A stretch of DNA of 64,000 bases from Nodosilinea sp. E11 (lineage in GTDB: Bacteria; Cyanobacteriota; Cyanobacteriia; Phormidesmidales; Phormidesmidaceae), in NCBI RefSeq assembly GCF_032813545.1, contig NZ_CP136520.1, positions 2,970,001 through 3,034,000 on the forward strand. The letters run 5' to 3'. Position numbers and translations under genes: made by a program. Shown piece by piece: positions 1 to 64,000 of this stretch. The notes under the pieces are model-generated. The model was given only the letters and a program-made list of their open reading frames with translations, did not search any database and was not told where the DNA came from. Every line of letters starts with the position of its first letter. The first letter of the stretch is position 1.

Positions 1-1
1 A

Positions 2-322
2 GTCTTGAGCGCAGACTACAACGTCAATGTGCGTAACCTGCTGCGCAACCCCAGACTTGATATGCTGATTGCCGAATATCGAGGCGATATTTTTGAGCAA
101 GATGGGGTGTTTTACTCGGGTAGCGACATGGTGATTTTAGATAACCCCACCGAAACGGAAACCCTGCTGGCCCGCGATGTTTTTCCCCATTCAACTGTGA
201 TTGTGCGAGAGGGTAACCAAGTCTCAATTCGCCAGGAGGGGTTAATTGAGCAATACCGTCTGGGTGGCACAGAACCCTTTAACCGCGTCTACCTGAAAGA
301 GGTGGGCACCATTTTGGGCTAG
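2..322 (+). CDS. Unrecognised protein, C-terminal part (cut by window edge)
   Basis: The reading frame is open from the first complete codon of the window to a TAG at 320-322, so this is the 3' end of a longer gene that starts outside. The visible 106 or so residues are soluble-looking, rich in charged and hydrophobic residues that suggest beta strands, with no membrane segment and no motif I recognise. A TTG at position 5 could be read as a start, but no ribosome binding site can be assessed there. The function is unknown. It converges on the acyltransferase gene that follows on the other strand. Confidence 0.6.
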   Translation, partial: VLSADYNVNVRNLLRNPRLDMLIAEYRGDIFEQDGVFYSGSDMVILDNPTETETLLARDVFPHSTVIVREGNQVSIRQEGLIEQYRLGGTEPFNRVYLKEVGTILG

Positions 323-391
323 GGCTTAGGTCAGCGGCTGGGCAACTCTCCACGTAACCTCAGGCCATGGTTCCTCCTTGCGATCGCCCCT

Positions 392-1219
392 TCAACCGTC
401 GCCATGCTTAGCGATCAGGCGATTGAGGTCTTGCTGCATGTGGTCGCGAACCTGCCGATAGCAGACCTCAACGTAGGTGCGATCGCGCGCTGCATCGGCC
501 CCATAGTGCTCAAAATAGATCGGTGTGCCAATCTGAGTGGCAATGGGCCGGGGCCAGGGAATATTGGGCAGCGGCCCTAGGGCCAGCCCCCACGGCAGCC
601 CTAAATAGATGGGGAACACCTCCGGATCGATCCCCAATAGCCAGGGCATCCCTAGGTCGTGGAGGCGTTCTACGAGGGGATAGATATCGGCTAACACCAG
701 CAGCGTTTCGTGGGCACCCCAGGAAACCGCCGGGACAATGGGCAGGTGGCGCTGGAGGGCAATTTTGATAAACCCTTTGCGATCGCCCAGACAAATCTGC
801 CGCCGCTGGCTAAAGGGACGAAACACATCTTGCGCCCCGCCGGGATACACCAAAATGCTGGCATTGCGATCGAGGGCCGCCAGGGCTGTCTTGGGGTGAG
901 CCGCGATCGCCCCCGCCCGTTCTGCTAGGGCGGCCAGCGGTGGGCTAGCGGCCCACACCTTAGGGTGCATCAGACCATAGACCAATCGCTCAGCCCCAAA
1001 CCGCCTGACCCAGTCATAGATCATCATAAACATGTCGGGCGCGGCCAAGCCGCCGTTATGGGAGCCGACCAGCATCACCTGACCTTCAGGAATTTGCTCC
1101 CACCCAGACGTTTGAACGCGAAAGTAATGGTCGTAGAGCCAGCCCCACAGCGGCTGAAACGCTTGAATAAACTCAGGATCTCGAACATCTAAAGACCAGC
1201 CTGGACTATGCGCCGCCAT
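392..1219 (-). CDS. Lysophospholipid/diacylglycerol acyltransferase-like protein (LPLAT superfamily)
   Basis: Predicted membrane-associated acyltransferase of 275 residues that would transfer an acyl chain to a glycerolipid or related acceptor. The block SHNGGLAAPD at residues 53-62 fits the MGAT/DGAT-like branch of the LPLAT superfamily, where a His and a downstream Asp form the catalytic pair (here His54 and Asp62, wider spaced than the classical HxxxxD). A second conserved block, YPGG, lies at residues 125-128, followed by a basic stretch. Length is normal for the family. The acceptor lipid cannot be read from sequence. It stands alone, convergent with the partial gene to its left. Confidence 0.75.
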   Translation of the reverse strand: MAAHSPGWSLDVRDPEFIQAFQPLWGWLYDHYFRVQTSGWEQIPEGQVMLVGSHNGGLAAPDMFMMIYDWVRRFGAERLVYGLMHPKVWAASPPLAALAERAGAIAAHPKTALAALDRNASILVYPGGAQDVFRPFSQRRQICLGDRKGFIKIALQRHLPIVPAVSWGAHETLLVLADIYPLVERLHDLGMPWLLGIDPEVFPIYLGLPWGLALGPLPNIPWPRPIATQIGTPIYFEHYGADAARDRTYVEVCYRQVRDHMQQDLNRLIAKHGDG

Positions 1220-1400
1220 AGGGACGTATCTCTTACTTTAAGGGGCAGGCTCGTTGCTAACGGCAGAGAGCTAATGAAAGCTACCACGCTTCTGGAATCT
1301 TTCCGCCTATTTCTATTGCCACAGTTGATTGAGTTAGCCTGCATTATTCATAGTGCTGGAGAAATGCCCGTCATTCTCGTGAAGACCTACAGCCACACAA

Positions 1401-1426
1401 AAGCGCCCCAGAAGTCTGGGACGCTT
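1401..1426 (-). terminator. Intrinsic terminator downstream of psbA
   Basis: Read on the minus strand, a 10-bp stem (one G-U pair) closes a short loop and is followed at once by TTTTG. It lies about 60 bases after the psbA stop codon and is the best terminator candidate for that transcript. Confidence 0.65.
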
Positions 1427-1454
1427 AAACCTTCATTCGACCAGTTCACAGACA

Positions 1455-1476
1455 GGGTAAGGCAGGGGCCTTACCC
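1455..1476 (-). terminator. Stable hairpin immediately after psbA
   Basis: A perfect 9-bp inverted repeat (gggtaaggc / gccttaccc, 4-base loop) begins 10 bases after the psbA stop. It has no T-run, so it is more likely an mRNA 3'-stabilising hairpin or first part of a two-hairpin terminator than a terminator alone. Confidence 0.45.
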
Positions 1477-1485
1477 AACGCAAAC

Positions 1486-2571
1486 CTAGCCGTGGATAGC
1501 AGGAGCCTGCAATGCCACGGGGGTAGCCTCACCAGCAAACGCTAGGTCGAGGGGGAAGTTGTGAGCATTGCGCTCGTGCATCACTTCCATACCCAGGTTC
1601 GCCCGGTTGATCACGTCAGCCCAGGTGCCAATCACGCGGCCTTGGCTGTCGAGAATCGACTGGTTGAAGTTGAACCCGTTCAGGTTGAACGCCATGGTGC
1701 TGATGCCCAAGGACGTAAACCAAATGCCAATCACCGGCCACGCACCCAGGAAGAAGTGCAGAGAACGGCTGTTGTTGAAGCTGGCGTATTGGAAGATCAA
1801 CCGACCGAAGTAGCCGTGGGCTGCAACGATGTTGTAAGTCTCTTCTTCTTGACCAAACTTGTAGCCGTAGTTCTGCGACTCGGTCTCGGTGGTCTCACGC
1901 ACCAGTGAACTGGTAACCAGAGAGCCGTGCATAGCAGAGAATAGGCTGCCACCAAACACACCGGCTACACCCAGCATGTGGAAGGGGTGCATCAGAATGT
2001 TGTGCTCAGCCTGGAACACCAGCATGAAGTTGAAGGTACCCGAGATACCCAAAGGCATGCCGTCGGAGAAAGAACCCTGACCGAGGGGATAGATCAGGAA
2101 TACGGCGGTAGCAGCAGACAGTGGTGCAGAGTAAGCGACGCAGATCCAGGGGCGCATGCCAAGGCGGTAGCTCAGTTCCCACTGGCGACCCATATAGGCA
2201 AAAATGCCGATCAGGAAGTGGAAAATGATCAGCTGGTAGGGACCACCGTTGTACAGCCACTCATCGAGGGAAGCGGCTTCCCAGATGGGGTAGAAGTGCA
2301 GGCCGATGGCGTTAGAGGAAGGCACAACCGCACCAGAGATGATGTTGTTGCCGTACATCAAAGAGCCAGCCACGGGCTCACGGATGCCGTCGATATCTAC
2401 CGCAGGAGCGGCAATAAACGCAATGATGAAGCAGGTGGTTGCAGCCAGCAGCGTAGGAATCATCAGCACGCCAAACCAGCCTACATACAGGCGGTTTTCG
2501 GTGCTGGTAACCCACTGACAAAACTGCTCCCAAGCTCCCGCATTATCGCGGGCGCGAAGAGAAGTAGTCAT
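1486..2571 (-). CDS. psbA: Photosystem II reaction-centre protein D1
   Basis: D1 binds the primary donor chlorophylls, pheophytin, QB and the Mn4CaO5 cluster in the thylakoid membrane. With the start at the [10 protein letters not shown] methionine the protein is 361 residues. All key positions are present: Tyr161, Asp170, Glu189, His190, His198, His215, Ser264, His332, Glu333, His337, Asp342 and the Ala344 processing site. Residue 130 is Gln, so this is the standard Q130 (D1:1-like) form rather than the high-light E130 form. Gly80, Phe158 and Thr286 exclude the low-oxygen D1' variant. The tail after Ala344 is 17 residues, one more than the usual 16. An in-frame ATG eight codons upstream (2595) is rejected because the family begins at MTT. 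Confidence 0.98.
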
Positions 2572-2711
2572 AGTAAGAGTGCCAATGAATAACAACGAAA
2601 AATGAATAGTGGATGAATAGACTTACCCATCCATATGCAGTGTAAAGTTTCTCTTTTCTCTAGAAAATCACGAGAAAGGAAAGTTTATTTCGTTGTACAA
2701 AAGTAAATGGA
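2572..2711 (-). promoter_or_regulatory. psbA promoter and leader region
   Basis: This 140-bp gap between the HIT gene and psbA must hold the psbA promoter. On the minus strand a TTTACA (2646-2641) could be the -35 element, with TCTATT (2621-2616) as a weak -10 at a long 19-base spacing. The rest is AT-rich. No convincing Shine-Dalgarno precedes the psbA ATG. The element positions are guesses. Confidence 0.35.
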
Positions 2712-3059
2712 TCAGCCTGGTGGCCAAGCCAAACCGCGACCGCCAAGCAAATGTAGATGCAGATGAAAGACGGTTTGCCCACCGTCAGTGCCCGTGTTGA
2801 TCACGACTCGATAGCCATTTTCGGTGAGGCCTACCTGATCGGCGATCGCCTTTACCGTGAGCAACAAATGGCCCAGCAGTTCTTTGTCGTCTGGGGTGGC
2901 CTCAGCAAGGCTAGGAATTGGCTGCTTGGGGATGATCAAAATATGGGTCGGAGCCTGGGGCGTGATATCGGTAAACGCCAGGCAAAGATCGTCTTCATAG
3001 ACGATATTGGCCGGAATCTCTTTGCGAATGATTTTGCCAAAGATAGTGTCGCCACTCAT
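2712..3059 (-). CDS. HIT-family nucleotide-binding hydrolase (HinT-like)
   Basis: Small soluble protein of 115 residues. The histidine-triad signature HLHLHLL is at residues 99-105 near the C-terminus, as in HinT-type purine nucleoside phosphoramidases, and the N-terminal block around [11 protein letters not shown] is typical of that subgroup. Such enzymes hydrolyse AMP-linked substrates such as adenosine phosphoramidates; the physiological substrate here is unknown. It lies upstream of psbA on the same strand but psbA almost certainly has its own promoter. Confidence 0.9.
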
Positions 3060-3104
3060 GGGGAAATAGGGCTAAAAGACGCCGCTATTGTCGCACGGGC
3101 TTAA

Positions 3105-4619
3105 TCAATCACAAACCTTTGCATCTAAGGGCTTTACGGCAGGCCCGTGGAGAATTTTACCCTCGGTGCTAAAGCGGGAGCCGTGGCAGGGGCAATCCCA
3201 GCTGGTTTCGGCTTCGTTCCAGGCGACGATACAGCCCAGGTGGGGACACACCGCCGAGACAGTGTGGAGCTGGTTGTGCTCGTCGCGGTAGGCGGCGATT
3301 TTGCTGCCTTTGTGGGTGACAAGTTTACCTTCCCCTGGAGCCACGCTATCGGTGGAATCAAACAGCCCTTTGAAGCGATCGCCCACCCAGCGCGTTCCCA
3401 CTTCCAAATTTTTCTGAATTGAGGTGGTGGTCACAAAAGGGGTGGGACGGGTGGCTTCATAGAGGTCTGCCCAGGGGTTCTCAAGGCCCAAAATGCGGTC
3501 TGACAGCACCATGGCCGAAAGCACCGACTTTGCCATGCCCCAGAGGCTAAACCCAGTGGCGACGTAGGTATGCCGGTGTGCCGGGGTCAGCGTACCGATG
3601 TAGGGCAACTTGTCAAAAGAGACCATGTCTTGGGTTGACCAGCGGTACTCAGGGGTGACCCCAAAGGTCGATTGCAGATAGTTCTCTAACCGCTGAAAGC
3701 GTTCGTCTGTGGCCTCGTCGCTACCCACCTTGTGGCCCTCGCCGCCGACCATCAGCATTGTGCTGCCGTCATCGGTAGGGGCGGTGCGAATAGAGCGATA
3801 GTTTTGACCCACACCGATATACATGGCTTGGGGGGCTTGGGTCGCCTCAATGCGGCCCCCGACGATGTAAGACCGCTGGGGATAGGTTTTGGCAAAGTAC
3901 AGCCCGATATCGAGGATGGGCAGGTTGGTGGTGATCACCACATCTTGGGCCGTCACGGTAGCGCCCCCTTCAGTAATCACGCGGCAGGGGCTTTCATCGT
4001 CAACGGTGGTGACGCGGGTTTGCTCAAAGACGTGGCTACCGTCGCCGGGCAGGGTGGCGGCGATCGCCAGCATAAACTTGCGCGGGTGAAACTGCGCCTC
4101 GTCGGGCATCATGATCGCCCCCGTGATGGCAAAGGGTAGATCGACGCTTTCCACAAAGCGGGTAGGCAAACCCAGGGCTTGGCTGACTTCCACTTCGGCT
4201 TTGACCTTAGCTAAGCCGTCCTCATCGGTGGCGAAGGTGTAGTTGGCTTTGCGCTCAAAGTTGCAATCGATGGCTTCAGTGGCAATTAGATCGGCCAGGC
4301 GGGCGATCGCCGCCCGGTTCGACTCCCCATAGAGTCGTGCCTTCTCTTGCCCGTGCTCGTCAACCAAATCGGCATAGATCAGCTGGTGCAGGGCCGAGAG
4401 CTTGGCGGTAGTGTGGCCTGAGACGCCACATCCAATGCGATCGGCCTCAATGAGAGCCACGGTTTTGCCCGCCTGCTTCAGCAATTTAGCGGTGACTACC
4501 CCGGCCAGACCCCCACCCACTACGGCCACATCGACAGCTATATCTGTACTAAGGGTTGGATAGCTAGACGGCAATGTCGAGTCAATCCAGTAGGAAATGG
4601 GGCGTCCGGTCAGAACCAT
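3105..4619 (-). CDS. FAD-dependent amine/glycine oxidase-type oxidoreductase with C-terminal Rieske [2Fe-2S] domain
   Basis: A 504-residue fusion. The N-terminal two-thirds is a DAO-type flavoprotein with the dinucleotide-binding motif VVGGGLAG at residues 33-40 and the following HTTAKLSALH block typical of this family. The C-terminus is a Rieske domain: CPHLGC (about 458-463) and CPCHGS (about 476-481) supply the two Cys-X-His pairs that bind the cluster. The protein ends shortly after the second motif, so the Rieske domain is compact. Such fusions occur widely in bacteria, but the substrate is not established. A longer reading from 4703 adds 28 residues with a hydrophobic stretch; I prefer the internal ATG at 4619. 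Confidence 0.85.
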   Translation of the reverse strand: MVLTGRPISYWIDSTLPSSYPTLSTDIAVDVAVVGGGLAGVVTAKLLKQAGKTVALIEADRIGCGVSGHTTAKLSALHQLIYADLVDEHGQEKARLYGESNRAAIARLADLIATEAIDCNFERKANYTFATDEDGLAKVKAEVEVSQALGLPTRFVESVDLPFAITGAIMMPDEAQFHPRKFMLAIAATLPGDGSHVFEQTRVTTVDDESPCRVITEGGATVTAQDVVITTNLPILDIGLYFAKTYPQRSYIVGGRIEATQAPQAMYIGVGQNYRSIRTAPTDDGSTMLMVGGEGHKVGSDEATDERFQRLENYLQSTFGVTPEYRWSTQDMVSFDKLPYIGTLTPAHRHTYVATGFSLWGMAKSVLSAMVLSDRILGLENPWADLYEATRPTPFVTTTSIQKNLEVGTRWVGDRFKGLFDSTDSVAPGEGKLVTHKGSKIAAYRDEHNQLHTVSAVCPHLGCIVAWNEAETSWDCPCHGSRFSTEGKILHGPAVKPLDAKVCD

Positions 4620-4823
4620 GCAAAAAAACCAGTAAAAAAAGCCAATTTCAATCTTCTTTGATTCCACCGCTGGGTTCGTCCCTCCCGAGGCTAGCCTGGG
4701 CATAACCCGATCGATAGAAGTGCTCTGTCGAGAGTTAGACAGAGCATTGCCCTAAAGCTCAACCCTAAGGATCTTATTGCGGCAGTTTATTGAGTTAGAA
4801 CACGTTGACCGGCAGAAGCCTCT

Positions 4824-4848
4824 GGTAGGGGCATTGCACTGCCCCTAC
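4824..4848. repeat. Palindromic repeat (GTAGGGGCA...TGCCCCTAC type)
   Basis: A near-perfect inverted repeat with arms GTAGGGGCA and TGCCCCTAC around a 7-base centre, lying between the MarR stop codon and the Rieske oxidoreductase start. It belongs to a group of GC-rich palindromes seen at several gene ends in this window. Confidence 0.5.
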
Positions 4849-4894
4849 GTCGCACTTGCTTATCCCATAGACGTTTGTAATAAAGAGCGTTGCC

Positions 4895-5350
4895 TTAAAA
4901 CACCTGGCGCAGTCGACCCAGCAGCGTCTGCAACTGATCGAGATCTGCCGGGTCGAGCCGTTCAACCCGTTGTCTAAGCTGGGCAAGGTGCGCCGCACTG
5001 GCTTTCTCAAACAGAGATTGCCCAGCCGGGGTGAGCCGCACAATCACGCTGCGGCGATTGTCAGCAGGGGTTTCTCGCAGCACTAGCTGCTTTTGCACCA
5101 AGCGATCGACCACCCCTGTGAGGGTGCCCTTCGTGATCAGCGTTTTTTCGCCAATATCGCCCATGGCCATGCCCACAGTATTGTTCAGAGTCGCAAGCAC
5201 ATCAAATTGAGCGGGGGTAAGGTCAAACTGCCGCATGTGAGCATCAGAGTAAGTCGAAAACGCATGGTAGGCCCGCGCTAACTCACGCATCGCCCCAACA
5301 AACGGCTCTTGAGCAACCTGGCTCGATGAATTAAAGAAGATGGGGGCCAT
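4895..5350 (-). CDS. MarR-family transcriptional regulator
   Basis: Winged-helix repressor/activator of 151 residues. The DNA-binding domain spans about residues 45-110; the recognition-helix region TKGTLTGVVDRLVQK and the wing with DNRRSVIVRLTPAG are typical of MarR. Helices at both ends form the dimer interface. The ligand is unknown. It sits between the Rieske oxidoreductase (same strand, downstream) and the carotenoid oxygenase (same strand, upstream), either of which could be a target, though no palindromic operator was obvious. Confidence 0.88.
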   Translation of the reverse strand: MAPIFFNSSSQVAQEPFVGAMRELARAYHAFSTYSDAHMRQFDLTPAQFDVLATLNNTVGMAMGDIGEKTLITKGTLTGVVDRLVQKQLVLRETPADNRRSVIVRLTPAGQSLFEKASAAHLAQLRQRVERLDPADLDQLQTLLGRLRQVF

Positions 5351-5509
5351 AGATCGCAGCCCGTATAGTTCTAGCTAGGTTTATTTTAATGCCCAGCTTT
5401 TCTGCCCAGCCTCGACCAAAGGTATTGTGGCGAGGGCAGGTTCACGGCGCAATCTAAGCCCTGCACCGTGAACCTCAAACCCCCACTCATCTCCCCGCTG
5501 GGGCGAAAA

Positions 5510-7018
5510 CTAGCTCTGTTCAGGGCCAAAGTAGTGGGGCACAAACGAGCCGTGCAGACCGTAGGGCACGTGGTGAGACAGCTTGAGCCGTGCCACTGGG
5601 CCAGCCGTGAGGTCACGCCCCTCCAAAATAACCAGGTCAGAGCACTGGCGCTCGGCGTTGTACATCAGCACCAACACCCAGCCGTCATCTTCTCCTTGGC
5701 CCTGGGGCCGGGGCACAAACAAGGGTTCTCCCATAAACCCGCGCGGGGCCGCGCTCCAGGTTTGGGTCTCGCCTGTGTGAGTGTCGAGCTTGAGGATGGC
5801 TTGCAGCGGGGCATTGCCCTGGGGCGCGTGAGCTGTACCTATAAATAGATGTTGGTAGGGTCGCCCCACACGGTCAGGATGCAGGGTAGGGAACTCTACA
5901 CAGCGGGTCAGCAGCTTGCTGACCTCAGCGGTACCCGCCGCCCTATCTAAGCTAAAGCGCCACAGCTCTCCTGCCGGAACTCGGTCAAAGTCGACTTCGC
6001 GAAAGTCGCTGCTACCGTCTAGGGACGGGAAGCTGTCGTAACAAATAGAGTCGATTACGATCTGGCCTTCTTGCTCGAAGGCATTGGCGTGGTGAAACAC
6101 AAAACAGGGGTCGGTTTCGATCACCTGCATGGGGTCGCCATTGCGGGGAATGATCAAAATTTTGGTGGGCTGTTTGGGGTTATAGCTAATGCATTCTGCT
6201 GCCCCCTTGAGCCCCAGCAAAAAGGGAATCGGCCCAAAGCTCACCGGATTTTGAAAGAAGATGGCGTAGTTGGGCGTTAGGGCAAAGTCGTGCATGAAGG
6301 CAAAGCCAGGAATCGTGTGGCTGTGCTGGCTGAGGGCGTTGCCCTGGGCATCAATTTCGTAGAGCGTGATCGTGCTAGATAGCCCGGTTTTGACCGAAAA
6401 GCCCACTAGCCGCTGGTCGCCGTGGTGGCCAGGGTCAATTTTGGGGTGAGCGGTGAAAGAACCCCCGGGGGCAATCAGCCCGTTGAGGTAGTCTAGCCCC
6501 AGGGTTTCTAGAGTAGATGGATCTAACCGATGAGGTTCAGCGGCTTCCCACAGGGCCAGCAGCTTGTCGGCCCAGTAGACAATGTGGGTATTGGCAATAT
6601 TCTTTAACTTGAGGTCAAAGGCGTTAGCTAAAGGCCCACCGGGCTTTTGGGTGCCAAATACGCCGCGAAAGAGGGGTTTTTTAGCCTGCTGCTCGGCGAC
6701 GTAGCCCGCTGTGCGCACGAAGCGGTTGCGAAAAAATGCCTGTCCATTGCGAATGGCGATGCTGCTGATCATGCCATCGCCGTCAAAGGGGTGCTTGACC
6801 GGGTGGCCGTGGATATCGAGCAGGCCGGGGCCATTGCGAAACAGAGTTCCGTCTAGGTCGGTGGGAATGCTGCCCTCAATGTCGGTAATCCAATAGCTGT
6901 GCTCGTCGGGCTGGGAGCGGTAGCCGCTGCTCCAGTCATCAACGGAAAAGGTATCAGCGTTCGGACCGGCCTCGGGGGCGGTCATGGTTGGGGAGTTGAT
7001 GATGGGGTAGGTAGACAT
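5510..7018 (-). CDS. Carotenoid cleavage oxygenase (RPE65/CCD family)
   Basis: Non-haem iron dioxygenase of 502 residues that cleaves a double bond of carotenoids or apocarotenoids. The four iron-ligand histidines of the family can be placed at His191 (FTAHPK), His243 (FMHDF), His309 (FHHAN) and His489 (GLHGSF). The N-terminal region with LFRNGPG is also characteristic. Length matches apocarotenoid oxygenases and related cyanobacterial CCDs. Whether it cleaves apocarotenals to retinal or acts at another bond cannot be told. The BT1-type transporter gene follows upstream on the same strand, 134 bp away, and may be cotranscribed. Confidence 0.92.
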   Translation of the reverse strand: MSTYPIINSPTMTAPEAGPNADTFSVDDWSSGYRSQPDEHSYWITDIEGSIPTDLDGTLFRNGPGLLDIHGHPVKHPFDGDGMISSIAIRNGQAFFRNRFVRTAGYVAEQQAKKPLFRGVFGTQKPGGPLANAFDLKLKNIANTHIVYWADKLLALWEAAEPHRLDPSTLETLGLDYLNGLIAPGGSFTAHPKIDPGHHGDQRLVGFSVKTGLSSTITLYEIDAQGNALSQHSHTIPGFAFMHDFALTPNYAIFFQNPVSFGPIPFLLGLKGAAECISYNPKQPTKILIIPRNGDPMQVIETDPCFVFHHANAFEQEGQIVIDSICYDSFPSLDGSSDFREVDFDRVPAGELWRFSLDRAAGTAEVSKLLTRCVEFPTLHPDRVGRPYQHLFIGTAHAPQGNAPLQAILKLDTHTGETQTWSAAPRGFMGEPLFVPRPQGQGEDDGWVLVLMYNAERQCSDLVILEGRDLTAGPVARLKLSHHVPYGLHGSFVPHYFGPEQS

Positions 7019-7152
7019 CTGGGCGAAGAAAATAAGGGGTAGTGGGATAGATCAGGCGGTGGGAAGACAACTGTAGGCTGGCTGGACGCAGCCATACATC
7101 TTTCTCTAGGAGAAAAAAGCCTTAAGAGAAAAAGGTTCTAGAGAAAAAAGGG

Positions 7153-8571
7153 CTAGTCGCGATCGCCGGCAGGAACGGGGCGCTCCGTAGACGGAATAGC
7201 AAAGAGCGTTTCTGACACTAGGGGTGTCTCAACCGGGGGGTGGGCGTTAGGTTGACTATCGCCCACCCCCTGGGATGAGGAGTTTGGCAGCAAAAACAAC
7301 AGCGGCAGGGGCAGCAGGGTGGTGAGGTTGGTGATCAGCACCAGCTGCCACAGGTGGTCGAAGTTGGTCTCGGTAACGCCAAGCCAGTGGGTGAGCAGCG
7401 CCCCTAGCTCGTGGGAGAGCAGCCCGGCCAAATTCACCACCGACATCAGCAGGGCAAATAGGGTGGCCTCGACGCCGGGGGGGCATAGCCGGGCCGAGAG
7501 CACCAGCACCGGCATAAAGGCAATCTCTCCCATAACCGTGAGCACTAAGCTGTCGCCCAGGCTAAACCACTCATCGCCAATGCCCAGACTGCGGTTGACG
7601 TGGGTGACCAGCAGCAGCATGCTCATGCCCAGCACGCTGGAGAGCACCGTCGACCAGGCAAAGATGGTGCGAAAGGGCACCGTGCGCAAAAACCGCTGAA
7701 ATACCCAAATGCCCAGCAGCGCCGCCAGGCTAGTCACTAGCCGCACCCGGCCCAAAAACTCGGGCTGAAAGCCCAAATCGTTGGTGGTAAAGAAAAAGAA
7801 GGCGGCATCGGCGGTGGGGGTGGCCTGCCACAGAAAGAGAAATAGAGCGGGCATCCAGATGGCGCGCTGGCGAACAGCTTGCCAGAGCTGCTTAACCTGG
7901 TGATTCACCACCGTCCAGCTGGGCGAATCGACGGCCTCTTCGGCGATCAGCACCGCCACCAGCGACACAATTAGGGGAAAGGTGGCGGTAATGCCAAATA
8001 CGGTACGGGTGCTGACATGCTGGAGCAATGCTCCGCCCAGGTAGGCCGTGAGAATGCCGCCCACCGCTGAGGTGCCCCAGGCCAGTGATTGCAGGGTACC
8101 GGCGTTGCCCAACGATTCACCCCGGGCACGCTCTACCACGAGAGAATCGACGATCACGTCGCTGACGGCGACCGAGAGAGAACTGAGGGTAATGGCTGCG
8201 ATCGCAGCCCAGCCCGTCTGCACCACCGTTGCCAACGCCAGCCACGCCCCTGCCCCCAAAATTCCCGACAAAATCAGGTAGGGCCGCCGTCGGTAGCCAA
8301 AGATGGGGAGACCATCTGAGAGCAGACCAAACACGGGCTTGATTGTCCAGGGCAGCGTGGCAATGCCCGACAGCGCGGCGACCTCTGCCGGGGTTAAACC
8401 CAGGTCATCTTTCAGGAAAAAGCTCACCGCTAGTCGCGCTAGCCCCAAAATGCCCTGGACAAAATACACCAGCAAAATGGCTGCGAGTTCTGAGGTCAGA
8501 GGCTGGCCCAGCAGAATGCGAGTTTCTACAAAGCCTTTGATGCCGCTGGAAGTGGAATGAGAAACCGTCAT
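7153..8571 (-). CDS. BT1/FBT-family folate-biopterin-type transporter (MFS)
   Basis: Polytopic membrane protein of 472 residues with about twelve hydrophobic segments. The signature region near residues 60-105, including KDDLGLTP, KPVFGLLSD and GYRRRPYL, is typical of the BT1 (folate/biopterin transporter) branch of the major facilitator superfamily found in cyanobacteria and chloroplasts. The last 40 residues are hydrophilic. Substrate is probably a pterin or folate but this is by family only. The start at 8571 gives the expected cytoplasmic N-terminus. Confidence 0.87.
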   Translation of the reverse strand: MTVSHSTSSGIKGFVETRILLGQPLTSELAAILLVYFVQGILGLARLAVSFFLKDDLGLTPAEVAALSGIATLPWTIKPVFGLLSDGLPIFGYRRRPYLILSGILGAGAWLALATVVQTGWAAIAAITLSSLSVAVSDVIVDSLVVERARGESLGNAGTLQSLAWGTSAVGGILTAYLGGALLQHVSTRTVFGITATFPLIVSLVAVLIAEEAVDSPSWTVVNHQVKQLWQAVRQRAIWMPALFLFLWQATPTADAAFFFFTTNDLGFQPEFLGRVRLVTSLAALLGIWVFQRFLRTVPFRTIFAWSTVLSSVLGMSMLLLVTHVNRSLGIGDEWFSLGDSLVLTVMGEIAFMPVLVLSARLCPPGVEATLFALLMSVVNLAGLLSHELGALLTHWLGVTETNFDHLWQLVLITNLTTLLPLPLLFLLPNSSSQGVGDSQPNAHPPVETPLVSETLFAIPSTERPVPAGDRD

Positions 8572-9203
8572 GCAGTAATGTCTTGCAAAATAAGCGTGTT
8601 AGAAAAGCGTGCTAGACGCACCTCGGAGTTTGTTAAGAAATGTCAATGGTTTTCCCCATGATAACTCGCAGCTAGCAGGGCCGGGAGATTGGACGCTACT
8701 GGGGCTGCACCTGGGGTGGAGGAGTAGGGGGCCAGCCCAAGCTGTCAAGACAATGGAGGTTGGGGTTCTTGCTAGGTGTAGGCCAACAGCACAGGGTCAG
8801 TCGTCTGTCAGATGGAAGAAGATCGGTGGTACCGAGAGGGTTTAGATCCAGAGTTTGGTTAGGCAGAACTCTAGGAGAAAACTTCGCCGGATTTAACGCT
8901 AACCCTGGGTTGAAATCAGGAGTGACGAATGGGTGTTTGGAGGCGACAAAGCCCTATTTTGATTGGGCAAAAGAGCCGAATTTAGCCGATAATTAGGCTG
9001 TTTAGGCCAAAATTTGGCCTGGTGTATTCCCCAGCCTTTCCCCATTGACTCCCCTGGCGAATGCTGCAATAGTTGAGCGTAATTCTCGGGTACGCACCAA
9101 ATCTGGGTTAATTAACGGGTTTTGCGAGATAGCATACTCCTGTTCTGATTGCTCACTTGGTATATTTGCCTAGCCTTCAGTTCTTTGCCTCCCCCGTCAA
9201 ACG
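8572..9203. other. Intergenic region between divergent genes
   Basis: No supported gene. It must contain the promoters of the BT1 transporter (leftward) and the 969-residue fusion protein (rightward). The only distinct structure is a 17-bp palindrome at 9004-9020 (AGGCCAAA-a-TTTGGCCT), which could be a regulator binding site. A GTTAATTAAC palindrome lies near 9107. No reliable -35/-10 pair was identified. Confidence 0.5.
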
Positions 9204-12113
9204 ATGCAGTATTCAGTCAAGCTTCTTGTTGCCGCACTGTTTGCCCTTAGCCCGGCAGCTCACCCCAATCTGAAGACGTTTGCCCTAGCCCAGGTGACGC
9301 CAGCGTTTTCAGTACCCGAAACGGTGCCCGCAGGAACGACCCTATCGATTCAGAGTTCCCCCAATTTGGGCTTTGCCACTGAGGCACTTAAACAAGAATT
9401 TGAGGCGACCTACGAAGGGACTGATGTCGGCGTCGCGGTGACCAATAGCGATCAGGCGATCGCGTCCCTACTCGACGGCACTACTGATCTAGCGGCGATC
9501 GGTCGGCCGCTGACTGAAGCAGAACAGGCCCAAGACCTGAATACGGTTGCCTTAGATCGGGCCAAAATTGCGATCGTGATTGGCCCCAACAATCCCTTTA
9601 CCGGTAGCCTTACCTTTGAGCAGTTTGCCGCCATGTTTCGTGGCGAAATCACCGACTGGTCAGCGGTAGGCGGTCAGCCCGGCCCAATTCGCTTTGTCGA
9701 TCGCCCCGAAGACAGCGACACCCGCCGTTCGTTAGGGCAGTACGACGTCTTTGCTAATGCTCCTTTTGTGGCTGGGGCCACTGCCGACACAGTGGCTGAA
9801 GACGATACGGCCGCGGTCATTCAGGCGTTAGGCGATGACGGCATTAGCTATGCGATCGCCCCCCACGTACTCGACCAACCGGCGGTTACCGTCGTGCCGA
9901 TGCACCAGACCCTGCCCGATGACCCGCGCTACCCTTATTCTCAGCCCCGCTACTTTGTCTACCGGGGTGAGCCGAGTCCAGCAGTGGCCGCCTTTTTAGG
10001 CTATGTGACCTCTCCTGAAGGAGCAACGGCCCTGACTGCGGCCCAGGTTGCCGAAGTGGGCGCGGTAACCGCAGGCGTCGTCGCCCCTGCCGAGCCCCTG
10101 CCTGAAGCGGATCCCGTCGCTGCTCCGGGTGTTGCCGACTCAGACACCGTGGCTCAAGCGCCAACCGACCCAGCCCCGGCTGTCGAAGCCAATGAGGGTG
10201 GCTTTGCCTGGTGGTGGGTGCTCTTGCCCCTCGCGGCCCTGGGTGGTTTGGCCTGGCTACTCGGTCGTAGCCGAGGCAGTATGGCTCCCAATCCCGATAC
10301 GTCCGTTGTGACCCCTGCCGCCTCCGACCTCCCTGGCCCACCGCCCACCGCCGAACATCCGGTTCCCCCTGTGGTTGAGCCGCCCGTGGCACCGCCCCCG
10401 GCAGTGCCCTTGGTCGATGAGCCCGCAGTGGTAGCTGTGCCTGAGCCAGTTGTCCCTGAGCTAGTCGTACCTGAACCAGTCGTACCTGAGCCAGAAGTGC
10501 CCGAATTAATCGTGGCCGATGTGTCAGTACCCGAACCAATAGTAGTTACCCCCGAACCTGAGAGTAGTCCCGAGCCCGAAGTCGTTCCCGAGCCCGAGCT
10601 TGTCGTTGTCGAAGAAAGTATTATCGAGCCTGCGACTATTCCCGAGCCCGAAATCGTTCCCGAGCCCGAGCTTGTCGTTGTCGAAGAAAGTATTGTCGAG
10701 CCTGCGACTATTCCCGAGCCCGAAATCGTTCCCGAGCCCGAGCTTATCGTTGTCGAAGAGAGTATTGTCGAGCCTGAGATTATTGTTGTAGAAGAGGTGC
10801 CACCCCCTGCCGAACCTGTGGCAGAACCGCCACCGCCCCAGCCAGTAGTGCCGCCGGTTGTTGCTGCCGGAATGGGTTTGGCAGGGTTGGCCGCTGGCGC
10901 AGCCGCTTCCTTAGCAAGTACTAAAGACCAGTCGGCGGTAGAAGCCAGCAAGTTTAACGTGGTGGGTCGCCCTACCGATGGCGACATTGATCTATCGACC
11001 ATTGATGATGGCCTGCCGCCCTTGCCCGACGGCTATGGTGAAAGCCGCATTGTGCTGATGCCCCGTGACCCCCAGTGGGCCTACGCCTATTGGGATACAC
11101 CCCATACCCACAAAGAAGAACTGCGCCGCCAGGGAGGAGAACATCTGGCCCTGCGCCTCTACGATGTCACCGGCATTAATCTGGAGGATCAGGCTCCCCA
11201 CAGCCTGCAACAGGTGGGCTGCGATGAAATGGCTCGCGAGTGGTACATGCAGATTCCGGTCAGCGATCGCGACTACCAAGTCGAGATCGGCTATCTGACG
11301 GGCGATGGTCGTTGGCTGGTACTAGCCCGTTCCAACCCCATTCGCATTCCCCCCGTTTACCCATCCGACTGGACAGAAGAACACTTTCTCTCGGTCACTT
11401 GGGAAGAAAATCTGCGCGGCAGAACTATCATGACCCTGAGTGACCCCAGCACCGCAAGGGCCGATGCAGGTTTGCACGAACAGCTCTATGCCCTAGCCCA
11501 GGGGGGTGAAGCTCTGCGAGTAGATGGGTCTTTATTTGGCTCTATGCACCATGTGGCTGGATCAATGGCACCGCCCATGAGTTCCTTTATCTTCCCCTCT
11601 GGGGCAGGGTTACAGGCTGCGGCTATGGGGCCGGGGCTCACCATGTCTGGAGTTTCGGGCTTTACGCTGTCTGGGTTTCCTGGCCCCATGGCCGAATTTC
11701 CTGGTTTAACCCCGTCAGGGATGGGGTTTGCTGGGCTGACGATGTCGGGCTTTTCGGGGCTAACCATGTCAGGTGTTTCGGGGTTAACTATGTCAGGGGT
11801 GGGGCTGGGCGCGTCTATGCCGCCGATCCGCCCCCGCAAGTTTTGGCTGGTGGCCGACGCTGAACTGATTGTCTACGGTGCCACGGAACCCGACGCGTCG
11901 GTAACGGTGGGCGGCGTGCCCATTCAGCTGGCCGAAGACGGCACCTTCCGGTTCCAGACCTCCTTCCAGGACGGCACTATTGAGTACCCGATCATGGCGG
12001 TAGCAGCCGATGGCGAGCAGAGCCGAAATATCCATATGACCTTTGAGCGCCAAACCCCCGAGCGACGCACCAATACTAAGGACGAAGCTCAAGATGAATG
12101 GCCAAGCGCGTAG
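9204..12113 (+). CDS. PstS-like substrate-binding domain fused to DUF4912 domain
   Basis: A 969-residue modular protein. Residues 1-30 look like a signal peptide; about 40-275 resemble a periplasmic phosphate-type binding protein (PBP-like fold, with the block EITDWSAVGGQPGPI). A membrane segment at about 335-355 (WWWVLLPLAALGGLAWLL) is followed by a long Pro/Glu/Val-rich linker that holds three tandem copies of a 24-residue unit (about 456-528). A DUF4912 domain spans about 611-730. Next comes a Ser-Gly-Met repeat region (about 813-870, recurring LTMSG) and a small beta-rich C-terminal domain (about 877-955). Similar PBP/DUF4912 fusions are known only as cyanobacterial conserved hypotheticals; the function is unestablished. 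The binding domain may sense an anion outside while DUF4912 acts on the other side of the membrane. Confidence 0.85.
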   Translation: MQYSVKLLVAALFALSPAAHPNLKTFALAQVTPAFSVPETVPAGTTLSIQSSPNLGFATEALKQEFEATYEGTDVGVAVTNSDQAIASLLDGTTDLAAIGRPLTEAEQAQDLNTVALDRAKIAIVIGPNNPFTGSLTFEQFAAMFRGEITDWSAVGGQPGPIRFVDRPEDSDTRRSLGQYDVFANAPFVAGATADTVAEDDTAAVIQALGDDGISYAIAPHVLDQPAVTVVPMHQTLPDDPRYPYSQPRYFVYRGEPSPAVAAFLGYVTSPEGATALTAAQVAEVGAVTAGVVAPAEPLPEADPVAAPGVADSDTVAQAPTDPAPAVEANEGGFAWWWVLLPLAALGGLAWLLGRSRGSMAPNPDTSVVTPAASDLPGPPPTAEHPVPPVVEPPVAPPPAVPLVDEPAVVAVPEPVVPELVVPEPVVPEPEVPELIVADVSVPEPIVVTPEPESSPEPEVVPEPELVVVEESIIEPATIPEPEIVPEPELVVVEESIVEPATIPEPEIVPEPELIVVEESIVEPEIIVVEEVPPPAEPVAEPPPPQPVVPPVVAAGMGLAGLAAGAAASLASTKDQSAVEASKFNVVGRPTDGDIDLSTIDDGLPPLPDGYGESRIVLMPRDPQWAYAYWDTPHTHKEELRRQGGEHLALRLYDVTGINLEDQAPHSLQQVGCDEMAREWYMQIPVSDRDYQVEIGYLTGDGRWLVLARSNPIRIPPVYPSDWTEEHFLSVTWEENLRGRTIMTLSDPSTARADAGLHEQLYALAQGGEALRVDGSLFGSMHHVAGSMAPPMSSFIFPSGAGLQAAAMGPGLTMSGVSGFTLSGFPGPMAEFPGLTPSGMGFAGLTMSGFSGLTMSGVSGLTMSGVGLGASMPPIRPRKFWLVADAELIVYGATEPDASVTVGGVPIQLAEDGTFRFQTSFQDGTIEYPIMAVAADGEQSRNIHMTFERQTPERRTNTKDEAQDEWPSA
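10572..10785 (+). repeat. 72-bp tandem coding repeat, about 2.9 copies
   Basis: Units begin at 10572, 10644 and 10716 and encode a 24-residue Pro/Glu/Val motif starting EPEIVPEPEL. The copies are nearly identical at DNA level, which points to recent expansion or strong gene conversion within the linker of the DUF4912 fusion protein. Confidence 0.85.
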
Positions 12114-12143
12114 GGCTTAAAGGATGGGAGGAACAGGCTACCC

Positions 12144-12341
12144 CATGCTGGTAACAAACTCACTGCTGAAAGACTAGCAGACGCAATGCATGAGGCTGTG
12201 AGCGATCGAGCAATGCGTCAACGCTCCGCCAATCCTTGAGCAAAAATTCAAGCTGAAGCTGGGGTGGCCAATGCCGTCGCAATCATCTCCCAACTTGAAA
12301 AGCGCGGAGTTTTCTGTGGAAAAAGCTGTGGAAAAAACTAG
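12144..12341 (+). pseudogene. Remnant of a GT1-type (sterol glucosyltransferase-like) glycosyltransferase C-terminus
   Basis: Reading frame through aac-aaa-ctc at 12153 gives NKLTAERLADAMHEAVSD, then, after an in-frame TGA near 12236, AKIQAEAGVANAVAIISQLE. This matches the end of UGT-type glycosyltransferases, where the last helices carry LTAERLA...AVTD...RA..LGAKIRAEDGV. Only about 60 residues of a family of about 420 survive, with an internal stop and no upstream part. It is a decayed fragment right after the DUF4912 gene. Confidence 0.6.
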
Positions 12342-12357
12342 TAAGGGAAGTCTGAGC

Positions 12358-12820
12358 CTAGTCGTCGGCACGACATAATACCGAATCCGAGTGCCATACC
12401 CCCAATAGCAAAACTTTGCCCGTCATCTCGCGCCGCTGAGGGTATGGGTTTTGGTGGGACTTGGGCGAGGTGTTGCCCTGCTCCAGCGCTTCTTCGATCA
12501 GCGCCTGAATCACCACGCCGTTCTCAGCGTGGAGGTTAACCATGCCGCCGTGGTCACCGGTGTGGCGCATGGTTCTAAAGCTATCGGCAGCATCGACCAT
12601 CAGCACGCCGGGGTAGGCCATGTAGAGCTTAAAGCGAGAGACCCCATCGTTGTTGATCAAGTCGGGCAGTTCGGCCAGCGACCCTGGGTTGATATCGGTG
12701 AGAATGACGTGAAAGGCGTAGTCGACGCAGCACTGAGGCGCTGCCGCTGCCAATCGTCTGTCTAGCGCCGCCTTGGGCTTTCGTCGTGGAACTGCTGGGC
12801 AAAGTCAATGATCGTGGTGG
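12358..12820 (-). pseudogene. Remnant of dihydropyrimidinase/D-hydantoinase
   Basis: On the minus strand the frame gives TTIIDFAQQFHDES, then slips by one base near 12775 and continues with VDYAFHVILTDINP, FKLYMAYPGVLMVDA and MVNLHAENG. These are landmark blocks of dihydropyrimidinase (the lysine of FKL.MAYPG and the histidine of HAENG are metal-site residues in the family). Only about 140 residues of about 480 remain; both ends are missing and one frameshift is visible, so this cannot make an active enzyme. Confidence 0.75.
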
Positions 12821-12873
12821 AAGGTTCCCGGTTCGAGGGCCGCCTTGCACCTTGAACCTTGAACCCCAAATCC

Positions 12874-13122
12874 CTAGTTGCGATAGTGCAGCTCTTCTAG
12901 CCAAACGCGCAGTTCATCGTCAGAGGCGTGGTTGATGGTCAGTTGAGTCAGGGGGTCGTAGGCATTCCATAGGGTTGCGCCCGAGTCGTCGGTGGCTGGC
13001 CAGACATGGGGTTCGTTGGTGGCATTTAGATGAGCTAAGATGCCGTGCCAAACGCTAGCCAGTTGGGTAACGAGGCTGGGGCGCTGGTGAGCAGTATTGA
13101 TGGGCCAGTAGCTGCTGTTCAT
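12874..13122 (-). CDS. Small conserved-looking protein of unknown function
   Basis: An 82-residue soluble protein with a good ribosome binding site (AGGAG, about 7 bases before the ATG). The N-terminus reads MNSSYWPINT and the C-terminus ends DDELRVWLEELHYRN, a pattern I associate with small cyanobacterial hypotheticals, but no function is known to me. The middle contains a Trp-rich segment. The gene borders the dihydropyrimidinase remnant and is divergent from the riboswitch-controlled DUF4278 gene. Confidence 0.65.
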   Translation of the reverse strand: MNSSYWPINTAHQRPSLVTQLASVWHGILAHLNATNEPHVWPATDDSGATLWNAYDPLTQLTINHASDDELRVWLEELHYRN

Positions 13123-13248
13123 AGTAAATCTCCTAATTTATGGGTGAGGTGTGTCTGCGAACTTCCATTCACACTCTAAGAATAGATTTCTGTATCAAAA
13201 AGAACAAAAGCTTTCTGTCATGGCAAACATGAAAAACTTTCATGGGTA

Positions 13249-13262
13249 GTACGGCGGCCTAC
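13249..13262. promoter_or_regulatory. Possible NtcA site (GTA-N8-TAC)
   Basis: The 14-bp palindromic consensus GTA-N8-TAC of the nitrogen regulator NtcA occurs upstream of the riboswitch. A -10-like TATTAT lies at 13312-13317, about 50 bp further, not the 22-bp spacing of a classical NtcA-activated promoter. The motif is short enough to occur by chance; only its position before a glutamine-sensing leader makes it worth listing. Confidence 0.25.
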
Positions 13263-13330
13263 TCCTCTATGTAGAATTATCAAAAGCTGATATTTTGAAA
13301 AAACAGTAGCGTATTATACAGACATAGAGA

Positions 13331-13415
13331 TAAAACGTTCATCTTTTGCCTTGGTGCATGCCCCTCAGGCACCTGGCCGAAAGACGGAAGTAGGGACACT
13401 CCCGAAGGAACGCGC
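13331..13415 (+). ncRNA. Glutamine riboswitch (glnA RNA / glutamine-I type)
   Basis: The leader of the DUF4278 gene contains the conserved core GGAAGTAGGG, a short GGG/CCC hairpin and CGAAGGAACGC, which is the hallmark of the glnA RNA that binds L-glutamine. Helix P1 is formed by CGTTC (13336-13340) and GAACG (13408-13412). An optional second helix GGTGC/GCACC (13353-13357 with 13369-13373) fits the three-way junction. The aptamer ends about 22 bases before the AGGAGG ribosome binding site, so control of translation initiation is plausible. Glutamine riboswitches of this class control nitrogen-assimilation genes in cyanobacteria. Confidence 0.85.
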
Positions 13416-13434
13416 CTCACTACGCATCGCTTCT

Positions 13435-13440
13435 AGGAGG
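13435..13440 (+). promoter_or_regulatory. Strong Shine-Dalgarno of the DUF4278 gene
   Basis: AGGAGG lies 7 bases before the ATG at 13448. Its closeness to the riboswitch makes it the likely expression platform target. Confidence 0.7.
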
Positions 13441-13447
13441 CGACCTT

Positions 13448-13939
13448 ATGAAACTCACCTATCGCGGCATTAGCTACGATGCTACCCCTAGCGCAGCTCC
13501 ACAGCTGAGCAAAACCCTGGCTGTAGGCCGCTATCGCGGGGCTCCGGTGGTTTTGAATACGCTGGCCGAACTGCCCGCTCAGCCCGGTGACAATTTGACC
13601 TGGCGCGGTGTGCCCCACCGCACAGGCATTGCGGCTCCGGTCGCGGCCACCCCCGTGCCACCCCTTGAAATTCCTGCTGTTGCAGCTAGCATTGCAGACC
13701 CGGTTGTTACCCCAGAAGTAGGTCCTGAGATGACTCCCACTAACATTCCTGACTTGGCTAGAAATCTGTTCATTCGCCGCCACCAGCGCAGCCGTCGGCG
13801 CGAACAGGGCATGATGGTGCGGTTAGCCGCTGAAGTCGGTATTCCCGTAGAAGATGCGGCCCACTACGAAAGCCACATTCAGGGCAAAATGCCCCACGAT
13901 TTCTCTGGTTACGATCGCGGCTCAGCCGCCATGAGCTAA
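13448..13939 (+). CDS. DUF4278-domain protein under glutamine riboswitch control
   Basis: A 163-residue protein whose N-terminus MKLTYRGISY is the signature of DUF4278. A second YRG (residues 29-31) and a WRG (about 52-54) repeat the motif, followed by a Pro/Val-rich linker, a basic segment (RRHQRSRRREQ, about 110-120) and a helical C-terminus. DUF4278-type small proteins include, to my knowledge, PirA, a PII-interacting regulator of arginine synthesis in Synechocystis; this protein is larger and its role is not known. The riboswitch upstream ties its expression to glutamine level, which supports a role in nitrogen control. A strong terminator follows. Confidence 0.88.
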   Translation: MKLTYRGISYDATPSAAPQLSKTLAVGRYRGAPVVLNTLAELPAQPGDNLTWRGVPHRTGIAAPVAATPVPPLEIPAVAASIADPVVTPEVGPEMTPTNIPDLARNLFIRRHQRSRRREQGMMVRLAAEVGIPVEDAAHYESHIQGKMPHDFSGYDRGSAAMS

Positions 13940-13942
13940 CGC

Positions 13943-14731
13943 TTAAGTCTTTACGGCAGATGGCCCGGTGCGCTGGCACTCCGGGCCTTTTTTGTGGGCG
14001 ATCGCATCAATGTCGGCCCACTCTAGCTCGGTCAACGGCTGGGTTACGAGTTGCGCGCCAAAACAGTCGCTAGCGGCCTGGGTGAGCGAGGCGATCACCT
14101 GATCTAGGGTGAGTGTGCTCTGCATGGCGATCTGGGCTTGGCTGGGCGGCAGCGCAGGAGTCTGAAAGACCTGCTGCCAGAGGGTTGGGTCGGGGTGAAG
14201 AGCGATCGATCCATGCTGTAGCAGGTAGGCACCCCGTCGTCGCTGGGCGCTGCCGATCACTTTGTGGTCGTGGGCATCGACCAAATCGGCGCTGGTGGCC
14301 AGGGCAAAGCAGTTGGGCGATCGGCTATAGTCTCGGCCTGGTTGGCCAAACTTGAGGGATACACCCAGTTCTGCCCAGCCTTTGATCAAGAACTGGCACA
14401 GAAATTGATAGGCCTGGTCACGGTTTCCAGCCAGCTGCGAGGTCACCACCGCATAGGTTAGATCGCCCTGGTGCAGCACGCCGCGCCCGCCTGTGGGTCG
14501 CTGCACCAGATCCACAGGCTGCCCCTGCCAGCTCAGGTGTTGCCAGTGCTCAGGAATTTGGTTGCGCTGGCTGACGCCCAGCGAGATTGCCGCCGGATGC
14601 CAGGTGTAGAACCGCAGCGTGGGCGGGTGGCCGTGGTGCTGGTGCTGGTCGAGCAGCCAGGTATCGATCGCCATGTGCACGGCACCGGGCGCTTCTAGGA
14701 ATGGAAGCAGCCGCCAGGGGGTTCCACTCAC
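13943..14731 (-). CDS. Octanoyltransferase LipM-like / lipoate-protein ligase family protein
   Basis: Transfers octanoyl or lipoyl groups to lipoyl domains (pyruvate dehydrogenase E2, GcvH). The 262-residue protein has the BirA/LplA fold motifs [11 protein letters not shown] (77-87) and [18 protein letters not shown] (158-175), with Cys141 in SPNCF. A cysteine at this place is the acyl carrier in LipM-type octanoyltransferases and argues for LipM rather than an ATP-dependent LplA. Its start codon overlaps the stop of lipA by 4 bp (ATGA), so the two are cotranscribed, lipA first; LipM would make the octanoyl-protein that LipA sulfurates. The last 15 codons carry the terminator of the convergent DUF4278 gene. 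Confidence 0.82.
13962..13993 (+). terminator. Intrinsic terminator of the DUF4278 gene
   Basis: A perfect 7-bp GC stem (GGCCCGG 13962-13968 with CCGGGCC 13981-13987) is followed by TTTTTT (13988-13993). It lies 22 bases after the DUF4278 stop codon, inside the 3' coding end of the convergent lipM-like gene. Confidence 0.85.
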
Positions 14732-15639
14732 GGGGCCTCTCCGGCGTGGTACGAACTGCGCACCAGCGGGCCAGATCGCACGTGGGTAAACCCCAGGTCG
14801 CGGGCAATATTCCCCAGGTGGTCAAATTCCTCCGGTGTCCAGTAGCGATCGACCGGGCGGTGATCGAGGGAGGGGCGCATATACTGGCCGAGGGTGAGGC
14901 GATCGCACCCCACCGCCCGCAAATCTTGCATGGCCTCGATTAGCTCAGCCTCGGTTTCGCCGTGGCCCACCATCAGCCCCGATTTGGTGGGAACAGTGGG
15001 GTCAAACGCTTTGACTAAGGCCAGCACTCGCAGAGAGCGATCGTACTTGGCCCCCCGCCGCACCGGGTCTTGCAGCCGTCGCACGGTTTCTAAATTGTGG
15101 TTATAGCAGGTGGGTTTGGCCGCTACGACGGTCTGAATGCGATCGGCCTGGCCAGCCTCGCGGGTTGGCCCACCCCAAAAATCGGGGGTCAGCACTTCGA
15201 TCTCCGTGCCTGGGTTCACCTGGCGAATGGTCTCCATCACCCGCACAAACCAGCCTGCCCCGTGGTCGGGCAAATCGTCCCGCGCTACTGAGGTCAGTAC
15301 CACATAGCGCAGACCCAGCAGTCGCACCGATTCGGCTACTTTTTCGGGTTCGTGGGGGTCGAGGGGCATGGGGGCGTGGCCCTTGTCTACCTGGCAGAAG
15401 GCGCAGGCGCGGGTACACACCGCCCCCATCAGCAAAAACGTAGCGGTGCGGTTGGCGTAGCATTCACCCCGGTTGGGGCAGCGGCCCTCTTCGCAAATGG
15501 TGTGAATCTGCCGCTCTTTGACAATCCGCTGCACCGTCGAGATCTCGCTGGCCTTGCCAATGGGTCGCCGCAGCCAGTCGGGCATGCGCTCTAGCTCATC
15601 CCGCAACTGCTGTCGTTGATCTGCTGTAGAAGAAGCCAT
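14728..15639 (-). CDS. lipA: Lipoyl synthase
   Basis: Radical SAM enzyme that inserts two sulfurs into octanoyl groups on lipoyl-dependent proteins. With the start at [10 protein letters not shown] the protein is 303 residues. The auxiliary-cluster cysteines [12 protein letters not shown] are Cys49, Cys54 and Cys60, and the radical SAM motif CTRACAFC is Cys75, Cys79 and Cys82. A longer reading from 15669 would add ten residues encoded by the palindromic repeat GTAGGGTGGGCACTGCCCACC, so the inner ATG is preferred. It overlaps the lipM-like gene downstream. Confidence 0.96.
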
Positions 15640-15646
15640 AACCTCC

Positions 15647-15667
15647 GTAGGGTGGGCACTGCCCACC
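15647..15667. repeat. Palindromic repeat GTAGGGTGGGCACTGCCCACC
   Basis: One copy of a dispersed palindrome, here just upstream of lipA. Related copies are at 19340-19360 (inside priA), 24043-24058, 38650-38670 and 38814-38838. GGTGGGCA and TGCCCACC form the arms. Confidence 0.75.
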
Positions 15668-15730
15668 AAATGCTTTGCCGCCAGCAGGATTAAATTACCC
15701 CATAGGCTCAGGGCAAACGACCGTCTGCCC

Positions 15731-16096
15731 CTACTGGATTCTATCGCGGCTAATCTCGACTGCGACCTGGCCGGTGTAGTCAGGAATGGGGGGGGTGAGC
15801 TTGGTTACTTTGACGGTCACCCGCTGTAGGCGCGGATCAGACTCTAGGGCAGAGGCGGCGATCGCCCCTGCCAGCCGCTCAATCAGCGCAAACTTGGCTT
15901 CTCGAATAATCTGCTGAGTGCCCGCGATCACAGTGCGGTAGTCGTGGGTGTCGGTGAGGCGATCGCTCTGGGTGGCTTCTGCTAAATCCAAGTACAGAAT
16001 AATGTCGGCCTGAAACCACTGGCCCAGCACATTTTCTTCGGGCAGTGCCCCCGTGTAGCCGTAGGCGCGAATGTTGGTGAGGTGAATGGCATCCAT
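15731..16096 (-). CDS. folB: Dihydroneopterin aldolase
   Basis: Cleaves 7,8-dihydroneopterin to 6-hydroxymethyl-dihydropterin and glycolaldehyde in folate synthesis. The start at [16 protein letters not shown] gives 121 residues, the usual length. The [10 protein letters not shown] segment (about residues 12-21), the Glu-rich strand after it and the late KLTPPIPDY block with the catalytic-region lysine are typical of FolB. A start seven codons upstream (16117) is possible. A GC-rich palindrome (15712-15729) follows the stop codon. Confidence 0.93.
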
Positions 16097-16211
16097 GTGT
16101 CGGGCGCTGTATACCAACTAAAACCCCCCTTTACTAAGGGGGGCAGGGGAGATCCTGGAGGGAAATTGGGTTGGGAGACAGTCTGCTGCCGGAGGGCCAA
16201 CAACTGCCGGA

Positions 16212-16231
16212 GGGCAAACCACCGTTTGCCC
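16212..16231 (-). terminator. Hairpin at the end of the sigma factor gene
   Basis: A perfect 8-bp inverted repeat (gggcaaac / gtttgccc, 4-base loop) abuts the sigma factor stop codon. It resembles the palindromes found after folB and MarR and may stabilise or end the transcript; no T-run follows. Confidence 0.45.
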
Positions 16232-17407
16232 CTACTTGAGCCAGCCCTTTAGGCGGGCGGCTACCTGGGGCCGCCGCAGCTTGCGCATGGCCTTAGTTTG
16301 AATTTGGCGCACCCGCTCCCGCGACAGATTAAAGATGCCGCCCACCTCTTCGAGGGTGTGGGTTTCGCCCGTGGTGAGGCCATAGCGCAGGGTAATGATG
16401 TCTTTTTCGCGCTCGGTCAGCACCTCGGCCAGCACGCTGGTAATCTCCTGGCGCATCATGTTTTCGCTAATTTTTGACTCCGGCGTTTGGGTACGGCTGT
16501 CTTCGAGCAGCTCCATCAGCTCGGTGTCTTCGCCTTTGCCGACGCGGTGGTTTAGAGAGAGCGATCGCCTGCGCACCTGCTGCAAACTTCTCAGTTGTTC
16601 AACCGTCACATCTAGGGCATCGGCCAATTCTTGTTCGCTGGGGTTGCGCTGTAAATCGCGACGCAGATCGCGGTGAGCTTTTTTAAGCTTGTTCAACTTT
16701 TCCACAATGTGGATCGGCAAACGAATGGTGCGGGCATCGTTGGCAATGGTGCGGGTAATGCCCTGACGAATCCACCAGTAGGCGTAGGTCGAAAATTTGT
16801 AGCCTTTGTCGGGATCAAATTTTTCGGTAGCGCGGTTTAGGCCGAGGGCACCTTCCTGAATTAAATCGAGAAAAGGCACCCCACGATTTAAATAGCGCTT
16901 GGCGATCGACACCACCAGCCGCAGATTTGATCGGATCATGCGCCGCTTTGCCGTGCGACCCTCATGGAGCTTTTGGGTAAACTCAGGTTCGCTGAGCTTC
17001 ATTTTTTCGACCAGTTCTTGCCGGGTAGGTTTTCGACCTAGCTCCTTCTGAAGTTTTTCGCTGGCAGCTTCTACCTTAGATAAGAAGCGAACCTGCCGGG
17101 CTAACTCAATTTCTTCACTGGGTTTGAGCAGGGGATAGCGGGCCATCTCTTTAAAGAAGGCACCTACGGCATCATCGGTGAGGGTTTTGCTGTAGCCCGA
17201 CAACCCCATCTCCGACATGGCTTCTGACTGAGAAAACTTGGCTAAGACCTCGCGATCTTCGTCCCATGCGGTTAGGTCAGGGGTTAATTCGCTATCGGCA
17301 GCAGAGACCTTTTCGGCCACCCTATTTAGGTCGGGGGCAAATCCATCCAGCGATTCGTCGGCCCAGGCTATAGAACTATCTCTGTCGGAGTTATACGTAG
17401 TAGTCAT
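16232..17407 (-). CDS. sigC: RNA polymerase sigma factor, group 2 (SigC-like)
   Basis: A sigma-70 family factor of 391 residues. Region 1.2 begins at about residue 80 (DDAVGAFFKEMARYPLL), region 2 spans about 155-225 with FLDLIQEGALGL and the YAYWWIRQ melting segment, region 3 about 230-305 and region 4 about 320-391 with the helix-turn-helix LEEVGGIFNLSRERVRQIQ. Full RpoD-type conservation plus a shortish variable N-terminus marks a non-essential group 2 factor; the AVGAFFKEMARYPLL block is what I recall for cyanobacterial SigC, linked to carbon/stationary-phase and heat responses. The paralogue assignment is less sure than the family. Its promoter lies in the region shared with priA. Confidence 0.85.
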   Translation of the reverse strand: MTTTYNSDRDSSIAWADESLDGFAPDLNRVAEKVSAADSELTPDLTAWDEDREVLAKFSQSEAMSEMGLSGYSKTLTDDAVGAFFKEMARYPLLKPSEEIELARQVRFLSKVEAASEKLQKELGRKPTRQELVEKMKLSEPEFTQKLHEGRTAKRRMIRSNLRLVVSIAKRYLNRGVPFLDLIQEGALGLNRATEKFDPDKGYKFSTYAYWWIRQGITRTIANDARTIRLPIHIVEKLNKLKKAHRDLRRDLQRNPSEQELADALDVTVEQLRSLQQVRRRSLSLNHRVGKGEDTELMELLEDSRTQTPESKISENMMRQEITSVLAEVLTEREKDIITLRYGLTTGETHTLEEVGGIFNLSRERVRQIQTKAMRKLRRPQVAARLKGWLK

Positions 17408-17974
17408 GGGGTAAATAAAACGGTATACCTACAGGACGAAGCATGCAGATTGAAGAATGAATATCAGGCTGCCCTGCCGACGGCAACCCTCCAGCAAAAC
17501 CTCTTGATCCCAAACCAAATCTTTGGATTTATTTTGTGAGTCCACAATACGGATTTTTCTACGAATTCCTAGGCAATGTAACATTTCTTTGGCATCTTGC
17601 GTAGTGTAACAGCGAATCCACAAAATGAACGGCAACTTAGCGGTAATTAGCCGCCAATTTTTGCTATCCTCGGTTGCTTTGTTGATCTATTGATCTCTAT
17701 CTAGGAAGAATCTACCCAACCGGGCAGGCAAACATCGCTTGCTGATGGTTTGCGGTGAGTCTCTCAAATTTTCTGGAGTGGTGAGGAAAACTTTTCCACG
17801 GTCTGTGGAAAAGTTTTTTAAACTGTGGAAAAGTTTTCCACAGACCGTGGAAACTAAGGACTCTTTATAAATAGAAAACGACTGGGCGGTTAGATTGCAA
17901 TTGAGGGCAGACTCTTCCCGGCGTCTCAATCCACCTCTTACACTGGCAGAGGTAATGTATCGGGATAACGACGC
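17408..17974. other. Divergent promoter region between sigma factor and priA
   Basis: No supported gene. The left half holds the sigma factor promoter. The right half contains the DnaA-box-like cluster (17791-17855) and an AT-rich TTTATAAATAG near 17864, which could be the priA -10 area. Confidence 0.5.
17791..17855. repeat. DnaA-box-like cluster in a 20-bp inverted repeat
   Basis: Five copies of the cyanobacterial DnaA-box consensus TTTTCCACA or one-to-two-mismatch forms lie within 65 bp: 17792-17800 (TTTTCCACG), 17804-17812 and 17824-17832 (TGTGGAAAA, reverse), 17834-17842 (TTTTCCACA) and 17847-17855 (CGTGGAAAC). Two arms, 17793-17812 and 17834-17853, are perfect inverted repeats of 20 bp separated by 21 bp. 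The cluster is about 120 bp upstream of priA. It may bind DnaA as a replication-linked control or titration site, or be a strong cruciform/hairpin. Confidence 0.6.
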
Positions 17975-20596
17975 GTGGGCTTTGGCGATAGTGCAATTCT
18001 GCCCCAGTGGGTCAACGTTTTGGTGGACTATGGCGGTCAGCCCGCAACCTATACCTACGCGATACCAGCTGGTTTAAATGTGCAGGTGGGCGATATCTTA
18101 ACGGTGCCTTTTCGCCATCAGAGCATTGGTGCGATCGCCCTGGCCTTGGTGACGACCCCCCCAGCTAACCTGCTGCCCGATCAAATTCGGTCGGTAGAGG
18201 GCATTGTCGAACAGCGGTTTTTTGCCCCGCCCTACTGGGCGTTGTTGCAGCGGGTAGCCGACCACTACCAAGTGCCGCTGATGCAGGTACTCAAAACAGC
18301 CTTGCCGCCGGGGCTGCTGGCGCGATCGCAGCGACGGTTGCGGTTAAAGCGCGATCGCCTGCCTTTAGCGGTTCCCGATGCTCTACCGCCGGGGGCAATA
18401 GCTTTGCTCGATGACCTTCAGCGATCGCGCAGCGCAGACTACACCTGGCCCTATCTGCAAAAGCGCGGCCACAGCTACCGAGCCATCCAGCAGCTAATTC
18501 AGCTGGGCTGGGTCGAGTCGTATCTGGCACCGCCCCAGCCGCCCAAGACCAAACAGCGCCAGGCCGTTACCCTCGTCTGTGGCGATGTTTTACCCTCAGA
18601 ACTAAGCCCTCGTCAGCAAGACATTCTTGCCACGCTTCGTCGCCAAGGGGGCGATCTGTGGTTGAGCGATGCTCTGCAACTGTGTCAAACCACCAGCCCC
18701 ACCCTCAAGCGCCTCACCCAGGCGGGCTGCTTGGTCATCGAACCGCGAGAACAGTTGCGCACCGAGGCTGGGCCTACCCTGACCGCCGATCGGCCAAAGC
18801 CGTTAACCCCAGATCAGGCTACTGCGCTCAACTATATAAATAGGAGTCAGCAGGGCAGCCAATTTTTGCTTCACGGGGTTACTGGGTCGGGGAAGACCGA
18901 GGTCTACTTACAGGCGATCGCCCCCCGTCTCGCCGCTGGCCAGTCGGCTCTGGTGCTGGTGCCCGAAATTGGCCTGACCCCTCAGCTCACCGATCGCTTT
19001 CGTCGCCGCTTCGGCGATCAGGTGTGGGTCTACCACAGCGGTCTGTCCGATGGCGAACGCTATGATACCTGGCGGCAGAGCCTTAAGCCCTTTAAACCCC
19101 TGGTGATCGTCGGTACTCGTTCCGCTATATTTATGCCCCTGCCCAACCTGGGGCTAATCATTCTCGACGAAGAGCACGACAGCAGCTACAAGCAAGACGT
19201 GGCCCCCTGTTACCATGCCCGCACCGTCGCCCGCTGGCGGGCTGAACTGGAGAATTGCCCCCTAGTGCTCGGGTCTGCCACCCCCTCCCTCGAAACCTGG
19301 GTGCAGTGCCAGGGCCTCGGCAAAAGCCAAACAGAACCAGTAGGGTCGGCACTGCCCACCATCAGCCCAAAACCCACCGATTTCCCTGCAGCCGAGGCCC
19401 ATCAAAGCCCTTCACCCCCCTCCAAACCCGGCACTTCCCCCCCCCATCCCCCCATCCCCCCATCCCCCCATTCACCCATCCACCCCCTCTCTCCCCACTC
19501 CCTCCCCTGGACCTACCTCTCCCTACCCCAGCGGGTGCAGGCCCAACCGCTGCCCGAGGTCAACGTCATAGACATGCGCGAAGAGCTGCAAGACGGCAAC
19601 CGCAGCATTCTCAGCCGCCCCCTGCAAACGGCGTTGACCCAGATGAAATCCGATGGTAACCAGGGTCTATTGTTCATTCATCGGCGGGGGCACAGCAGTT
19701 TTGTCTCGTGCCGCAGCTGTGGCCACGTCATGATGTGCCCCCACTGCGATGTGTCGCTCTCATACCATCAGCCAGGAGCCCATAGCCCAATGACGCTGCG
19801 CTGTCATTACTGCGGCTTTAGCCAGGGTCACCCTAAGCACTGCCCCCAATGCAGTTCGCCCTACCTAAAGCACTTTGGCAGCGGTACCCAGCGGGTGGTT
19901 AATGCCATCGCCGAAACCTTTCCCGAGTTGAGCTGCATTCGTTTCGACAGCGATACCACGCGCACGAAAGGAGCCCACCGCGCTTTGCTCACCCGGTTTG
20001 CCGAGGGCGGGGCCGATCTGCTAGTGGGCACTCAAATGTTAACCAAGGGCATTGATCTACCTCAGGTCACTCTAGTCGGCATTATCGCCGCCGACGGCCT
20101 CCTATATATGAACGACTACTGGGCCAGTGAACGGGCCTTGCAGATGCTGATTCAGGTAGCGGGTCGCGCGGGCCGGGGCAGGCAGCCGGGGCAGGTGATG
20201 TTGCAGACCTATACCCCCGATCATCCGGTGGTCGAAGCGGTTACCCGCCATGCCTATGAGGGGTTTATCGCCGAAGAATGGGCGCAGCGGCAGATGTTGC
20301 AGTACCCTCCCGCTGGGCAAATGATTTTGCTGCGGCTGAGCAGCACTGAGGCTGAGCTGGTGCAGCAAACCGCCGAAAGGCTTGCCCATGATGTAACCCA
20401 GCTATTGGGCGATTCTGACTATCAGCTGCTAGGCCCCGCCCCGGCTCCCATTCCTCGGGTAGCGCGCCGCTTTCGCTGGCATTTGTTGATTAAAGGGCCG
20501 CTCCATCAACCTCTTCCCAATGTGCAGGGGTTGAAGCAGCACTGCCCAGCCGCAGTCAGCCTCACCATAGATGTTGACCCGCTCAATCTAGCGTGA
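17975..20596 (+). CDS. priA: Primosomal protein N' (replication restart helicase PriA)
   Basis: ATP-dependent 3'-5' helicase that reloads the replisome at stalled forks. The start is a GTG; an in-frame TAA lies just upstream. Of 873 residues, about 10-110 are the 3'-DNA-binding domain, Walker A GVTGSGKTEVY is near 301, the DEEH box near 398, and the zinc-binding cysteines occupy about 578-640 (CRSCGH, CPHCD, CHYCG, CPQC). Residues about 450-510 are a low-complexity Pro/Ser/His insertion between helicase motifs, making the protein longer than usual; part of it is encoded by a copy of the dispersed palindrome at 19340-19360. A DnaA-box-like cluster lies upstream. Confidence 0.95.
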   Translation: MGFGDSAILPQWVNVLVDYGGQPATYTYAIPAGLNVQVGDILTVPFRHQSIGAIALALVTTPPANLLPDQIRSVEGIVEQRFFAPPYWALLQRVADHYQVPLMQVLKTALPPGLLARSQRRLRLKRDRLPLAVPDALPPGAIALLDDLQRSRSADYTWPYLQKRGHSYRAIQQLIQLGWVESYLAPPQPPKTKQRQAVTLVCGDVLPSELSPRQQDILATLRRQGGDLWLSDALQLCQTTSPTLKRLTQAGCLVIEPREQLRTEAGPTLTADRPKPLTPDQATALNYINRSQQGSQFLLHGVTGSGKTEVYLQAIAPRLAAGQSALVLVPEIGLTPQLTDRFRRRFGDQVWVYHSGLSDGERYDTWRQSLKPFKPLVIVGTRSAIFMPLPNLGLIILDEEHDSSYKQDVAPCYHARTVARWRAELENCPLVLGSATPSLETWVQCQGLGKSQTEPVGSALPTISPKPTDFPAAEAHQSPSPPSKPGTSPPHPPIPPSPHSPIHPLSPHSLPWTYLSLPQRVQAQPLPEVNVIDMREELQDGNRSILSRPLQTALTQMKSDGNQGLLFIHRRGHSSFVSCRSCGHVMMCPHCDVSLSYHQPGAHSPMTLRCHYCGFSQGHPKHCPQCSSPYLKHFGSGTQRVVNAIAETFPELSCIRFDSDTTRTKGAHRALLTRFAEGGADLLVGTQMLTKGIDLPQVTLVGIIAADGLLYMNDYWASERALQMLIQVAGRAGRGRQPGQVMLQTYTPDHPVVEAVTRHAYEGFIAEEWAQRQMLQYPPAGQMILLRLSSTEAELVQQTAERLAHDVTQLLGDSDYQLLGPAPAPIPRVARRFRWHLLIKGPLHQPLPNVQGLKQHCPAAVSLTIDVDPLNLA
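19340..19360. repeat. Dispersed palindrome copy inside priA
   Basis: GTAGGGTCGGCACTGCCCACC differs by one base from the copy near lipA. It is in frame within the low-complexity insert of PriA. Confidence 0.7.
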
Positions 20597-21306
20597 TGAG
20601 GCGAGTGCCATTGCTATGTATGTCAGCTTTTTCCGCACCCCTACACCGTCCGTGAGGAGAAGATGGCAAAACTTTATTTTTTGGGGAGAGTTTTGTTACC
20701 ATTGCTAACCCCTGTAACGAGGGGTAACAATTGGCCAACAACCTTCCCACTGCTCTTTTGCTGTGATAATTTGGATACATGGAAAACAACTGAATAGCCC
20801 AACAAGCTCTCCTCAATTTAACAGTTTGTTTGAGCTGGCTTGTAGGTCATAAAACCAACCAAATTTGCTGCATATCAACCCTCCTTGAGGTGGCCATTGT
20901 TGGCCTTACCTACTCTAGATGCCGGTCAGGCAATGGGTTGACAAGAGCACCTGTAGTTTAGTGAGTTTTCTGATTCTGCTCCATTTTCTGTTTATTCAAG
21001 AGGTGTTTACCTCGGTTAAGCAACCTAGTTTGGTCAAGATAACCCCAAGGTTGTCTGGCTCACATACAGCAAAAGTCTTAACGAAGAGTGGCCACGATGG
21101 TCACTCTTCAGTTGTTTAAAGGGGCGATGCTTAAATTATTGATTTTAGCGGCTGGCCACGCTTTTCTGGTCGATTGAAGTGCTGGCCAAGGGCTGTGCTG
21201 CCCTAGGGAATTATCGGTATGGCCTCGCTCAATCATGGATTGATGAATTGATTTGATGTCGGCCCGCAGGCTTCTCTGCTGTGTCTAACTGGGTAGCTAT
21301 TGAGTG
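20597..21306. other. Intergenic region, 710 bp
   Basis: No supported gene; short frames here (for example 20919-21119) have no ribosome binding site or recognisable product. A 12-bp hairpin (one G-U pair) at 21083-21109, GAAGAGTGGCCA with TGGTCACTCTTC around CGA, is the clearest structure; it lacks a T-run. Confidence 0.5.
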
Positions 21307-22152
21307 ATGGGTCTAGTTCAGCAGTCCTGGTTGGCATTAATTATTGGCAATAGCCGCTGGCATTGGGGGGCCTTTGAGGGCGATCGCTGGCTAGGGGCCT
21401 GGCACACCGCTCCTTTGACTGCCGCTCAAGTGCAGCAGCTCCAGGAGGGTCGCTTTGCGATCGCAGTCTGGTGGCAGCTCGGCATCAACCCGGCCTTACC
21501 GGCTGATCGGCCCGATTCGCTCTGGTCACCCCAAACCTATCCTCCCCTGTGGATGGCTTCGGTGGTCGCGTCTCCGGTGGACTGGCTGGCAGATTACCCC
21601 AGGCTAAATCGGGTGGAAACGGCCCAGGTACCCCTGCAAAATACCTACCCTACCCTGGGAGTAGACCGCGCTTTGGCCTTGGTGGGAGCGGGTGAAACCT
21701 GGGGCTGGCCTGTGCTGGTGATCGACTGCGGCACTGCCCTGACCTTTACCGCTGGGGTAGACCAACGGTTGATTGGTGGTGCCATTGTGCCGGGACTGCG
21801 ATCGCAGTTTCGCGCCCTGCATGCCCATACCGATCAGCTACCGGCCTTAGATCTCAGCGCCGATCTAACCTTAGATCCGTGGCCTCAGCGCTGGGCTACC
21901 AATACAGCCGGGGCGATCGCCAGCGGTGTTTGGCATACCCAGCTAGCGAGCATGGGCGACTTTATTGCCGCCTGGCAGGCCGATTGGCCCGAGGGGGCGA
22001 TCGTGCTCACGGGGGGCGACAGCACCGCTTTTTACCAGGTCCTTAAACAACAATCCCCAAAGGCCCAGCGGATCCATCACGATCCAGATCTGGGCTTTTG
22101 GGGATTGAGGGTCTGTCGTCGTCAGCAGGGGGAGAACAACCCGAGCCTATAG
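21307..22152 (+). CDS. coaX: Type III pantothenate kinase
   Basis: Phosphorylates pantothenate, the first step of coenzyme A synthesis. The protein is 281 residues from the ATG (a GTG one codon earlier is also possible). The N-terminal IIGNSRWHWG (ASKHA phosphate-1 region), YPTLGVDRALALVGA and VIDCGTALTF (phosphate-binding aspartate) are diagnostic of CoaX. The 3' end, from 22027 on, is duplicated in tandem just downstream. Tail-to-tail with the M48 protease gene. Confidence 0.93.
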   Translation: MGLVQQSWLALIIGNSRWHWGAFEGDRWLGAWHTAPLTAAQVQQLQEGRFAIAVWWQLGINPALPADRPDSLWSPQTYPPLWMASVVASPVDWLADYPRLNRVETAQVPLQNTYPTLGVDRALALVGAGETWGWPVLVIDCGTALTFTAGVDQRLIGGAIVPGLRSQFRALHAHTDQLPALDLSADLTLDPWPQRWATNTAGAIASGVWHTQLASMGDFIAAWQADWPEGAIVLTGGDSTAFYQVLKQQSPKAQRIHHDPDLGFWGLRVCRRQQGENNPSL

Positions 22153-22358
22153 ACCGCGAATGCGGTTGCGGTAGGCCGCCGCATCGGTACCGGCTTTTTA
22201 CCAGGTCCTTAAACAACAATCCCCAAAGGCCCAGCGGATCCATCACGATCCAGATCTGGGCTTTTGGGGATTGAGGGTCTGTCGTCGTCAGCAGGGGGAG
22301 AACAACCCGAGCCTATAGACCGCGAATGCGGTTGCGGTAGGCCGCCGCATCGGTACCG
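22027..22358. repeat. 166-bp perfect tandem duplication at a convergent gene junction
   Basis: Copy 1 is 22027-22192 and copy 2 is 22193-22358; I see no mismatch between them. Each copy contains the last 42 codons of coaX, the shared CTATAG stop region, and the last 14 or so codons of the M48 protease. As a result coaX ends in copy 1, the protease ends in copy 2, and the space between is a spare tail of each. Junction microhomology is GCT. Confidence 0.95.
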
Positions 22359-23164
22359 GCTCCGGCATTGGCGTAGGTGCCAGCATTGTGCATGCTCTGA
22401 AGGTTGTTTACCCGGTTGCCGGGGTTGGGGTGGGTGCTGAGAAATTCGGCAGTATTTCTACCCTCCAGCTTTTGCATAAAGCTAATGAAGCCCGCAGTAT
22501 CGTAGCCTGCCCGTCCTAAGTTGTGAAACCCTCGGCGATCGGCGTCGTGCTCGGCCTCACGGCTGTTGGGCAACTGGAGAGCCAACTGCACCCCCAGACC
22601 CACCAGGGCATCTTGACGCACGCCAAGACTGCCAGCTACGCCGCTGGCCAGAGCCTGCTGTCGCATTTGGTTGAGGGCGTGCCGTCCGGTGATGTGGCCG
22701 ATCTCATGGGCCATCACCCCGGCCAGCTCGGCTTCGTTTTCAGCGGCGCGAATCAGTCCGGTTTGAATGTAAACAAAGCCTCCGGTAGTGGCGAAGGCAT
22801 TGACGCTGTTGTCGTCAACCACTTGAAAGGTATAGGGCAAATCGGGGCGATCGCTGGTAGCCGCCAGGCGCTGCCCAATTTCGTTGATATAGCTATTAAT
22901 AGACGCGTTGCGGTTATAAATTCTTACCCCTTGCTGGGCCTTGAGCTGCCGGTCGATCTGAGTGCCCAGGTTAACCTCATCTCGATTAGACATATTGCCC
23001 AGCTGCACATAGCGAATGCCCTGAAAAATCAGGTCAAAAATGCTGGCATGGGAGGGCGTTGGGGTGGCCAGGCCAATGGTAATCGCCATCAGGGCGGCCA
23101 TAAGACTGTAAAGCCCGCGCCGCAGCAGAGAATTCTGCTTGAGATAAGTGAGAGGAGAAAGCAT
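22313..23164 (-). CDS. M48-family zinc metalloprotease, exported
   Basis: Periplasmic or lumenal protease of 283 residues of the BepA/LoiP (YfgC/YggG) type. Residues 1-40 form a signal peptide ending at PSHA. The zinc motif HEIGH is at 153-157 (two His ligands and catalytic Glu), and the third ligand is the Glu of REAEHDADRRG near 213. The C-terminus (STHPNPGNRVNNL) is typical. Such enzymes take part in outer-membrane or envelope protein quality control. Its final codons lie in the second copy of the 166-bp duplication. Confidence 0.92.
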   Translation of the reverse strand: MLSPLTYLKQNSLLRRGLYSLMAALMAITIGLATPTPSHASIFDLIFQGIRYVQLGNMSNRDEVNLGTQIDRQLKAQQGVRIYNRNASINSYINEIGQRLAATSDRPDLPYTFQVVDDNSVNAFATTGGFVYIQTGLIRAAENEAELAGVMAHEIGHITGRHALNQMRQQALASGVAGSLGVRQDALVGLGVQLALQLPNSREAEHDADRRGFHNLGRAGYDTAGFISFMQKLEGRNTAEFLSTHPNPGNRVNNLQSMHNAGTYANAGAGTDAAAYRNRIRGL

Positions 23165-23417
23165 AGGAAGGAGCGCCTCACGTGCTGCTGAGGGTCGTAG
23201 TTACTACCATCTTGCCCGGCTCAGTTACTGACGACCACAACCAGTGGTCAATAATAAATTTGGCCCCTGTGCTTGGTACCCTAGCGGTAGCTAACGTGGT
23301 GCCCAACCACGAGCTGGCTGGCATGCGCCCCAAAGGAGTCTGCCTGTGGTTCAATGGTATCGGCATTCTCCTGCACAAAATCCTTCACTCCCTCCCTCCG
23401 TCGAGGGCACCTAAGCC

Positions 23418-23954
23418 ATGACTCTACTTGACTCTAAAGGCCGCCTGTTTGGCAAAGTCAGCATCTTAGATGTGGCAGCAGCGCTGATTATCTTGATGGT
23501 GCTATTTGGCATTTTTCTCTACCCCGGCACCTCGGGGTCGGTGGCTCAGGTGGGGTCTACTAGCCAACCGGTGGAAGTAGATGTCATGGTGCGAGGGCTG
23601 ACCTCCTCTGACCCCGAAGGGCTGTTTCAGTCAATTCAAAACTCTGAAACCACCAACATTATTATTCGTAACCAACCCTACGGCAAAGTCAAAATCAAAA
23701 GTGTGCAAAAGCTGCCTCGCAGTACGGTGGCCCCTCAGCCCGATGGCACAGTGCTGGCGGTGCCTGACCCTCGCCCAGAGCTAAACTACACCATTGACAT
23801 GCTGATCACCCTCGAAGACAACGCCCAAATCACCTCCACCGGGCCGGTATTTGGCAATAGCAAGGTCAAGGTCGGAACTCAGATCGAGCTTGATGGCGAC
23901 CTCTACAACTTCAACACCAGTACCGTAGGCGTTAGGGTGCTCGAAGCCAGCTAA
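23418..23954 (+). CDS. DUF4330-family membrane-anchored protein
   Basis: A 178-residue protein starting MTLLDSKGRLFGKVSILDVAA, which together with one N-terminal membrane helix (about 16-36) is the DUF4330 signature. The rest is predicted to be outside the cytoplasm and beta-rich, with three similar strands-rich stretches. Function is unknown; the family is common in cyanobacteria. It is divergent from the M48 protease across a 253-bp gap and followed by bioB after 204 bp. Confidence 0.87.
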   Translation: MTLLDSKGRLFGKVSILDVAAALIILMVLFGIFLYPGTSGSVAQVGSTSQPVEVDVMVRGLTSSDPEGLFQSIQNSETTNIIIRNQPYGKVKIKSVQKLPRSTVAPQPDGTVLAVPDPRPELNYTIDMLITLEDNAQITSTGPVFGNSKVKVGTQIELDGDLYNFNTSTVGVRVLEAS

Positions 23955-24042
23955 CCCAGATTTGCCCTACGAAAGGCCCAGAAAAAGACTGAGGAGATTT
24001 CTAGAAAAGCAGATCCGGCTTTCTGCGGTGACTGTAGCCACC

Positions 24043-24058
24043 GTAGGGTGGGCACTGC
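24043..24058. repeat. Partial copy of the GTAGGGTGGGCACTGCCCACC palindrome
   Basis: Only GTAGGGTGGGCACTGC is preserved, then the sequence diverges. It lies between DUF4330 and bioB. Confidence 0.55.
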
Positions 24059-24158
24059 CAGGGGCGACAGTTTTCAGAAGTCGCCTCAGCAAGGGCAGGG
24101 GGATCTGATCTGAGACAATGGAAGCCTGATCTAATCCAGAATAGTTGACCTCATTGCT

Positions 24159-25205
24159 ATGACCGTTACCCCCATTGCACCCGCTCGCGTTGATTGGCAA
24201 GCCTTGGCAGACCAGGCTCTCGCCGGGGACATGATCAGCCGCGATCAGGCCCATGCGGTGCTCGCCGCCCCCGATACAGAGCTGCTCGATCAGTTGGCGG
24301 CGGCCTACCGGGTGCGTCGTCATTACTGGGGCAACCGGGTGCGGCTGCACTTTTTGCTCAATGCCCAGAGCGGCCTGTGTCCCGAAGATTGCCACTACTG
24401 TTCTCAATCGAAGCTTTCTGGCGCTGAGATTGAAAAGTATCCCTTTATGGCCCAGGAGAAAATCTTGGCTGCCGCCGAGCGGGCCAATAGCCTGAAGGCG
24501 GGCACGTTTTGTATGGTGATCTCAGGGCGATCGCCCTCAGAGCGTGTCTTTGGCGAAGTGCTCGATGCCGTACGCCAGGTCAAGGCCCAGTACCCGATGA
24601 AAATCTGTGCCTGCCTGGGCCTGCTCGATGAGTCGCAAACCCAGCGACTGGCGGCGGCGGGAGTTGACCGGGTCAACCACAATCTCAACACCAGCGAAAA
24701 CCACTACGACGATATCTGCACCACCCACACCTTTGACGATCGCACGGCAACCATTCAAGCAGTGCAGTCAGCGGGCATGACGACTTGCTCGGGCGGCATT
24801 TTTGGCCTGGGCGAATCTCACGATGACATCATTGATATGGCCCTGGCCCTGCGGCGGCTAGAGGTAACCAGCGTGCCGCTCAATTTCCTCATTCCCATTC
24901 CGGGTACCCCCTTTGAGGGGCGGCAAGACCTCAACCCGCGCCAGTGCCTGCGGATTCTTTGTCTCTATCGATTGCTGTTGCCCGCCCAAGAAATTCGTAT
25001 TGCCGGGGGGCGGGAAGTGCAGCTGCGACAGCTACAACCCCTAGGGTTATACGCGGCTAACTCGATTTTTGTGGGCGACTATCTCACTACCCCAGGCCAA
25101 GCAGCTCAGGCCGACTATGCCATGATTCGCGATGCTGGTTTTGTGCTCGAAGGGCCAGACGGCGGCGAGATCGATCTACCGGCAGAGCTGGCTGGGGCTG
25201 TCTAG
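24159..25205 (+). CDS. bioB: Biotin synthase
   Basis: Radical SAM enzyme inserting sulfur into dethiobiotin. The 348-residue protein has the cluster motif CPEDCHYC (Cys74, Cys78, Cys81), [18 protein letters not shown] region typical of BioB and the GLGES and [12 protein letters not shown] blocks. The stop codon overlaps the convergent TetR gene by 4 bp. No other biotin gene lies in the window. Confidence 0.97.
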
Positions 25206-25804
25206 GCGACCTGCGATCGCATCACCAGACTCACCAGGCTATCGATCAGCCGCTGCGGATCCATCGGCATGATGTGCTCTCCGTGCATCATGCTCTGGGT
25301 CATGATAAAAAATATCGTGGCCCCCAGCACGATCCGGGCCGTCGCCTCTGGGTCGGGCAAGTTCAGCTCTGGGCAGGTTTTGAGGTAGGCGGTCAGCTGA
25401 TCGGCGGCAGGCTTGGTTAGATACTCCACAAAGGCCTGGGCCAGCTGGGGAAACCGGCCCGACTCGCCCGCTACCAGGCGCACAAAGTTTTGGTAGTCAA
25501 GGTCGTGCAACTCGCTCTCAATGGCGTTAGAGATCAGGCGGCGCAGCACTATTTCGGGGCGACCCTCCAGGTTGCCATCGCCCATCACCTGGGCGCATCG
25601 AGCCTGGGCTACATACTGAATCAGAGCGCGAAACAGTCCCTCTTTATCTTTGAAATAGTTATAAACCGTCGGTTTAGATACCCCAGCCGTAGCGGCTACC
25701 TTGTCCATGCTGGTGCCAGCGTATCCGTTTTGCAGAAACTCTTGCATGGCTCCCTGCAAAATCTGAACCGCTTTGTCATTCAGCACTGGCGGACTTTGAA
25801 CCAC
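25202..25804 (-). CDS. TetR/AcrR-family transcriptional regulator
   Basis: A 200-residue repressor. The HTH is at about residues 28-58 ([20 protein letters not shown] then FKDKEGLF), followed by a helical ligand-binding domain (TetR_C type) containing an [16 protein letters not shown] block. I choose the GTG at 25804 because AGGAGG lies 9 bases before it and because the longer reading from 25948 adds 48 residues unlike a TetR N-terminus. The ligand is unknown. An imperfect palindrome at 25987-26009 upstream may be its operator. Confidence 0.88.
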
Positions 25805-25986
25805 GCGTTGACCCCTCCTGTTCAGGCTAATTAATGTATACCACCCACTTGTCGGGCAAACACCATTCCAGGCTGCCGGCAGCGATCGCCTCCTAGTCTC
25901 TCTTAGAATACTGCCTCGGTATGACTGGAACGGATTAGGCTGTTTCAATCGCTGCTCTAGCTTTATCTTAAAAAGGAATTGACTAA

Positions 25987-26009
25987 TTTAACCAAACCGT
26001 TTAGTTTAA
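25987..26009. promoter_or_regulatory. Putative TetR-type operator
   Basis: A 23-bp imperfect palindrome centred on AAAC-c-GTTT, with 9 of 11 arm positions paired. It lies about 185 bp upstream of the TetR start and 55 bp upstream of a small rightward ORF, so it could control the regulator itself or the small gene. Confidence 0.35.
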
Positions 26010-26061
26010 TTGCAGGATGTTACGCTCTCAAATGTCCCTGCCAGTTTAGGCGGTTTGTCCT

Positions 26062-26238
26062 ATGTCAACTCATGCCCGTCTCCCTCTCCAGTGGCATCGT
26101 CTGCTGTGGGCAGTGCTCGCCACCTTGATCATGGCCGACACAGTTCCCCATCCCCAGCTGGCTCCCGGTTTGCTGCAATCGTTAACGTTGCGGTTGCAGG
26201 CTCACTTCGACAGCGGCGATCAGATCGCTATTCCCTAG
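26062..26238 (+). CDS. Possible small protein, 58 residues
   Basis: An ATG frame reading MSTHARLPLQWHRLLWAVLA..., with a hydrophobic N-terminal segment (about residues 14-24) and a polar C-terminus ending DSGDQIAIP. It looks more protein-like than the overlapping frame of similar length. No clear Shine-Dalgarno is visible and I know no homologue. It fills the gap between the TetR and CHASE2-kinase genes. Confidence 0.3.
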   Translation: MSTHARLPLQWHRLLWAVLATLIMADTVPHPQLAPGLLQSLTLRLQAHFDSGDQIAIP

Positions 26239-26364
26239 CCTGCTGGGGCTAAGATTCCGTAAACTCCTTTCCCACTGGGATGGTTTGATGATTAAGCTAG
26301 GGGTGCCCCCATTGGCCTGTCTTCCTGCTGTAGGCAGCGGCCTAACCCTCGCCCCCGATCGCCC

Positions 26365-28833
26365 ATGACTCTGTCGTCAAAGACTAAGACCGCCGACTTC
26401 TCTACGGGCTACCGCGTCAAAGGCTGGATGCAGCGACAGATCAAGCGCGACTGGGTCAAGCTTTCGCTGGCTGGTCTGTGGCTCAGTTTTGTGGCGGCTC
26501 ACGTGGCCACCGATTCGACTCCAGCTCGGCTGCTTGAGGGGCAAATTCAAACCCTCTTTTTTGACATTCGTGGCCCAGTTGCCCCCCCCAACGACATCGT
26601 CATTCTGGCCATGGATGACGAGTCTTTTGGTCAGGCCGAATACTACCGGGCTGACCCGGATCAGTATGGTCACCTCGCCCCCATTGCCGGTAGTCCGTGG
26701 CAGCGTCGTGCCTATGCGATCGCCATTGAGCGGTTGCTAGAGGCTGGGGCCAAGGCGGTGGCGGTCGATGTGCTCATGTTTTCCGACAGCAGCTACGGCC
26801 CTGCCGATGACCAGGCCCTGACCGACGTGCTGACTCGCTACGGCGATCGCGTGGTGCTGGCCACCTCCGTCGATGATGCCCAGCTACGCCAGGGAGCGCT
26901 GGTGCGCCCCACCCAGCCGCTTCCTCAGTTACTCAATACCCCCGTTCATATCGGCAACGTCAATTCTCCAATTGAGCCCGATAGTCGGATTCACCGCCAC
27001 GGGCGCGCTTACCTCAACGACCTTGGCCTCAGCCTAGCCGAGATTGATGCTGCCAGTAGCCTAGAGAGCGATGTCGAGACCACCCAATCCTTTGCCGAGG
27101 CCACGCTGAAGGCTGCCAACATCGATCACCCCTCCTACCGGGGAGACTTCCTCAACTTCTACGGGCCGACTCGCAGCTTCCACCACCTGCCCTTTTGGTA
27201 CGTGCTCGATCCCGACCCCTGGGCTAACCACCTCAACGACGGGCGCTACTTTGAAAACAAAATTGTGCTGATTGGCGGGACCGCCAAGTTTCTGCAAGAC
27301 CTTCACCAAGCTCCTTTTTCAGAAACTCTGCTGCACCCCGAAAAAATGGCCGGCGTCGAGATTTTAGCCACCGATATTGCCAATCTGCGCGGTGGCTACA
27401 CGCTGCGTCTGGGCATTCCCAACCCCTGGTTGCGGGGGCTGTTGGTGCTCGTGGGTGGGGCTGGATTTGTGCTGCTGCTGCGGCGATTTAACCGCCCTAT
27501 TGCCCGCCTGGGTTGGACGGCGGCTAGCCTGGGCAGTTGGTTTTGGTTAAGCTACGGAGCCTTTGTGGGCCTGGACCTGCTGCTGCCTACCGGGGCACCC
27601 ATCGTGGGGCTGATGGTGTTAGGCAGCACCTACATCGTGGCCGATATCATCACCGAGCAACTGCGCAAGCAACGCCTGCGCCAAACCCTAGAGCAGTACG
27701 TCACCTCTCCCATTGTGCAGGAAATCATCAGTCAGCAAGACGACCTGCAAGACCTGCTCAAACTGCGGGAAGCAGAGGTGATTGGCCTGCTGTTGGCCAA
27801 CCGCTACCGGATTGTGCAACTGCTGGGGTCGGGGGGCTTTGGCGAAACCTATGTGGCCGAAGATACCCAGCGCCCAGGTTCGCCCATCTGCGTTGTCAAA
27901 CAGCTACGGATCATCAGCGATGATCCCAGAGCTCACCGGCTCGGGCGTCGATTTTTTGAAGGCGAGGCTGAAACCTTAGAAAAACTGGGTCATCATCCGC
28001 AGATTCCGCGATTGCTGGCCTATTTTGAGGTGCAAAACTCTTTCTATTTGGTAGAAGAAATGATCGAGGGCCGCCTGCTCAAAGATGAGCTAGCCTCTCG
28101 CCGGCCGATGCCCCAGACCTATGTGCTCGACCTGTTACTAGGCCTATTGCCGGTGGTGGCCTTTGTCCACGACCAGGGCGTCATTCACCGCGATATTAAG
28201 CCCTCAAATATTATTCGGCGGCAGTCAGACGGGCAGCTAGTGCTGATTGACTTTGGCGCGGTTAAGCTCATCTCCAACCAACTGGCTGATACTGGCGTCA
28301 ACCTCACCTCTACCTCTACCGTGGGGGTCGGCACCCAGGGCTATATGCCCAGTGAGCAGTCGGCTGGATTGCCTAAGTATGGCAGCGACCTCTACGCCTT
28401 GGGCATCACGGCCGTTGAGGCGTTGACGGGCATACCGGCCTATGCCCTCCGCCGCGATGTCAATGGCGAATTGATCTGGCGTCATGAAGCCTCTAAGCTT
28501 GACCCTAGGTTCGCCGATATTATCAGCCGACTCGTGTTTTACGACTTTACCGATCGCTATCAGCGGGCCGAAGCCGTGTTGGCTGATCTGGCCGAGGTGG
28601 AGGCGGTGTTGCGATCGCAGTTTCCCGCCGACGATATTGCTGACCCCAGCGCCTCTGGGTACGCAGGTCATCTTGCCTATGGTGTGCACATTGACAGTGT
28701 TGCTACCGACAACATGGATGATCCAGAAGCCGCTAACGAAACCACTCGAATGCTGCCTGGTGAGTGGTTTGACACTGTCGAAGAGACGGACTCTGGCGAG
28801 GCTGATCTAGGTAACGCTGACCAAAATGCCTAG
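26365..28833 (+). CDS. CHASE2-domain Ser/Thr protein kinase
   Basis: A membrane receptor-like kinase of 822 residues. After one membrane segment (about 32-48) comes an extracytoplasmic CHASE2 sensory domain (about 50-345, with FDIRGP and VLIGGTAKFLQD), then about three membrane helices (350-440). The kinase domain spans about 478-750: glycine loop LLGSGGFGETYV near 485, VVKQL with the ATP lysine, catalytic loop HRDIKPSN near 607, DFGAVK near 628, and the TQGYMPSEQ activation segment. The last 80 residues are acidic and disordered. CHASE2 ligands are not known. Convergent with the M16 pair. Confidence 0.93.
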   Translation: MTLSSKTKTADFSTGYRVKGWMQRQIKRDWVKLSLAGLWLSFVAAHVATDSTPARLLEGQIQTLFFDIRGPVAPPNDIVILAMDDESFGQAEYYRADPDQYGHLAPIAGSPWQRRAYAIAIERLLEAGAKAVAVDVLMFSDSSYGPADDQALTDVLTRYGDRVVLATSVDDAQLRQGALVRPTQPLPQLLNTPVHIGNVNSPIEPDSRIHRHGRAYLNDLGLSLAEIDAASSLESDVETTQSFAEATLKAANIDHPSYRGDFLNFYGPTRSFHHLPFWYVLDPDPWANHLNDGRYFENKIVLIGGTAKFLQDLHQAPFSETLLHPEKMAGVEILATDIANLRGGYTLRLGIPNPWLRGLLVLVGGAGFVLLLRRFNRPIARLGWTAASLGSWFWLSYGAFVGLDLLLPTGAPIVGLMVLGSTYIVADIITEQLRKQRLRQTLEQYVTSPIVQEIISQQDDLQDLLKLREAEVIGLLLANRYRIVQLLGSGGFGETYVAEDTQRPGSPICVVKQLRIISDDPRAHRLGRRFFEGEAETLEKLGHHPQIPRLLAYFEVQNSFYLVEEMIEGRLLKDELASRRPMPQTYVLDLLLGLLPVVAFVHDQGVIHRDIKPSNIIRRQSDGQLVLIDFGAVKLISNQLADTGVNLTSTSTVGVGTQGYMPSEQSAGLPKYGSDLYALGITAVEALTGIPAYALRRDVNGELIWRHEASKLDPRFADIISRLVFYDFTDRYQRAEAVLADLAEVEAVLRSQFPADDIADPSASGYAGHLAYGVHIDSVATDNMDDPEAANETTRMLPGEWFDTVEETDSGEADLGNADQNA

Positions 28834-28850
28834 CTATATCGCCTACCCCC

Positions 28851-30365
28851 TCACGCTCCCGGCTGGGGAATCGTGATGTCAATGGGGGTAACCGCAGTAT
28901 TCGGTGCCAACGAATCGAGGCTCGGCTGGATCGCCTCGGGGTTGCCGACTACCAAAACGACGATCTGGTCTGGGGCTAACCGGGCTTGGGCCGCAGCCAG
29001 CACATCCGACGCGGTAGTCTGGCGCACCTGGTCTTGAAACTGAAAGACAAAATCCTGGGGATAGTCGTAGTATTCGTAGCGCATTAGACGGGCCAGGGTT
29101 TGGCCAGGGCTTTGAAAGTTAAACACAAAGCTGTTGAGCACCGCATCTTGAGCCTGAGCCAGTTCGTCAGCAGTCACTGGGGTGGTGCGCATGCGGTTGA
29201 TCTCGGCCAGGGTAGATCGAATAAAGGGCACCGTGGCTTCAGAACGGGTTTGGCCGCCGCCAACAAACAGGCCGGGGTGGTCGTAACGGGGCGACCAAAA
29301 AGCATAGACCGAGTAGGCCAGCCCCTGGCGCGATCGCACCTCGTTAAACAGCCGCCCGCTAAAACCGTTCAATACCTCATTCATCACCGCCAGAGCAGCG
29401 TGATCGGGGTAGTCGAGCTGTCCACCTAGGTGACCGAGCTGAATGTAGCTCTGGGTGAGCTGGGGCTGCGCCACCGTAAAAATTCCGGCCCTCGCCTGGT
29501 TGACCTGGGGCATAGTCGCGTTTAACTCTACGCCTGACGGTTGCCAGTCGCCAAAGGAAGCGGCAATCCACTGTTTCATTTGGGCGCTGTCAAAGTCGCC
29601 CACAATCCCCAAAATGGTTTGTTCAGGGCGGATCGAAGCTTGGTAAAACTGCTGAATATCGGCTCGGCTGATGGCCGCTAGGGTGGCGTATTCTGTAGTG
29701 CGGGCGTAGGGACTGTCGGCCCCGTACACCAATTTGCGAAACTCGCGGCTGGTAATGCCGTCAGGATTGTCGTTGCGGCGGGCAATGCTACCGCTGTACT
29801 GGCGCTTGAGCAAGTCAATTCTGTCGTTAGCAAAGGCAGGCCGCTGAATCACATCGGCAAACAGGCCAAATACCGCCTCGGTATCCTCGGTCAACGATCT
29901 AAAGCTGGCGGTACCCTCGCTCAGGTCAATACTGGTTTCGATTGATGCCGCCCGCTGTTCTAACTGCTGGTTGAGGGCATCGGCATCGAGACGGGTTGTG
30001 CCTCCGGCGCGCATGGCGTCGCCTGTCAGGCTGGCCAGGCCTACTTTGTCAGCGGGTTCAAACCGTGAACCCGTCCGAAAGGTAGCAGAGCCACTGACTA
30101 AGGGGAGTTCATGATCTTCCAGCAGATAGACCACCAACCCATTGGGCAGTGTGTAGCGTTCGTAGGCCGGAATCTCAATATCCCGCAGGGGTGGAAACTC
30201 TAGCTCGTCGTAAAAGCGCGGTGTTTGGGCATTAGCCGGAGCCTGCCAAGCCAACAGCAATACCCCCAACAGCCCGACCAGAGCCAGTATTGGCATGAGG
30301 CCCCGCCGTAGGGTGCGACGGCCACCCCTCAACCAACTGTTCGCATTCATCACTGTGCGTTTCAC
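28851..30365 (-). CDS. M16-family peptidase homologue without the zinc motif
   Basis: A 504-residue exported protein: signal peptide with a hydrophobic core at about 22-45 ending near PANAQ. It has the two M16 (pitrilysin/insulinase) domains, but at the place of HxxEH it reads VGLASLTGD (about 108-116), so zinc binding is lost. In bacteria such proteins pair with an active M16 partner to form a heterodimer. The gene lies 65 bp downstream of the active homologue on the same strand, which supports that pairing. Confidence 0.9.
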   Translation of the reverse strand: MKRTVMNANSWLRGGRRTLRRGLMPILALVGLLGVLLLAWQAPANAQTPRFYDELEFPPLRDIEIPAYERYTLPNGLVVYLLEDHELPLVSGSATFRTGSRFEPADKVGLASLTGDAMRAGGTTRLDADALNQQLEQRAASIETSIDLSEGTASFRSLTEDTEAVFGLFADVIQRPAFANDRIDLLKRQYSGSIARRNDNPDGITSREFRKLVYGADSPYARTTEYATLAAISRADIQQFYQASIRPEQTILGIVGDFDSAQMKQWIAASFGDWQPSGVELNATMPQVNQARAGIFTVAQPQLTQSYIQLGHLGGQLDYPDHAALAVMNEVLNGFSGRLFNEVRSRQGLAYSVYAFWSPRYDHPGLFVGGGQTRSEATVPFIRSTLAEINRMRTTPVTADELAQAQDAVLNSFVFNFQSPGQTLARLMRYEYYDYPQDFVFQFQDQVRQTTASDVLAAAQARLAPDQIVVLVVGNPEAIQPSLDSLAPNTAVTPIDITIPQPGA

Positions 30366-30430
30366 TACCGTAGGTCTCGAATAGGTTTGTTTTGACGACT
30401 GACTGAGTTCACTAGCCCCAAGCCCCAGGG

Positions 30431-32014
30431 CTACTGTGCCGATGGGGGCGGCAATAGCTTGCCAACGGTGCGGTTGGTGGGTTGAAATAGCGTTTGGGCT
30501 ACCCGCTGAATGTCGGCTGCCGAAACAGCCTCAATGGCGGTGAGATTGTCGAAGATATTGCGCCAGTCGCCGGTTTTAGCCTGATACTCAGCTAGCAACG
30601 ATGCCATCCCGCTATTGGAGGCTAGGCTTTGCAGCAGCCCAGCGCGGGCTTGAGTTTTCACCCGGTCTAGCTCTTGGGCGCTAATGGGTTCTTGCTGAAG
30701 TTTCTGGAGCTCTTGGGCGAAAAGTGCGCCAATTTCATCGGGGCTGTTGCCCGGTGCGGTTAGCCCGTAGAGTAAGAAAATATTGTCGTAGCGATCGCCC
30801 GGAAACCCATTCAAACTGCCAATATTTAAGGCAACTTGGGCATCATCCACGACGGTTTTGTAAATTCTAGAAGTGCGGCCCCCCACCAGCAGGCTCTCAA
30901 TCATGCCGTAGATCACGTGGTCGGGATGGCCCAGGCTAGGTCGGTGGTAGCCCTCTAAGTACCAGGGTTCTGAGGGCAGCGTGAGCGTAAACTGCCTGGG
31001 TGTAGTTTGCGCCGGTTCATCAATGGTCGGCTCGGGGGGGGCCGCCCTCGACGGGTAGCGACCAAAGTACACTTCTGCCAAACGCTTCACCTCGGCGGGG
31101 TTTACGTCGCCGACCACCACGGCGGTCAGGTTGCCAGGGCCGTAGTAGGTGTCATAGAACGTTTGAATATCGTCGCGAGTGGCAACGAATAGATCGTCTT
31201 GGTAGCCAATTACCGGGCGGCGATAGGGATGGCTGACAAACGCCTCCTCCAAAAATCGCTCGATCATGGTGCCAATGGGAGAATTGTCGACCCGCATGCG
31301 GCGCTCTTCGAGAATTACGTCTTTTTCTTCGTAAAATTCACGAAAAACGGGATCTAAAAAGCGATCGGACTCCAGCGACATCCACAGCTCTAGCTTGTTG
31401 GCGGGCAGGCTGTAGAAGTAGCGGGTTTCATCGGCGGAGGTAGTGGCATTGAGGCCGACCCCACCCGCTTGCTGCACAATCTGGCCGTACTGGTTTTGCT
31501 CGATAAAGCTGGCTGCCTGCTGTCGTAGGGTTTCGAACTCGCTCTCAAGCTGTGTGACCTGGGCCGTATCGCCTGCGGCTTGGGCCGCCAGCAGGTTGGT
31601 AAATACAGCATCTAGCTGGTCTAAGACGGCCTGTTCGGCCGCAAAATCTCGGGTGCCAATGCGGCTGGTGCCCTTAAAGGCAAGGTGCTCTAAGTAGTGA
31701 GCCACGCCAGTTTTGCCGTCGGTTTCATCCACCGCGCCCACGTTGGCGTGAATCATAAACGACACTACCGGGGCCTGGTGTCGCTCCATGACAATAAACG
31801 CCATGCCGTTGTCGAGGGTGAACTCGGTAACCGCATCGGCAACCCGATCGAGGTAGGGCTGAATGGCCTGGGCGCTGTGCAGAGGCTCGCGCGCCGCTGC
31901 TGGAGCAATGGGCCACCAAAGCCAAAGGCCGACTATGGCCATTAGGCCGACTAAAGCCGGGCGCAGGCGCTGAACGGCTACATACCCTCGGGCCGTCTGC
32001 GGTTTTCCAGTCAT
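30431..32014 (-). CDS. M16-family zinc peptidase (catalytic subunit)
   Basis: A 527-residue exported protease. A signal/anchor segment covers about 20-42 (ending near APAAA). The inverted zinc motif is HYLEH at 106-110 (His106, Glu109, His110), with the distal Glu in the EEKDVILEERRM block. Between the motif and this block is a helical insertion of about 60 residues (roughly 125-185). Probable role is periplasmic or lumenal peptide degradation together with the inactive partner encoded just downstream. Confidence 0.93.
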   Translation of the reverse strand: MTGKPQTARGYVAVQRLRPALVGLMAIVGLWLWWPIAPAAAREPLHSAQAIQPYLDRVADAVTEFTLDNGMAFIVMERHQAPVVSFMIHANVGAVDETDGKTGVAHYLEHLAFKGTSRIGTRDFAAEQAVLDQLDAVFTNLLAAQAAGDTAQVTQLESEFETLRQQAASFIEQNQYGQIVQQAGGVGLNATTSADETRYFYSLPANKLELWMSLESDRFLDPVFREFYEEKDVILEERRMRVDNSPIGTMIERFLEEAFVSHPYRRPVIGYQDDLFVATRDDIQTFYDTYYGPGNLTAVVVGDVNPAEVKRLAEVYFGRYPSRAAPPEPTIDEPAQTTPRQFTLTLPSEPWYLEGYHRPSLGHPDHVIYGMIESLLVGGRTSRIYKTVVDDAQVALNIGSLNGFPGDRYDNIFLLYGLTAPGNSPDEIGALFAQELQKLQQEPISAQELDRVKTQARAGLLQSLASNSGMASLLAEYQAKTGDWRNIFDNLTAIEAVSAADIQRVAQTLFQPTNRTVGKLLPPPSAQ

Positions 32015-32403
32015 AGGCTGTACTCAAACACGGTGAAACAACACTGAGAGAAACAATACCGGCGAAATCGGGCGGGTTAGACTCCGCCTTTCAGGATAGT
32101 GGAGTCTTACAGGCAATGACCACACCCCTAGTCTGGGGAGGATAGCGACCTGCCTCAAGGCAGTTGTCAAAGCCTCTAAACCTGGGTAAAGTTCCCATAG
32201 ACTTGTGTTTGTAACAGGGCTTGTGTTTGTAACAGGACTTGTGTTTGTAACAACCCTAGAGCGATCGCACTGCTCGACTATAGGTTGCGATCGCAGTCCC
32301 GAGGCTGGCTGGCTCAGAGGGCTGGCATTCCTCGGTGACGTCACCTACGCCAACTGGTTCCATCAGTATTGTCCTTTATTTTCTTCCTTAGAGGGGTCGG
32401 GCA
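32015..32403. other. Divergent promoter region, M16 peptidase / MlaE permease
   Basis: No supported gene in this 389-bp gap. It holds a three-copy 18-bp tandem repeat (32202-32255) and HIP1 sites. A GAGGGG seven bases before the TTG at 32404 serves as ribosome binding site for the permease. Confidence 0.5.
32202..32255. repeat. 18-bp tandem repeat, three copies
   Basis: CTTGTGTTTGTAACAGGR occurs at 32202-32219, 32220-32237 and 32238-32255 (the last with two changes at its end). The units contain TTTGTAACA, so they could act as iterated protein-binding sites upstream of the MlaE-type permease. Confidence 0.85.
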
Positions 32404-33201
32404 TTGACACAGGCGGCGGATAGCTCAAACTTGAGGCAGTGGGGGCGGCGGGCGCTAGCGGCCACCTTTTTGTCGGGTCAGGTGGTTATGCACCTAATTT
32501 CACGCCCCTTGCATCGGCGCAATACCCTAGATCAAATGGCGGCAGTGGGGCCAGAGTCGCTGCTGATTGCTCTGATCACCGCAGCCTTTGTAGGCATGGT
32601 GTTTACCATTCAAGTCACGCGAGAATTTCTCAGCTTTGGCGCTGGAGCGGCAGTAGGCGGTGTGCTAGCCCTCACCTTGGCCCGAGAACTTGGCCCTGTG
32701 TTAACGGCGGTGATCATCGCCGGTCGGGTTGGGTCGGCCTTTGCCGCCGAAATTGGCACCATGCGCGTCACTGAGCAGATCGATGCCCTACAAATTCTCA
32801 AAACCGATCCGATTGACTATCTAGTCATTCCCAGGGTAATTGCCTGCGCTTTGATGCTGCCTTTGCTCAACGTACTATCGTTTATTACCGGTATGACCGG
32901 CGGAATGCTGATTGCTACCAATCAGTACGGCATTCCGCTATCGGTCTTCTTAGACTCGGCTAAGAATTTTCTCTCCATTTGGGATCTGGTTAGTTCATTA
33001 ATCAAAGCCTTTTTCTTTGGCATTTTGATTGCCATCATTGGTACTAGTTGGGGATTAACCACTACTGGTGGTGCTAAAGGCGTAGGCCAATCTACGACCA
33101 CCGCCGTGGTGACGGCGCTACTGGCCATCTTCATTAGCAACTTTTTTCTTTCTTGGGTGATGTTTCAGGGAACCGGCAGTGCCGTCATCAGCAACTTTTA
33201 G
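32404..33201 (+). CDS. MlaE-family lipid ABC transporter permease (TGD1-like)
   Basis: Integral membrane permease of 265 residues with about five or six membrane helices and the MlaE signature around LARELGPVLTAVIIAGRVGSAF and AEIGTMRVTEQIDAL (about 96-130). In proteobacteria MlaE moves phospholipids between membranes; the chloroplast homologue TGD1 imports lipids. The start is TTG with a good ribosome binding site. The ATPase and MCE partners are not in the window. Followed closely by DUF3119 and DUF3086 genes. Confidence 0.92.
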   Translation: MTQAADSSNLRQWGRRALAATFLSGQVVMHLISRPLHRRNTLDQMAAVGPESLLIALITAAFVGMVFTIQVTREFLSFGAGAAVGGVLALTLARELGPVLTAVIIAGRVGSAFAAEIGTMRVTEQIDALQILKTDPIDYLVIPRVIACALMLPLLNVLSFITGMTGGMLIATNQYGIPLSVFLDSAKNFLSIWDLVSSLIKAFFFGILIAIIGTSWGLTTTGGAKGVGQSTTTAVVTALLAIFISNFFLSWVMFQGTGSAVISNF

Positions 33202-33245
33202 ACCAACTATACTTTTGAGTAATTGTCCCTATCGCGCATAAATCC

Positions 33246-33635
33246 GTGACCTCAACTACAACGGCTACCTACACTGACCTGCCCGCTAGCTACCGCATTC
33301 CGTTGGTGGTGATGGGGGCTGCAATTCCCCTGGCGCTAGCCAACCTGTGGATCGGCGGCATTGTCGGTGCCTTTGGACTATTTTTGATGGTGCAGGCCAA
33401 AATCCTTACTCTGCGGTTTACCGAGACAGCCCTAGACGTGTATCGGGGAGATACCGTAATTCGCCACTTTCCCTATGCTGAGTGGCAGCATTGGGAGATT
33501 TTTTGGGAGCCGGTGCCGGTGCTGTTTTACTTTCGTGAGGTCAACAGCATTCACTTTTTGCCGGTTTTATTTAGCCCCCCAGCACTGCGGGCTTGCCTTG
33601 AAACCCATTGTGCTTTGGCTCAAGACCCAGCCTAA
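33246..33635 (+). CDS. DUF3119-family membrane protein
   Basis: A 129-residue protein starting with GTG. Two hydrophobic segments near residues 17-52 form a membrane hairpin; the rest is a PH-like beta domain (LDVYRGDTVIRHFPYAEW, then FYFREVNSIHFLPVLF). The family is restricted to cyanobacteria and plastid lineages and has no known function. It is 44 bp downstream of the MlaE permease, so an operon is likely. Confidence 0.82.
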   Translation: MTSTTTATYTDLPASYRIPLVVMGAAIPLALANLWIGGIVGAFGLFLMVQAKILTLRFTETALDVYRGDTVIRHFPYAEWQHWEIFWEPVPVLFYFREVNSIHFLPVLFSPPALRACLETHCALAQDPA

Positions 33636-33761
33636 GAGGCTGTGGCCTAGGGCCGGGGCAAGACCGGGTAGCTGTAGACCTAGGAAATAGGCCCCGACCA
33701 GTTGTCTCTTGAGGTGTCGGGGGCGAATTTGGCCTGCATCTGATAGGCTGACAACAGGTCT

Positions 33762-34883
33762 ATGGGAGCCGGTATGACCGCAGAGGAGCTATCGAAATCA
33801 AGCCTAGGGAACAACCCCAGCGGAGGGGGCAGCAGCAGTGATGCCAGCGTCGGGTCGGCTGATTCGACCGGTCTCAAGTCAGACTGGAGCACTCGCATTG
33901 ATGCCCTGCGCCAGCAGGAGGTTGACCTCAAGCGCAGCATTGCCGATCTGCAATTGACCTACAATCGACTCACCCAAGATCAGTTTCAAAAAATTCAGAC
34001 TGATATTGGCCGCATGGTGCAGCAGGGCACTGCAGACCTAGAGCAGCGCAAGCGCACCCTGCAACAAGAAATTGAAACTCTGGAGCGACGCCAAGAGCGC
34101 ATTCAAGTCGAAATGCGCACAACCTTTGCGGGGGCATCCCAAGACTTGGCGGTGCGAGTGCAGGGCTTTAAAGATTACCTGGTGGGCAGCCTGCAAGATT
34201 TGGCGGTGGCGGCAGAGCAACTTGACCTGGCTCCAGCGGCTCGACCTACTGCTATGCCAGAGGTAGAGCGTGGGCGCGATCGCTCCTCCTCCCGTCGAGC
34301 CGCTGCCGAGCCTTCTGGGGCTCAGCCTGCCTTTGCTTCAAACAGCTTCCAAGACCAGACCGAGCGCATTCGCAGTTTGCTCGACCAGTACCGCATGCGG
34401 CCCGATTACTATGGCCCGGTGTGGCAATTGCGCCGCACCTTCGAGCCCATCCACGCTGAGCGAGTGTCTAATTGGTTCTTTGCCCAGGGAGGGCGCGGGG
34501 CTGTTAAGAGCATGGGCAGCCGCCTGCAAAATGTGCTGGTGGCTTCGGCGGCCGTGTCGATTTTGTATGCTCTCTACGGTAACCGCCTGCGCACGCTGGT
34601 GCTATCCAATAGCCCTGAGCGGCTGGGCGAGTGGCGACGGGGGTTGCAAGACTGCCTGGGCATCTCTCGGGGCGACTTTGGCACCGGCCAAGGGGTAATG
34701 CTGTTCGATGCGCCTGAGCCCCTAGCGCAGCGAGCCGATCGCATCACCGCTGACAATGGCCTACCGTTTATTGTGGTCGATGAAGCCGAATCGGTGATTA
34801 GTCTGGCGCTGCTGCAATTTCCGCTGTGGCTGGCCTTTGCTCCCGACCCCATGAATCCGACGGCTGAGTACGACTATTTTTAG
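33762..34883 (+). CDS. DUF3086-domain protein with coiled coil
   Basis: A 373-residue cyanobacterial protein. Residues about 45-135 form a long coiled coil (heptads of Leu, Glu, Gln, Arg). The conserved DUF3086 domain covers about 205-365, with RMRPDYYGPVWQLRRTFEP, NWFFAQGGRGA and a C-terminal NGLPFIVVDEAE block. Function is unknown. An alternative start at 33774 has a better placed GGGAG. The repeated order MlaE-DUF3119-DUF3086 suggests a joint role at the membrane. Confidence 0.83.
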   Translation: MGAGMTAEELSKSSLGNNPSGGGSSSDASVGSADSTGLKSDWSTRIDALRQQEVDLKRSIADLQLTYNRLTQDQFQKIQTDIGRMVQQGTADLEQRKRTLQQEIETLERRQERIQVEMRTTFAGASQDLAVRVQGFKDYLVGSLQDLAVAAEQLDLAPAARPTAMPEVERGRDRSSSRRAAAEPSGAQPAFASNSFQDQTERIRSLLDQYRMRPDYYGPVWQLRRTFEPIHAERVSNWFFAQGGRGAVKSMGSRLQNVLVASAAVSILYALYGNRLRTLVLSNSPERLGEWRRGLQDCLGISRGDFGTGQGVMLFDAPEPLAQRADRITADNGLPFIVVDEAESVISLALLQFPLWLAFAPDPMNPTAEYDYF

Positions 34884-35083
34884 ACTTCTTTAATCCCGGC
34901 TGCCTGTCTAGGACCCTGCGGCATAAATCAGCCAACTGTTCCTGGCACCTGAAACCCAGCACCTGAAATCCTCAGCAATGGTTGCCCTATCTCTGCCAAC
35001 CCGTACTAGCCATTAATCACCGGTTATCTGCGGCATGGGGTTAAATGCCCTATGTCATAGCGTCGCAGTTTACGACTAGGGCG

Positions 35084-36445
35084 TTATAGAACGGGGGGCA
35101 GTAGGGTCTTGAGCAGTTGATCGACCACCCGATCGAGCGCAACAGAGCGTGAGGCCTTTAGCAAGACGCGATCGCCCGGTTGCAGGCTCTCTAGTAGATG
35201 CTGCGCCAGCGAGTCGTGGTCGGTAAACGCTAGGGTGTGCACGCCTGTAGCCCCCTCCGCCAAGGCCAGGGCCTCCTCGGGATCGGCTAACGTCAGCAGA
35301 GCATCTAGCCCCAGTTGGCCGACCAACTGCCCTATCTGACGGTGGAGATCAATCGATCGTTCTCCTAGCTCTTTCATGGTTCCCAGCACGGCGATCCGTC
35401 GCTGGCCAGGCGTTTCGGCCAGCAGGTGCAGCGCGGCAGCCATTGACTCTGCCCCAGCGTTGTAGGTCTCGTCGAGCAGCACGATGTCATTGGCCAGGGC
35501 AAGCTGCCGGGCGCGGCCACCGGGTAGCTCTACTGCCAAGCCCTGACTGAGGACTCGCCAGTCGAGATCAAGGGCCTGCATCACTGCGATCGCCGCCAGC
35601 AGATTGAGGGCATTGTGGCGACCGGGCAGCGGTAGGGGCAGTTTGATTCCCTGAACCTCTAAGGTTTGAGCATCGATGAGTTGCCCCTGGACATCACCAC
35701 CCTCTAAACCAAACGTCAGACTTCTCCCCGACCATACGGTGCTAGCCGTCGCCATCAACCGGAGATTGTCGTGGTTGAGTACAGCGATGCTTTGCTTGGG
35801 CAACTCAGCCAGTAGCTCACATTTGGCCTCAGCGATCGCCTGCTCTGACCCCAAACGACCAATGTGAGCCGTCCCCACGTTGGTAATCACCGCCACATCG
35901 GGCACCGCAATCCGAGCCAAGCGGGCAATTTCTCCCGGCCCCCGCATGCCCATTTCAACAACCCCAAAGGCGTGGTCTGGCTGGATCTGCAACAGGGTTT
36001 TGGGCACCCCAATGTCATTGTTGTAGTTGGCTTGGGTTTTGTGTACCGAGCCCTGGGTCGCCAGAGCCGCCGCGATCAATTCTTTCGTGGTGGTTTTACC
36101 GACAGAGCCAGTAATCGCGATGATGCGGGTCGGGAGTTGGGTGCGCCACCAATGACCTAGGTCTTGGTAAGCCACTAGGGTGTCGGCTACCGGTAGACAG
36201 GGCAGGTGAGATAATTGTCTACCTTGCTCGACAACGGCAGCAAGGGCACCTTGGGCGATCGCGGCTTCGACAAAATCATGGCCATCAAATCGCTCACCTA
36301 CCAGCGCTACGAAGAGGGCATTTTCACGGATATCTCTAGTATCTGTAGTGATATTTGCTACGCAAATCTGCTGAGTTGGTAGTGGCACCTTGTCTAAGGG
36401 AGCCTGTATAGCTGCTGCCAAGGTAGCCAGTGACGAAAAACCCAT
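35084..36445 (-). CDS. murF: UDP-N-acetylmuramoyl-tripeptide--D-alanyl-D-alanine ligase
   Basis: Adds D-Ala-D-Ala to the peptidoglycan precursor in the cytoplasm. The 453-residue protein has the three Mur ligase domains: the MurF-type N-terminal domain (TTDTRDIRENALFVAL), the ATPase domain with GSVGKTTT at 113-120, and the C-terminal domain with DETYNAGAESM and LGTMKELGE. Length is normal. It stands alone on its strand. Confidence 0.96.
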   Translation of the reverse strand: MGFSSLATLAAAIQAPLDKVPLPTQQICVANITTDTRDIRENALFVALVGERFDGHDFVEAAIAQGALAAVVEQGRQLSHLPCLPVADTLVAYQDLGHWWRTQLPTRIIAITGSVGKTTTKELIAAALATQGSVHKTQANYNNDIGVPKTLLQIQPDHAFGVVEMGMRGPGEIARLARIAVPDVAVITNVGTAHIGRLGSEQAIAEAKCELLAELPKQSIAVLNHDNLRLMATASTVWSGRSLTFGLEGGDVQGQLIDAQTLEVQGIKLPLPLPGRHNALNLLAAIAVMQALDLDWRVLSQGLAVELPGGRARQLALANDIVLLDETYNAGAESMAAALHLLAETPGQRRIAVLGTMKELGERSIDLHRQIGQLVGQLGLDALLTLADPEEALALAEGATGVHTLAFTDHDSLAQHLLESLQPGDRVLLKASRSVALDRVVDQLLKTLLPPVL

Positions 36446-37067
36446 AACCTCAACCTAAAATGCTGTAGCGGTCATAGCGCTGGATTTAGTCTTTACCAGA
36501 GCTTTTCTGTAAGGTGATTTGATTGTAAAGGAATTGAGAGCAGAGATAGGATGAAATCCGCTTCTGGAGTTTGGGTATTCTATTGGTCAGGCCGGCCGAC
36601 TGAGCTCAATAGGCAGGCTTGGCGCAGCGGGTTAGGCTTGTCAAACTAGGTGATGGCTGTAAGCCCCCTTTTCAGGAATTGGGCTTCAAGCTATTGTTTA
36701 GGAGCTCTTAGGTACGCGACAGAGGCATAGGTTAGGAGCCCAACATTAAGCTTGGGGTTTATAGTGGCCTCATAGTTGGGTTAAAAGGTTCACCTGAATT
36801 TCGTTAACCCTACCGACATATACCCCGAAACCGGAAAATCCAGGCAGTAATCTAAAGATATTCGGATGGGAGCTCAGTGTAAAAACTGACGCGAGTGTGG
36901 TTCTTTAATGGTTTTAATAGACTGAAGGACTGTTACTGCCATCAAAACCGTGCATCTCTTAGGGTCGTAACCTTAGCAAGTGAGTCAATTTCGAGTTTTT
37001 CTCATCGCAGTCTGTATGAGCCTGGTTACTTGAGCTCATCTGTTGATGGGGCAAGGGCGGTGAAGCC
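36446..37067. other. Intergenic region between divergent genes, 622 bp
   Basis: No supported gene. It must contain promoters for murF (leftward) and the 430-residue protein (rightward). A weak 7-bp inverted repeat GGGTTAA/TTAACCC (36778-36784 and 36804-36810) is visible. Nothing else stands out; a small RNA cannot be excluded. Confidence 0.45.
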
Positions 37068-38360
37068 GTGAAGACAAAAGCAACCTATAACAGCCGAACT
37101 ACAAGTGCTGATGAACAACACTTGTATAGTCACTTACTTGCCTGTGTGGCGGTAGAGTCTCCCGATGCTATGATTGATCGCTTTCAGGCGCTCTTTCTAG
37201 ATGGGTTTGGCTATCCCGATCGCGATGTGGTGGCTTCCCTTGATCGCTTGCTCAGCTGCTACGAAATTGAAGACTATTTCCGCTTTATTCTCAACCGTTG
37301 CTGCCACATTCTCATCAACCGTTGGCAAACCAATACGCAGCTTCAGCCTGCTATCCCCCTGCTGGTCGAGCTGCTAGAGACTACTCCGACTGAGCGGATG
37401 TCAGAACTATCGCGATCGCGCTCTGTGCGTCGTTTGCGTCAGGTTACCCAAGGGTTTCTCGACACTGAGCAGTACCTAGCCCTCAAGCGCCTCGCTCGTG
37501 TGATCGAGGCTCGCCATTCTGCGCTGCCCCGCAATCGGCAGGCTATGGCAGTGCCCTTGGGGGCATTAATTAACCGCTATCCCTACCTCTATGAACACTG
37601 TCTGGTGACCGAAGACAGCGATCTGCAACATCAACAGTATGTGCGTACCATGCAGGCTGAAGCTCAGCACAAGTTTGAGGTAAACCTCAGCCACTATGTT
37701 ACCTACCGAGTGCGCCAGGGACGGATGCACCGCCAGGGGCAGACAGATTTTGAAAGGCTGCGGGTCGTGCCCAACCCAACCCTACTCAACGACCAAGATC
37801 TAGTGTCGTCGCTTAAGCAATTTGCCCGGCGTCGCGACCATGGCCAAAGCTATCGCGATGGGGCCCAGCGATTTTTGCTTGCCCACAACCAGGGTGCCTC
37901 TTTTAGACAGTTTAAAGAAGACCTGTTTGAGTACATCATTGCCGATGTCGACTCTAGCTATAGCCAGCGACAGTTCAAAGCCATGCTGCACGATCACCTG
38001 CTTACTGCTTTTGCCGATAGCGATGGTAAGCCTGTCGATGATTTTCTGAAAGTGCGTACCTGTAGCAACTTATTTAACCTTTTGGTTATGGATCCCAGCG
38101 CCGGGCGACAACACTACGTGTTTCTCGATTTGATTAATAACCTGGGGCCAATTCACACCACAGGACTGCTGCTGAGAATTTTGCTAATTTGCCAAAAGGT
38201 CAGGCCCTTTCTAGATAGACGCTTTTCAATGTTGTTTAATCACTATGAAACGGCCTCTAGCGAAACCGTGGCTTGGCTGGTGAATATGTTTGAGAACATC
38301 AACATTGCTCTCAGCCTCAACTTTGGTAGTGTAGACCTCTCCCATACCGGTGCTCGCTAG
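37068..38360 (+). CDS. Unrecognised 430-residue cytoplasmic protein
   Basis: A largely alpha-helical soluble protein with no signal peptide or membrane segment, starting with GTG. It has a run of helices rich in Leu, Arg, Gln and Tyr, an RSRSVRRLRQ basic patch (about 121-130) and an LLLRILLICQKV segment near residue 365. I believe similar proteins exist only in cyanobacteria as conserved hypotheticals, but I do not recognise a domain. Long length, consistent codon use and a stop before a noncoding stretch support a real gene. It converges on psaB. Confidence 0.7.
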   Translation: MKTKATYNSRTTSADEQHLYSHLLACVAVESPDAMIDRFQALFLDGFGYPDRDVVASLDRLLSCYEIEDYFRFILNRCCHILINRWQTNTQLQPAIPLLVELLETTPTERMSELSRSRSVRRLRQVTQGFLDTEQYLALKRLARVIEARHSALPRNRQAMAVPLGALINRYPYLYEHCLVTEDSDLQHQQYVRTMQAEAQHKFEVNLSHYVTYRVRQGRMHRQGQTDFERLRVVPNPTLLNDQDLVSSLKQFARRRDHGQSYRDGAQRFLLAHNQGASFRQFKEDLFEYIIADVDSSYSQRQFKAMLHDHLLTAFADSDGKPVDDFLKVRTCSNLFNLLVMDPSAGRQHYVFLDLINNLGPIHTTGLLLRILLICQKVRPFLDRRFSMLFNHYETASSETVAWLVNMFENINIALSLNFGSVDLSHTGAR

Positions 38361-38649
38361 CCCTAATATCGACTCAGGGGTAGTTAAACTCAGGGACTCT
38401 GTCTCATCGAATCGCTCGATTGCTGCTTATCCTAGACTAGCGCGGTAACACCATGGGGGCATTCGGCGGATTTCGACGGTGTTTGTTTGGTAGAAAAGTT
38501 GGCTCTGTAGACAGTAAAAGTCCTGGCTCAACTACCCCGAAGAACCAGGACTCTTGAGAAGCGGAGAGTCTCCATCCGTCTCAAGCTTGGAGGGTGCAGC
38601 GGGCGATTGTAGAGAGCCGTCATGCACCTTAAATTATTCAAAATGCTTT

Positions 38650-38670
38650 TTAGGGTGGGCATTGCCCACC
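38650..38670. repeat. Dispersed palindrome copy
   Basis: TTAGGGTGGGCATTGCCCACC, a close variant of the copy near lipA. Confidence 0.7.
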
Positions 38671-38813
38671 ATGGAAGACTGCTTTGACTCAGAAAGTTTG
38701 CTGACTAGAAAATCTTGTTTCTCGACCAGTAGGGGTGGGTCTAACCTAGCTAAGGCTCGACCCACCTGGCCCTGGGGCACCTTTCCCTGGAGGGGTGGGT
38801 TTTCCCCAAGGGT

Positions 38814-38838
38814 GTAAGGTGGGCACTGCCCACCCTAC
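38814..38838. repeat. Dispersed palindrome copy at the psaB 3' end
   Basis: GTAAGGTGGGCA and TGCCCACCCTAC form near-perfect arms. The element lies 6 bases after the psaB stop codon (minus strand) and would fold as a strong hairpin at the end of the psaB message. Confidence 0.7.
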
Positions 38839-38844
38839 GGGTTG

Positions 38845-41073
38845 TTAGCCAAAGCGACTTGATGTCGAGGCTATGAGGAAGGCGGCGTAGGTGAGAATGT
38901 AGCCCACGGTAAAGTGAGCAAGACCCACCACTCGGCCCTGAATAATCGACATGGCAACGGGCTTGTCCTTCCAGCGAACCAGGTTCGCCAAAGGAGTGCG
39001 CTCGTGGGCCCAGGCCAGAGTCTCGATCAACTCCTGCCAGTAGCCCCGCCAAGAGATCAAGAACATGAAGCCGGTCGCCCAGACCAGGTGTCCAAAGAGG
39101 AACATCCAGGCCCAAACCGCGAGGTTGTTCATGCCATAGGGGTTATAGCCGTTGATTAGCTGTGACGAGTTCAGCCACAGATAGTCTCGGAACCAGCCCA
39201 TCAAATAGGTCGAGTTTTCGTTAAACTGAGCCACGTTGCCTGACCACAGCGACAGATGCTTCCAGTGCCAGTAAAAGGTCACCCAGCCGATGGTATTCAA
39301 CATCCAGAACATCGCCAGGTAGAACGAGTCCCACGCGGAGATGTCGCAGGTGCCGCCCCGACCAGGACCGTCACAGGGGAAGCTGTAGCCGAAGTCTTTT
39401 TTGTCAGGCATCAGCTTGGAGCCGCGCGCATCCAGCGCACCCTTGACCAGAATCAGAGTGGTGGTGTGCAGACCCAGGGCGATCGCATGGTGAACCAAGA
39501 AGTCGCCAGGGCCAATATTTAAGAACAGCGAGTTAGTGCTGCTGTTGATAGCATCAAGCCAACCGCCGAGCCACACGTTGCCGTGGTTGGGCCAAGCTGT
39601 AGTGGCAATACTGTCGGGGTTGGATAGGAGAGTATCCATACCGTAGAGCAGCTTACCGTGGGCCGCTTGCACCCATTGAGCAAATACTGGTTCGACCAGA
39701 ATCTGCTTTTCGGGCGTGCCAAAGGCGACTACCACATCGTTGTGCACGTACAGTCCCAGGGTATGGAAACCCAGGAACAGCGATACCCAGCTGAGGTGGG
39801 AGATCAGTGCCTCCTTATGCTCCAACATGCGATAGAGCACGTTGTTTTCGTTGGCTTTCGGATCGTAGTCGCGCACTAAGAAAATTGCCCCGTGGGCAAA
39901 AGCCCCCACCATAATGAAGCCAGCAATGTACTGGTGGTGGGTATACAGCGCTGCCTGGGTGGTGTAGTCCTTAGCGATAAAGGCGTAGGACGGCAGCGAG
40001 TACATGTGCTGTGCTACCAGCGATGTCACCACGCCCAGACAGGCCAAGTGCCAACCTAGCTGGAAGTGCAGTGAGTTGTTGTAGGTGTCGTAAATGCCCT
40101 TGTGGCCTTCCCCAAGCGCACCGCCAAAGGGGGTGCCTTCCGGGGGACGGTGGGCATTCATGATGGTCTTCATGTCGTGGCCAATACCGAAGTTAGTCCG
40201 GTACATATGGCCTGCGACGATAAAGAGCACCGCGATCGCCAGGTGGTGGTGGGCAATATCCGTCAGCCACAGCGCGTCGGTTTGGGGATGGAACCCACCC
40301 AAGAAGGTGAGAATCGCTGTCCCAGCTCCATCGCTGCTGTTGAAAATATGGTTTGGCGTGTCTGGATTTTGGGCGTAGACCCCCCACTGGCCGGTAAAGA
40401 ACGGCTTCAACCCAGCTGGGTGGGGCCGCACCGACAAGAAGTTATCCCAGCCTACATGCTGGCCCCGAGCCTCAGGGATCGCTACGTGAATCAAGTGACC
40501 GGCCCAGGCCAGAGAGCTGACCCCAAATAGACCAGCCAGGTGGTGGTTCAGGCGCGATTCTGCATTTTTGAACCAGGCCAGGCTAGGGCGAAACTTGGGT
40601 TGCAGGTGTAGCCAACCCGCGAACAGGAACGCTGCTGACAAAATCAGCAGGAACATGGCACCGCCGTAGAGGTCGGCATTGGTGCGCATGCCGATGGTGT
40701 ACCACCAGTGATACACCCCAGAAAATGAAATATTAACCGGATAGCTGGCTCCCGCCTGGGTGAAGGCATCCACGGCGGGTTGACCAAATTGCGGATCCCA
40801 GATCGCGTGAGCGATTGGTTTCACACCCAGTGGATCTTTGACCCACTGCTCAAAGTTGCCTTGCCAAGCGACGTGGAATAGGTTGCCCGACGTCCACAAA
40901 AAGATGATTGCCAAGTGGCCAAAGTGAGAAGCAAAAATCTTTTGGTAAAGATTCTCCTCCGTCATGCCGTCGTGGCTTTCAAAGTCGTGGGCCGTGGCAA
41001 TCCCGTACCAAATCCGCCTTGTGGTCGGATCTTGGGCCAAGTCCTGGCTAAATTTAGGGAATTTAGTTGCCAT
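38845..41073 (-). CDS. psaB: Photosystem I P700 chlorophyll a apoprotein A2
   Basis: One half of the photosystem I reaction-centre heterodimer in the thylakoid membrane, binding P700, A0, A1 and half of the FX cluster. The 742-residue protein begins [16 protein letters not shown]. It has eleven expected membrane helices with many His chlorophyll ligands and the FX loop [12 protein letters not shown] with Cys567 and Cys576. It is the second gene after psaA, 119 bp downstream, and presumably cotranscribed. Confidence 0.99.
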
Positions 41074-41143
41074 GAATCAAAACAGGTTTGATGTACGAAT
41101 GGGTCAGAAAACGCAATTCGTGAAATGCGGTGGTCTGGGTTGT

Positions 41144-41171
41144 GTCGGGGCACAGCATCCTGTGCCCCGAC
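41144..41171 (-). promoter_or_regulatory. Strong hairpin in the psaA-psaB intergenic region
   Basis: A perfect 12-bp inverted repeat, gtcggggcacag and ctgtgccccgac, with a 4-base loop. It sits between psaA and psaB with no T-run, so it is more likely to affect mRNA processing, stability or the psaA/psaB ratio than to end transcription. A second small hairpin (ATGACC/GGTCAT, 41179-41195) overlaps the end of psaA. Confidence 0.6.
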
Positions 41172-41192
41172 GGGATCCCATGACCAAACGGG

Positions 41193-43487
41193 TCATCCCA
41201 CCGCAATTATTCGCGCTAAGAAGAAGGCCCACGTCGTGGCAATTCCCCCTAGCAGGTAGTGGGCTACACCCACGGCCCGACCTTGGGTAATGCTCAAGGC
41301 CCGGGGCTGGATCGCTGGAGCCAGTTTCAGCTTGCTGTGCGCCCAAACAATTGATTCAATCAGCTCTTGCCAGTAGCCGCGACCGCTGAACAAGAACATT
41401 AGGCTAAAGGCCCACACAAAGTGCGCTCCAAGGAACATCAGACCGTAGGCCGACAGCGCCGACCCGTAGGAACCAATCACCTGGGAAGCTTGAGCCCACA
41501 GGAAGTCGCGCAACCAACCGTTGATGGTGATGGCGCTGGCCGCAAAGTTGCCGCCAGTAATGTGCGACACGGCTCCATCCGGCGACACCGTACCCCACAC
41601 ATCCGATTGCATCTTCCAGCTGAAGTGGAAAATTACAATTGAGATGCAGTTGTACATCCAAAACAGGCCCAGGAACACATGGTCCCAACCGGAAACCTGA
41701 CAGGTGCCGCCCCGGCCTGGTCCGTCGCAGGGGAACCGGAAGCCCAGCTCACCTTTGTCGGGAATTAGCCTAGAGCTGCGAGCAAACAGCACGCCTTTAA
41801 GCAGAATTAGCACGGTCACGTGGATGGTGAAGGCGTGGATATGGTGCACCATAAAGTCGGCTGTTCCCAGGGGAATTGCCGCCATAGCCACCTTGCCGCC
41901 GACAGCAACTAAGCCGCCGTCAAACACCGGGCTAACGCCGGCCAGCGCATTCGGCGCAGTATTGCCCGCTGCGGCCCCATGGATGCCTTGGATCCACTGA
42001 GCAAACACGGGTTGTAGATTAATCGCCGTATCTGAGAACATATCCTGGGGTCGCCCCAACGCCCGCATGGTGTCGTTGTGGATGTATAGCCCAAAGCTGT
42101 GGAAGCCCAGGAAAATACAGACCCAGTTGAGGTGCGAAATAATCGCATCCCGATGGCGTAGTACGCGATCGAGGTTGTTGTTGACATGCACCGATGGCTC
42201 ATAATCGCGCACCATGAAGATGGCGGCGTGGGCTGCTCCCCCCACAATCAAGAAGCCGCCAATCCACATGTGGTGGGTAAACAGCGACAGCTGAGTGGGA
42301 TAATCCGTTGCGAGATACGGATAGGGAGGCATGGCGTACATGTGGTGGGCCACGATGATGGTGAGGGACCCAATCAGGGCCAGGTTCCACGACAGCTGGG
42401 CATGCCAAGAGGTCGTGAACACTTCATACATGCCCTTGTGGCCTTCGCCGGTAAAGGGACCCTTGTGGGCTTCCAGTACCTCTTTGAAACTGTGGCCAAT
42501 ACCCCAGTTGGTGCGGTAGAAGTGGCCGGCCACAATGAATAGAACAGCCAGCGCTAAGTGGTGATGGGCCGTATCCGACAGCCACAGCCCGCCAGTTTGA
42601 GGGTTGAGCCCGCCCTTGAAGGTGAGGAAGTCGGCGTAGACTCCCCAGTCTAGGGTGAAGAAGGGCTTCAGTCCTTCGGCAAATCCGGGGTACAGATCTA
42701 CCATCAGGTTTTTGTTCAAAATCCACTCGTGGGGCAATGGTATTGCTGCCACCGAATCGATTACCCGGCCACCAATGGTCAACGGACGACCCGCATCAAT
42801 GGCGTCCATACAGGCGTTGATGGGCAATGATACGTGGATCTGCTGACCGGCATAGCCCAGACAGCCCAAGCCTAGCAGCCCGGCCAGGTGGTGGTTCATC
42901 ATCGATTCCACATTTTGGAACCACTCCAGCTTGGGAGCCCGCTTGTGGTAATGGAACCAGCCGGCAAACAGCATTAGCGCTGCCATGACCAACGCACCAA
43001 TAGCGGTGCAGTATAGCTGGAAGCTGTTAGTAATGCCGTTGGCGCGCCACCACTGAAATAGGCCAGAGGTGATCTGAATGCCGTGGAAGCCACCGCCTAC
43101 ATCGGCATTGAGAATTTCTTGGCCAAAGATGGGCCAAACCACCTGGGCACTAGGCTTAATGCCAATGGGATTGGTGAGCCAAGCCTCATAGTTGGAGAAC
43201 TTGGCACCGTGGAAATACATGCCGCTTAGCCAGATGAAAATGACGGCTAAGTGGCCAAAGTGAGCACTGAAGATCTTCCGCGAAATATCTTCTAGGTCAC
43301 TGGTGTGACTGTCAAAGTCATGGGCGTCGGCGTGCAGGTTCCAAATCCAGGTGGTGGTTTTGGGCCCCTTGGCCAACGTGCGGTCGAAGTGGCCGGGCTT
43401 GCCCCATCGCTCAAATGAGACGGGCACCGGATCTTTATCGACCACGACCCTGACTTTTTGTCCCGGTTCAGGGGGACTTATGGTCAT
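41193..43487 (-). CDS. psaA: Photosystem I P700 chlorophyll a apoprotein A1
   Basis: The other half of the photosystem I heterodimer. The 764-residue protein begins [20 protein letters not shown] and contains the FX loop [12 protein letters not shown] with Cys587 and Cys596. Helices and His ligands match the family throughout. Its promoter lies in the long upstream gap; expression is normally repressed in high light in cyanobacteria. Confidence 0.99.
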
Positions 43488-43835
43488 GGGACTCTCCTCT
43501 CTTCTACTCGAAAATACAGAGCGGATAAAGGCGCTTCCTACTACAGAGACAGATACGAACTGAGCTATAGAAAGCTTGAATAAAAAGGGTCTTGAGCACC
43601 AAAAGCCGACCTGAGCGGTCAGGTAAGTTCATTGGGCTAACGGTTAGGATAGCCTGTGAAAACGGCTGATGGCCTTGAACTGCCACAGTTTTGAAGATGG
43701 GGGAAAGCCTCTAGCAGATAGCGTAGAGCCCTTGCCATCCGTAAAATAACGGCAGGTTAAGTAACAAACTACAGAATCACTGCCGCCCTTGGTAAGCGAA
43801 GTTTTCACAAGTTAATAACTCTGGCGAAATTAAAT

Positions 43836-44130
43836 TCAGCTGCTCGATCGCCGTAGGAAAAAGGCAGATGTTCGGAGGCTATTTATTTTTCCGGAGAATT
43901 TTTGGGGCGATCGCAGGACCGTAAAATCCTCTCGTTGCAGATATTTATCTGCTCGAGATCGCTTGAAGTTAGAACAGCTCTTATCCCCTATTTGCCCTAC
44001 CTCTGTATGCGCTACCCAGTTGCTCATTCTCCGAAGTCGCTGAGCCATTTCAATGAGTAATTGATCGCCAGTGGCGCGGCCTAAGCTGTCGTACGATCTA
44101 GATTTAATAAAGAGTAGAGAGGTGGGTGAT
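43836..44130 (-). pseudogene. Remnant of a GGDEF (diguanylate cyclase) domain
   Basis: On the minus strand one frame reads TSLLFIKSRSYDSLGRATGD then QLLIEMAQRLRR. This matches the conserved GGDEF-domain stretch ...DLDRFK.INDSLGHA.GDQLL..VAQRL, with the DLD metal site already lost. The GG[DE]EF loop that should follow is absent; downstream sequence is unrelated. Only about 35 residues are convincing, so it is a fragment. Confidence 0.55.
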
Positions 44131-44445
44131 GACTAGAAGCATGAGAGCATCACTCCAGTTGGTTTAGGGTGCCCAGCCCGGGGGCAATACCAGCCCTCTC
44201 TATCCTCAATTAATATTCGCTCAAGGATTGATGAGGCTCAAGGGTTGGGTAGTGGCGTGTCTGTGGCCAGGGTTAGGCAGATTTTAAAGCTTCTGGGTAG
44301 GCAGGGGAGTTGGGCTACTAGGGCTACCAGCGATCGCCCTTGGCCCGGTTGGTCTAGGTAAACCCCCAAATCCTCCCGCCTGCGATCGCCCCAGATGGTG
44401 TACATTATGAGAAAATTGTGACAACTGTTTAAGTAAAACCGATTT

Positions 44446-44451
44446 AGGAGG
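44446..44451 (+). promoter_or_regulatory. Shine-Dalgarno of psbY
   Basis: AGGAGG, nine bases before the psbY ATG; it supports this very short gene. Confidence 0.7.
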
Positions 44452-44460
44452 GCGTGCCCC

Positions 44461-44580
44461 ATGGACTGGAGAGTCGTTGTTGTTTTACTGCCGATTGCTG
44501 TAGCGGGAAGCTGGGCTGTGTTTAATATTGGTCGGGCTGCCCTAGGGCAACTGCAAGATTTTCTCAACCGGGAAGCTTAG
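44461..44580 (+). CDS. psbY: Photosystem II protein PsbY
   Basis: A 39-residue single-helix subunit at the edge of photosystem II near cytochrome b559. [20 protein letters not shown] is the membrane helix, and the C-terminal region ...[11 protein letters not shown] agrees with cyanobacterial PsbY (which ends in a similar QLQD..GREA). It has a good ribosome binding site and its own terminator, so it is a single-gene unit. Confidence 0.93.
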
Positions 44581-44595
44581 ATTTACAGGCTTGAG

Positions 44596-44627
44596 AATCA
44601 GGGGTGCGATCGCACCCCTGATTTTTT
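44596..44627 (+). terminator. Intrinsic terminator of psbY
   Basis: A perfect 14-bp palindromic stem with the HIP1 octamer GCGATCGC at its centre, followed by ATTTTTT (44621-44627). It starts 15 bases after the stop codon. Nice example of a HIP1 site embedded in a terminator; as drawn the centre leaves a minimal loop. Confidence 0.75.
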
Positions 44628-44766
44628 GATCTGGCTCTCACCCTGAATCCGCCCTGGCTAGCCCCGGTTAGACTGGGCAAGCACCGTTTACCCCTGCGCA
44701 ATCCGCCTGTTTGGAATCGGGGTTATGCGATTCGGATTCGGTATCCATGGTCGAATGGGTCCAGGT

Positions 44767-45345
44767 TTACTCCATCGACAACGTTGCTAGGTGGGGCATG
44801 AGCTGGCGAAAGGCGATGCCCCGGTGGCTGTTGGCCTCTTTTTGCTCGGGTGACATGGTGGCAAACGTTTTGCCCAGGGCGGGTACATAAAAGATCGGGT
44901 CATACCCAAAGCCGCCGGTTCCTTGGGGAGCCAGCAAAATTTCCCCAGGGCAAATGCCCTCGGTTTCGAGCACAATCTCGCCCTGGGGGTTAGCCAAGGC
45001 GAGAGCGCAGATAAACTGAGCCTGGCGATCGCGGCTGTCCTCTAGCTCTCTCAGTAGGCGATCGATTCTGGCAGTATCGCTGTCGGCGTAGCGAGCCGAG
45101 TAAATGCCGGGAGCACCGCCCAAGGCATCGACCGCTAGGCCCGAGTCATCGGCGATCGCCCACTGGTTTAGGGCCTTGGCTACCCCTGTTGCCTTCAGCC
45201 GAGCATTCTCTAAAAACGTAGCGCCGGTTTCTTCAATATCTAGATCGTCGGGCTTCAGCTTTAGCTGCCAGGCTAGATCGTTGAGATAGACCTGCATTTC
45301 TTTGAGCTTGCCGGGGTTTCCGGTGGCAACAATAACCGTGGGCAT
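44767..45345 (-). CDS. rdgB: Non-canonical purine NTP pyrophosphatase (RdgB/HAM1)
   Basis: Hydrolyses dITP, XTP and similar nucleotides to prevent mutagenic incorporation. From MPTVIVATGNPGKLKE the protein is 192 residues. Typical blocks are TGNPGK, ETGATFLENARLKA, ADDSGLAVDALGG.PG, FGYDPIF and the C-terminal SHRG.A. A start seven codons earlier (45366) is possible but adds residues not seen in the family. Confidence 0.95.
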   Translation of the reverse strand: MPTVIVATGNPGKLKEMQVYLNDLAWQLKLKPDDLDIEETGATFLENARLKATGVAKALNQWAIADDSGLAVDALGGAPGIYSARYADSDTARIDRLLRELEDSRDRQAQFICALALANPQGEIVLETEGICPGEILLAPQGTGGFGYDPIFYVPALGKTFATMSPEQKEANSHRGIAFRQLMPHLATLSME

Positions 45346-45491
45346 AGACCGCGACCTATTCATCAAACGTTAGCTATAGGTCGATTGTAGTGTCTTATTC
45401 AGGCGCACAAATGGCTGAGACATCAAATGCAGATCGAGCCCAAACCTGGTAGCGTGGTTGAACAGTGATTGCCAATGCGAAGGTTTAACCC

Positions 45492-47246
45492 TTGACCCCC
45501 AAGCGCCCCTCCCAAAGCTCCAACTATTGGACGCTTGCCCCCTACGTGCGGCGTGAGTGGCCGACGATCGCCCAGGCCTTGATTGGCACCATTATTTTTG
45601 TGTCCTACTGGCCGATTTTGGCCTGGCTGTCGGGCAACATTTTAGAGCAGCTAGCCGCAGGCAATGTGCCGGTTGTGGGTCGATTCATTGCGATCACTAT
45701 GGCGGGCTTTGGGCTGCAAAAAATTGGGCAATATATTCAAGACTCGCTGATGGCTAAGGCCGCCCTAGAGGTGGCCTTTAACCTGCGTAGAGACGTCTAT
45801 ACCCACATTCATCGGCTCAGTCTTACCTATTTTGAGCGCAGCCAAACCGGCGATCTGTCCTATCGGCTGACCGAAGACATCGATCGCATTGGCGAAGTCG
45901 TGCAGAAGCTGTTCCACGACTTTTTGCCCTCGGTGCTACAACTCGTTGTGGTGCTGAGCTACATGGTCTATCTCAATTGGCAGCTCACCCTGACCGCTCT
46001 AGTGTTGGTACCCATTTTGGCTGTGCTGGCCGGATGGTTTGGCGAGAAGATGCTGACGTTTTCGCGGCGCAGCCAAAATTTGGTGTCTGACCTGTCATCA
46101 CTGGTAACCGAGGTATTTAGCGGTATTCGTCTAGTGCGGGCCTTTGCCGCCGAAGACTATGAAGTAGAGCGCTTTACCCAAGAGGCCGAAAAAAATCGCC
46201 AGGCCCGGTACAAGGCGGCCTGGTTGCAGGCAGTGCAGTACCCGGTAGTGGGCTTTACCTACGCTGTAGTGGTGATGCTGATTTTGCTGGTGGGCACCTG
46301 GCAAATCGCCGAAGGCAACCTCACTGGGGCTTCCTTTGGGAGCTACGTCGTTGCCGCGCTGATGTTGATTGATCCGGTCAACCACGTGATCATCAACTAT
46401 GGCGAATTTAAGCAGGGCGAAGCTTCGGTGGATCGCGTGATTGAGCTGCTCGATCTAGAACCGGCGGTACGCGAGCTGCCCACTGCTGCTGAGTTGCCGA
46501 AGGTGACTGGCCGCGTCGAGTACCGCAATGTCACCTTTGGCTATGAGGCTGACGAACCCGTACTGCACAACCTCGATCTACTGGCCCTGCCCGGGGAGAA
46601 AATTGCCCTGGTGGGCTCTTCGGGCGCTGGTAAGTCAACTCTAGTGAACCTGCTGCCTCGTTTTTACGATCCCCAGGCGGGCCAAATTTTGATCGACAAT
46701 GTCGATGTCGCCACCGTCAAGCTGCGCAGCCTGCGGCGACAGATTGGCATTGTGCCCCAGGAGACTACGCTGTTTTCTGGCACGATCGCCCAGAATATTG
46801 CCTTTGGTCAAAAAGACTTTGACATAGAAGCTGTAGAAGCGGCGGCTCGTATTGCCAACGCCCACGATTTTATCACTCAGTTTTCCCAGGGCTACTACAC
46901 CTGGATGGGAGAGCGGGGGGTCAACCTGTCGGGAGGGCAGCGGCAGCGGGTGGCGATCGCTCGGGCTGTGCTGCTGAACCCTCGCATTCTCATTCTTGAC
47001 GAGGCCACGTCGGCCCTCGATGCTGAGTCAGAGGCCCTGGTGCAGGAGGCTCTCGATCGCCTGATGAGCGATCGCACCGTGTTCATCATTGCCCACCGGT
47101 TGGCCACCGTGCGCCAGGCCGATCGCATTCTGGTGATGGAAAAGGGCCAGGTGATTGAATCGGGCACCCACAGCGAGCTTTTGGCCAACCAGAACCGCTA
47201 CGCCCAGTTTTATGCCCAGCAGTTTGCGGGCAGCGGCGCAGGCTAG
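45492..47246 (+). CDS. ABC exporter, MsbA/lipid-flippase type (fused permease-ATPase)
   Basis: A 584-residue half-transporter with a six-helix membrane domain (about 20-320) and an ATPase domain: Walker A GSSGAGKST near 375, Q-loop VPQETTLF, signature LSGGQRQRVAIARA near 479 and Walker B ILDEATSALD near 502. Probably exports a lipid, glycolipid or drug; the substrate is unknown. Start is TTG with AAGG upstream. The D27-like gene follows after 68 bp. Confidence 0.92.
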   Translation: MTPKRPSQSSNYWTLAPYVRREWPTIAQALIGTIIFVSYWPILAWLSGNILEQLAAGNVPVVGRFIAITMAGFGLQKIGQYIQDSLMAKAALEVAFNLRRDVYTHIHRLSLTYFERSQTGDLSYRLTEDIDRIGEVVQKLFHDFLPSVLQLVVVLSYMVYLNWQLTLTALVLVPILAVLAGWFGEKMLTFSRRSQNLVSDLSSLVTEVFSGIRLVRAFAAEDYEVERFTQEAEKNRQARYKAAWLQAVQYPVVGFTYAVVVMLILLVGTWQIAEGNLTGASFGSYVVAALMLIDPVNHVIINYGEFKQGEASVDRVIELLDLEPAVRELPTAAELPKVTGRVEYRNVTFGYEADEPVLHNLDLLALPGEKIALVGSSGAGKSTLVNLLPRFYDPQAGQILIDNVDVATVKLRSLRRQIGIVPQETTLFSGTIAQNIAFGQKDFDIEAVEAAARIANAHDFITQFSQGYYTWMGERGVNLSGGQRQRVAIARAVLLNPRILILDEATSALDAESEALVQEALDRLMSDRTVFIIAHRLATVRQADRILVMEKGQVIESGTHSELLANQNRYAQFYAQQFAGSGAG

Positions 47247-47314
47247 GTGCCTCAACCCTGTCAGTCGACCCCCGTAAGTACTACCCTGGAGTAAGTAATT
47301 ATTCCTGGTTTGTC

Positions 47315-47995
47315 ATGGCATCGCCCCCGGCCACGGGCCTTGGCCCCACTTCAGAAAAAGCCATCTATGACGATGGCCCTGGTGCGCGCTTGTTTATCTG
47401 GCTCTTCAGCCGCAAGATGGCCAAGGCGGTTGGCAAAGACACTGCCTTGAGTGGCTACGATGGCTTTGTCGATTTGTCGAACCAAATCATGCAGGGACGC
47501 AATGCCCAGCAGCAGCAGGCACTAGTGGCCGTCGTGCTCAAGTCGCTGGTGCCCACCCAGGTGTTGTGGCTCATTCGCACCCTGTTTTCACCGACCCGGC
47601 TAGTGTGTGAGCTCAATGCCTGGTTTGCCACGCTGCTGTTTGAGTGGCTGGTCGGCCCCTGCGAGGTCAAAACTGTAGAGTTCACTGACGCCCAGGGCCA
47701 GGTGCGGCAGCAGCGCAGCGGCGTCCATATCAAAAAATGTCGCTATCTCGACGAGAGCCGCTGCGTTGGCATGTGCGTCAACATGTGTAAGCGGCCTACC
47801 CAGCGCTTCTTTACCGAAGACTTTGGCATTCCCCTAACGATGGTGCCCAACTTTGAAGACTTTAGCTGCGAGATGGTGTTTGGCCAGCCCCCGCCGCCCT
47901 TGGAGACTGAGGACGCCTATAAACAGCCCTGTCTGATCGATCATTGCTCGCTTGCGACTCGCGATCCCCAACCTTGTCCCAAGGTCAGGAACTGA
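47315..47995 (+). CDS. Beta-carotene isomerase D27-like protein (DUF4033)
   Basis: A 226-residue soluble protein. The C-terminal half has the D27-like cysteine pattern: KKCRYLDESRCVGMC.NMCK (about 145-165) and FEDFSCEMVFGQPPPP (about 180-195). In plants D27 isomerises all-trans to 9-cis beta-carotene for strigolactone synthesis; cyanobacterial homologues exist but their reaction is unproven. A carotenoid oxygenase gene lies in the same window but 40 kb away. The upstream ABC exporter is on the same strand. Confidence 0.88.
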   Translation: MASPPATGLGPTSEKAIYDDGPGARLFIWLFSRKMAKAVGKDTALSGYDGFVDLSNQIMQGRNAQQQQALVAVVLKSLVPTQVLWLIRTLFSPTRLVCELNAWFATLLFEWLVGPCEVKTVEFTDAQGQVRQQRSGVHIKKCRYLDESRCVGMCVNMCKRPTQRFFTEDFGIPLTMVPNFEDFSCEMVFGQPPPPLETEDAYKQPCLIDHCSLATRDPQPCPKVRN

Positions 47996-48138
47996 GAGCT
48001 TCCGAGTAGAGGATAGCTAGCGGGGGGTGGGGGAGATAAGGGATGGACTAGATCGGGCGACTTAAACGCATTGGAGTAAAAAATCGCTACTGTATTCAGC
48101 AGTACAATGTCCAATGGTTTGCTGGCGGTTCTACACCC

Positions 48139-49164
48139 ATGATTGAAGTTGAGCACCTGAGTAAGACCTACGGGTCTACTACGGCCATTCAAAATATTAC
48201 CTTCGAGGCCCAGCCCGGAGAAATCTTGGGGTTTCTGGGGCCTAACGGGGCGGGTAAGACGACCACCATGCGAATTTTGGCAGGATATCTGCCAGCCTCA
48301 GACGGTACGGCGCGGGTGGCGGGCTACGACGTGCACACCGACTCAATGGCAGTGCGGCAGCGGATTGGCTATCTGCCCGAGTCGCCGCCGCTTTACCCCG
48401 AGATGACGGTGCAGGGGTTTCTACACTTTGTGGCCAAAATTAAGGGGGTGCCCTCCGACCTCCGCCAGCAGCGGGCCGACATTGCGATGGATCACTGCGG
48501 TCTACGCGATAAGCGCAAGGTGCTGATTCGCAAGCTGTCGAAGGGCTATCGACAGCGGGTGGGCATTGCCCAGGCGATTATTCACGACCCGCCGGTCATT
48601 ATTTTAGACGAACCCACCGTAGGGTTGGATCCACGCCAGATCAATGAGGTGCGTCAGCTGATTAAGGGTCTGGCAGGCAGCCATACGATCATTCTCTCCA
48701 CCCACATTTTGCCGGAGGTGAGCATGACCTGCGATCGCGTCACCATTATCAACCGGGGCCAGGTTGTGGCCACCGATACCCCCGACAACCTCACCACTCG
48801 CCTTTCGGGTGAATCGGCCTATGAGTTAGAGATCAAAGGCGATGTCGATACTGCCCAGCGCCTGCTGGCAGCGATGTCCCCTGTGCGCCAGGTGACCCTA
48901 CTGGGGTTAGAGCATCTGCCGGAGTATCATCACCGATTGCGGGTGAGCGCGGAAGCCGATCGCACCTTGGGAGCCGTTATGTCTGCCGCCCTTGTCAACG
49001 CTGGCCTCGAACTCCACGAACTGCGCCGCCAACAGGCCACCCTCGAAGATGTCTTTCTCAACCTCACTACCACCGAACCCGCCCCTGGAACGATCGCCCA
49101 ATCCGAAGGGCCCATGGGCGATGGGGTGACAACTGAAGTAATGCCTGAGGATCCCGAAGCCTAG
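48139..49164 (+). CDS. ABC transporter ATP-binding protein (GldA-like)
   Basis: ATPase subunit of 341 residues: Walker A GPNGAGKTT at 34-42, signature LSKGYRQRVGIAQ near 134 and Walker B IILDEPTVGLD near 155. The C-terminal extension of about 120 residues is typical of the GldA/NatA group. It begins a three-gene set with a permease and a GldG-like protein; such sets are common in cyanobacteria but their substrate is unknown. Confidence 0.92.
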   Translation: MIEVEHLSKTYGSTTAIQNITFEAQPGEILGFLGPNGAGKTTTMRILAGYLPASDGTARVAGYDVHTDSMAVRQRIGYLPESPPLYPEMTVQGFLHFVAKIKGVPSDLRQQRADIAMDHCGLRDKRKVLIRKLSKGYRQRVGIAQAIIHDPPVIILDEPTVGLDPRQINEVRQLIKGLAGSHTIILSTHILPEVSMTCDRVTIINRGQVVATDTPDNLTTRLSGESAYELEIKGDVDTAQRLLAAMSPVRQVTLLGLEHLPEYHHRLRVSAEADRTLGAVMSAALVNAGLELHELRRQQATLEDVFLNLTTTEPAPGTIAQSEGPMGDGVTTEVMPEDPEA

Positions 49165-49239
49165 CTATGTTGGATTTAGGGTTGCCGTTCTCGCCACCCA
49201 TCCACCCCAATACCCAACCCACTCCATCCCCGTTGCCCC

Positions 49240-50052
49240 ATGACCCTCCTCTTCAAAAACATCCTCGCTATTTACCAGCGAGAGCTTCAGAGCTACTTTG
49301 CTTCACCGCTGCCCTATATCATTGCCGCTCTGTTCTGGCTGCTGGGGGGCTTCTTTCTGGTGGCTATTTTGCTTGGCCCCCAGGGCATTTTGGCCCAGGC
49401 TGCCATGGCCGACCAGGCAGTGCAGATGGGGATGCCTCCGGCACCGCCCTTCGATGTAGCCTACGAATTTAATAAGGGCTACGTTGGGCTGTTGGGGTCG
49501 CTGTCGCTGTTTGTGTTACCGATGCTCTCCATGGGGCTTTACGCGGACGAGCGCAAGCAGGGCACCCTCGAACTGCTGGCCACCTCGCCCGTGGCCAACT
49601 GGGCCGTGGCCCTGGGCAAGCTGATGGCGGTGGTGAGCTTTTACATCGCCATGGTGCTGCCGCTAATGGTGTGCCAGGCGGTAGCGTTGGGGGCCGCGAC
49701 TCCCCCCACTGGCTCAGGCGTCTTTTTGCTGTCTCACCTGGGGCTCGTGCTAATGGCTGCCAGTATCTTGGCCCTCGGCATGTTCATTTCGTCGCTGACC
49801 GAGAGCACGGTGCTGGCGGCAATTATGACCTTCGCGCTGATTTTACTGCTGTGGCTCGTCGATGCGATCGCCCAGGGATTGCCAGGGATCCTGGGACAGG
49901 CCCTCGGCCACCTCTCCCTGCTAAAGCACTTCACCGATTTCACTGAAGGCATTTTTGACACCGGTGGGTTAGTGCTGTTTCTCTCATTTATTGTGTTGGG
50001 TTTATACCTCACTGCCCAATCCATTGAGACCCTGAGGTTTCAGCGCTCTTAG
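49240..50052 (+). CDS. ABC transporter permease (GldF-like, ABC-2 type)
   Basis: A 270-residue membrane protein with about six helices. The N-terminal AIYQRELQSYFASPLPYII and the YADERKQGTLELLATSPV segments identify the ABC-2/GldF group. It is 75 bp after the ATPase gene and 60 bp before the GldG-like gene, so the three are an operon. Confidence 0.9.
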   Translation: MTLLFKNILAIYQRELQSYFASPLPYIIAALFWLLGGFFLVAILLGPQGILAQAAMADQAVQMGMPPAPPFDVAYEFNKGYVGLLGSLSLFVLPMLSMGLYADERKQGTLELLATSPVANWAVALGKLMAVVSFYIAMVLPLMVCQAVALGAATPPTGSGVFLLSHLGLVLMAASILALGMFISSLTESTVLAAIMTFALILLLWLVDAIAQGLPGILGQALGHLSLLKHFTDFTEGIFDTGGLVLFLSFIVLGLYLTAQSIETLRFQRS

Positions 50053-50112
50053 CAGCACTTAGCAACAGTTGAGTGATGGCAGGTTAGTTTTAGCGGGTTT
50101 AGCGGGTTTTCT

Positions 50113-51681
50113 ATGGCGATGAAATCGTTTGCGATCTACCAGAAGTATTTGAAGTACCTGGCGTTGCCGGGGCTGGCCCTGGTTACAGCAGGCCTGCTGG
50201 CCGGAGTGCTAGCCGGATGGACGCTGCTGCCTGCTGGTCTGTTAGTGGGAGGCACCGGACTTCTACTTATCGGGCTGGTACTGGGCAACTATGGCCAAGG
50301 CCGGTTCTGGGCTCAGCGATCTACCGAAGCCGGGGCCAATGCGCTGGTGTCAGCCCTGGCGGTACTGGCGATTTTGGGCTTGGTCAACTTTTTAGCAGTG
50401 CGCTATGCCAGCCGAGTAGACCTCACCGAAAATCAGCTATTTACCCTGGCTCCCCAGTCGCAGCAGGTGGTGCGTACCCTTGAAAACCCCACCCGCATTG
50501 TGGTGTTTGACCCGCTACCCAATCCTCAAGATCGGCAGCTCCTCGAAAGCTATCGCCAGGCTGGGTCACGGTTTACCTTTGACTATGTCAACCCCTACAA
50601 CGACCCGCGCCAAGCCCAGGAGTTTGGCGCGACCCAAACCGGCATGGTGTTTGTAGAAAGTGGAGATACCCGCCGCTTTTTGCAGAATGTCGGCCCCAAC
50701 GAGCGGCTGTCAGAGCGAACCCTGACGAACGCACTTGATCAGGTGGCGAGCGATCGCGCCCTCGCCGTCTATTTCACCCAGGGGCATCAAGAGTTTGCCA
50801 TCGACGGCAGCGAAACCGGCTTTTTGCAAGCCACCACCGCCCTAGAAGACAAAAGTGCCCTGGTTCAGCCCCTCGATCTCTCCCAAACCGGGTCAGTGCC
50901 TGACGATGCCAGTGTGGTGATCGTGGCTGGCCCCGCCGCCGAGTTCTTTGAGGCGGAGGTAGACGCCCTACAGACCTACCTCGACAGTGGTGGTAGCCTC
51001 ATGCTGCTGATCGACCCCCGCACCAGCCCCGGCCTTGACAGTCTGTTAGATCCCTGGGGCGTCACCCTTGACGATCGCATCGTGCTCGACACCTCCGGTA
51101 CTGGTCAGCTGGTGGGCCTGGGGCCTGCCGCTCCCCTCGTCACCGACTACGGCGATCACCCCATCACCCGTGACTTTCGCAATGGGCGATCGTTCTTTCC
51201 TCTGGTGCGCCCGGTCAATGTCGAAGAGGTGCCTGGCGTCACGGCTGTGCCTCTACTCCAAAGCAACTCCCAAAGTCGGGCCGAAGCCCTTTCCCCTGAA
51301 GGCGAGCTTCAGTTCGACGAAAATGCTCCCCCCTCCGGCCCCTACACCCTGGGGGTAGCGCTCAGCCGTCCGGTTAATCAAGCCCCCGCCGTCGAAGACA
51401 GTGAGCCCTCTCCTGAGTCGCGTCTGGTCGTCATTGGCAATGCCACGTTTGCTACCGATGGCCTGTTTGATCAACAGCTCAACGGCGATGTGTTTCTCAA
51501 CTCAGTCAGCTGGCTCGGTCAGCAGACCGATGCCACCCTCTCCATTCGTCCCCGAGAGGTGACCAACCGCCGCATCACCATGACCGTGCAGCAGCAGATT
51601 GGTCTGGGCGTGTTCGCCCTGTTGGTGTTGCCCCTAATTGGGTTTGCCTTAGCGGTGCTGATGTGGCTACGGCGGCGTTAG
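50113..51681 (+). CDS. GldG-like ABC-associated protein
   Basis: A 522-residue protein with two or three N-terminal helices (about 14-105), a large extracytoplasmic domain (about 110-490) and a C-terminal helix (about 495-518). The segment RVDLTENQLFTLAPQSQQVV and the IVAGPAAEFFEAEVDALQTYL block are typical of GldG/ABC-type uncharacterised systems. It likely forms the outer part of the transporter encoded upstream. In Bacteroidetes Gld proteins serve gliding; that role is not assumed here. Confidence 0.88.
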   Translation: MAMKSFAIYQKYLKYLALPGLALVTAGLLAGVLAGWTLLPAGLLVGGTGLLLIGLVLGNYGQGRFWAQRSTEAGANALVSALAVLAILGLVNFLAVRYASRVDLTENQLFTLAPQSQQVVRTLENPTRIVVFDPLPNPQDRQLLESYRQAGSRFTFDYVNPYNDPRQAQEFGATQTGMVFVESGDTRRFLQNVGPNERLSERTLTNALDQVASDRALAVYFTQGHQEFAIDGSETGFLQATTALEDKSALVQPLDLSQTGSVPDDASVVIVAGPAAEFFEAEVDALQTYLDSGGSLMLLIDPRTSPGLDSLLDPWGVTLDDRIVLDTSGTGQLVGLGPAAPLVTDYGDHPITRDFRNGRSFFPLVRPVNVEEVPGVTAVPLLQSNSQSRAEALSPEGELQFDENAPPSGPYTLGVALSRPVNQAPAVEDSEPSPESRLVVIGNATFATDGLFDQQLNGDVFLNSVSWLGQQTDATLSIRPREVTNRRITMTVQQQIGLGVFALLVLPLIGFALAVLMWLRRR

Positions 51682-51883
51682 CCATCCTCTGGGGGCGGGG
51701 GCAGACATGTCGTTATCGCTGCCAAGTCTCCGTTTTGTCCGTCGCCACTGCCCTGACCTATGGTTGGGGCAAGGGCTAGATACCTTGAGTTTTAGGCTGG
51801 CTATAGCCGAATGTCGCTGTTGCCTAAATCGGCTCCGTCAGGTCAATCCCGGGCCTGACTGCTTTATTGCCGCCACAATTCGC

Positions 51884-51889
51884 TACTAT
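51884..51889 (+). promoter_or_regulatory. Possible -10 element of the rimP operon
   Basis: TACTAT lies about 55 bases upstream of the attenuator-like hairpin. No good -35 was found. The 300-bp gap 51682-51987 otherwise holds only this leader. Confidence 0.35.
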
Positions 51890-51942
51890 AGGGAAACTCA
51901 GGTCTTCGGGCTTGGGGTCCTTTAGCAGAAATGTTTAGGGAG

Positions 51943-51964
51943 GTGGGTCGAGGCCCACTTTTTT
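51943..51964 (+). terminator. Attenuator-like hairpin upstream of rimP
   Basis: GTGGGT/GCCCAC (51943-51948 with 51953-51958, one G-U pair) is followed by TTTTTT (51959-51964), 23 bases before the rimP ATG. Intrinsic terminators at this spot are known in other bacteria as points of NusA feedback on the rimP-nusA operon; the same use here is inference. Confidence 0.65.
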
Positions 51965-51987
51965 ATTGGCATTATTTCAGACGTTAC

Positions 51988-52458
51988 ATGGTACATCCTC
52001 TGATTCCCCAGGTGCTTGAGTTAGCGGCCCCCGTTGCCGAAGAACTGGGGCTAGAGGTGGTTGAAGCGGTATTTCAGACCAACCAATCGCCTCCGGTGCT
52101 GCGCATCAACGTGCGCAGCCTCGAAAACGAAGACACTGGCCTGAGTGACTGCGAAAAAATGAGTCAGGCGTTTGAGGCCGTCCTCGATACCACCGATCTC
52201 ATCCCCGATGCCTATGTACTCGAAGTGTCTAGCCCTGGGGTGTCTGCGGCCCTAGAAACCGACCGCGACTTCGTCGTGTTTAAAGGGTTCATGGTAGAGG
52301 TCAACCTGTCTGCTCCCCACAAAGACAAGCGGCAATGGGTCGGCCAGCTAGTGCGGCGAGATGACGCCGCTGTGGTGCTGAGCCAAAAAGGTAAAACGGT
52401 CACCCTGCCTCGGGAGCTGGTGACGACGGTACAGCTCAGTGATCAAAGTCCCGATTAG
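51988..52458 (+). CDS. rimP: Ribosome maturation factor RimP
   Basis: Required for assembly of the 30S subunit. From MVHPLIPQVLELAAPVAEEL the protein is 156 residues, the normal length. LRI.V, SDCEKMSQAFEAVLD and EVSSPGVS.ALETDRDF blocks are diagnostic. A longer frame from 51931 is rejected, because its extra codons are the leader hairpin. First gene of the rimP-nusA-rnpM-infB operon. Confidence 0.95.
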   Translation: MVHPLIPQVLELAAPVAEELGLEVVEAVFQTNQSPPVLRINVRSLENEDTGLSDCEKMSQAFEAVLDTTDLIPDAYVLEVSSPGVSAALETDRDFVVFKGFMVEVNLSAPHKDKRQWVGQLVRRDDAAVVLSQKGKTVTLPRELVTTVQLSDQSPD

Positions 52459-52518
52459 CGCCCTCTGCGCTCAGAATTCTGCCACAACTGAAGATTTAGC
52501 CCCTAGAGGTGAGTGATT

Positions 52519-54051
52519 ATGTCGCTAGTTAGTCTGCCAAACCTGCAGGAAATGATTGATGTCATTAGCCGCGAGCGCAATTTGCCCAAGCACGCGGTCG
52601 AAAATGCCATTCGCGAAGCTCTGCTAAAGGGATACGAGCGCTATCGTCGTACCCGAGAAATCGATACCCACTTCGATGAAGAGTACTTCGACAACTTCGA
52701 TATTGAGCTAGACGTAGACGACTACGACGATCAGGGCTTTCGGGTGCTGGCCACCAAAACCATCGTTGACGAGGTCACTAGCCAAGACCACGAAATTGCC
52801 CTAGCCGAAGTGCGCGAAGTCGCGCCTGAAGCCCAAGCAGGCGACACCGTAGTGCTCGATGTCACCCCGGATCAGCGTGACTTTGGCCGGATGGCTGCGA
52901 TTCAAACCAAGCAGGTGCTGGCTCAAAAACTGCGCGATCAGCAGCGTAAGCTTGTTCAAGAAGAGTTCCAAGATTTAGAAGGCAGTATTCTATCGGCCCG
53001 AGTGCTGCGGTTTGAGCGCCAGTCGGTGATTATGGCCGTCAGTAGCAGCGTCGGTCAGCCCGAGGTTGAAGCCGAACTGCTCAAGCGCGACCAGCTCCCC
53101 AACGACAACTACCGCGCCAACGCCACCTTCCGTGTCGCCCTGAAGAAGGTATCTGAGGGGTCTCATCGGGGGCCTCAGCTGCTGGTGTCTCGCGCCGATG
53201 CCGCTTTGGTGGTCGAGCTATTTACCAACGAAGTGCCCGAAATTGAGGACGAAATTGTTCGGATTGTGGCGGTGGCGCGGGAGGCCAATCCGCCGTCTCG
53301 CTCCGTTGGCCCTCGCACCAAAATTGCGGTGGATACCCTAGAGCGGGATGTGGATCCGGTTGGGGCCTGTATTGGGGCACGGGGATCGCGCATTCAGGTG
53401 GTGGTCAATGAGCTACGGGGTGAAAAAATCGACGTGATTCGTTGGTCGCCTGACCCCGCCACCTATATTTCTAACGCCCTCAGTCCGGCCCGCGTTGACG
53501 AAGTGCGCCTGGTTAATCCCGACGATCGCCAGGCCCATGTGCTAGTGCCTGAAGACCAGCTCAGCCTGGCCATTGGTAAAGAGGGCCAAAATGTTCGTTT
53601 AGCGGCTCGCCTCACCGGGTGGAAGATCGATATCAAAGATTCGGGCAAGTACGACTACGACGAAGAAGATCGCAAGATGGCTGAACTTCTAGCGGCTCGG
53701 GAAGAAGCTGCCCGAGAAGCGGCAGAACAGGCGGCTGAAGAAGCCGAAGCGGCGGCGTGGCGAGCGGCGGCGGCAGCAGAACGCGCGGCGGCTGAAGCGG
53801 CGGCCAGCGGAGCAGCGGCTACTCCTAAAGTTGCCCTAGGGGTAGAGCCTGAAGAGGACACCGATGGGGCGGCAGATGCCCCCGAACCGCTCGCCACAGC
53901 GGTTATTGCTCCAGAAGACACGACACTGGAAGAGACCGATGATGACACTGAGGCTGACTTGGTCGCAGAGGCAGATTTGTCCCCTGAAGACGCGACCTTA
54001 GAAGACGAAACCCAAGAAGACGAGTCTTTGGAGGACGAGACCCTAGAGTAA
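52519..54051 (+). CDS. nusA: Transcription termination/antitermination factor NusA
   Basis: RNA polymerase-binding factor of 510 residues. Domains in order: N-terminal domain (about 1-130), S1 (about 135-200), KH1 and KH2 (about 230-380, with GACIGARGSRIQVVVNEL and AIGKEGQNVRLAARLTGW). The C-terminal 120 residues are low-complexity: an Ala/Glu helix, then an acidic tail with repeated EDET-like units; this replaces the acidic repeats of enterobacterial NusA. The ATG at 52519 is preferred to the GTG two codons earlier, because GAGGTG is well spaced. Confidence 0.96.
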   Translation: MSLVSLPNLQEMIDVISRERNLPKHAVENAIREALLKGYERYRRTREIDTHFDEEYFDNFDIELDVDDYDDQGFRVLATKTIVDEVTSQDHEIALAEVREVAPEAQAGDTVVLDVTPDQRDFGRMAAIQTKQVLAQKLRDQQRKLVQEEFQDLEGSILSARVLRFERQSVIMAVSSSVGQPEVEAELLKRDQLPNDNYRANATFRVALKKVSEGSHRGPQLLVSRADAALVVELFTNEVPEIEDEIVRIVAVAREANPPSRSVGPRTKIAVDTLERDVDPVGACIGARGSRIQVVVNELRGEKIDVIRWSPDPATYISNALSPARVDEVRLVNPDDRQAHVLVPEDQLSLAIGKEGQNVRLAARLTGWKIDIKDSGKYDYDEEDRKMAELLAAREEAAREAAEQAAEEAEAAAWRAAAAAERAAAEAAASGAAATPKVALGVEPEEDTDGAADAPEPLATAVIAPEDTTLEETDDDTEADLVAEADLSPEDATLEDETQEDESLEDETLE

Positions 54052-54055
54052 ACCC

Positions 54056-54364
54056 ATGCAACCAAACCATCGGTGCTGTGTAAGCTGTCGGCGGGTTGCG
54101 CCTAAAGCCGAGTTTTGGCGAGTGGTGCGGGTTTATCCAGACCGCACGGTGGTTTTGGGAGAAGGTATGGGGCGATCGGCCTATATCTGTCCCCAGGCCG
54201 CCTGCCTGCGCCAAGCCCAAAAAAAGGGTCGGTTAGGTCGTGCCCTTAAAGCCAATGTGCCAGAGGAGCTTTATCAAACTCTATGGCAGCGGCTGGAGGG
54301 GGCTGATCAAGCGGCGATCGCACTACTTCCCCAGGCTTTGAGCCCCAGTTCACCCCAGCCGTAA
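54056..54364 (+). CDS. rnpM: YlxR/RnpM family RNA-binding protein
   Basis: A 102-residue basic protein. RCCVSCRRVAPKAEF at the N-terminus and GRSAYICPQAACLRQAQKKG in the middle are the YlxR (DUF448) signature. In Bacillus the homologue modulates RNase P. It starts 4 bases after the nusA stop codon, as expected for this operon. Confidence 0.93.
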   Translation: MQPNHRCCVSCRRVAPKAEFWRVVRVYPDRTVVLGEGMGRSAYICPQAACLRQAQKKGRLGRALKANVPEELYQTLWQRLEGADQAAIALLPQALSPSSPQP

Positions 54365-54657
54365 GGAAAAATTTTGTGTTTACTAAAGATTCAACCAACA
54401 ATTTTTGCAAATGAATCGTCCTAATTGGCTCTCCCTCTGAGATTCTGTTCATTAGGGGAGCAACTGATTACACTCATAGTATGGGTAAATAACCGGCAGC
54501 CCAGCCGTCGGTAAACTTGCTTAGGGCCCCATCACCCCTGGCCTTAGGTTACAATGCCTTGCTAGGGCTAAGTATCCGTCAGAATGGTTTGATGTCGTTT
54601 TGTTGGACGAAGCAGGTTGGTTTATGTAACAAGCTTGACTAGCGTAGGGAGATGTGG

Positions 54658-57600
54658 ATGAACGGCAAAGTGAGAATTTACGAGTTATCAAAGGAATTGG
54701 ATTTGGATAACAAGGACATCTTGGCGATCGCCAGTCGCCTTGACATTGCCGCGAAGAGTCACAGCAGCACCATCGCTGAGTCAGAAGCCGACCAAATTCG
54801 TGCGGCGGCTCGTCAGTCTCGTAGTAGCAGCAGCGGCCCTAATCGGCCCGATCGCCCTCGGCCCCCAGCCCCCGTGAAAAATGGGGCTCGGCCTGAGCGC
54901 AAACAGCAAATTTTGGAAATTCGTCGGCACCGGGTTACCCCCAAGGCTGACAGTGGCGCTGAGGTGACTGCACCTACGCCTCCGGCGGCGGCTCCAAGCA
55001 CGCCCCCGACCCGGCCCAGTGGTGGCAGTAGCGACAATCTATCAAAGCCGCCTAGCCGTCCCAGTGTCGCTCCCCGCAGCGAGCAGGCTGATATTAAGCC
55101 GCGCCCTCCGGTGGCGTTAAATCGCCCTGCTGTCGAGCCGTCAGACCCTTCGGCTATCTCTGCGCCAGAGGTGGTTGAAGAGGCTCCTGCTCCGGCTGTG
55201 GTCAAGCCTCGCCCTGAGTTGGTGAGCCCAGTGTCGCGTGAGCGGGTCGAGACTGCCAGCGATCGCTCCGAATCGACGGTAGACATGCCTCGTCCGCCCC
55301 GCCCGGTTATTCGTCGGCCCGAAATCCGCTCTAGGGAAGATCGTGCCCCTGAGAGCCGTAGTGCTGATGGCAATGGGGCACCGCGTCCTACCATTCCCAT
55401 TCGCGAAATTGATGCCGATGAGGATGTGCCTCGGCTGAAGCCCAAGCCCAAGCTGCGTCGTCCCACCACTGATGCTGACACGGCTAGAACCGAAGCAGAG
55501 CGCGCCGAGAAAGCGGCACCCGGTGGTGACTCCATCTCTGTGATTGGGGTAGGTGGTCTAGATGAGTCTCATCTGCGTCGTCCTTCGCCCCCTCGCCATC
55601 GGCGCGAAGAGCGCGATGATGAGGATGACGATCAAAAGATGCGTGAAAAGGCCAGCAAGGTCGGCAAGACCAAGCGTCGGGGCCAGGGAGTACTGGGCGA
55701 AGACGACGAAGATCTTGACGTGCTGGTTGATGAGCTAGAAGAAGGCGATGATCAGCCTTCTGAAGTCGCTCAACTGAGCATTTCTCTGGCTCGTCCGCCT
55801 AAGCCTAAGAGTCAGGGGGGCGGCAAACCGTCGTCACCCACGATGAAGAGCCACAAGCCTCAACACCGCGACAGCAGCAGTGGTGGCGGTCGCTCTCGTC
55901 GAGGTCGTCGCGAAGCTCAACCTACCCAAGAGCGCCCAGAGCTGATTGTGCTCTCTGAAGGGCTCACGGTGCATGAGCTGGCTGAGCAGATTATGGTGCC
56001 TGAAACAGAACTGATCAAATCGCTGTTCTTTAAAGGCATTGCTGCCAACATCAACCAGACCCTCGATATTGAAACGGCCAAGATGGTGGCCGAAGAGTTT
56101 GAGGTCATGGTCGAAACCAGCCAAGTCGAGTCAGAGGCCAAGAAGGTCACAGAGATGCTCGACGCAACTGACCTCGATAGTCTTCAGCGGCGACCTCCCG
56201 TAGTCACCATCATGGGTCACGTGGATCACGGTAAGACTACTCTGCTCGACTCCATCCGTAAGACCAAGGTGGCCCAGGGAGAGGCTGGCGGTATTACCCA
56301 GCACATCGGGGCTTACCATGTCGATGTGGAGCACGACGGGGTGTCTCATCAAATCGTCTTCCTCGACACTCCTGGTCACGAAGCCTTCACCGCCATGCGG
56401 GCGCGGGGTACTCGGGTTACCGACATCGCCATTCTAGTGGTGGCCGCCGATGATGGTGTTCGGCCCCAAACCATTGAGGCCATCAGCCATGCCAAGGCGG
56501 CTGAAGTGCCCTTAATTGTTGCCATCAACAAGGTCGATAAGGAGACTGCTAATCCTGATCGCGTTAAGCAAGAGCTGATGGAGCACGGTCTTGTGCCCGA
56601 GGAATGGGGCGGCGACACCATCATGGTGCCGGTTAGCGCCCTCGCTGGCGACAATCTCGATAGCTTGCTTGAGATGATCGTACTTGTGGCTGAGGTAGGC
56701 GATCTACAGGCTAATCCTGACCGAATGGCTCGGGGTACTGTGATTGAGGCTAACCTCGACAAGGCTCGCGGACCAGTAGCTACCCTGCTGGTGCAAAACG
56801 GCACCCTGCGGGTGGGCGATTCCCTAGTGGCTGGTCCTATCCTGGGCAAGGTCAAGGCCATGCTCGACGACCGCCTGCAGCGAGTTAAGGTGGCAGGGCC
56901 TTCCTTTGCCGTTGAGGTGCTCGGCCTCAACGATGTGCCTGCTGCTGGTGACGAGTTTGAAGTCTATGCTGATGAGAAAACCGCTCGGGCTGTGGCCGAC
57001 AAGCGTATGCTTGACCAGCGCCAGTCGCGCTTGCAGCAGTCTATGGCCTCTCGGCGGGTGACGCTCAACACTATCTCGGCCCAGGTGCTAGAAGGCGATC
57101 TCAAGGATCTCAACCTACTGCTGAAGGCCGACGTGCAGGGGTCAATCGAAGCCATTCTGGCGGCACTTCAGCAGCTGCCCCAGAACGAGGTACAGATTCG
57201 GGTGTTGTTGGCGGCCCCTGGCGAGATCAGCGAAACCGATGTCGATTTGGCTGCTGCTAGTGGCGCGGTCATCATTGGCTTCAACACTACCCTGGCTCCC
57301 GGGGCACGGCAGTCTGCCGATCGCCTAGGGGTCGATGTGCGCGATTACGAAGTGATCTACAACCTGCTCGATGATATTCAGGGGGCCATGGAAGGCCTAC
57401 TCGACCCCGAAATGGTGGAAGAGACCCTGGGGCAAGTCGAAGTTCGGGCTGTCTTCCCCGTGCGCAAGGGTGCTGTGGCTGGTTGCTATGTGCTTTCGGG
57501 CAAAGTTACCCGCAACTGCAACCTGCGGGTGGTGCGAGGTGGCGAGGTGGTTTACACCGGCAAACTCGATTCTCTTAAGCGCATGAAAGAAGACGCTAAG

Positions 57601-57720
57601 GATGTAGCGGCCGGGTTTGAGTGCGGTATCGGCATTGACAACTTCAGTGATTGGAAGGAAGGCGACATTATTGACGCCTTCAAGATGATCACGAAGCGCC
57701 GTACCTTGGCTATGGCCTAA
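54658..57720 (+). CDS. infB: Translation initiation factor IF-2
   Basis: GTPase that places initiator tRNA on the ribosome. From [20 protein letters not shown] the protein is 1020 residues; GGAG six bases before this ATG supports it over the ATG at 54652. The first 400 or so residues are a Pro/Arg/Ser-rich, disordered linker, long as in cyanobacteria. The G domain carries GHVDHGKT near 520, DTPGHEAF and NKVDK, followed by domains II-IV. A 290-bp gap after rnpM holds promoter-like sequence (TTACAAT near 54550), so infB may also be transcribed on its own. Confidence 0.97.
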
Positions 57721-57776
57721 GCAGCCCGCTGGGTAACCCTAGGAGAGTAGCTGTCTAGCAAGCAACGGAGTCAACC

Positions 57777-58784
57777 ATGAAACCCTGGCGCTGTGATCCA
57801 TATCTGTGGGTACATCTGGCGGGTTTGGCCACTGTACCGCTGTGGATCGATCTGTGCCTGATGGGTCTGGCCGTGGGCAATCCCACGCTGCCAGGGCTGG
57901 AGCTGGGTTTCATGGTTCTTTTGGGAGTGCTGCCGGTACTCTCGATGCAGCTGCGTCGTCCCTTCTATATTTTCAGCTTGCCTGGGTTGGCTTTAAGGCC
58001 CTCGGTTTTGCAGGCTGATCAGCGTCGCCTGCTGTCTCAGTTTCGCCAATGGCGGGTTCGATGGGGTGCTTTAGTGGTGCCCATACCCCTGGTTTGGGTT
58101 TTAGTTAAACTCTATCCTCTGGCGTTTTTAGCCCGAGATCTGACGCCGTTTGGGGACTGGGGACGGGTAGGGGGAGTCGCGATCGCTGCTCTGAGTTTTT
58201 TCATGGCCAACTTGTTTTTGCAGGTGCCAGTAGCGGTACTCCAGGTATTAGCTACCCCCGATCGAAACCTGCAAAAGGTTTTGCCCTATCCAACCGACAA
58301 AATCGCTGCCGATTTTAGCTGGTTGGGGTTGTCTGTGGGCCAGATTCTGCCTGTGATAGCGCCACCCGCCTCGGACCAGTCGGCTTCGATGGGTGATGCT
58401 GCTGTTGTGGGTAAGTCTACAGTCGATGGGGCGATCGCTCAGGCCATCTCCGCCGAGGGCGATCTCAACCCAAGGCCTCCTGAAGAATCATTGCTGCCTG
58501 AAAAATTACCTGAGGCGATGACGCTCCATCCCAAAGTCATACATCCTGAGGCAATACATCCTGAGGCTCTTCATCCCGAAGTGAGCGATGCAGACATCAT
58601 CCATCCACTCCAGGGTCGTCTAGGGTGGCAGCATCCTGAGAACGATGACTTAACTACAGATTCGGCTGAACATGATGTAATGGCGATGGAGGATTGCCCT
58701 CAGCCTACTGAAAAGACGCTGCTACCCGATGCCGGTGCACTGTCGGTGCCGGTACATTCATCAATTAAGGATCGCAGGGGTTAA
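57777..58784 (+). CDS. Low-complexity-tail membrane protein
   Basis: A 335-residue protein found downstream of infB in cyanobacteria. About four membrane segments (10-32, 38-58, 95-115, 128-150) are followed by a PSN..LQKVLPYPTDKIAADFSWL conserved block (about 163-187) and a disordered tail from about 195. The tail has repeats of HPEA/HPEV (about 257-280, from 15-bp DNA repeats) and is acidic. Function is unknown. It follows infB after 56 bp and is probably in the same operon. Confidence 0.82.
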   Translation: MKPWRCDPYLWVHLAGLATVPLWIDLCLMGLAVGNPTLPGLELGFMVLLGVLPVLSMQLRRPFYIFSLPGLALRPSVLQADQRRLLSQFRQWRVRWGALVVPIPLVWVLVKLYPLAFLARDLTPFGDWGRVGGVAIAALSFFMANLFLQVPVAVLQVLATPDRNLQKVLPYPTDKIAADFSWLGLSVGQILPVIAPPASDQSASMGDAAVVGKSTVDGAIAQAISAEGDLNPRPPEESLLPEKLPEAMTLHPKVIHPEAIHPEALHPEVSDADIIHPLQGRLGWQHPENDDLTTDSAEHDVMAMEDCPQPTEKTLLPDAGALSVPVHSSIKDRRG

Positions 58785-58979
58785 ATTTATATCCATAGAT
58801 TTTTGTCAATTCAATATACTGTGGTCTTTGTCACAATCCCTGGGGAAGGGTTGCGCTATGGTGTATAGGTAGTCGTTCAACGCTCCAGAATTGTCTCTTA
58901 GCTCACGGGTGTTTGAGCAGGCTTGATTCTTGGAATGGCACAGGATTTAGCGTTTATCTAAGCTTTCTTTGAGGCAGCT

Positions 58980-59180
58980 ATGGCCGTAACTCGTTCTGCA
59001 AACTCTACACAGCTTTCTGACCACGCCCGTATTTGGTATGGCCTTAAATGTGCGATCGCCGGTAGCTCTGGCTTCAAAAGCTGGAAAGGTGAACTGCCCG
59101 TTTCTGAGGCTGAGTCTGCCCCTTTAGACCAATTAGTGCGTCGTTATCTGCGCGAAACATTGGAAACTCTGGCCTATTAG
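58980..59180 (+). CDS. Small conserved cyanobacterial protein
   Basis: A 66-residue soluble protein, MAVTRSANSTQLSDHARIWY at the start and VRRYLRETLETLAY at the end. I recall this C-terminal pattern in small cyanobacterial hypotheticals. It is monocistronic, with a 195-bp AT-rich upstream gap. Function is unknown. Confidence 0.72.
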   Translation: MAVTRSANSTQLSDHARIWYGLKCAIAGSSGFKSWKGELPVSEAESAPLDQLVRRYLRETLETLAY

Positions 59181-59938
59181 CACTCTGTGCATAAGGCAGC
59201 TCACTGTTTTTCAATCCTGGCTCCTAGGATTCGATCACTCTCGGCAAGAGCATCCTCAGCAAGGGTACATCCCAGTTTTGCAAAGTCATTACTCTGACGA
59301 ACAGCTTGCCTGTGGTTCCCGTGCAGAGCCTGCCCCCGCGAAGGCGTGGGGCGGGGACCCCACGCCGGATAGCTTACTCTCCCGTAGATTTCCACCTGCG
59401 TGGGAATGACGCAGCGCATTCACAAAGCCGGGATGCACCCCTCAGCAAGAAATATTGTAGTTTTGCCAACCACTGTAAGCCTGTTGTCAAATTCTGAGGC
59501 TATTGGGTTAAGTTACCTACTCGAAGCGATCGCTAGCCCATAACGTCAGCATGTTGGCAATCTAATGAGTTTAGAGGCTTAACGGTCAGCGATCGCGGGA
59601 ATGAGAACAGTAATGCGATCGCGTTTGAGCTTGCCTTGCAGTCGTTATTGAAATGGTCAATGCCCTTACATCTCAAGACCGCTAGCTCATAGCGCTGGGC
59701 TGCGATTGACCTACAAAACCTTGCTGCTTCGCTCACCAATACTGCAATAACGGTTTCTCTTGTTGGCCGTAGCCCCATTTGATCAGGGTTACATTGGGTT
59801 GCTGCCAGGCTGAAAACCTTAAGTCTTTTGCCTAATTTTGTCTACGGTGGCCTCGGCAAGAAGCCATTGCCGCCATCGGTGCTAGGATCAGGCCAAAGTA
59901 ACACAGAAGAATGGAAAAGAGAAAGGACGTAGGCGTAC
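59181..59938. other. Intergenic region before pnp, 758 bp
   Basis: No convincing gene. It contains a 9-bp perfect GC hairpin (GGCGTGGGG 59343-59351 with CCCCACGCC 59358-59366) within a GC-rich block that looks like an old repeat, and several HIP1 sites near 59526-59640. A minus-strand frame (59533-59778) is faintly protein-like but unassigned. The pnp promoter should be near the right end. Confidence 0.5.
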
Positions 59939-62086
59939 ATGCAAGAATTTGAAAAAACAATATCCTTCGGCGGCCGTGATATTCACCTGAGAGGTGGGCT
60001 GCTGGCTCCCCAGGCCGGGGGTGCTGTGCTGGTGCAGTCGGGGGAAACAGCGGTTCTGGTGACCGCAACCCGCTCAGCCGGTCGTCAGGGCATCGATTTT
60101 TTGCCCCTGTTGGTTGACTACGAAGAGCGACTCTATGCTGCTGGGCGCATTCCTGGCGGATTTTTGCGTAGAGAGGGACGGCCCCCCGAGCGGGCTACTC
60201 TGATCTGCCGCCTAATTGATCGCCCGATGCGGCCTCTGTTTCCCCAATGGTTGCGCGACGACATTCAGATTGTCGCGACCACGCTGGCTATGGATGAGCA
60301 AGTGCCCCCCGATGTCTTGGCGGCAACCGGCGCTTCCATCGCTGTGCTGCTGGCTAAAATTCCTTTCAGCGGTCCGATGGCGGCAGTGCGCGTTGGGCTA
60401 GTGGGCGACGATTTTGTGATCAATCCCACCTACAAAGAAGTGGAAAACGGTGATCTGGACCTAGTGGTAGCTGGCTCTCCCGACGGTGTGATCATGGTTG
60501 AAGCTGGCGCTAACCAGTTGCCTGAGGCCGATGTGATTGAAGCCATCGACTTTGGCTATGAGGTGGTGCAAGACCTGATCAAAGCTCAGCTAGAGCTGAT
60601 CAAGGAGTTGGGCATTGAGGTCGTTACCGAAGCGGAACCCGAAACCGACCCCACCCTGGCTACCTTTATTGAAGAAAAAACGGCAGCGGCGATCAAAGAG
60701 GTGCTGAAGCAGTTTAGCCTCACGAAGCCCGAGCGCGATGAAAAGCTCGATGCGATTAAAGAGGAGCTAGTTGCCGCCACTGATGCCCTAGAGGACGATA
60801 ACTCGGTCAAAGTAGCCGTTGCCGAGAACGCTAAGGCTTTGGGCAACACCTATAAATCGGTGACTAAAAAGCTGATGCGGCAGCAAATCGTCGTAGACAA
60901 AGTGCGGGTTGATGGCCGTCAGCTCGACGAGGTGCGCCCCATTTCTTGTCAAGTCGGCCTGCTACCCAAACGAGTCCACGGCACGGGGCTATTTCAGCGT
61001 GGGCTGACTCAGGTGATGTCGGTGACCACCCTGGGCACCCCTGGCGATGCCCAGATGATGGATGATCTGCACCCCGACGAAGAGAAGCGCTACCTGCACC
61101 ACTACAACTTTCCTCCCTACTCGGTGGGCGAAACTCGGCCGATGCGATCGCCCGGTCGGCGTGAAATTGGCCACGGTGCGCTAGCTGAGCGAGCTTTGGT
61201 GCCGGTGCTGCCGCCCAAAGAAGAGTTTCCCTACGTCATTCGTGTGGTGTCAGAGGTGCTGTCATCTAACGGCTCCACGTCGATGGGGTCGGTATGCGGC
61301 TCTACCCTGTCGCTGATGGATGCCGGCGTGCCCATTACCAAGCCGGTCAGCGGTGCTGCCATGGGCCTGATCAAAGAGGGTGACGAGGTGCGCATCCTCA
61401 CCGACATTCAGGGTATTGAAGACTTCTTGGGCGATATGGACTTTAAGGTGGCCGGTACCGATACCGGTATCACTGCCCTGCAAATGGACATGAAAATCAC
61501 CGGGCTGCCCTTGCAGGTCATTGCGGACGCCATCAACCAGGCCAAGCCTGCCCGGCTGCATATTCTAGAGAAAATGCTGGCCACCATTGACACCCACAGA
61601 ACCGAGCTATCGCCCTACGCGCCGCGCTTGATTAGCTTCAAGATCGACCCCGAAATGATCGGTATGGTGATTGGCCCCGGTGGCAAGAAGATCAAAGCGA
61701 TTACCGAGCAAACCGGCGCTAAAGTCGATATTAACGACGATGGCACCGTGACTGTGTCGGCGATCGAGGGCGAAAAGGCGATGCAGGCCAAAGCCCTGAT
61801 CGAATCGATTGTCTTCAAGCCCGCCGCTGGCGATGTGTTTGTCGGCAAGGTAACTCGGGTTATTCCCATCGGGGCTTTTGTTGAGTTTATGCCCGGCCAG
61901 GAGGGCATGATTCACATTTCTCAGCTGGCTGACTACCGAGTGGCCAAGGTTGAAGATGAGGTCAATGTAGACGACGAGGTGATTGTCAAAGTGCGTGAAA
62001 TTGACGGTCGCGGTCGCATTAACCTGACCCGCCTCAACATTCACCCCGACGAAGCGGCGGCTGCCCGTGCGGCGGCTGGTGTGTGA
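59939..62086 (+). CDS. pnp: Polynucleotide phosphorylase
   Basis: 3'-5' exoribonuclease and polyadenylating enzyme of 715 residues. It has two RNase PH domains (about 10-230 and 320-550, the first with [20 protein letters not shown], the second with [10 protein letters not shown] and [12 protein letters not shown]), an all-helical linker, a KH domain ([16 protein letters not shown], about 580-595) and an S1 domain ([15 protein letters not shown], about 638-652). In cyanobacteria it is also the main enzyme adding poly(A)-rich tails. Confidence 0.97.
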
Positions 62087-62114
62087 GACTAGGTTGGTTC
62101 CCCATTGAGGAACT

Positions 62115-62132
62115 CCCGTAGGTGACTACGGG
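62115..62132 (+). terminator. Hairpin after pnp
   Basis: CCCGTAG and CTACGGG around GTGA form a perfect 7-bp hairpin 28 bases past the pnp stop. There is no T-run, so termination is not certain. Confidence 0.35.
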
Positions 62133-62201
62133 CTAGACGTCACTGCCCGTAACCTAAGACGGCCCGGTGCGTGAAACTAGGCTGTTCAGGGAAACTGGAC
62201 G

Positions 62202-62489
62202 ATGGCTAACCGATTGAAACAGGGTAAGGCTATCGTCCAGTTTTTGATGATGGTTAGCGTGGTGGCGCTGGCCTTGGGTTTCTCTCGCCAAGCTCGACTC
62301 GGGCTGGAACTGGCTTCCCCCGATGCCCATTCCACGGTTTACGGCACCTATCTGGCTGCCTGTGTGGTGTACGGATTTCTGTTAGAGTGCAACCCCGTGG
62401 GCAACTCCTATCGAGATGCCTCTCTTTATGCCGATATTGCTGCCTCTCTGCAACGCCGCGCCGCCGAGACCCTGGGCTACGATGACTAG
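62202..62489 (+). CDS. Small membrane-anchored protein of unknown function
   Basis: A 95-residue protein with one hydrophobic segment at about 11-27 (IVQFLMMVSVVALALGF) and a second weaker one around 45-60 (TYLAACVVYGFLL). The C-terminus is amphipathic and ends TLGYDD. I do not recognise it. It lies between pnp and tpiA on the same strand with separate gaps on both sides. Confidence 0.6.
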   Translation: MANRLKQGKAIVQFLMMVSVVALALGFSRQARLGLELASPDAHSTVYGTYLAACVVYGFLLECNPVGNSYRDASLYADIAASLQRRAAETLGYDD

Positions 62490-62606
62490 GCTCCAGGGTT
62501 CTAGGTTGCACCTCGCTGGGGTGAATTGAATTTGATCAGGGGTGCCTTTACTTAGTAGGATGCAGTGATGCGAGTTGATCTGTACAACCCTCGACCTTAA
62601 ACTACC

Positions 62607-63332
62607 GTGCGAAAAATTGTAATTGCTGGCAACTGGAAAATGTATAAGACCCAGGGCGAAACCCTGGATTTTCTGCGTCATTTCCTGGGGCAACTGACCG
62701 AGACCCCAGACGGGCGCGAAATAGTGCTATGTGCGCCGTTTACGGCTCTGGGGGCACTGTCTAAGAGTCTGCACGGAGCCAGAATTAAGGTGGGTGCTCA
62801 AAATATTCACTGGATGCCTGAAGGTGCCTTTACCGGCGAAATCTCTGGGGATATGCTGCGGGAGCTAGGGGTGCGCTTCGTGATTGTGGGCCACAGCGAA
62901 CGCCGTCAATATTTTGCTGACACCGACGAGACGGTGAATCTGCGCTTGAAAGCGGCACAAAAGTGCGGCCTGACGCCGATCTTGTGCGTGGGTGAGACCA
63001 AGACCCAGCGCGATGCGGGAGAAACAGAAGCGGTGATTGCCACCCAGATTGAGCAAGGCCTGGTCGATGTCGATCAAAACAACTTGATTATTGCCTACGA
63101 GCCCATTTGGGCGATTGGTACTGGCGACACCTGCGAAGCGGTTGATGCCAACCAGGTGATTGGCGGCATTCGCAAGCTGCTGAAAAACCCTGATGTCACC
63201 ATTCAGTACGGCGGTTCGGTTAAACCCAGCAACGTCGATGAGTTGATGGCTCAGCCTGAGATCGACGGGGCCTTGGTGGGCGGTGCTAGCTTGGAACCCG
63301 ATAGCTTTGCTCGGATTGTCAACTTTCAGTGA
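62607..63332 (+). CDS. tpiA: Triosephosphate isomerase
   Basis: Interconverts glyceraldehyde 3-phosphate and dihydroxyacetone phosphate in glycolysis and the Calvin cycle. The start is GTG. The 241-residue protein has catalytic Lys11 (AGNWKMYK), His96 (GHSERR) and Glu165 ([10 protein letters not shown]) and the phosphate loop YGGSVKPSN. Length is normal. Confidence 0.97.
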
Positions 63333-63360
63333 TGTTAGGGGCGCTTTCTAAAGGCATGCT

Positions 63361-63522
63361 GGTGAAACCGATGCCCTTGGCTGGCAAAACTTAAAATGGG
63401 CGCGCGGGCGGCATTGGTTCAACTACTTGATTGCCGCCCTAGAGCTAGATGACGTGGTAATTGGTGGTGGCCAGGTAGCTACTGAAGCGGCTGCCGGAGG
63501 GCTGTCGCCCAGGGCACAGTAG
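63361..63522 (+). pseudogene. Possible remnant of a ROK-type sugar kinase C-terminus
   Basis: Between tpiA and the pentapeptide gene one frame reads GETDALGWQNLKWARGRH then WFNYLIAALELDDVVIGGGQ, ending at a TAG (63520-63522). The DDVVIGGG block after a helix resembles the C-terminal end of ROK/polyphosphate-glucokinase-like proteins (DDVVLGGGN). There is no start or upstream part, so if the match is right it is a fragment. Confidence 0.35.
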
Positions 63523-63621
63523 GTTATGTCGTTTTAGGTGGGTTTCGCCTGTGAGAACCGAGGAGAGAGCGGTTTGTGGCGGCCTGAGAAGGGGGGAGGA
63601 GGTCTGCCTGTAGGCGGGAGT

Positions 63622-64000
63622 TTAAGGCTGCTGGCGAGGTGATTGCGGTCTGGGCTGATCGGCAATGTTGGCTGCCGCCGTGGGGTCGCAGCCCTGGGAG
63701 GGGTTGATGGGTTGGATATAACCCTGGTTGTAGGTGCTACCGTCGGGCATGGTAGCAAACTCTAGGCGTGCTCCGGTGAGGTTGGCATTGGTGAGGTTGG
63801 CTTCATAGAGGTCGGCATAGCGCAGATCGGCTCCTCGCAGGTCGGTGTTTGACAGGTCAGCCTGACGCAAAATTGTGCCGTAGAGGCTGGCTTCTGAGAG
63901 GTCGGCTCCCTGAAGTTGGGCTGAGCACAGGGCGGCATCGCGCAGCTCGGCTTGGGTAAGAGAGGCGCTGGTCAGGTCGGCTTGAACTAGACTGACGTGG
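63622..64000 (-). CDS. Pentapeptide-repeat protein, partial
   Basis: The minus-strand frame is open to the window edge, so the 5' end is outside. The repeats read A(D/N)L-type pentapeptides (ADLTS, AELRD, ADLSE, ADLRY, ANLTN and others) that form a right-handed beta helix. The visible C-terminus after the repeats is a 30-residue polar tail with a single Cys (GCDPT). At least 126 residues are present. Function is not predictable from the fold. Confidence 0.85.
   Translation of the reverse strand, partial: HVSLVQADLTSASLTQAELRDAALCSAQLQGADLSEASLYGTILRQADLSNTDLRGADLRYADLYEANLTNANLTGARLEFATMPDGSTYNQGYIQPINPSQGCDPTAAANIADQPRPQSPRQQP

What the first reader, a model, noticed from the sequence alone, without database searches (positions are those of the whole stretch)
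13331..13447. Glutamine riboswitch in front of a DUF4278 gene
The core elements GGAAGTAGGG and CGAAGGAACGC, the P1 helix CGTTC/GAACG and an optional third helix match the glnA RNA. This class is known for nitrogen-assimilation genes in cyanobacteria. Here it controls a 163-residue DUF4278 protein, larger than PirA-type proteins, with a basic linker. That makes the protein a candidate new nitrogen-status effector. A GTA-N8-TAC (possible NtcA site) lies 75 bp upstream, suggesting two-layer nitrogen control.
Basis: partly seen in the sequence, partly recalled or inferred. Interest (0 to 1): 0.72.

Follow-up and report, generated by a model that had tools for sequence, protein, structure and literature searches.

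The report
Glutamine switch on glutamine-synthetase inhibitor gene
The RNA really is a glutamine riboswitch, but the gene behind it is not a new effector: it encodes IF17 (GifB), the cyanobacterial protein that shuts down glutamine synthetase when nitrogen is plentiful, and riboswitch control of that gene has already been published.

Summary
In detail: Rfam RF01739 matches 13334-13416 (+) with 53.7 bits against a cut-off of 35, and the 163-aa gene behind it starts with DUF4278. The "basic linker" and C-terminus (aa 100-163) match the glutamine-synthetase inactivating factor IF7A (E 3.4e-17), with the three conserved IF arginines (R105, R118, R125). DUF4278 + IF7 is the architecture of IF17/GifB, and a glutamine-activated type-1 riboswitch in the gifB leader is published (review PMC6316151). 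PII binding and a "new effector" are not supported. Two-layer control is supported, but through a different NtcA box: GTAGCGTATTATAC at 13306-13319, overlapping a -10 box. In 175 related loci, 115 carry a perfect GTA-N8-TAC within 60 nt of the aptamer (2.2 expected by shuffling). A hairpin starting exactly at aptamer base C60 buries the Shine-Dalgarno sequence. By-products outside the window: this genome has five such switches, in front of two IF17s, a DUF4278-only protein, a DUF4278-PirA fusion and a 38-aa predicted membrane peptide. The finding itself is a further member of a known kind.

The parts
13306..13319 (+). NtcA box GTAGCGTATTATAC (GTA-N8-TAC), predicted repressor site overlapping the -10 box
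   Evidence: perfect consensus; kept in 13 of 15 other loci of this IF17 subtype; 115 of 175 glutamine-riboswitch loci have a perfect box within 60 nt upstream, 2.2 expected from shuffles
13312..13317 (+). probable -10 element TATTAT; transcription start inferred about 13323-13325
   Evidence: inference from sequence and from alignment of the five own-genome leaders; not in the sigma-70 scan output, so unproven
13334..13416 (+). glutamine-I (glnA-type) riboswitch aptamer
   Evidence: RF01739, 53.7 bits, cut-off 35
13336..13412 (+). P1 helix, arms 13336-13340 / 13408-13412
   Evidence: sequence and cmscan structure
13386..13387 (+). equivalents of aptamer G22-G23, which order on glutamine binding
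   Evidence: sequence; numbering from PMC5393176 and PMC11477058
13413..13413 (+). equivalent of aptamer C60: pairs with G23 when bound, and is the outermost base of the Shine-Dalgarno hairpin
   Evidence: C in 161 of 161 loci; hairpin register starts here
13413..13442 (+). expression platform: hairpin CGCCTC 13413-13418 / GAGGCG 13437-13442 burying the Shine-Dalgarno AGGAGG (13435-13440)
13448..13939 (+). gifB-type gene, 163-aa IF17 (glutamine synthetase inactivating factor)
   Evidence: DUF4278 + IF7 domain, full-length homology to a Synechocystis IF17
13448..13612 (+). DUF4278 domain, aa 1-55
   Evidence: PF14105, E 3.7e-12
13745..13936 (+). IF7-type domain, aa 100-163, with R105, R118, R125
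   Evidence: NF052599 E 3.4e-17; arginines invariant in alignment

Best explanation
This is a gifB gene of a Nodosilinea-like cyanobacterium, one of two IF17 paralogues in the genome, under two nitrogen controls. When nitrogen is scarce, NtcA sits on the box over the -10 element and blocks transcription (inferred). When ammonium arrives, NtcA leaves and the leader is made. If glutamine has also built up, it binds the aptamer, which pulls G23 into a pair with C60. C60 is the outermost base of the hairpin that hides the Shine-Dalgarno sequence, so binding weakens that hairpin and translation rises (inferred; ON direction is shown experimentally for Synechocystis gifB, not here). IF17 then binds and inactivates glutamine synthetase through its arginine-rich C-terminal domain, closing a negative feedback on glutamine; DUF4278 adds stability and affinity (shown for Synechocystis IF17, inferred here).
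For: RF01739 hit. DUF4278 plus IF7A match to aa 100-163, E 3.4e-17. Invariant R105/R118/R125; in the Synechocystis salina protein the last one is R110, the residue reported as most important in IF17, and the reported K102 is R117 here. That S. salina gene has the same riboswitch, a GTA-N8-TAC and a Shine-Dalgarno complement behind P1. Published: glutamine riboswitch in the gifB leader activates IF17, NtcA represses gif genes (PMC6316151). NtcA box. Hairpin starts at C60 with at least 6 pairs in 68% of loci, next-best register 40%, upstream registers at most 1%; compensating changes, e.g. CACCTC/GAGGTG in L032 and L045, CGTTCC/GGAACG in L166 and L167, CACAAC/GTTGTG in L084. Synonymous changes dominate in the C-terminal 60 codons, e.g. 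16 to 0, 18 to 1.
Against: The IF7A score (62.4, or 64.5 in the genome scan) is below that model's equivalog cut-off of 70, so the domain is divergent; the paralogue L001 passes with 92.8. In the folding model, blocking C60 costs about 2.1 kcal/mol but does not open the hairpin (Shine-Dalgarno unpaired 1% to 4%), so the C60 competition alone does not explain a switch. No expression or binding data exist for this gene.
Confidence: 0.92

Rival explanations
1. The protein is a new PII-binding effector of the PirA kind.
For: It carries DUF4278, and a DUF4278-PirA fusion does exist elsewhere in the same genome under the same riboswitch (L005).
Against: No PirA match in the window protein; the C-terminus is IF7-type with all three arginines.
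Confidence: 0.03
2. A diverged IF17 paralogue that has changed partner, for example inhibiting GSIII (GlnN) instead of GSI (GlnA), or acting in other conditions than the canonical paralogue L001.
For: The genome has two riboswitch-controlled IF17s and both GSI-like and GSIII genes; the window protein has a distinct tail (YESHIQGKMPHDF instead of YWNHIQGKVHPSFWATY) conserved in its subtype.
Against: The three arginines and the IQGK motif are kept; no IF is known to act on GSIII (own knowledge).
Confidence: 0.12
3. The aptamer is an OFF switch: glutamine-bound P1 stacks on the Shine-Dalgarno hairpin and stabilises it.
For: P1 and the hairpin are adjacent and compatible as secondary structures (13412/13413), and the fold model keeps both.
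Against: Glutamine activates Synechocystis gifB through the same aptamer (PMC6316151); in the bound structure C60 is taken by G23, which breaks the continuous stack; repression of the inhibitor by glutamine would invert the feedback.
Confidence: 0.06

Closest known systems
Synechocystis gifB / IF17 with its type-1 glutamine riboswitch (Klahn et al. 2018, as described in PMC6316151)
   Same: same aptamer class, same DUF4278 + IF7 protein, NtcA control, Shine-Dalgarno complement behind P1 in the S. salina relative
   Different: about 32% protein identity, divergent IF7 tail, second paralogue in the same genome, longer P2 arm
IF7 (GifA)
   Same: C-terminal domain homologous
   Different: IF7 lacks DUF4278; the own-genome IF7-like gene (L013) has an NtcA box but no riboswitch hit
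[quoted passage not shown]
   Same: a small nitrogen-excess regulator; DUF4278-fused PirA shares the N-terminal domain and the riboswitch (L005)
   Different: the window protein has no PirA domain
Glutamine-II (downstream-peptide, RF01704) riboswitch
   Same: same ligand pocket; also precedes DUF4278 genes in picocyanobacteria (PMC6698751, PMC6316151)
   Different: pseudoknot fold; not matched in the window

Membership tests
Glutamine-I riboswitch (RF01739) | covariance-model score above gathering | tested here: met
   53.7 against 35 bits, full length
Glutamine-I riboswitch (RF01739) | three-way junction with loop-E core, G22/G23 and C60 | tested here: met
   all present in the sequence; C60 is C in 161 of 161 loci
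Glutamine-I riboswitch (RF01739) | selective L-glutamine binding | not testable with these tools
   needs in-line probing or calorimetry
IF17 (GifB) | N-terminal DUF4278 | tested here: met
   PF14105 E 3.7e-12
IF17 (GifB) | C-terminal IF7 homology | tested here: met
   NF052599 E 3.4e-17 over profile 3-66 of 66
IF17 (GifB) | score above the IF7A equivalog cut-off | tested here: inconclusive
   62.4-64.5 against 70; the model is for stand-alone IF7A, not IF17
IF17 (GifB) | three conserved arginines, incl. the equivalent of R110 | tested here: met
   R105, R118, R125
IF17 (GifB) | inhibits glutamine synthetase | not testable with these tools
   needs an enzyme assay
PirA | PirA domain (NF050139) | tested here: not met
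   no match in the window protein
Glutamine-II riboswitch (RF01704) | covariance-model score above gathering | tested here: not met
   only RF01739 reached gathering in the window

The most novel reading that the evidence does not exclude
Glutamine-I riboswitches with an NtcA box on the promoter define a regulon of small proteins wider than the published DUF4278/IF17 set: DUF4278-PirA fusions (answering the published doubt whether N-extended PirA is real), stand-alone IF7, and at least two conserved families of uncharacterised predicted membrane peptides (38-53 aa single-span; 68-75 aa double-span) that may tune other nitrogen steps. The window gene would be the second, specialised IF17 of this regulon.
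Probability: 0.55. Interest if true: 0.5.

Novelty: new member of a known kind. Interest (0 to 1): 0.27.

Why it matters
For the window locus: a routine but firm annotation (glutamine riboswitch + gifB) that corrects a 'new effector' reading. For the field: the comparison gives a testable common layout, an NtcA box on the -10 plus a Shine-Dalgarno hairpin starting at aptamer base C60, and a list of uncharacterised small proteins made on the same glutamine signal, including DUF4278-PirA fusions whose existence was left open in the PirA paper (PMC8092223).

Tried and rejected
A sigma-70 scan found no scoring promoter upstream of the aptamer and no terminator in 13150-14010, so a transcription-terminating platform was rejected. 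Simple competition for C60 as a complete switch: modelled, costs about 2.1 kcal/mol but leaves the hairpin closed. Shuffle control on longest hairpin length alone was uninformative, since shuffled leaders reach similar lengths; the register and swap tests were used instead, and the swap test on non-consensus hexamers is modest (24% own against 12% swapped with 5 or more pairs). Solved structures: no real match. PHROGs: only a weak 16-residue match. The Klahn 2018 and Ren 2015 papers are not held, so their content is taken from reviews. My first regex classes contained errors and were replaced by profile-based classes.

Full report
OBSERVATION. A scan of the whole 64-kb window against Rfam gave a single hit above gathering, RF01739 (glutamine riboswitch, glnA type) at 13334-13416 on the + strand with 53.7 bits (cut-off 35), E 5.4e-9, covering the whole model. 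P1, P2 with a longer arm, P3 and the loop-E core can be read directly. The gene that follows starts at ATG 13448 and encodes 163 aa with DUF4278 at its N-terminus.

WHAT THE PROTEIN IS. It scores 62.4 bits, below the equivalog cut-off of 70 for stand-alone IF7A. A ten-protein alignment keeps R105, R118 and R125 in all rows. The best named reference at hand, the Synechocystis salina relative (L235, 149 aa), aligns end to end with 32% identity; its last arginine is residue 110 and its lysine 102 aligns with R117 here. The review PMC6316151 reports three conserved arginines, R110 as the most important one in IF17, and K102 as adding affinity. DUF4278 covers the N-terminal part of IF17. The protein is therefore an IF17 (GifB). 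L235 itself has the riboswitch at the same place.

PUBLISHED CONTEXT. The same review says that glutamine aptamers in cyanobacterial genomes are mainly associated with DUF4278 genes, that the gifB leader of Synechocystis holds a type-1 glutamine riboswitch that activates IF17 synthesis, and that NtcA represses gif genes.

TRANSCRIPTIONAL LAYER. The second overlaps a -10-like TATTAT. In 15 other loci with the same IF17 subtype, 13 keep a perfect box at -28 to -30 from P1, and none keeps the upstream box. In 175 sequence-distinct glutamine-riboswitch loci, 115 have a perfect box within 60 nt upstream, mostly at -22 to -32; shuffled upstream regions give 2.2 and the local background predicts about 4.5 (0.026 per locus times 175). 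By class: 53 of 57 DUF4278-IF7, 37 of 47 DUF4278-only, 14 of 16 DUF4278-PirA, 1 of 11 IF7-only, 9 of 32 others. Many loci come from related genomes, so these counts are not independent events. That the box is an NtcA operator is inference from the consensus.

TRANSLATIONAL LAYER. Directly behind P1, CGCCTC (13413-13418) can pair with GAGGCG (13437-13442), hiding AGGAGG (13435-13440). Across 161 loci the base after P1 is always C, and pairing with the start-codon region of 6 or more pairs beginning exactly at this base occurs in 68% of loci, in 40% when begun one base later and in at most 1% when begun upstream. Variants with changes on both strands exist: L032 and L045 (CACCTC/GAGGTG), L084 (CACAAC/GTTGTG), L166 and L167 (CGTTCC/GGAACG); others pair with one bulged A, as in L001 (CGCCCCAA / TTGG-A-GGCG). 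The swap control on non-consensus sequences is positive but modest (24% against 12%). This base corresponds to C60 of the crystallised aptamer, which pairs with G23 only when glutamine is bound (PMC5393176, PMC11477058). The inferred mechanism is that glutamine binding takes C60 away from the hairpin. In an energy model this costs about 2.1 kcal/mol but does not open the hairpin by itself, so folding kinetics, ribosome competition or steric effects must contribute. The ON direction rests on Synechocystis experiments, not on data for this gene.

THE GENOME'S OTHER COPIES. The window lies in a 6.1-Mb genome (G000) whose nearest named relatives are Nodosilinea strains. It has five RF01739 sites, in front of: L001, canonical IF17 (IF7A 92.8 bits); L002, a 56-aa DUF4278-only protein; the window gene; L004, a 38-aa predicted single-span peptide without any family; L005, DUF4278 fused to a PirA domain (NF050139, 55.7 bits, cut-off 50). 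An IF7-like gene with a GTA-N8-TAC box and no riboswitch lies at C7:2420702. In the family, 63 of 65 genomes have at least one site; in the phylum sample, 58 of 292. Profile classes of 163 downstream proteins: 57 DUF4278-IF7, 47 DUF4278 only, 16 DUF4278-PirA, 11 IF7 only, 32 other.

SIDE RESULT. The PirA paper left open whether N-extended PirA versions are false annotations. A class-wide search shows many PirA domains in open frames of 130-186 aa, and in at least a dozen genomes a glutamine riboswitch lies a few hundred bases upstream on the same strand (compare coordinates, e.g. G005 C80, G027 C1, G170 C2, G215 C100, G298 C7, G338 C1). This is outside the window.

VERDICT. Observation confirmed; interpretation partly supported. 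The locus is a gifB gene with a glutamine-I riboswitch: a further member of a known kind, interest 0.27. The regulon-level by-products deserve more attention than the locus itself.

Noticed in passing
L005 1549-2045 (G000:C7:4614663-4615208): DUF4278 fused to a PirA domain (NF050139 above cut-off) behind a glutamine riboswitch; such fusions recur in many genomes.
   Followed up: partly
L004 1501-1756 (G000:C7:4593382): Glutamine riboswitch in front of a 38-aa predicted single-span membrane peptide with no family match; relatives in L034, L060, L072, L094, L148, L150, L151, L153, L157, L164, L173, third-position changes dominate in most pairs.
   Followed up: partly
L069, L077, L081, L083, L084, L086, L091, L046, L059: A second uncharacterised family of 68-75 aa predicted double-span membrane proteins behind glutamine riboswitches in other cyanobacterial families.
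   Followed up: no
L021, L140, L187; L044, L056, L068, L088: Two further uncharacterised small soluble protein families (89 aa; 59-64 aa with FDFDLWA-like core) behind glutamine riboswitches.
   Followed up: no
L071 and L154: Three glutamine riboswitch + 56-aa DUF4278 units in tandem, about 300 bases apart.
   Followed up: no
L016, L022, L025, L029, L031, L035, L037, L038: Glutamine riboswitches directly in front of short IF7-like proteins without DUF4278, mostly without the upstream GTA-N8-TAC box.
   Followed up: partly
L156 about 403: A riboswitch followed by what looks like a decayed IF17 gene: the reading frame ends after a few codons.
   Followed up: no
window 12874-13122 (-): Divergent 82-aa ORF next to the riboswitch gene, no Pfam or NCBIfam match.
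   Followed up: no

Follow-up and report, generated by a model that had tools for sequence, protein, structure and literature searches.

A conserved DnaA-box cluster between a sigma factor gene and priA of Nodosilinea sp. E11, a putative DnaA-responsive element close to oriC

An array of DnaA-box-like sites was found in the 567-bp gap between the divergent genes coding for a sigma factor (minus strand) and for primosomal protein N' (priA; plus strand) of Nodosilinea sp. E11. It comprises six sites (17782-17854), namely three exact copies of TTTTCCACA, two sites with one mismatch, and one site with two mismatches; all coordinates refer to the window, which is the whole stretch of 64,000 nucleotides that was analysed. 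The array is conserved among relatives, keeps a constant distance from the sigma factor gene, and is linked to dnaN, upstream of which consensus boxes are scarce in the array-bearing genomes. On balance, this oriC-proximal DnaA-box cluster is somewhat favoured to be a putative DnaA-responsive element of the sigma factor promoter, which probably takes up DnaA as well. The features concerned are the following.

16232-17407, minus strand: RpoD-like sigma factor gene, divergent from priA (TIGR02997 above cut-off)
17529-17611 (approximate limits), minus strand: conserved block upstream of the sigma factor gene, probably a promoter or leader (alignment; mean identity 0.947 at 121-180 bp)
17782-17790, minus strand: DnaA-box-like site with one mismatch, TTTTCCTCA (site scan)
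17792-17800, plus strand: DnaA-box-like site with one mismatch, TTTTCCACG (conserved register position, 385 bp from the sigma factor start codon)
17804-17812, minus strand: exact DnaA box, TTTTCCACA (site scan)
17824-17832, minus strand: exact DnaA box, TTTTCCACA (site scan)
17834-17842, plus strand: exact DnaA box, TTTTCCACA (aligned with box two of the conserved three-box core)
17846-17854, minus strand: degenerate DnaA-box-like site with two mismatches, GTTTCCACG (read by eye; corresponds in the alignment to box three of the conserved core, the inverted one)
17793-17812 and 17834-17853, no strand assigned: arms of a perfect 20-bp inverted repeat (not kept in most relatives)
17975-20596, plus strand: priA, primosomal protein N' (NF004066 and TIGR00595 above cut-off)

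Composition of the array and its flanking genes

The original prediction placed five sites at 17791-17855; these are real, but the array begins 9 bp further left and holds six sites. The perfect 20-bp inverted repeat that it described is exact, and 120 bp indeed separate the last site from the priA start (17975). According to the alignment of the relatives, the core of the array consists of three boxes, two direct and one inverted. Two further copies that had been reported at 12315-12335 are also present (12315-12323 and 12327-12335, both on the minus strand) and form two exact DnaA boxes arranged as a 12-bp direct repeat. No exact box occurred at a matching distance from priA in the nine array-bearing loci that reach 10 kb upstream (L083-L088, L092, L099, and L102), and a DnaA-box pair made up of one exact box and one with a mismatch was found approximately 7.3-7.4 kb from the priA start in L084, L085, L086, and L102. 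A box at 16698, inside the sigma factor gene, was ruled out as a part of the array, as it coincides with the codons for V-E-K in the protein; this codon constraint also explains why most array-bearing relatives have it too, approximately 1.1 kb from their arrays. Elsewhere in the window, a glutamine riboswitch (RF01739; 13334-13416, plus strand; 53.7 bits) was located just upstream of a gene (13448-13939) whose product is similar, in its C-terminal part, to glutamine synthetase inactivating factor IF7A (62.4 bits, short of the 70-bit cut-off).

This genome has six genes above the TIGR02997 cut-off, among them the sigma factor gene adjacent to the array. The best PDB matches of the product of the latter are named SigA; it is referred to as RpoD-like only, since it falls below the NCBIfam cut-off for RpoD. 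A scan of 17380-18000 yielded no recognisable sigma-70-type promoter.

Comparison with chance expectation

The claim of a cluster beyond chance is borne out: the array packs five sites with no more than one mismatch into 72 bp, whereas two such sites per 72 bp were the maximum reached by any of 200 dinucleotide shuffles of the window, and likewise by any of 40 stretches of 20 kb (800 kb in total) sampled from the same chromosome. In total, the window holds 18 such sites, a number in keeping with chance, since the shuffles averaged 13.1 and 7 of 100 reached 18. Similarly, the 9-mer is not over-represented genome-wide, since the control pattern, read backwards, gave 34 matches versus 26 exact TTTTCCACA sites in the 6.1-Mb genome. 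Eight of these 26 sites are located within 24.6 kb that includes dnaN (C7:2963239-2987842). In the array-bearing genomes G009 and G025, for which every exact site was listed, no place other than the array has two or more exact boxes within 1 kb. With several consensus boxes close together, outside oriC and beyond chance, the array is a putative DnaA-box cluster (DBC).

DnaA as the putative binding protein

The sequence TTTTCCACA is described as the cyanobacterial DnaA box, which was bound and footprinted (EMSA and footprinting) with domain IV of Cyanothece DnaA (PMC4674748). The boxes of the arrays (n = 44) are flanked by G at -1 in 84% and by G at +1 in 84% of the cases; for the oriC boxes of other genera and families (n = 90), these values are 53% and 69%, and for nine singleton sites of the present genome, 22% and 44%. 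Hence, the array flanks resemble those of oriC boxes, the singletons less so. In addition, the DnaA motif GKDHTTV was present in all 36 aligned proteins in which domain IV was covered; five of the six array-less same-genus genomes count in this comparison, the DnaA locus of G024 lacking domain IV. A DnaA residue (G000 position 416), being R or H in the array genomes and Q in the array-less ones, was considered as a co-change and rejected; it is ascribed to phylogeny, because it is one of 12 group-separating columns and H occurs in other families too. The exact cyanobacterial 9-mer, the oriC-like flanks, an intact DnaA, and the conservation of the sites speak for the original prediction of DnaA boxes. 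DnaA would probably bind the array cooperatively. As DnaA is reported to be dispensable in some cyanobacteria (PMC7198777), its role at the array cannot be assumed.

Conservation and spacing among relatives

Same-genus genomes (Nodosilinea-type, as labelled in the genome search; the named relatives retrieved via PriA are Nodosilinea and allied strains) numbered 26, the present one included. The region upstream of priA was readable in 24 of them (20 plus four more), the contig beginning at priA in the other two (G001 and G013). An array of three to six sites with at most one mismatch occurs between the sigma factor gene and priA in 18 of these 24 genomes. A single exact box is left in each of the arrays of G008, G011, and G017. 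Among the array-less genomes, G006 and G024 possess two exact boxes 210 bp apart in place of the array, and G002, G014, G018, and G021 contain no boxes in the region upstream of priA. Outside the genus, none of 20 stretches upstream of priA (L156 covering only 687 bases) had two sites within 100 bp, although several of these genomes keep the sigma factor-priA pair. A search of 388 genomes of the class with the three-box pattern returned 11, with one match each, all of the same genus and all beside priA; the arrays of the other seven array genomes, including the present one, are too altered for this pattern. In a tree of 28 sigma factor gene sequences, which took in five array-less same-genus genomes (G021 was left out), all array genomes are on one side and the array-less ones branch toward other genera, making it probable that the array was gained once.

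In all 18 array genomes, the start of a box lies 385-390 bp from the sigma factor ATG (standard deviation 1.5); the distance between the last box and priA varies from 73 to 398 bp (standard deviation 99). As only the former distance is fixed, the sigma factor part of the predicted link with both genes is better supported than the priA part. An 81-bp block near the sigma factor gene is kept in the six array-less same-genus genomes too (83.9-93.8% identity), indicating that this block is older than the array. The DNA adjoining the array, at 301-384 bp from the sigma factor start, has a mean identity of only 0.50, and the spacer alignment at 241-384 contains gaps (190 of 2772 cells). The constant spacing could reflect few insertions and deletions instead of selection. 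The array may be read as a regulatory element that joined a pre-existing promoter region of the sigma factor gene.

The origin of replication and its linkage to the array

The gene dnaN is located at C7:2963632, approximately 24 kb from the array. Directly upstream of it are five boxes, two exact and three variant, as well as CTACTACTACTACTAC beside an AT-rich stretch; DnaA-trio-type CTACTACTAC repeats are kept, the tandem boxes being adjoined by these repeats and the AT-rich stretch. As this layout fits the plan of box, spacer, and DnaA-trio (3'-GAT-5' repeats) that has been described (PMC8287927), the site is likely oriC. The dnaA gene is distant from both dnaN and the array, at 841 kb. The GC skew, computed from the 40 sampled stretches, is weak, with a cumulative low near 3.2 Mb and a second low near 5.1 Mb, and cannot separate dnaN from priA; the lowest value is compatible with an origin located in this part of the chromosome, but proves little given this weakness.

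In all eight array genomes in which dnaN and priA are on one contig (G000, G004, G009, G012, G017, G019, G020, and G025), they are 21.7-40.0 kb apart and in the same orientation. In the array-less G014, priA is at least 450 kb away from dnaN, and in G028, which is of another genus and lacks an array, approximately 30 kb separate the two and the orientation is the other one. No exact box was found within 800 bp upstream of dnaN in 13 of 17 array genomes; of the others, G004, G017, and G019 have one and the present genome has two. At the oriC of array genomes, most box positions survive as TTTTCCCCA, GTTTCCACA or TTTTCCACG. One to three exact oriC boxes occur in the array-less G002, G006, G014, G021, and G024, and the array-less G018 has six at one dnaN copy and none at the other. 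Of 18 genomes belonging to other genera and families, 16 had at least two. This comparison points to a loss of most consensus boxes from the oriC of array-bearing genomes. No dnaN match was obtained in G003 and G013. Three array-less same-genus genomes possess two dnaN copies above the cut-off (G018, L207 and L208; G002, L205 and L206; G014, L203 and L204), the second copies being counted apart; in G018, it is the second copy that has the six exact boxes upstream. Furthermore, in G017, G008, and G011 (L062, L063, and L064), extra variant boxes resembling those of oriC are found upstream of dnaN at a distance of 1.3-1.4 kb, as if oriC had moved or doubled; these sites are beyond the 800 bp counted, and include a further exact box in G017. 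In Leptolyngbyaceae cyanobacterium T60_A2020_046 (L097), an oriC-like box cluster (12445-12936) lies directly between priA and an open reading frame at 12936, which, judged by eye, starts like dnaN.

Possible function and alternative explanations

According to the favoured explanation, DnaA would bind the array, and expression of the sigma factor gene, and perhaps of the divergent priA, would depend on how much free DnaA is present or on its nucleotide state. Uptake of DnaA by the array would damp re-initiation at an oriC whose boxes are mostly non-consensus; such uptake is expected because the array is 22-40 kb from oriC, carries consensus boxes, and would be copied soon after initiation. We infer both the direction of this regulation and the effect on initiation. 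The DnaA titration or regulatory site that had been predicted is supported by the comparison of relatives in this qualified form, with the sigma factor gene as the more plausible partner than priA. All comparative signals stem from one clade, so that the gain of the array, the loss of oriC boxes, and the linkage may be one historical coincidence. The favoured explanation is also weakened by the dispensability of DnaA in some cyanobacteria, by the outcome of the promoter scan, and by the three array genomes that retain a single exact box in their arrays.

A less probable explanation, although the strongest of the competing ones, is a pure titration or DnaA-inactivation site comparable with datA, its place beside the sigma factor gene and priA being incidental. 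The proximity of array and dnaN in all eight linked cases, the consensus boxes of the array while oriC holds variants, and the array-less G014 with its distant priA would fit titration, but titration does not require a sigma factor spacing that is fixed in 18 of 18 genomes, an array offers three to six boxes only, and G028 lacks an array despite its priA being near dnaN (in the other orientation). What is described for B. subtilis likewise speaks against pure titration by a single small array. It is improbable that the array is an operator of another transcription factor recognising TTTTCCACA half-sites at a periodicity of approximately 10/21 bp. Indeed, the half-sites alternate, and several sites of G008, G011, and G017 are TTTTCAACA/CTTTCCACA in dyads; against this, the 9-mer and its flanks equal those of oriC DnaA boxes, the two direct boxes and one inverted box of the core are not a plain palindrome, and TTATCAACA also occurs among the boxes described for the linear chromosome of Cyanothece (PMC4674748).

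A second or relocated replication origin, as suggested by the original prediction of a secondary origin-like element, is very unlikely, because the array lacks DnaA-trio repeats: tandem CTA or TAG repeats occur in none of the 18 arrays, and dnaN, at 24 kb, is not adjacent. The densest consensus boxes of G009 and G025 are at the array and not at dnaN, and oriC directly adjoins priA in one other cyanobacterium (L097); yet the oriC of L097 is on the opposite side of priA, and the dnaN site of the present genome retains a normal oriC with its trio-type repeats, AT-rich stretch, and tandem boxes. The least credible explanation, largely refuted, is an RNA or DNA hairpin that acts as an attenuator in the leader of priA, or else a mobile palindrome. 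The stem is strong in this genome (DNA fold of the inverted repeat, z -7.05; none of 200 shuffles equally stable), but a perfect arm of 20-21 bp occurs in only three of the 18 arrays (those of this genome and two others), the other 15 having arms of 7-14 bp, and neither a terminator-like site nor an Rfam match was found at the array. As its long arm is not conserved, the hairpin was rejected as a functional part of the array.

As a more speculative extension, which seems rather doubtful, initiation control may have been split in this clade: high-affinity DnaA binding would have moved from oriC to the array, 22-40 kb off at the sigma factor promoter, oriC would keep weak boxes and the unwinding element, and the array would set both the timing of initiation and the sigma factor programme.

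Comparison with known systems

The array is best filed as one more DnaA-box cluster outside oriC, a known kind of element, with DnaA binding predicted from its boxes. No earlier account of it was found in the accessible parts of the open-licence literature on Nodosilinea DnaA or on cyanobacterial DnaA boxes and titration. The role of DnaA in cyanobacteria that replicate without it is described as unclear (PMC7198777), and a single conserved array outside oriC, fixed at a sigma factor gene, offers a direct target for the other roles of DnaA in this phylum. Moreover, because oriC holds few consensus boxes in the array-bearing clade, titration can be tested against transcription control.

In Bacillus subtilis, DnaA is reported to activate sda and to repress other genes from DnaA-box clusters outside oriC (PMC4447404), and early initiation to follow the removal of six such clusters (PMC5295017). 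The array resembles the oriC-proximal clusters of B. subtilis (for example those at sda, ywlC, trmE, and gcp) in its several intergenic DnaA boxes outside oriC (PMC5295017, PMC4447404). It differs in occurring in another phylum, as a single array fixed to a sigma factor gene, and in the company of oriC boxes that are mostly variant. Like datA of Escherichia coli, whose boxes are described as high-affinity, it is a non-coding box cluster away from oriC; datA, however, is approximately 1 kb long, needs IHF, and promotes DnaA-ATP hydrolysis (PMC5295017). Finally, the array shares the 9-mer and similar flanks with the cyanobacterial oriC described upstream of dnaN (PMC4674748), from which it is distinguished by the lack of DnaA-trio repeats and of dnaN.
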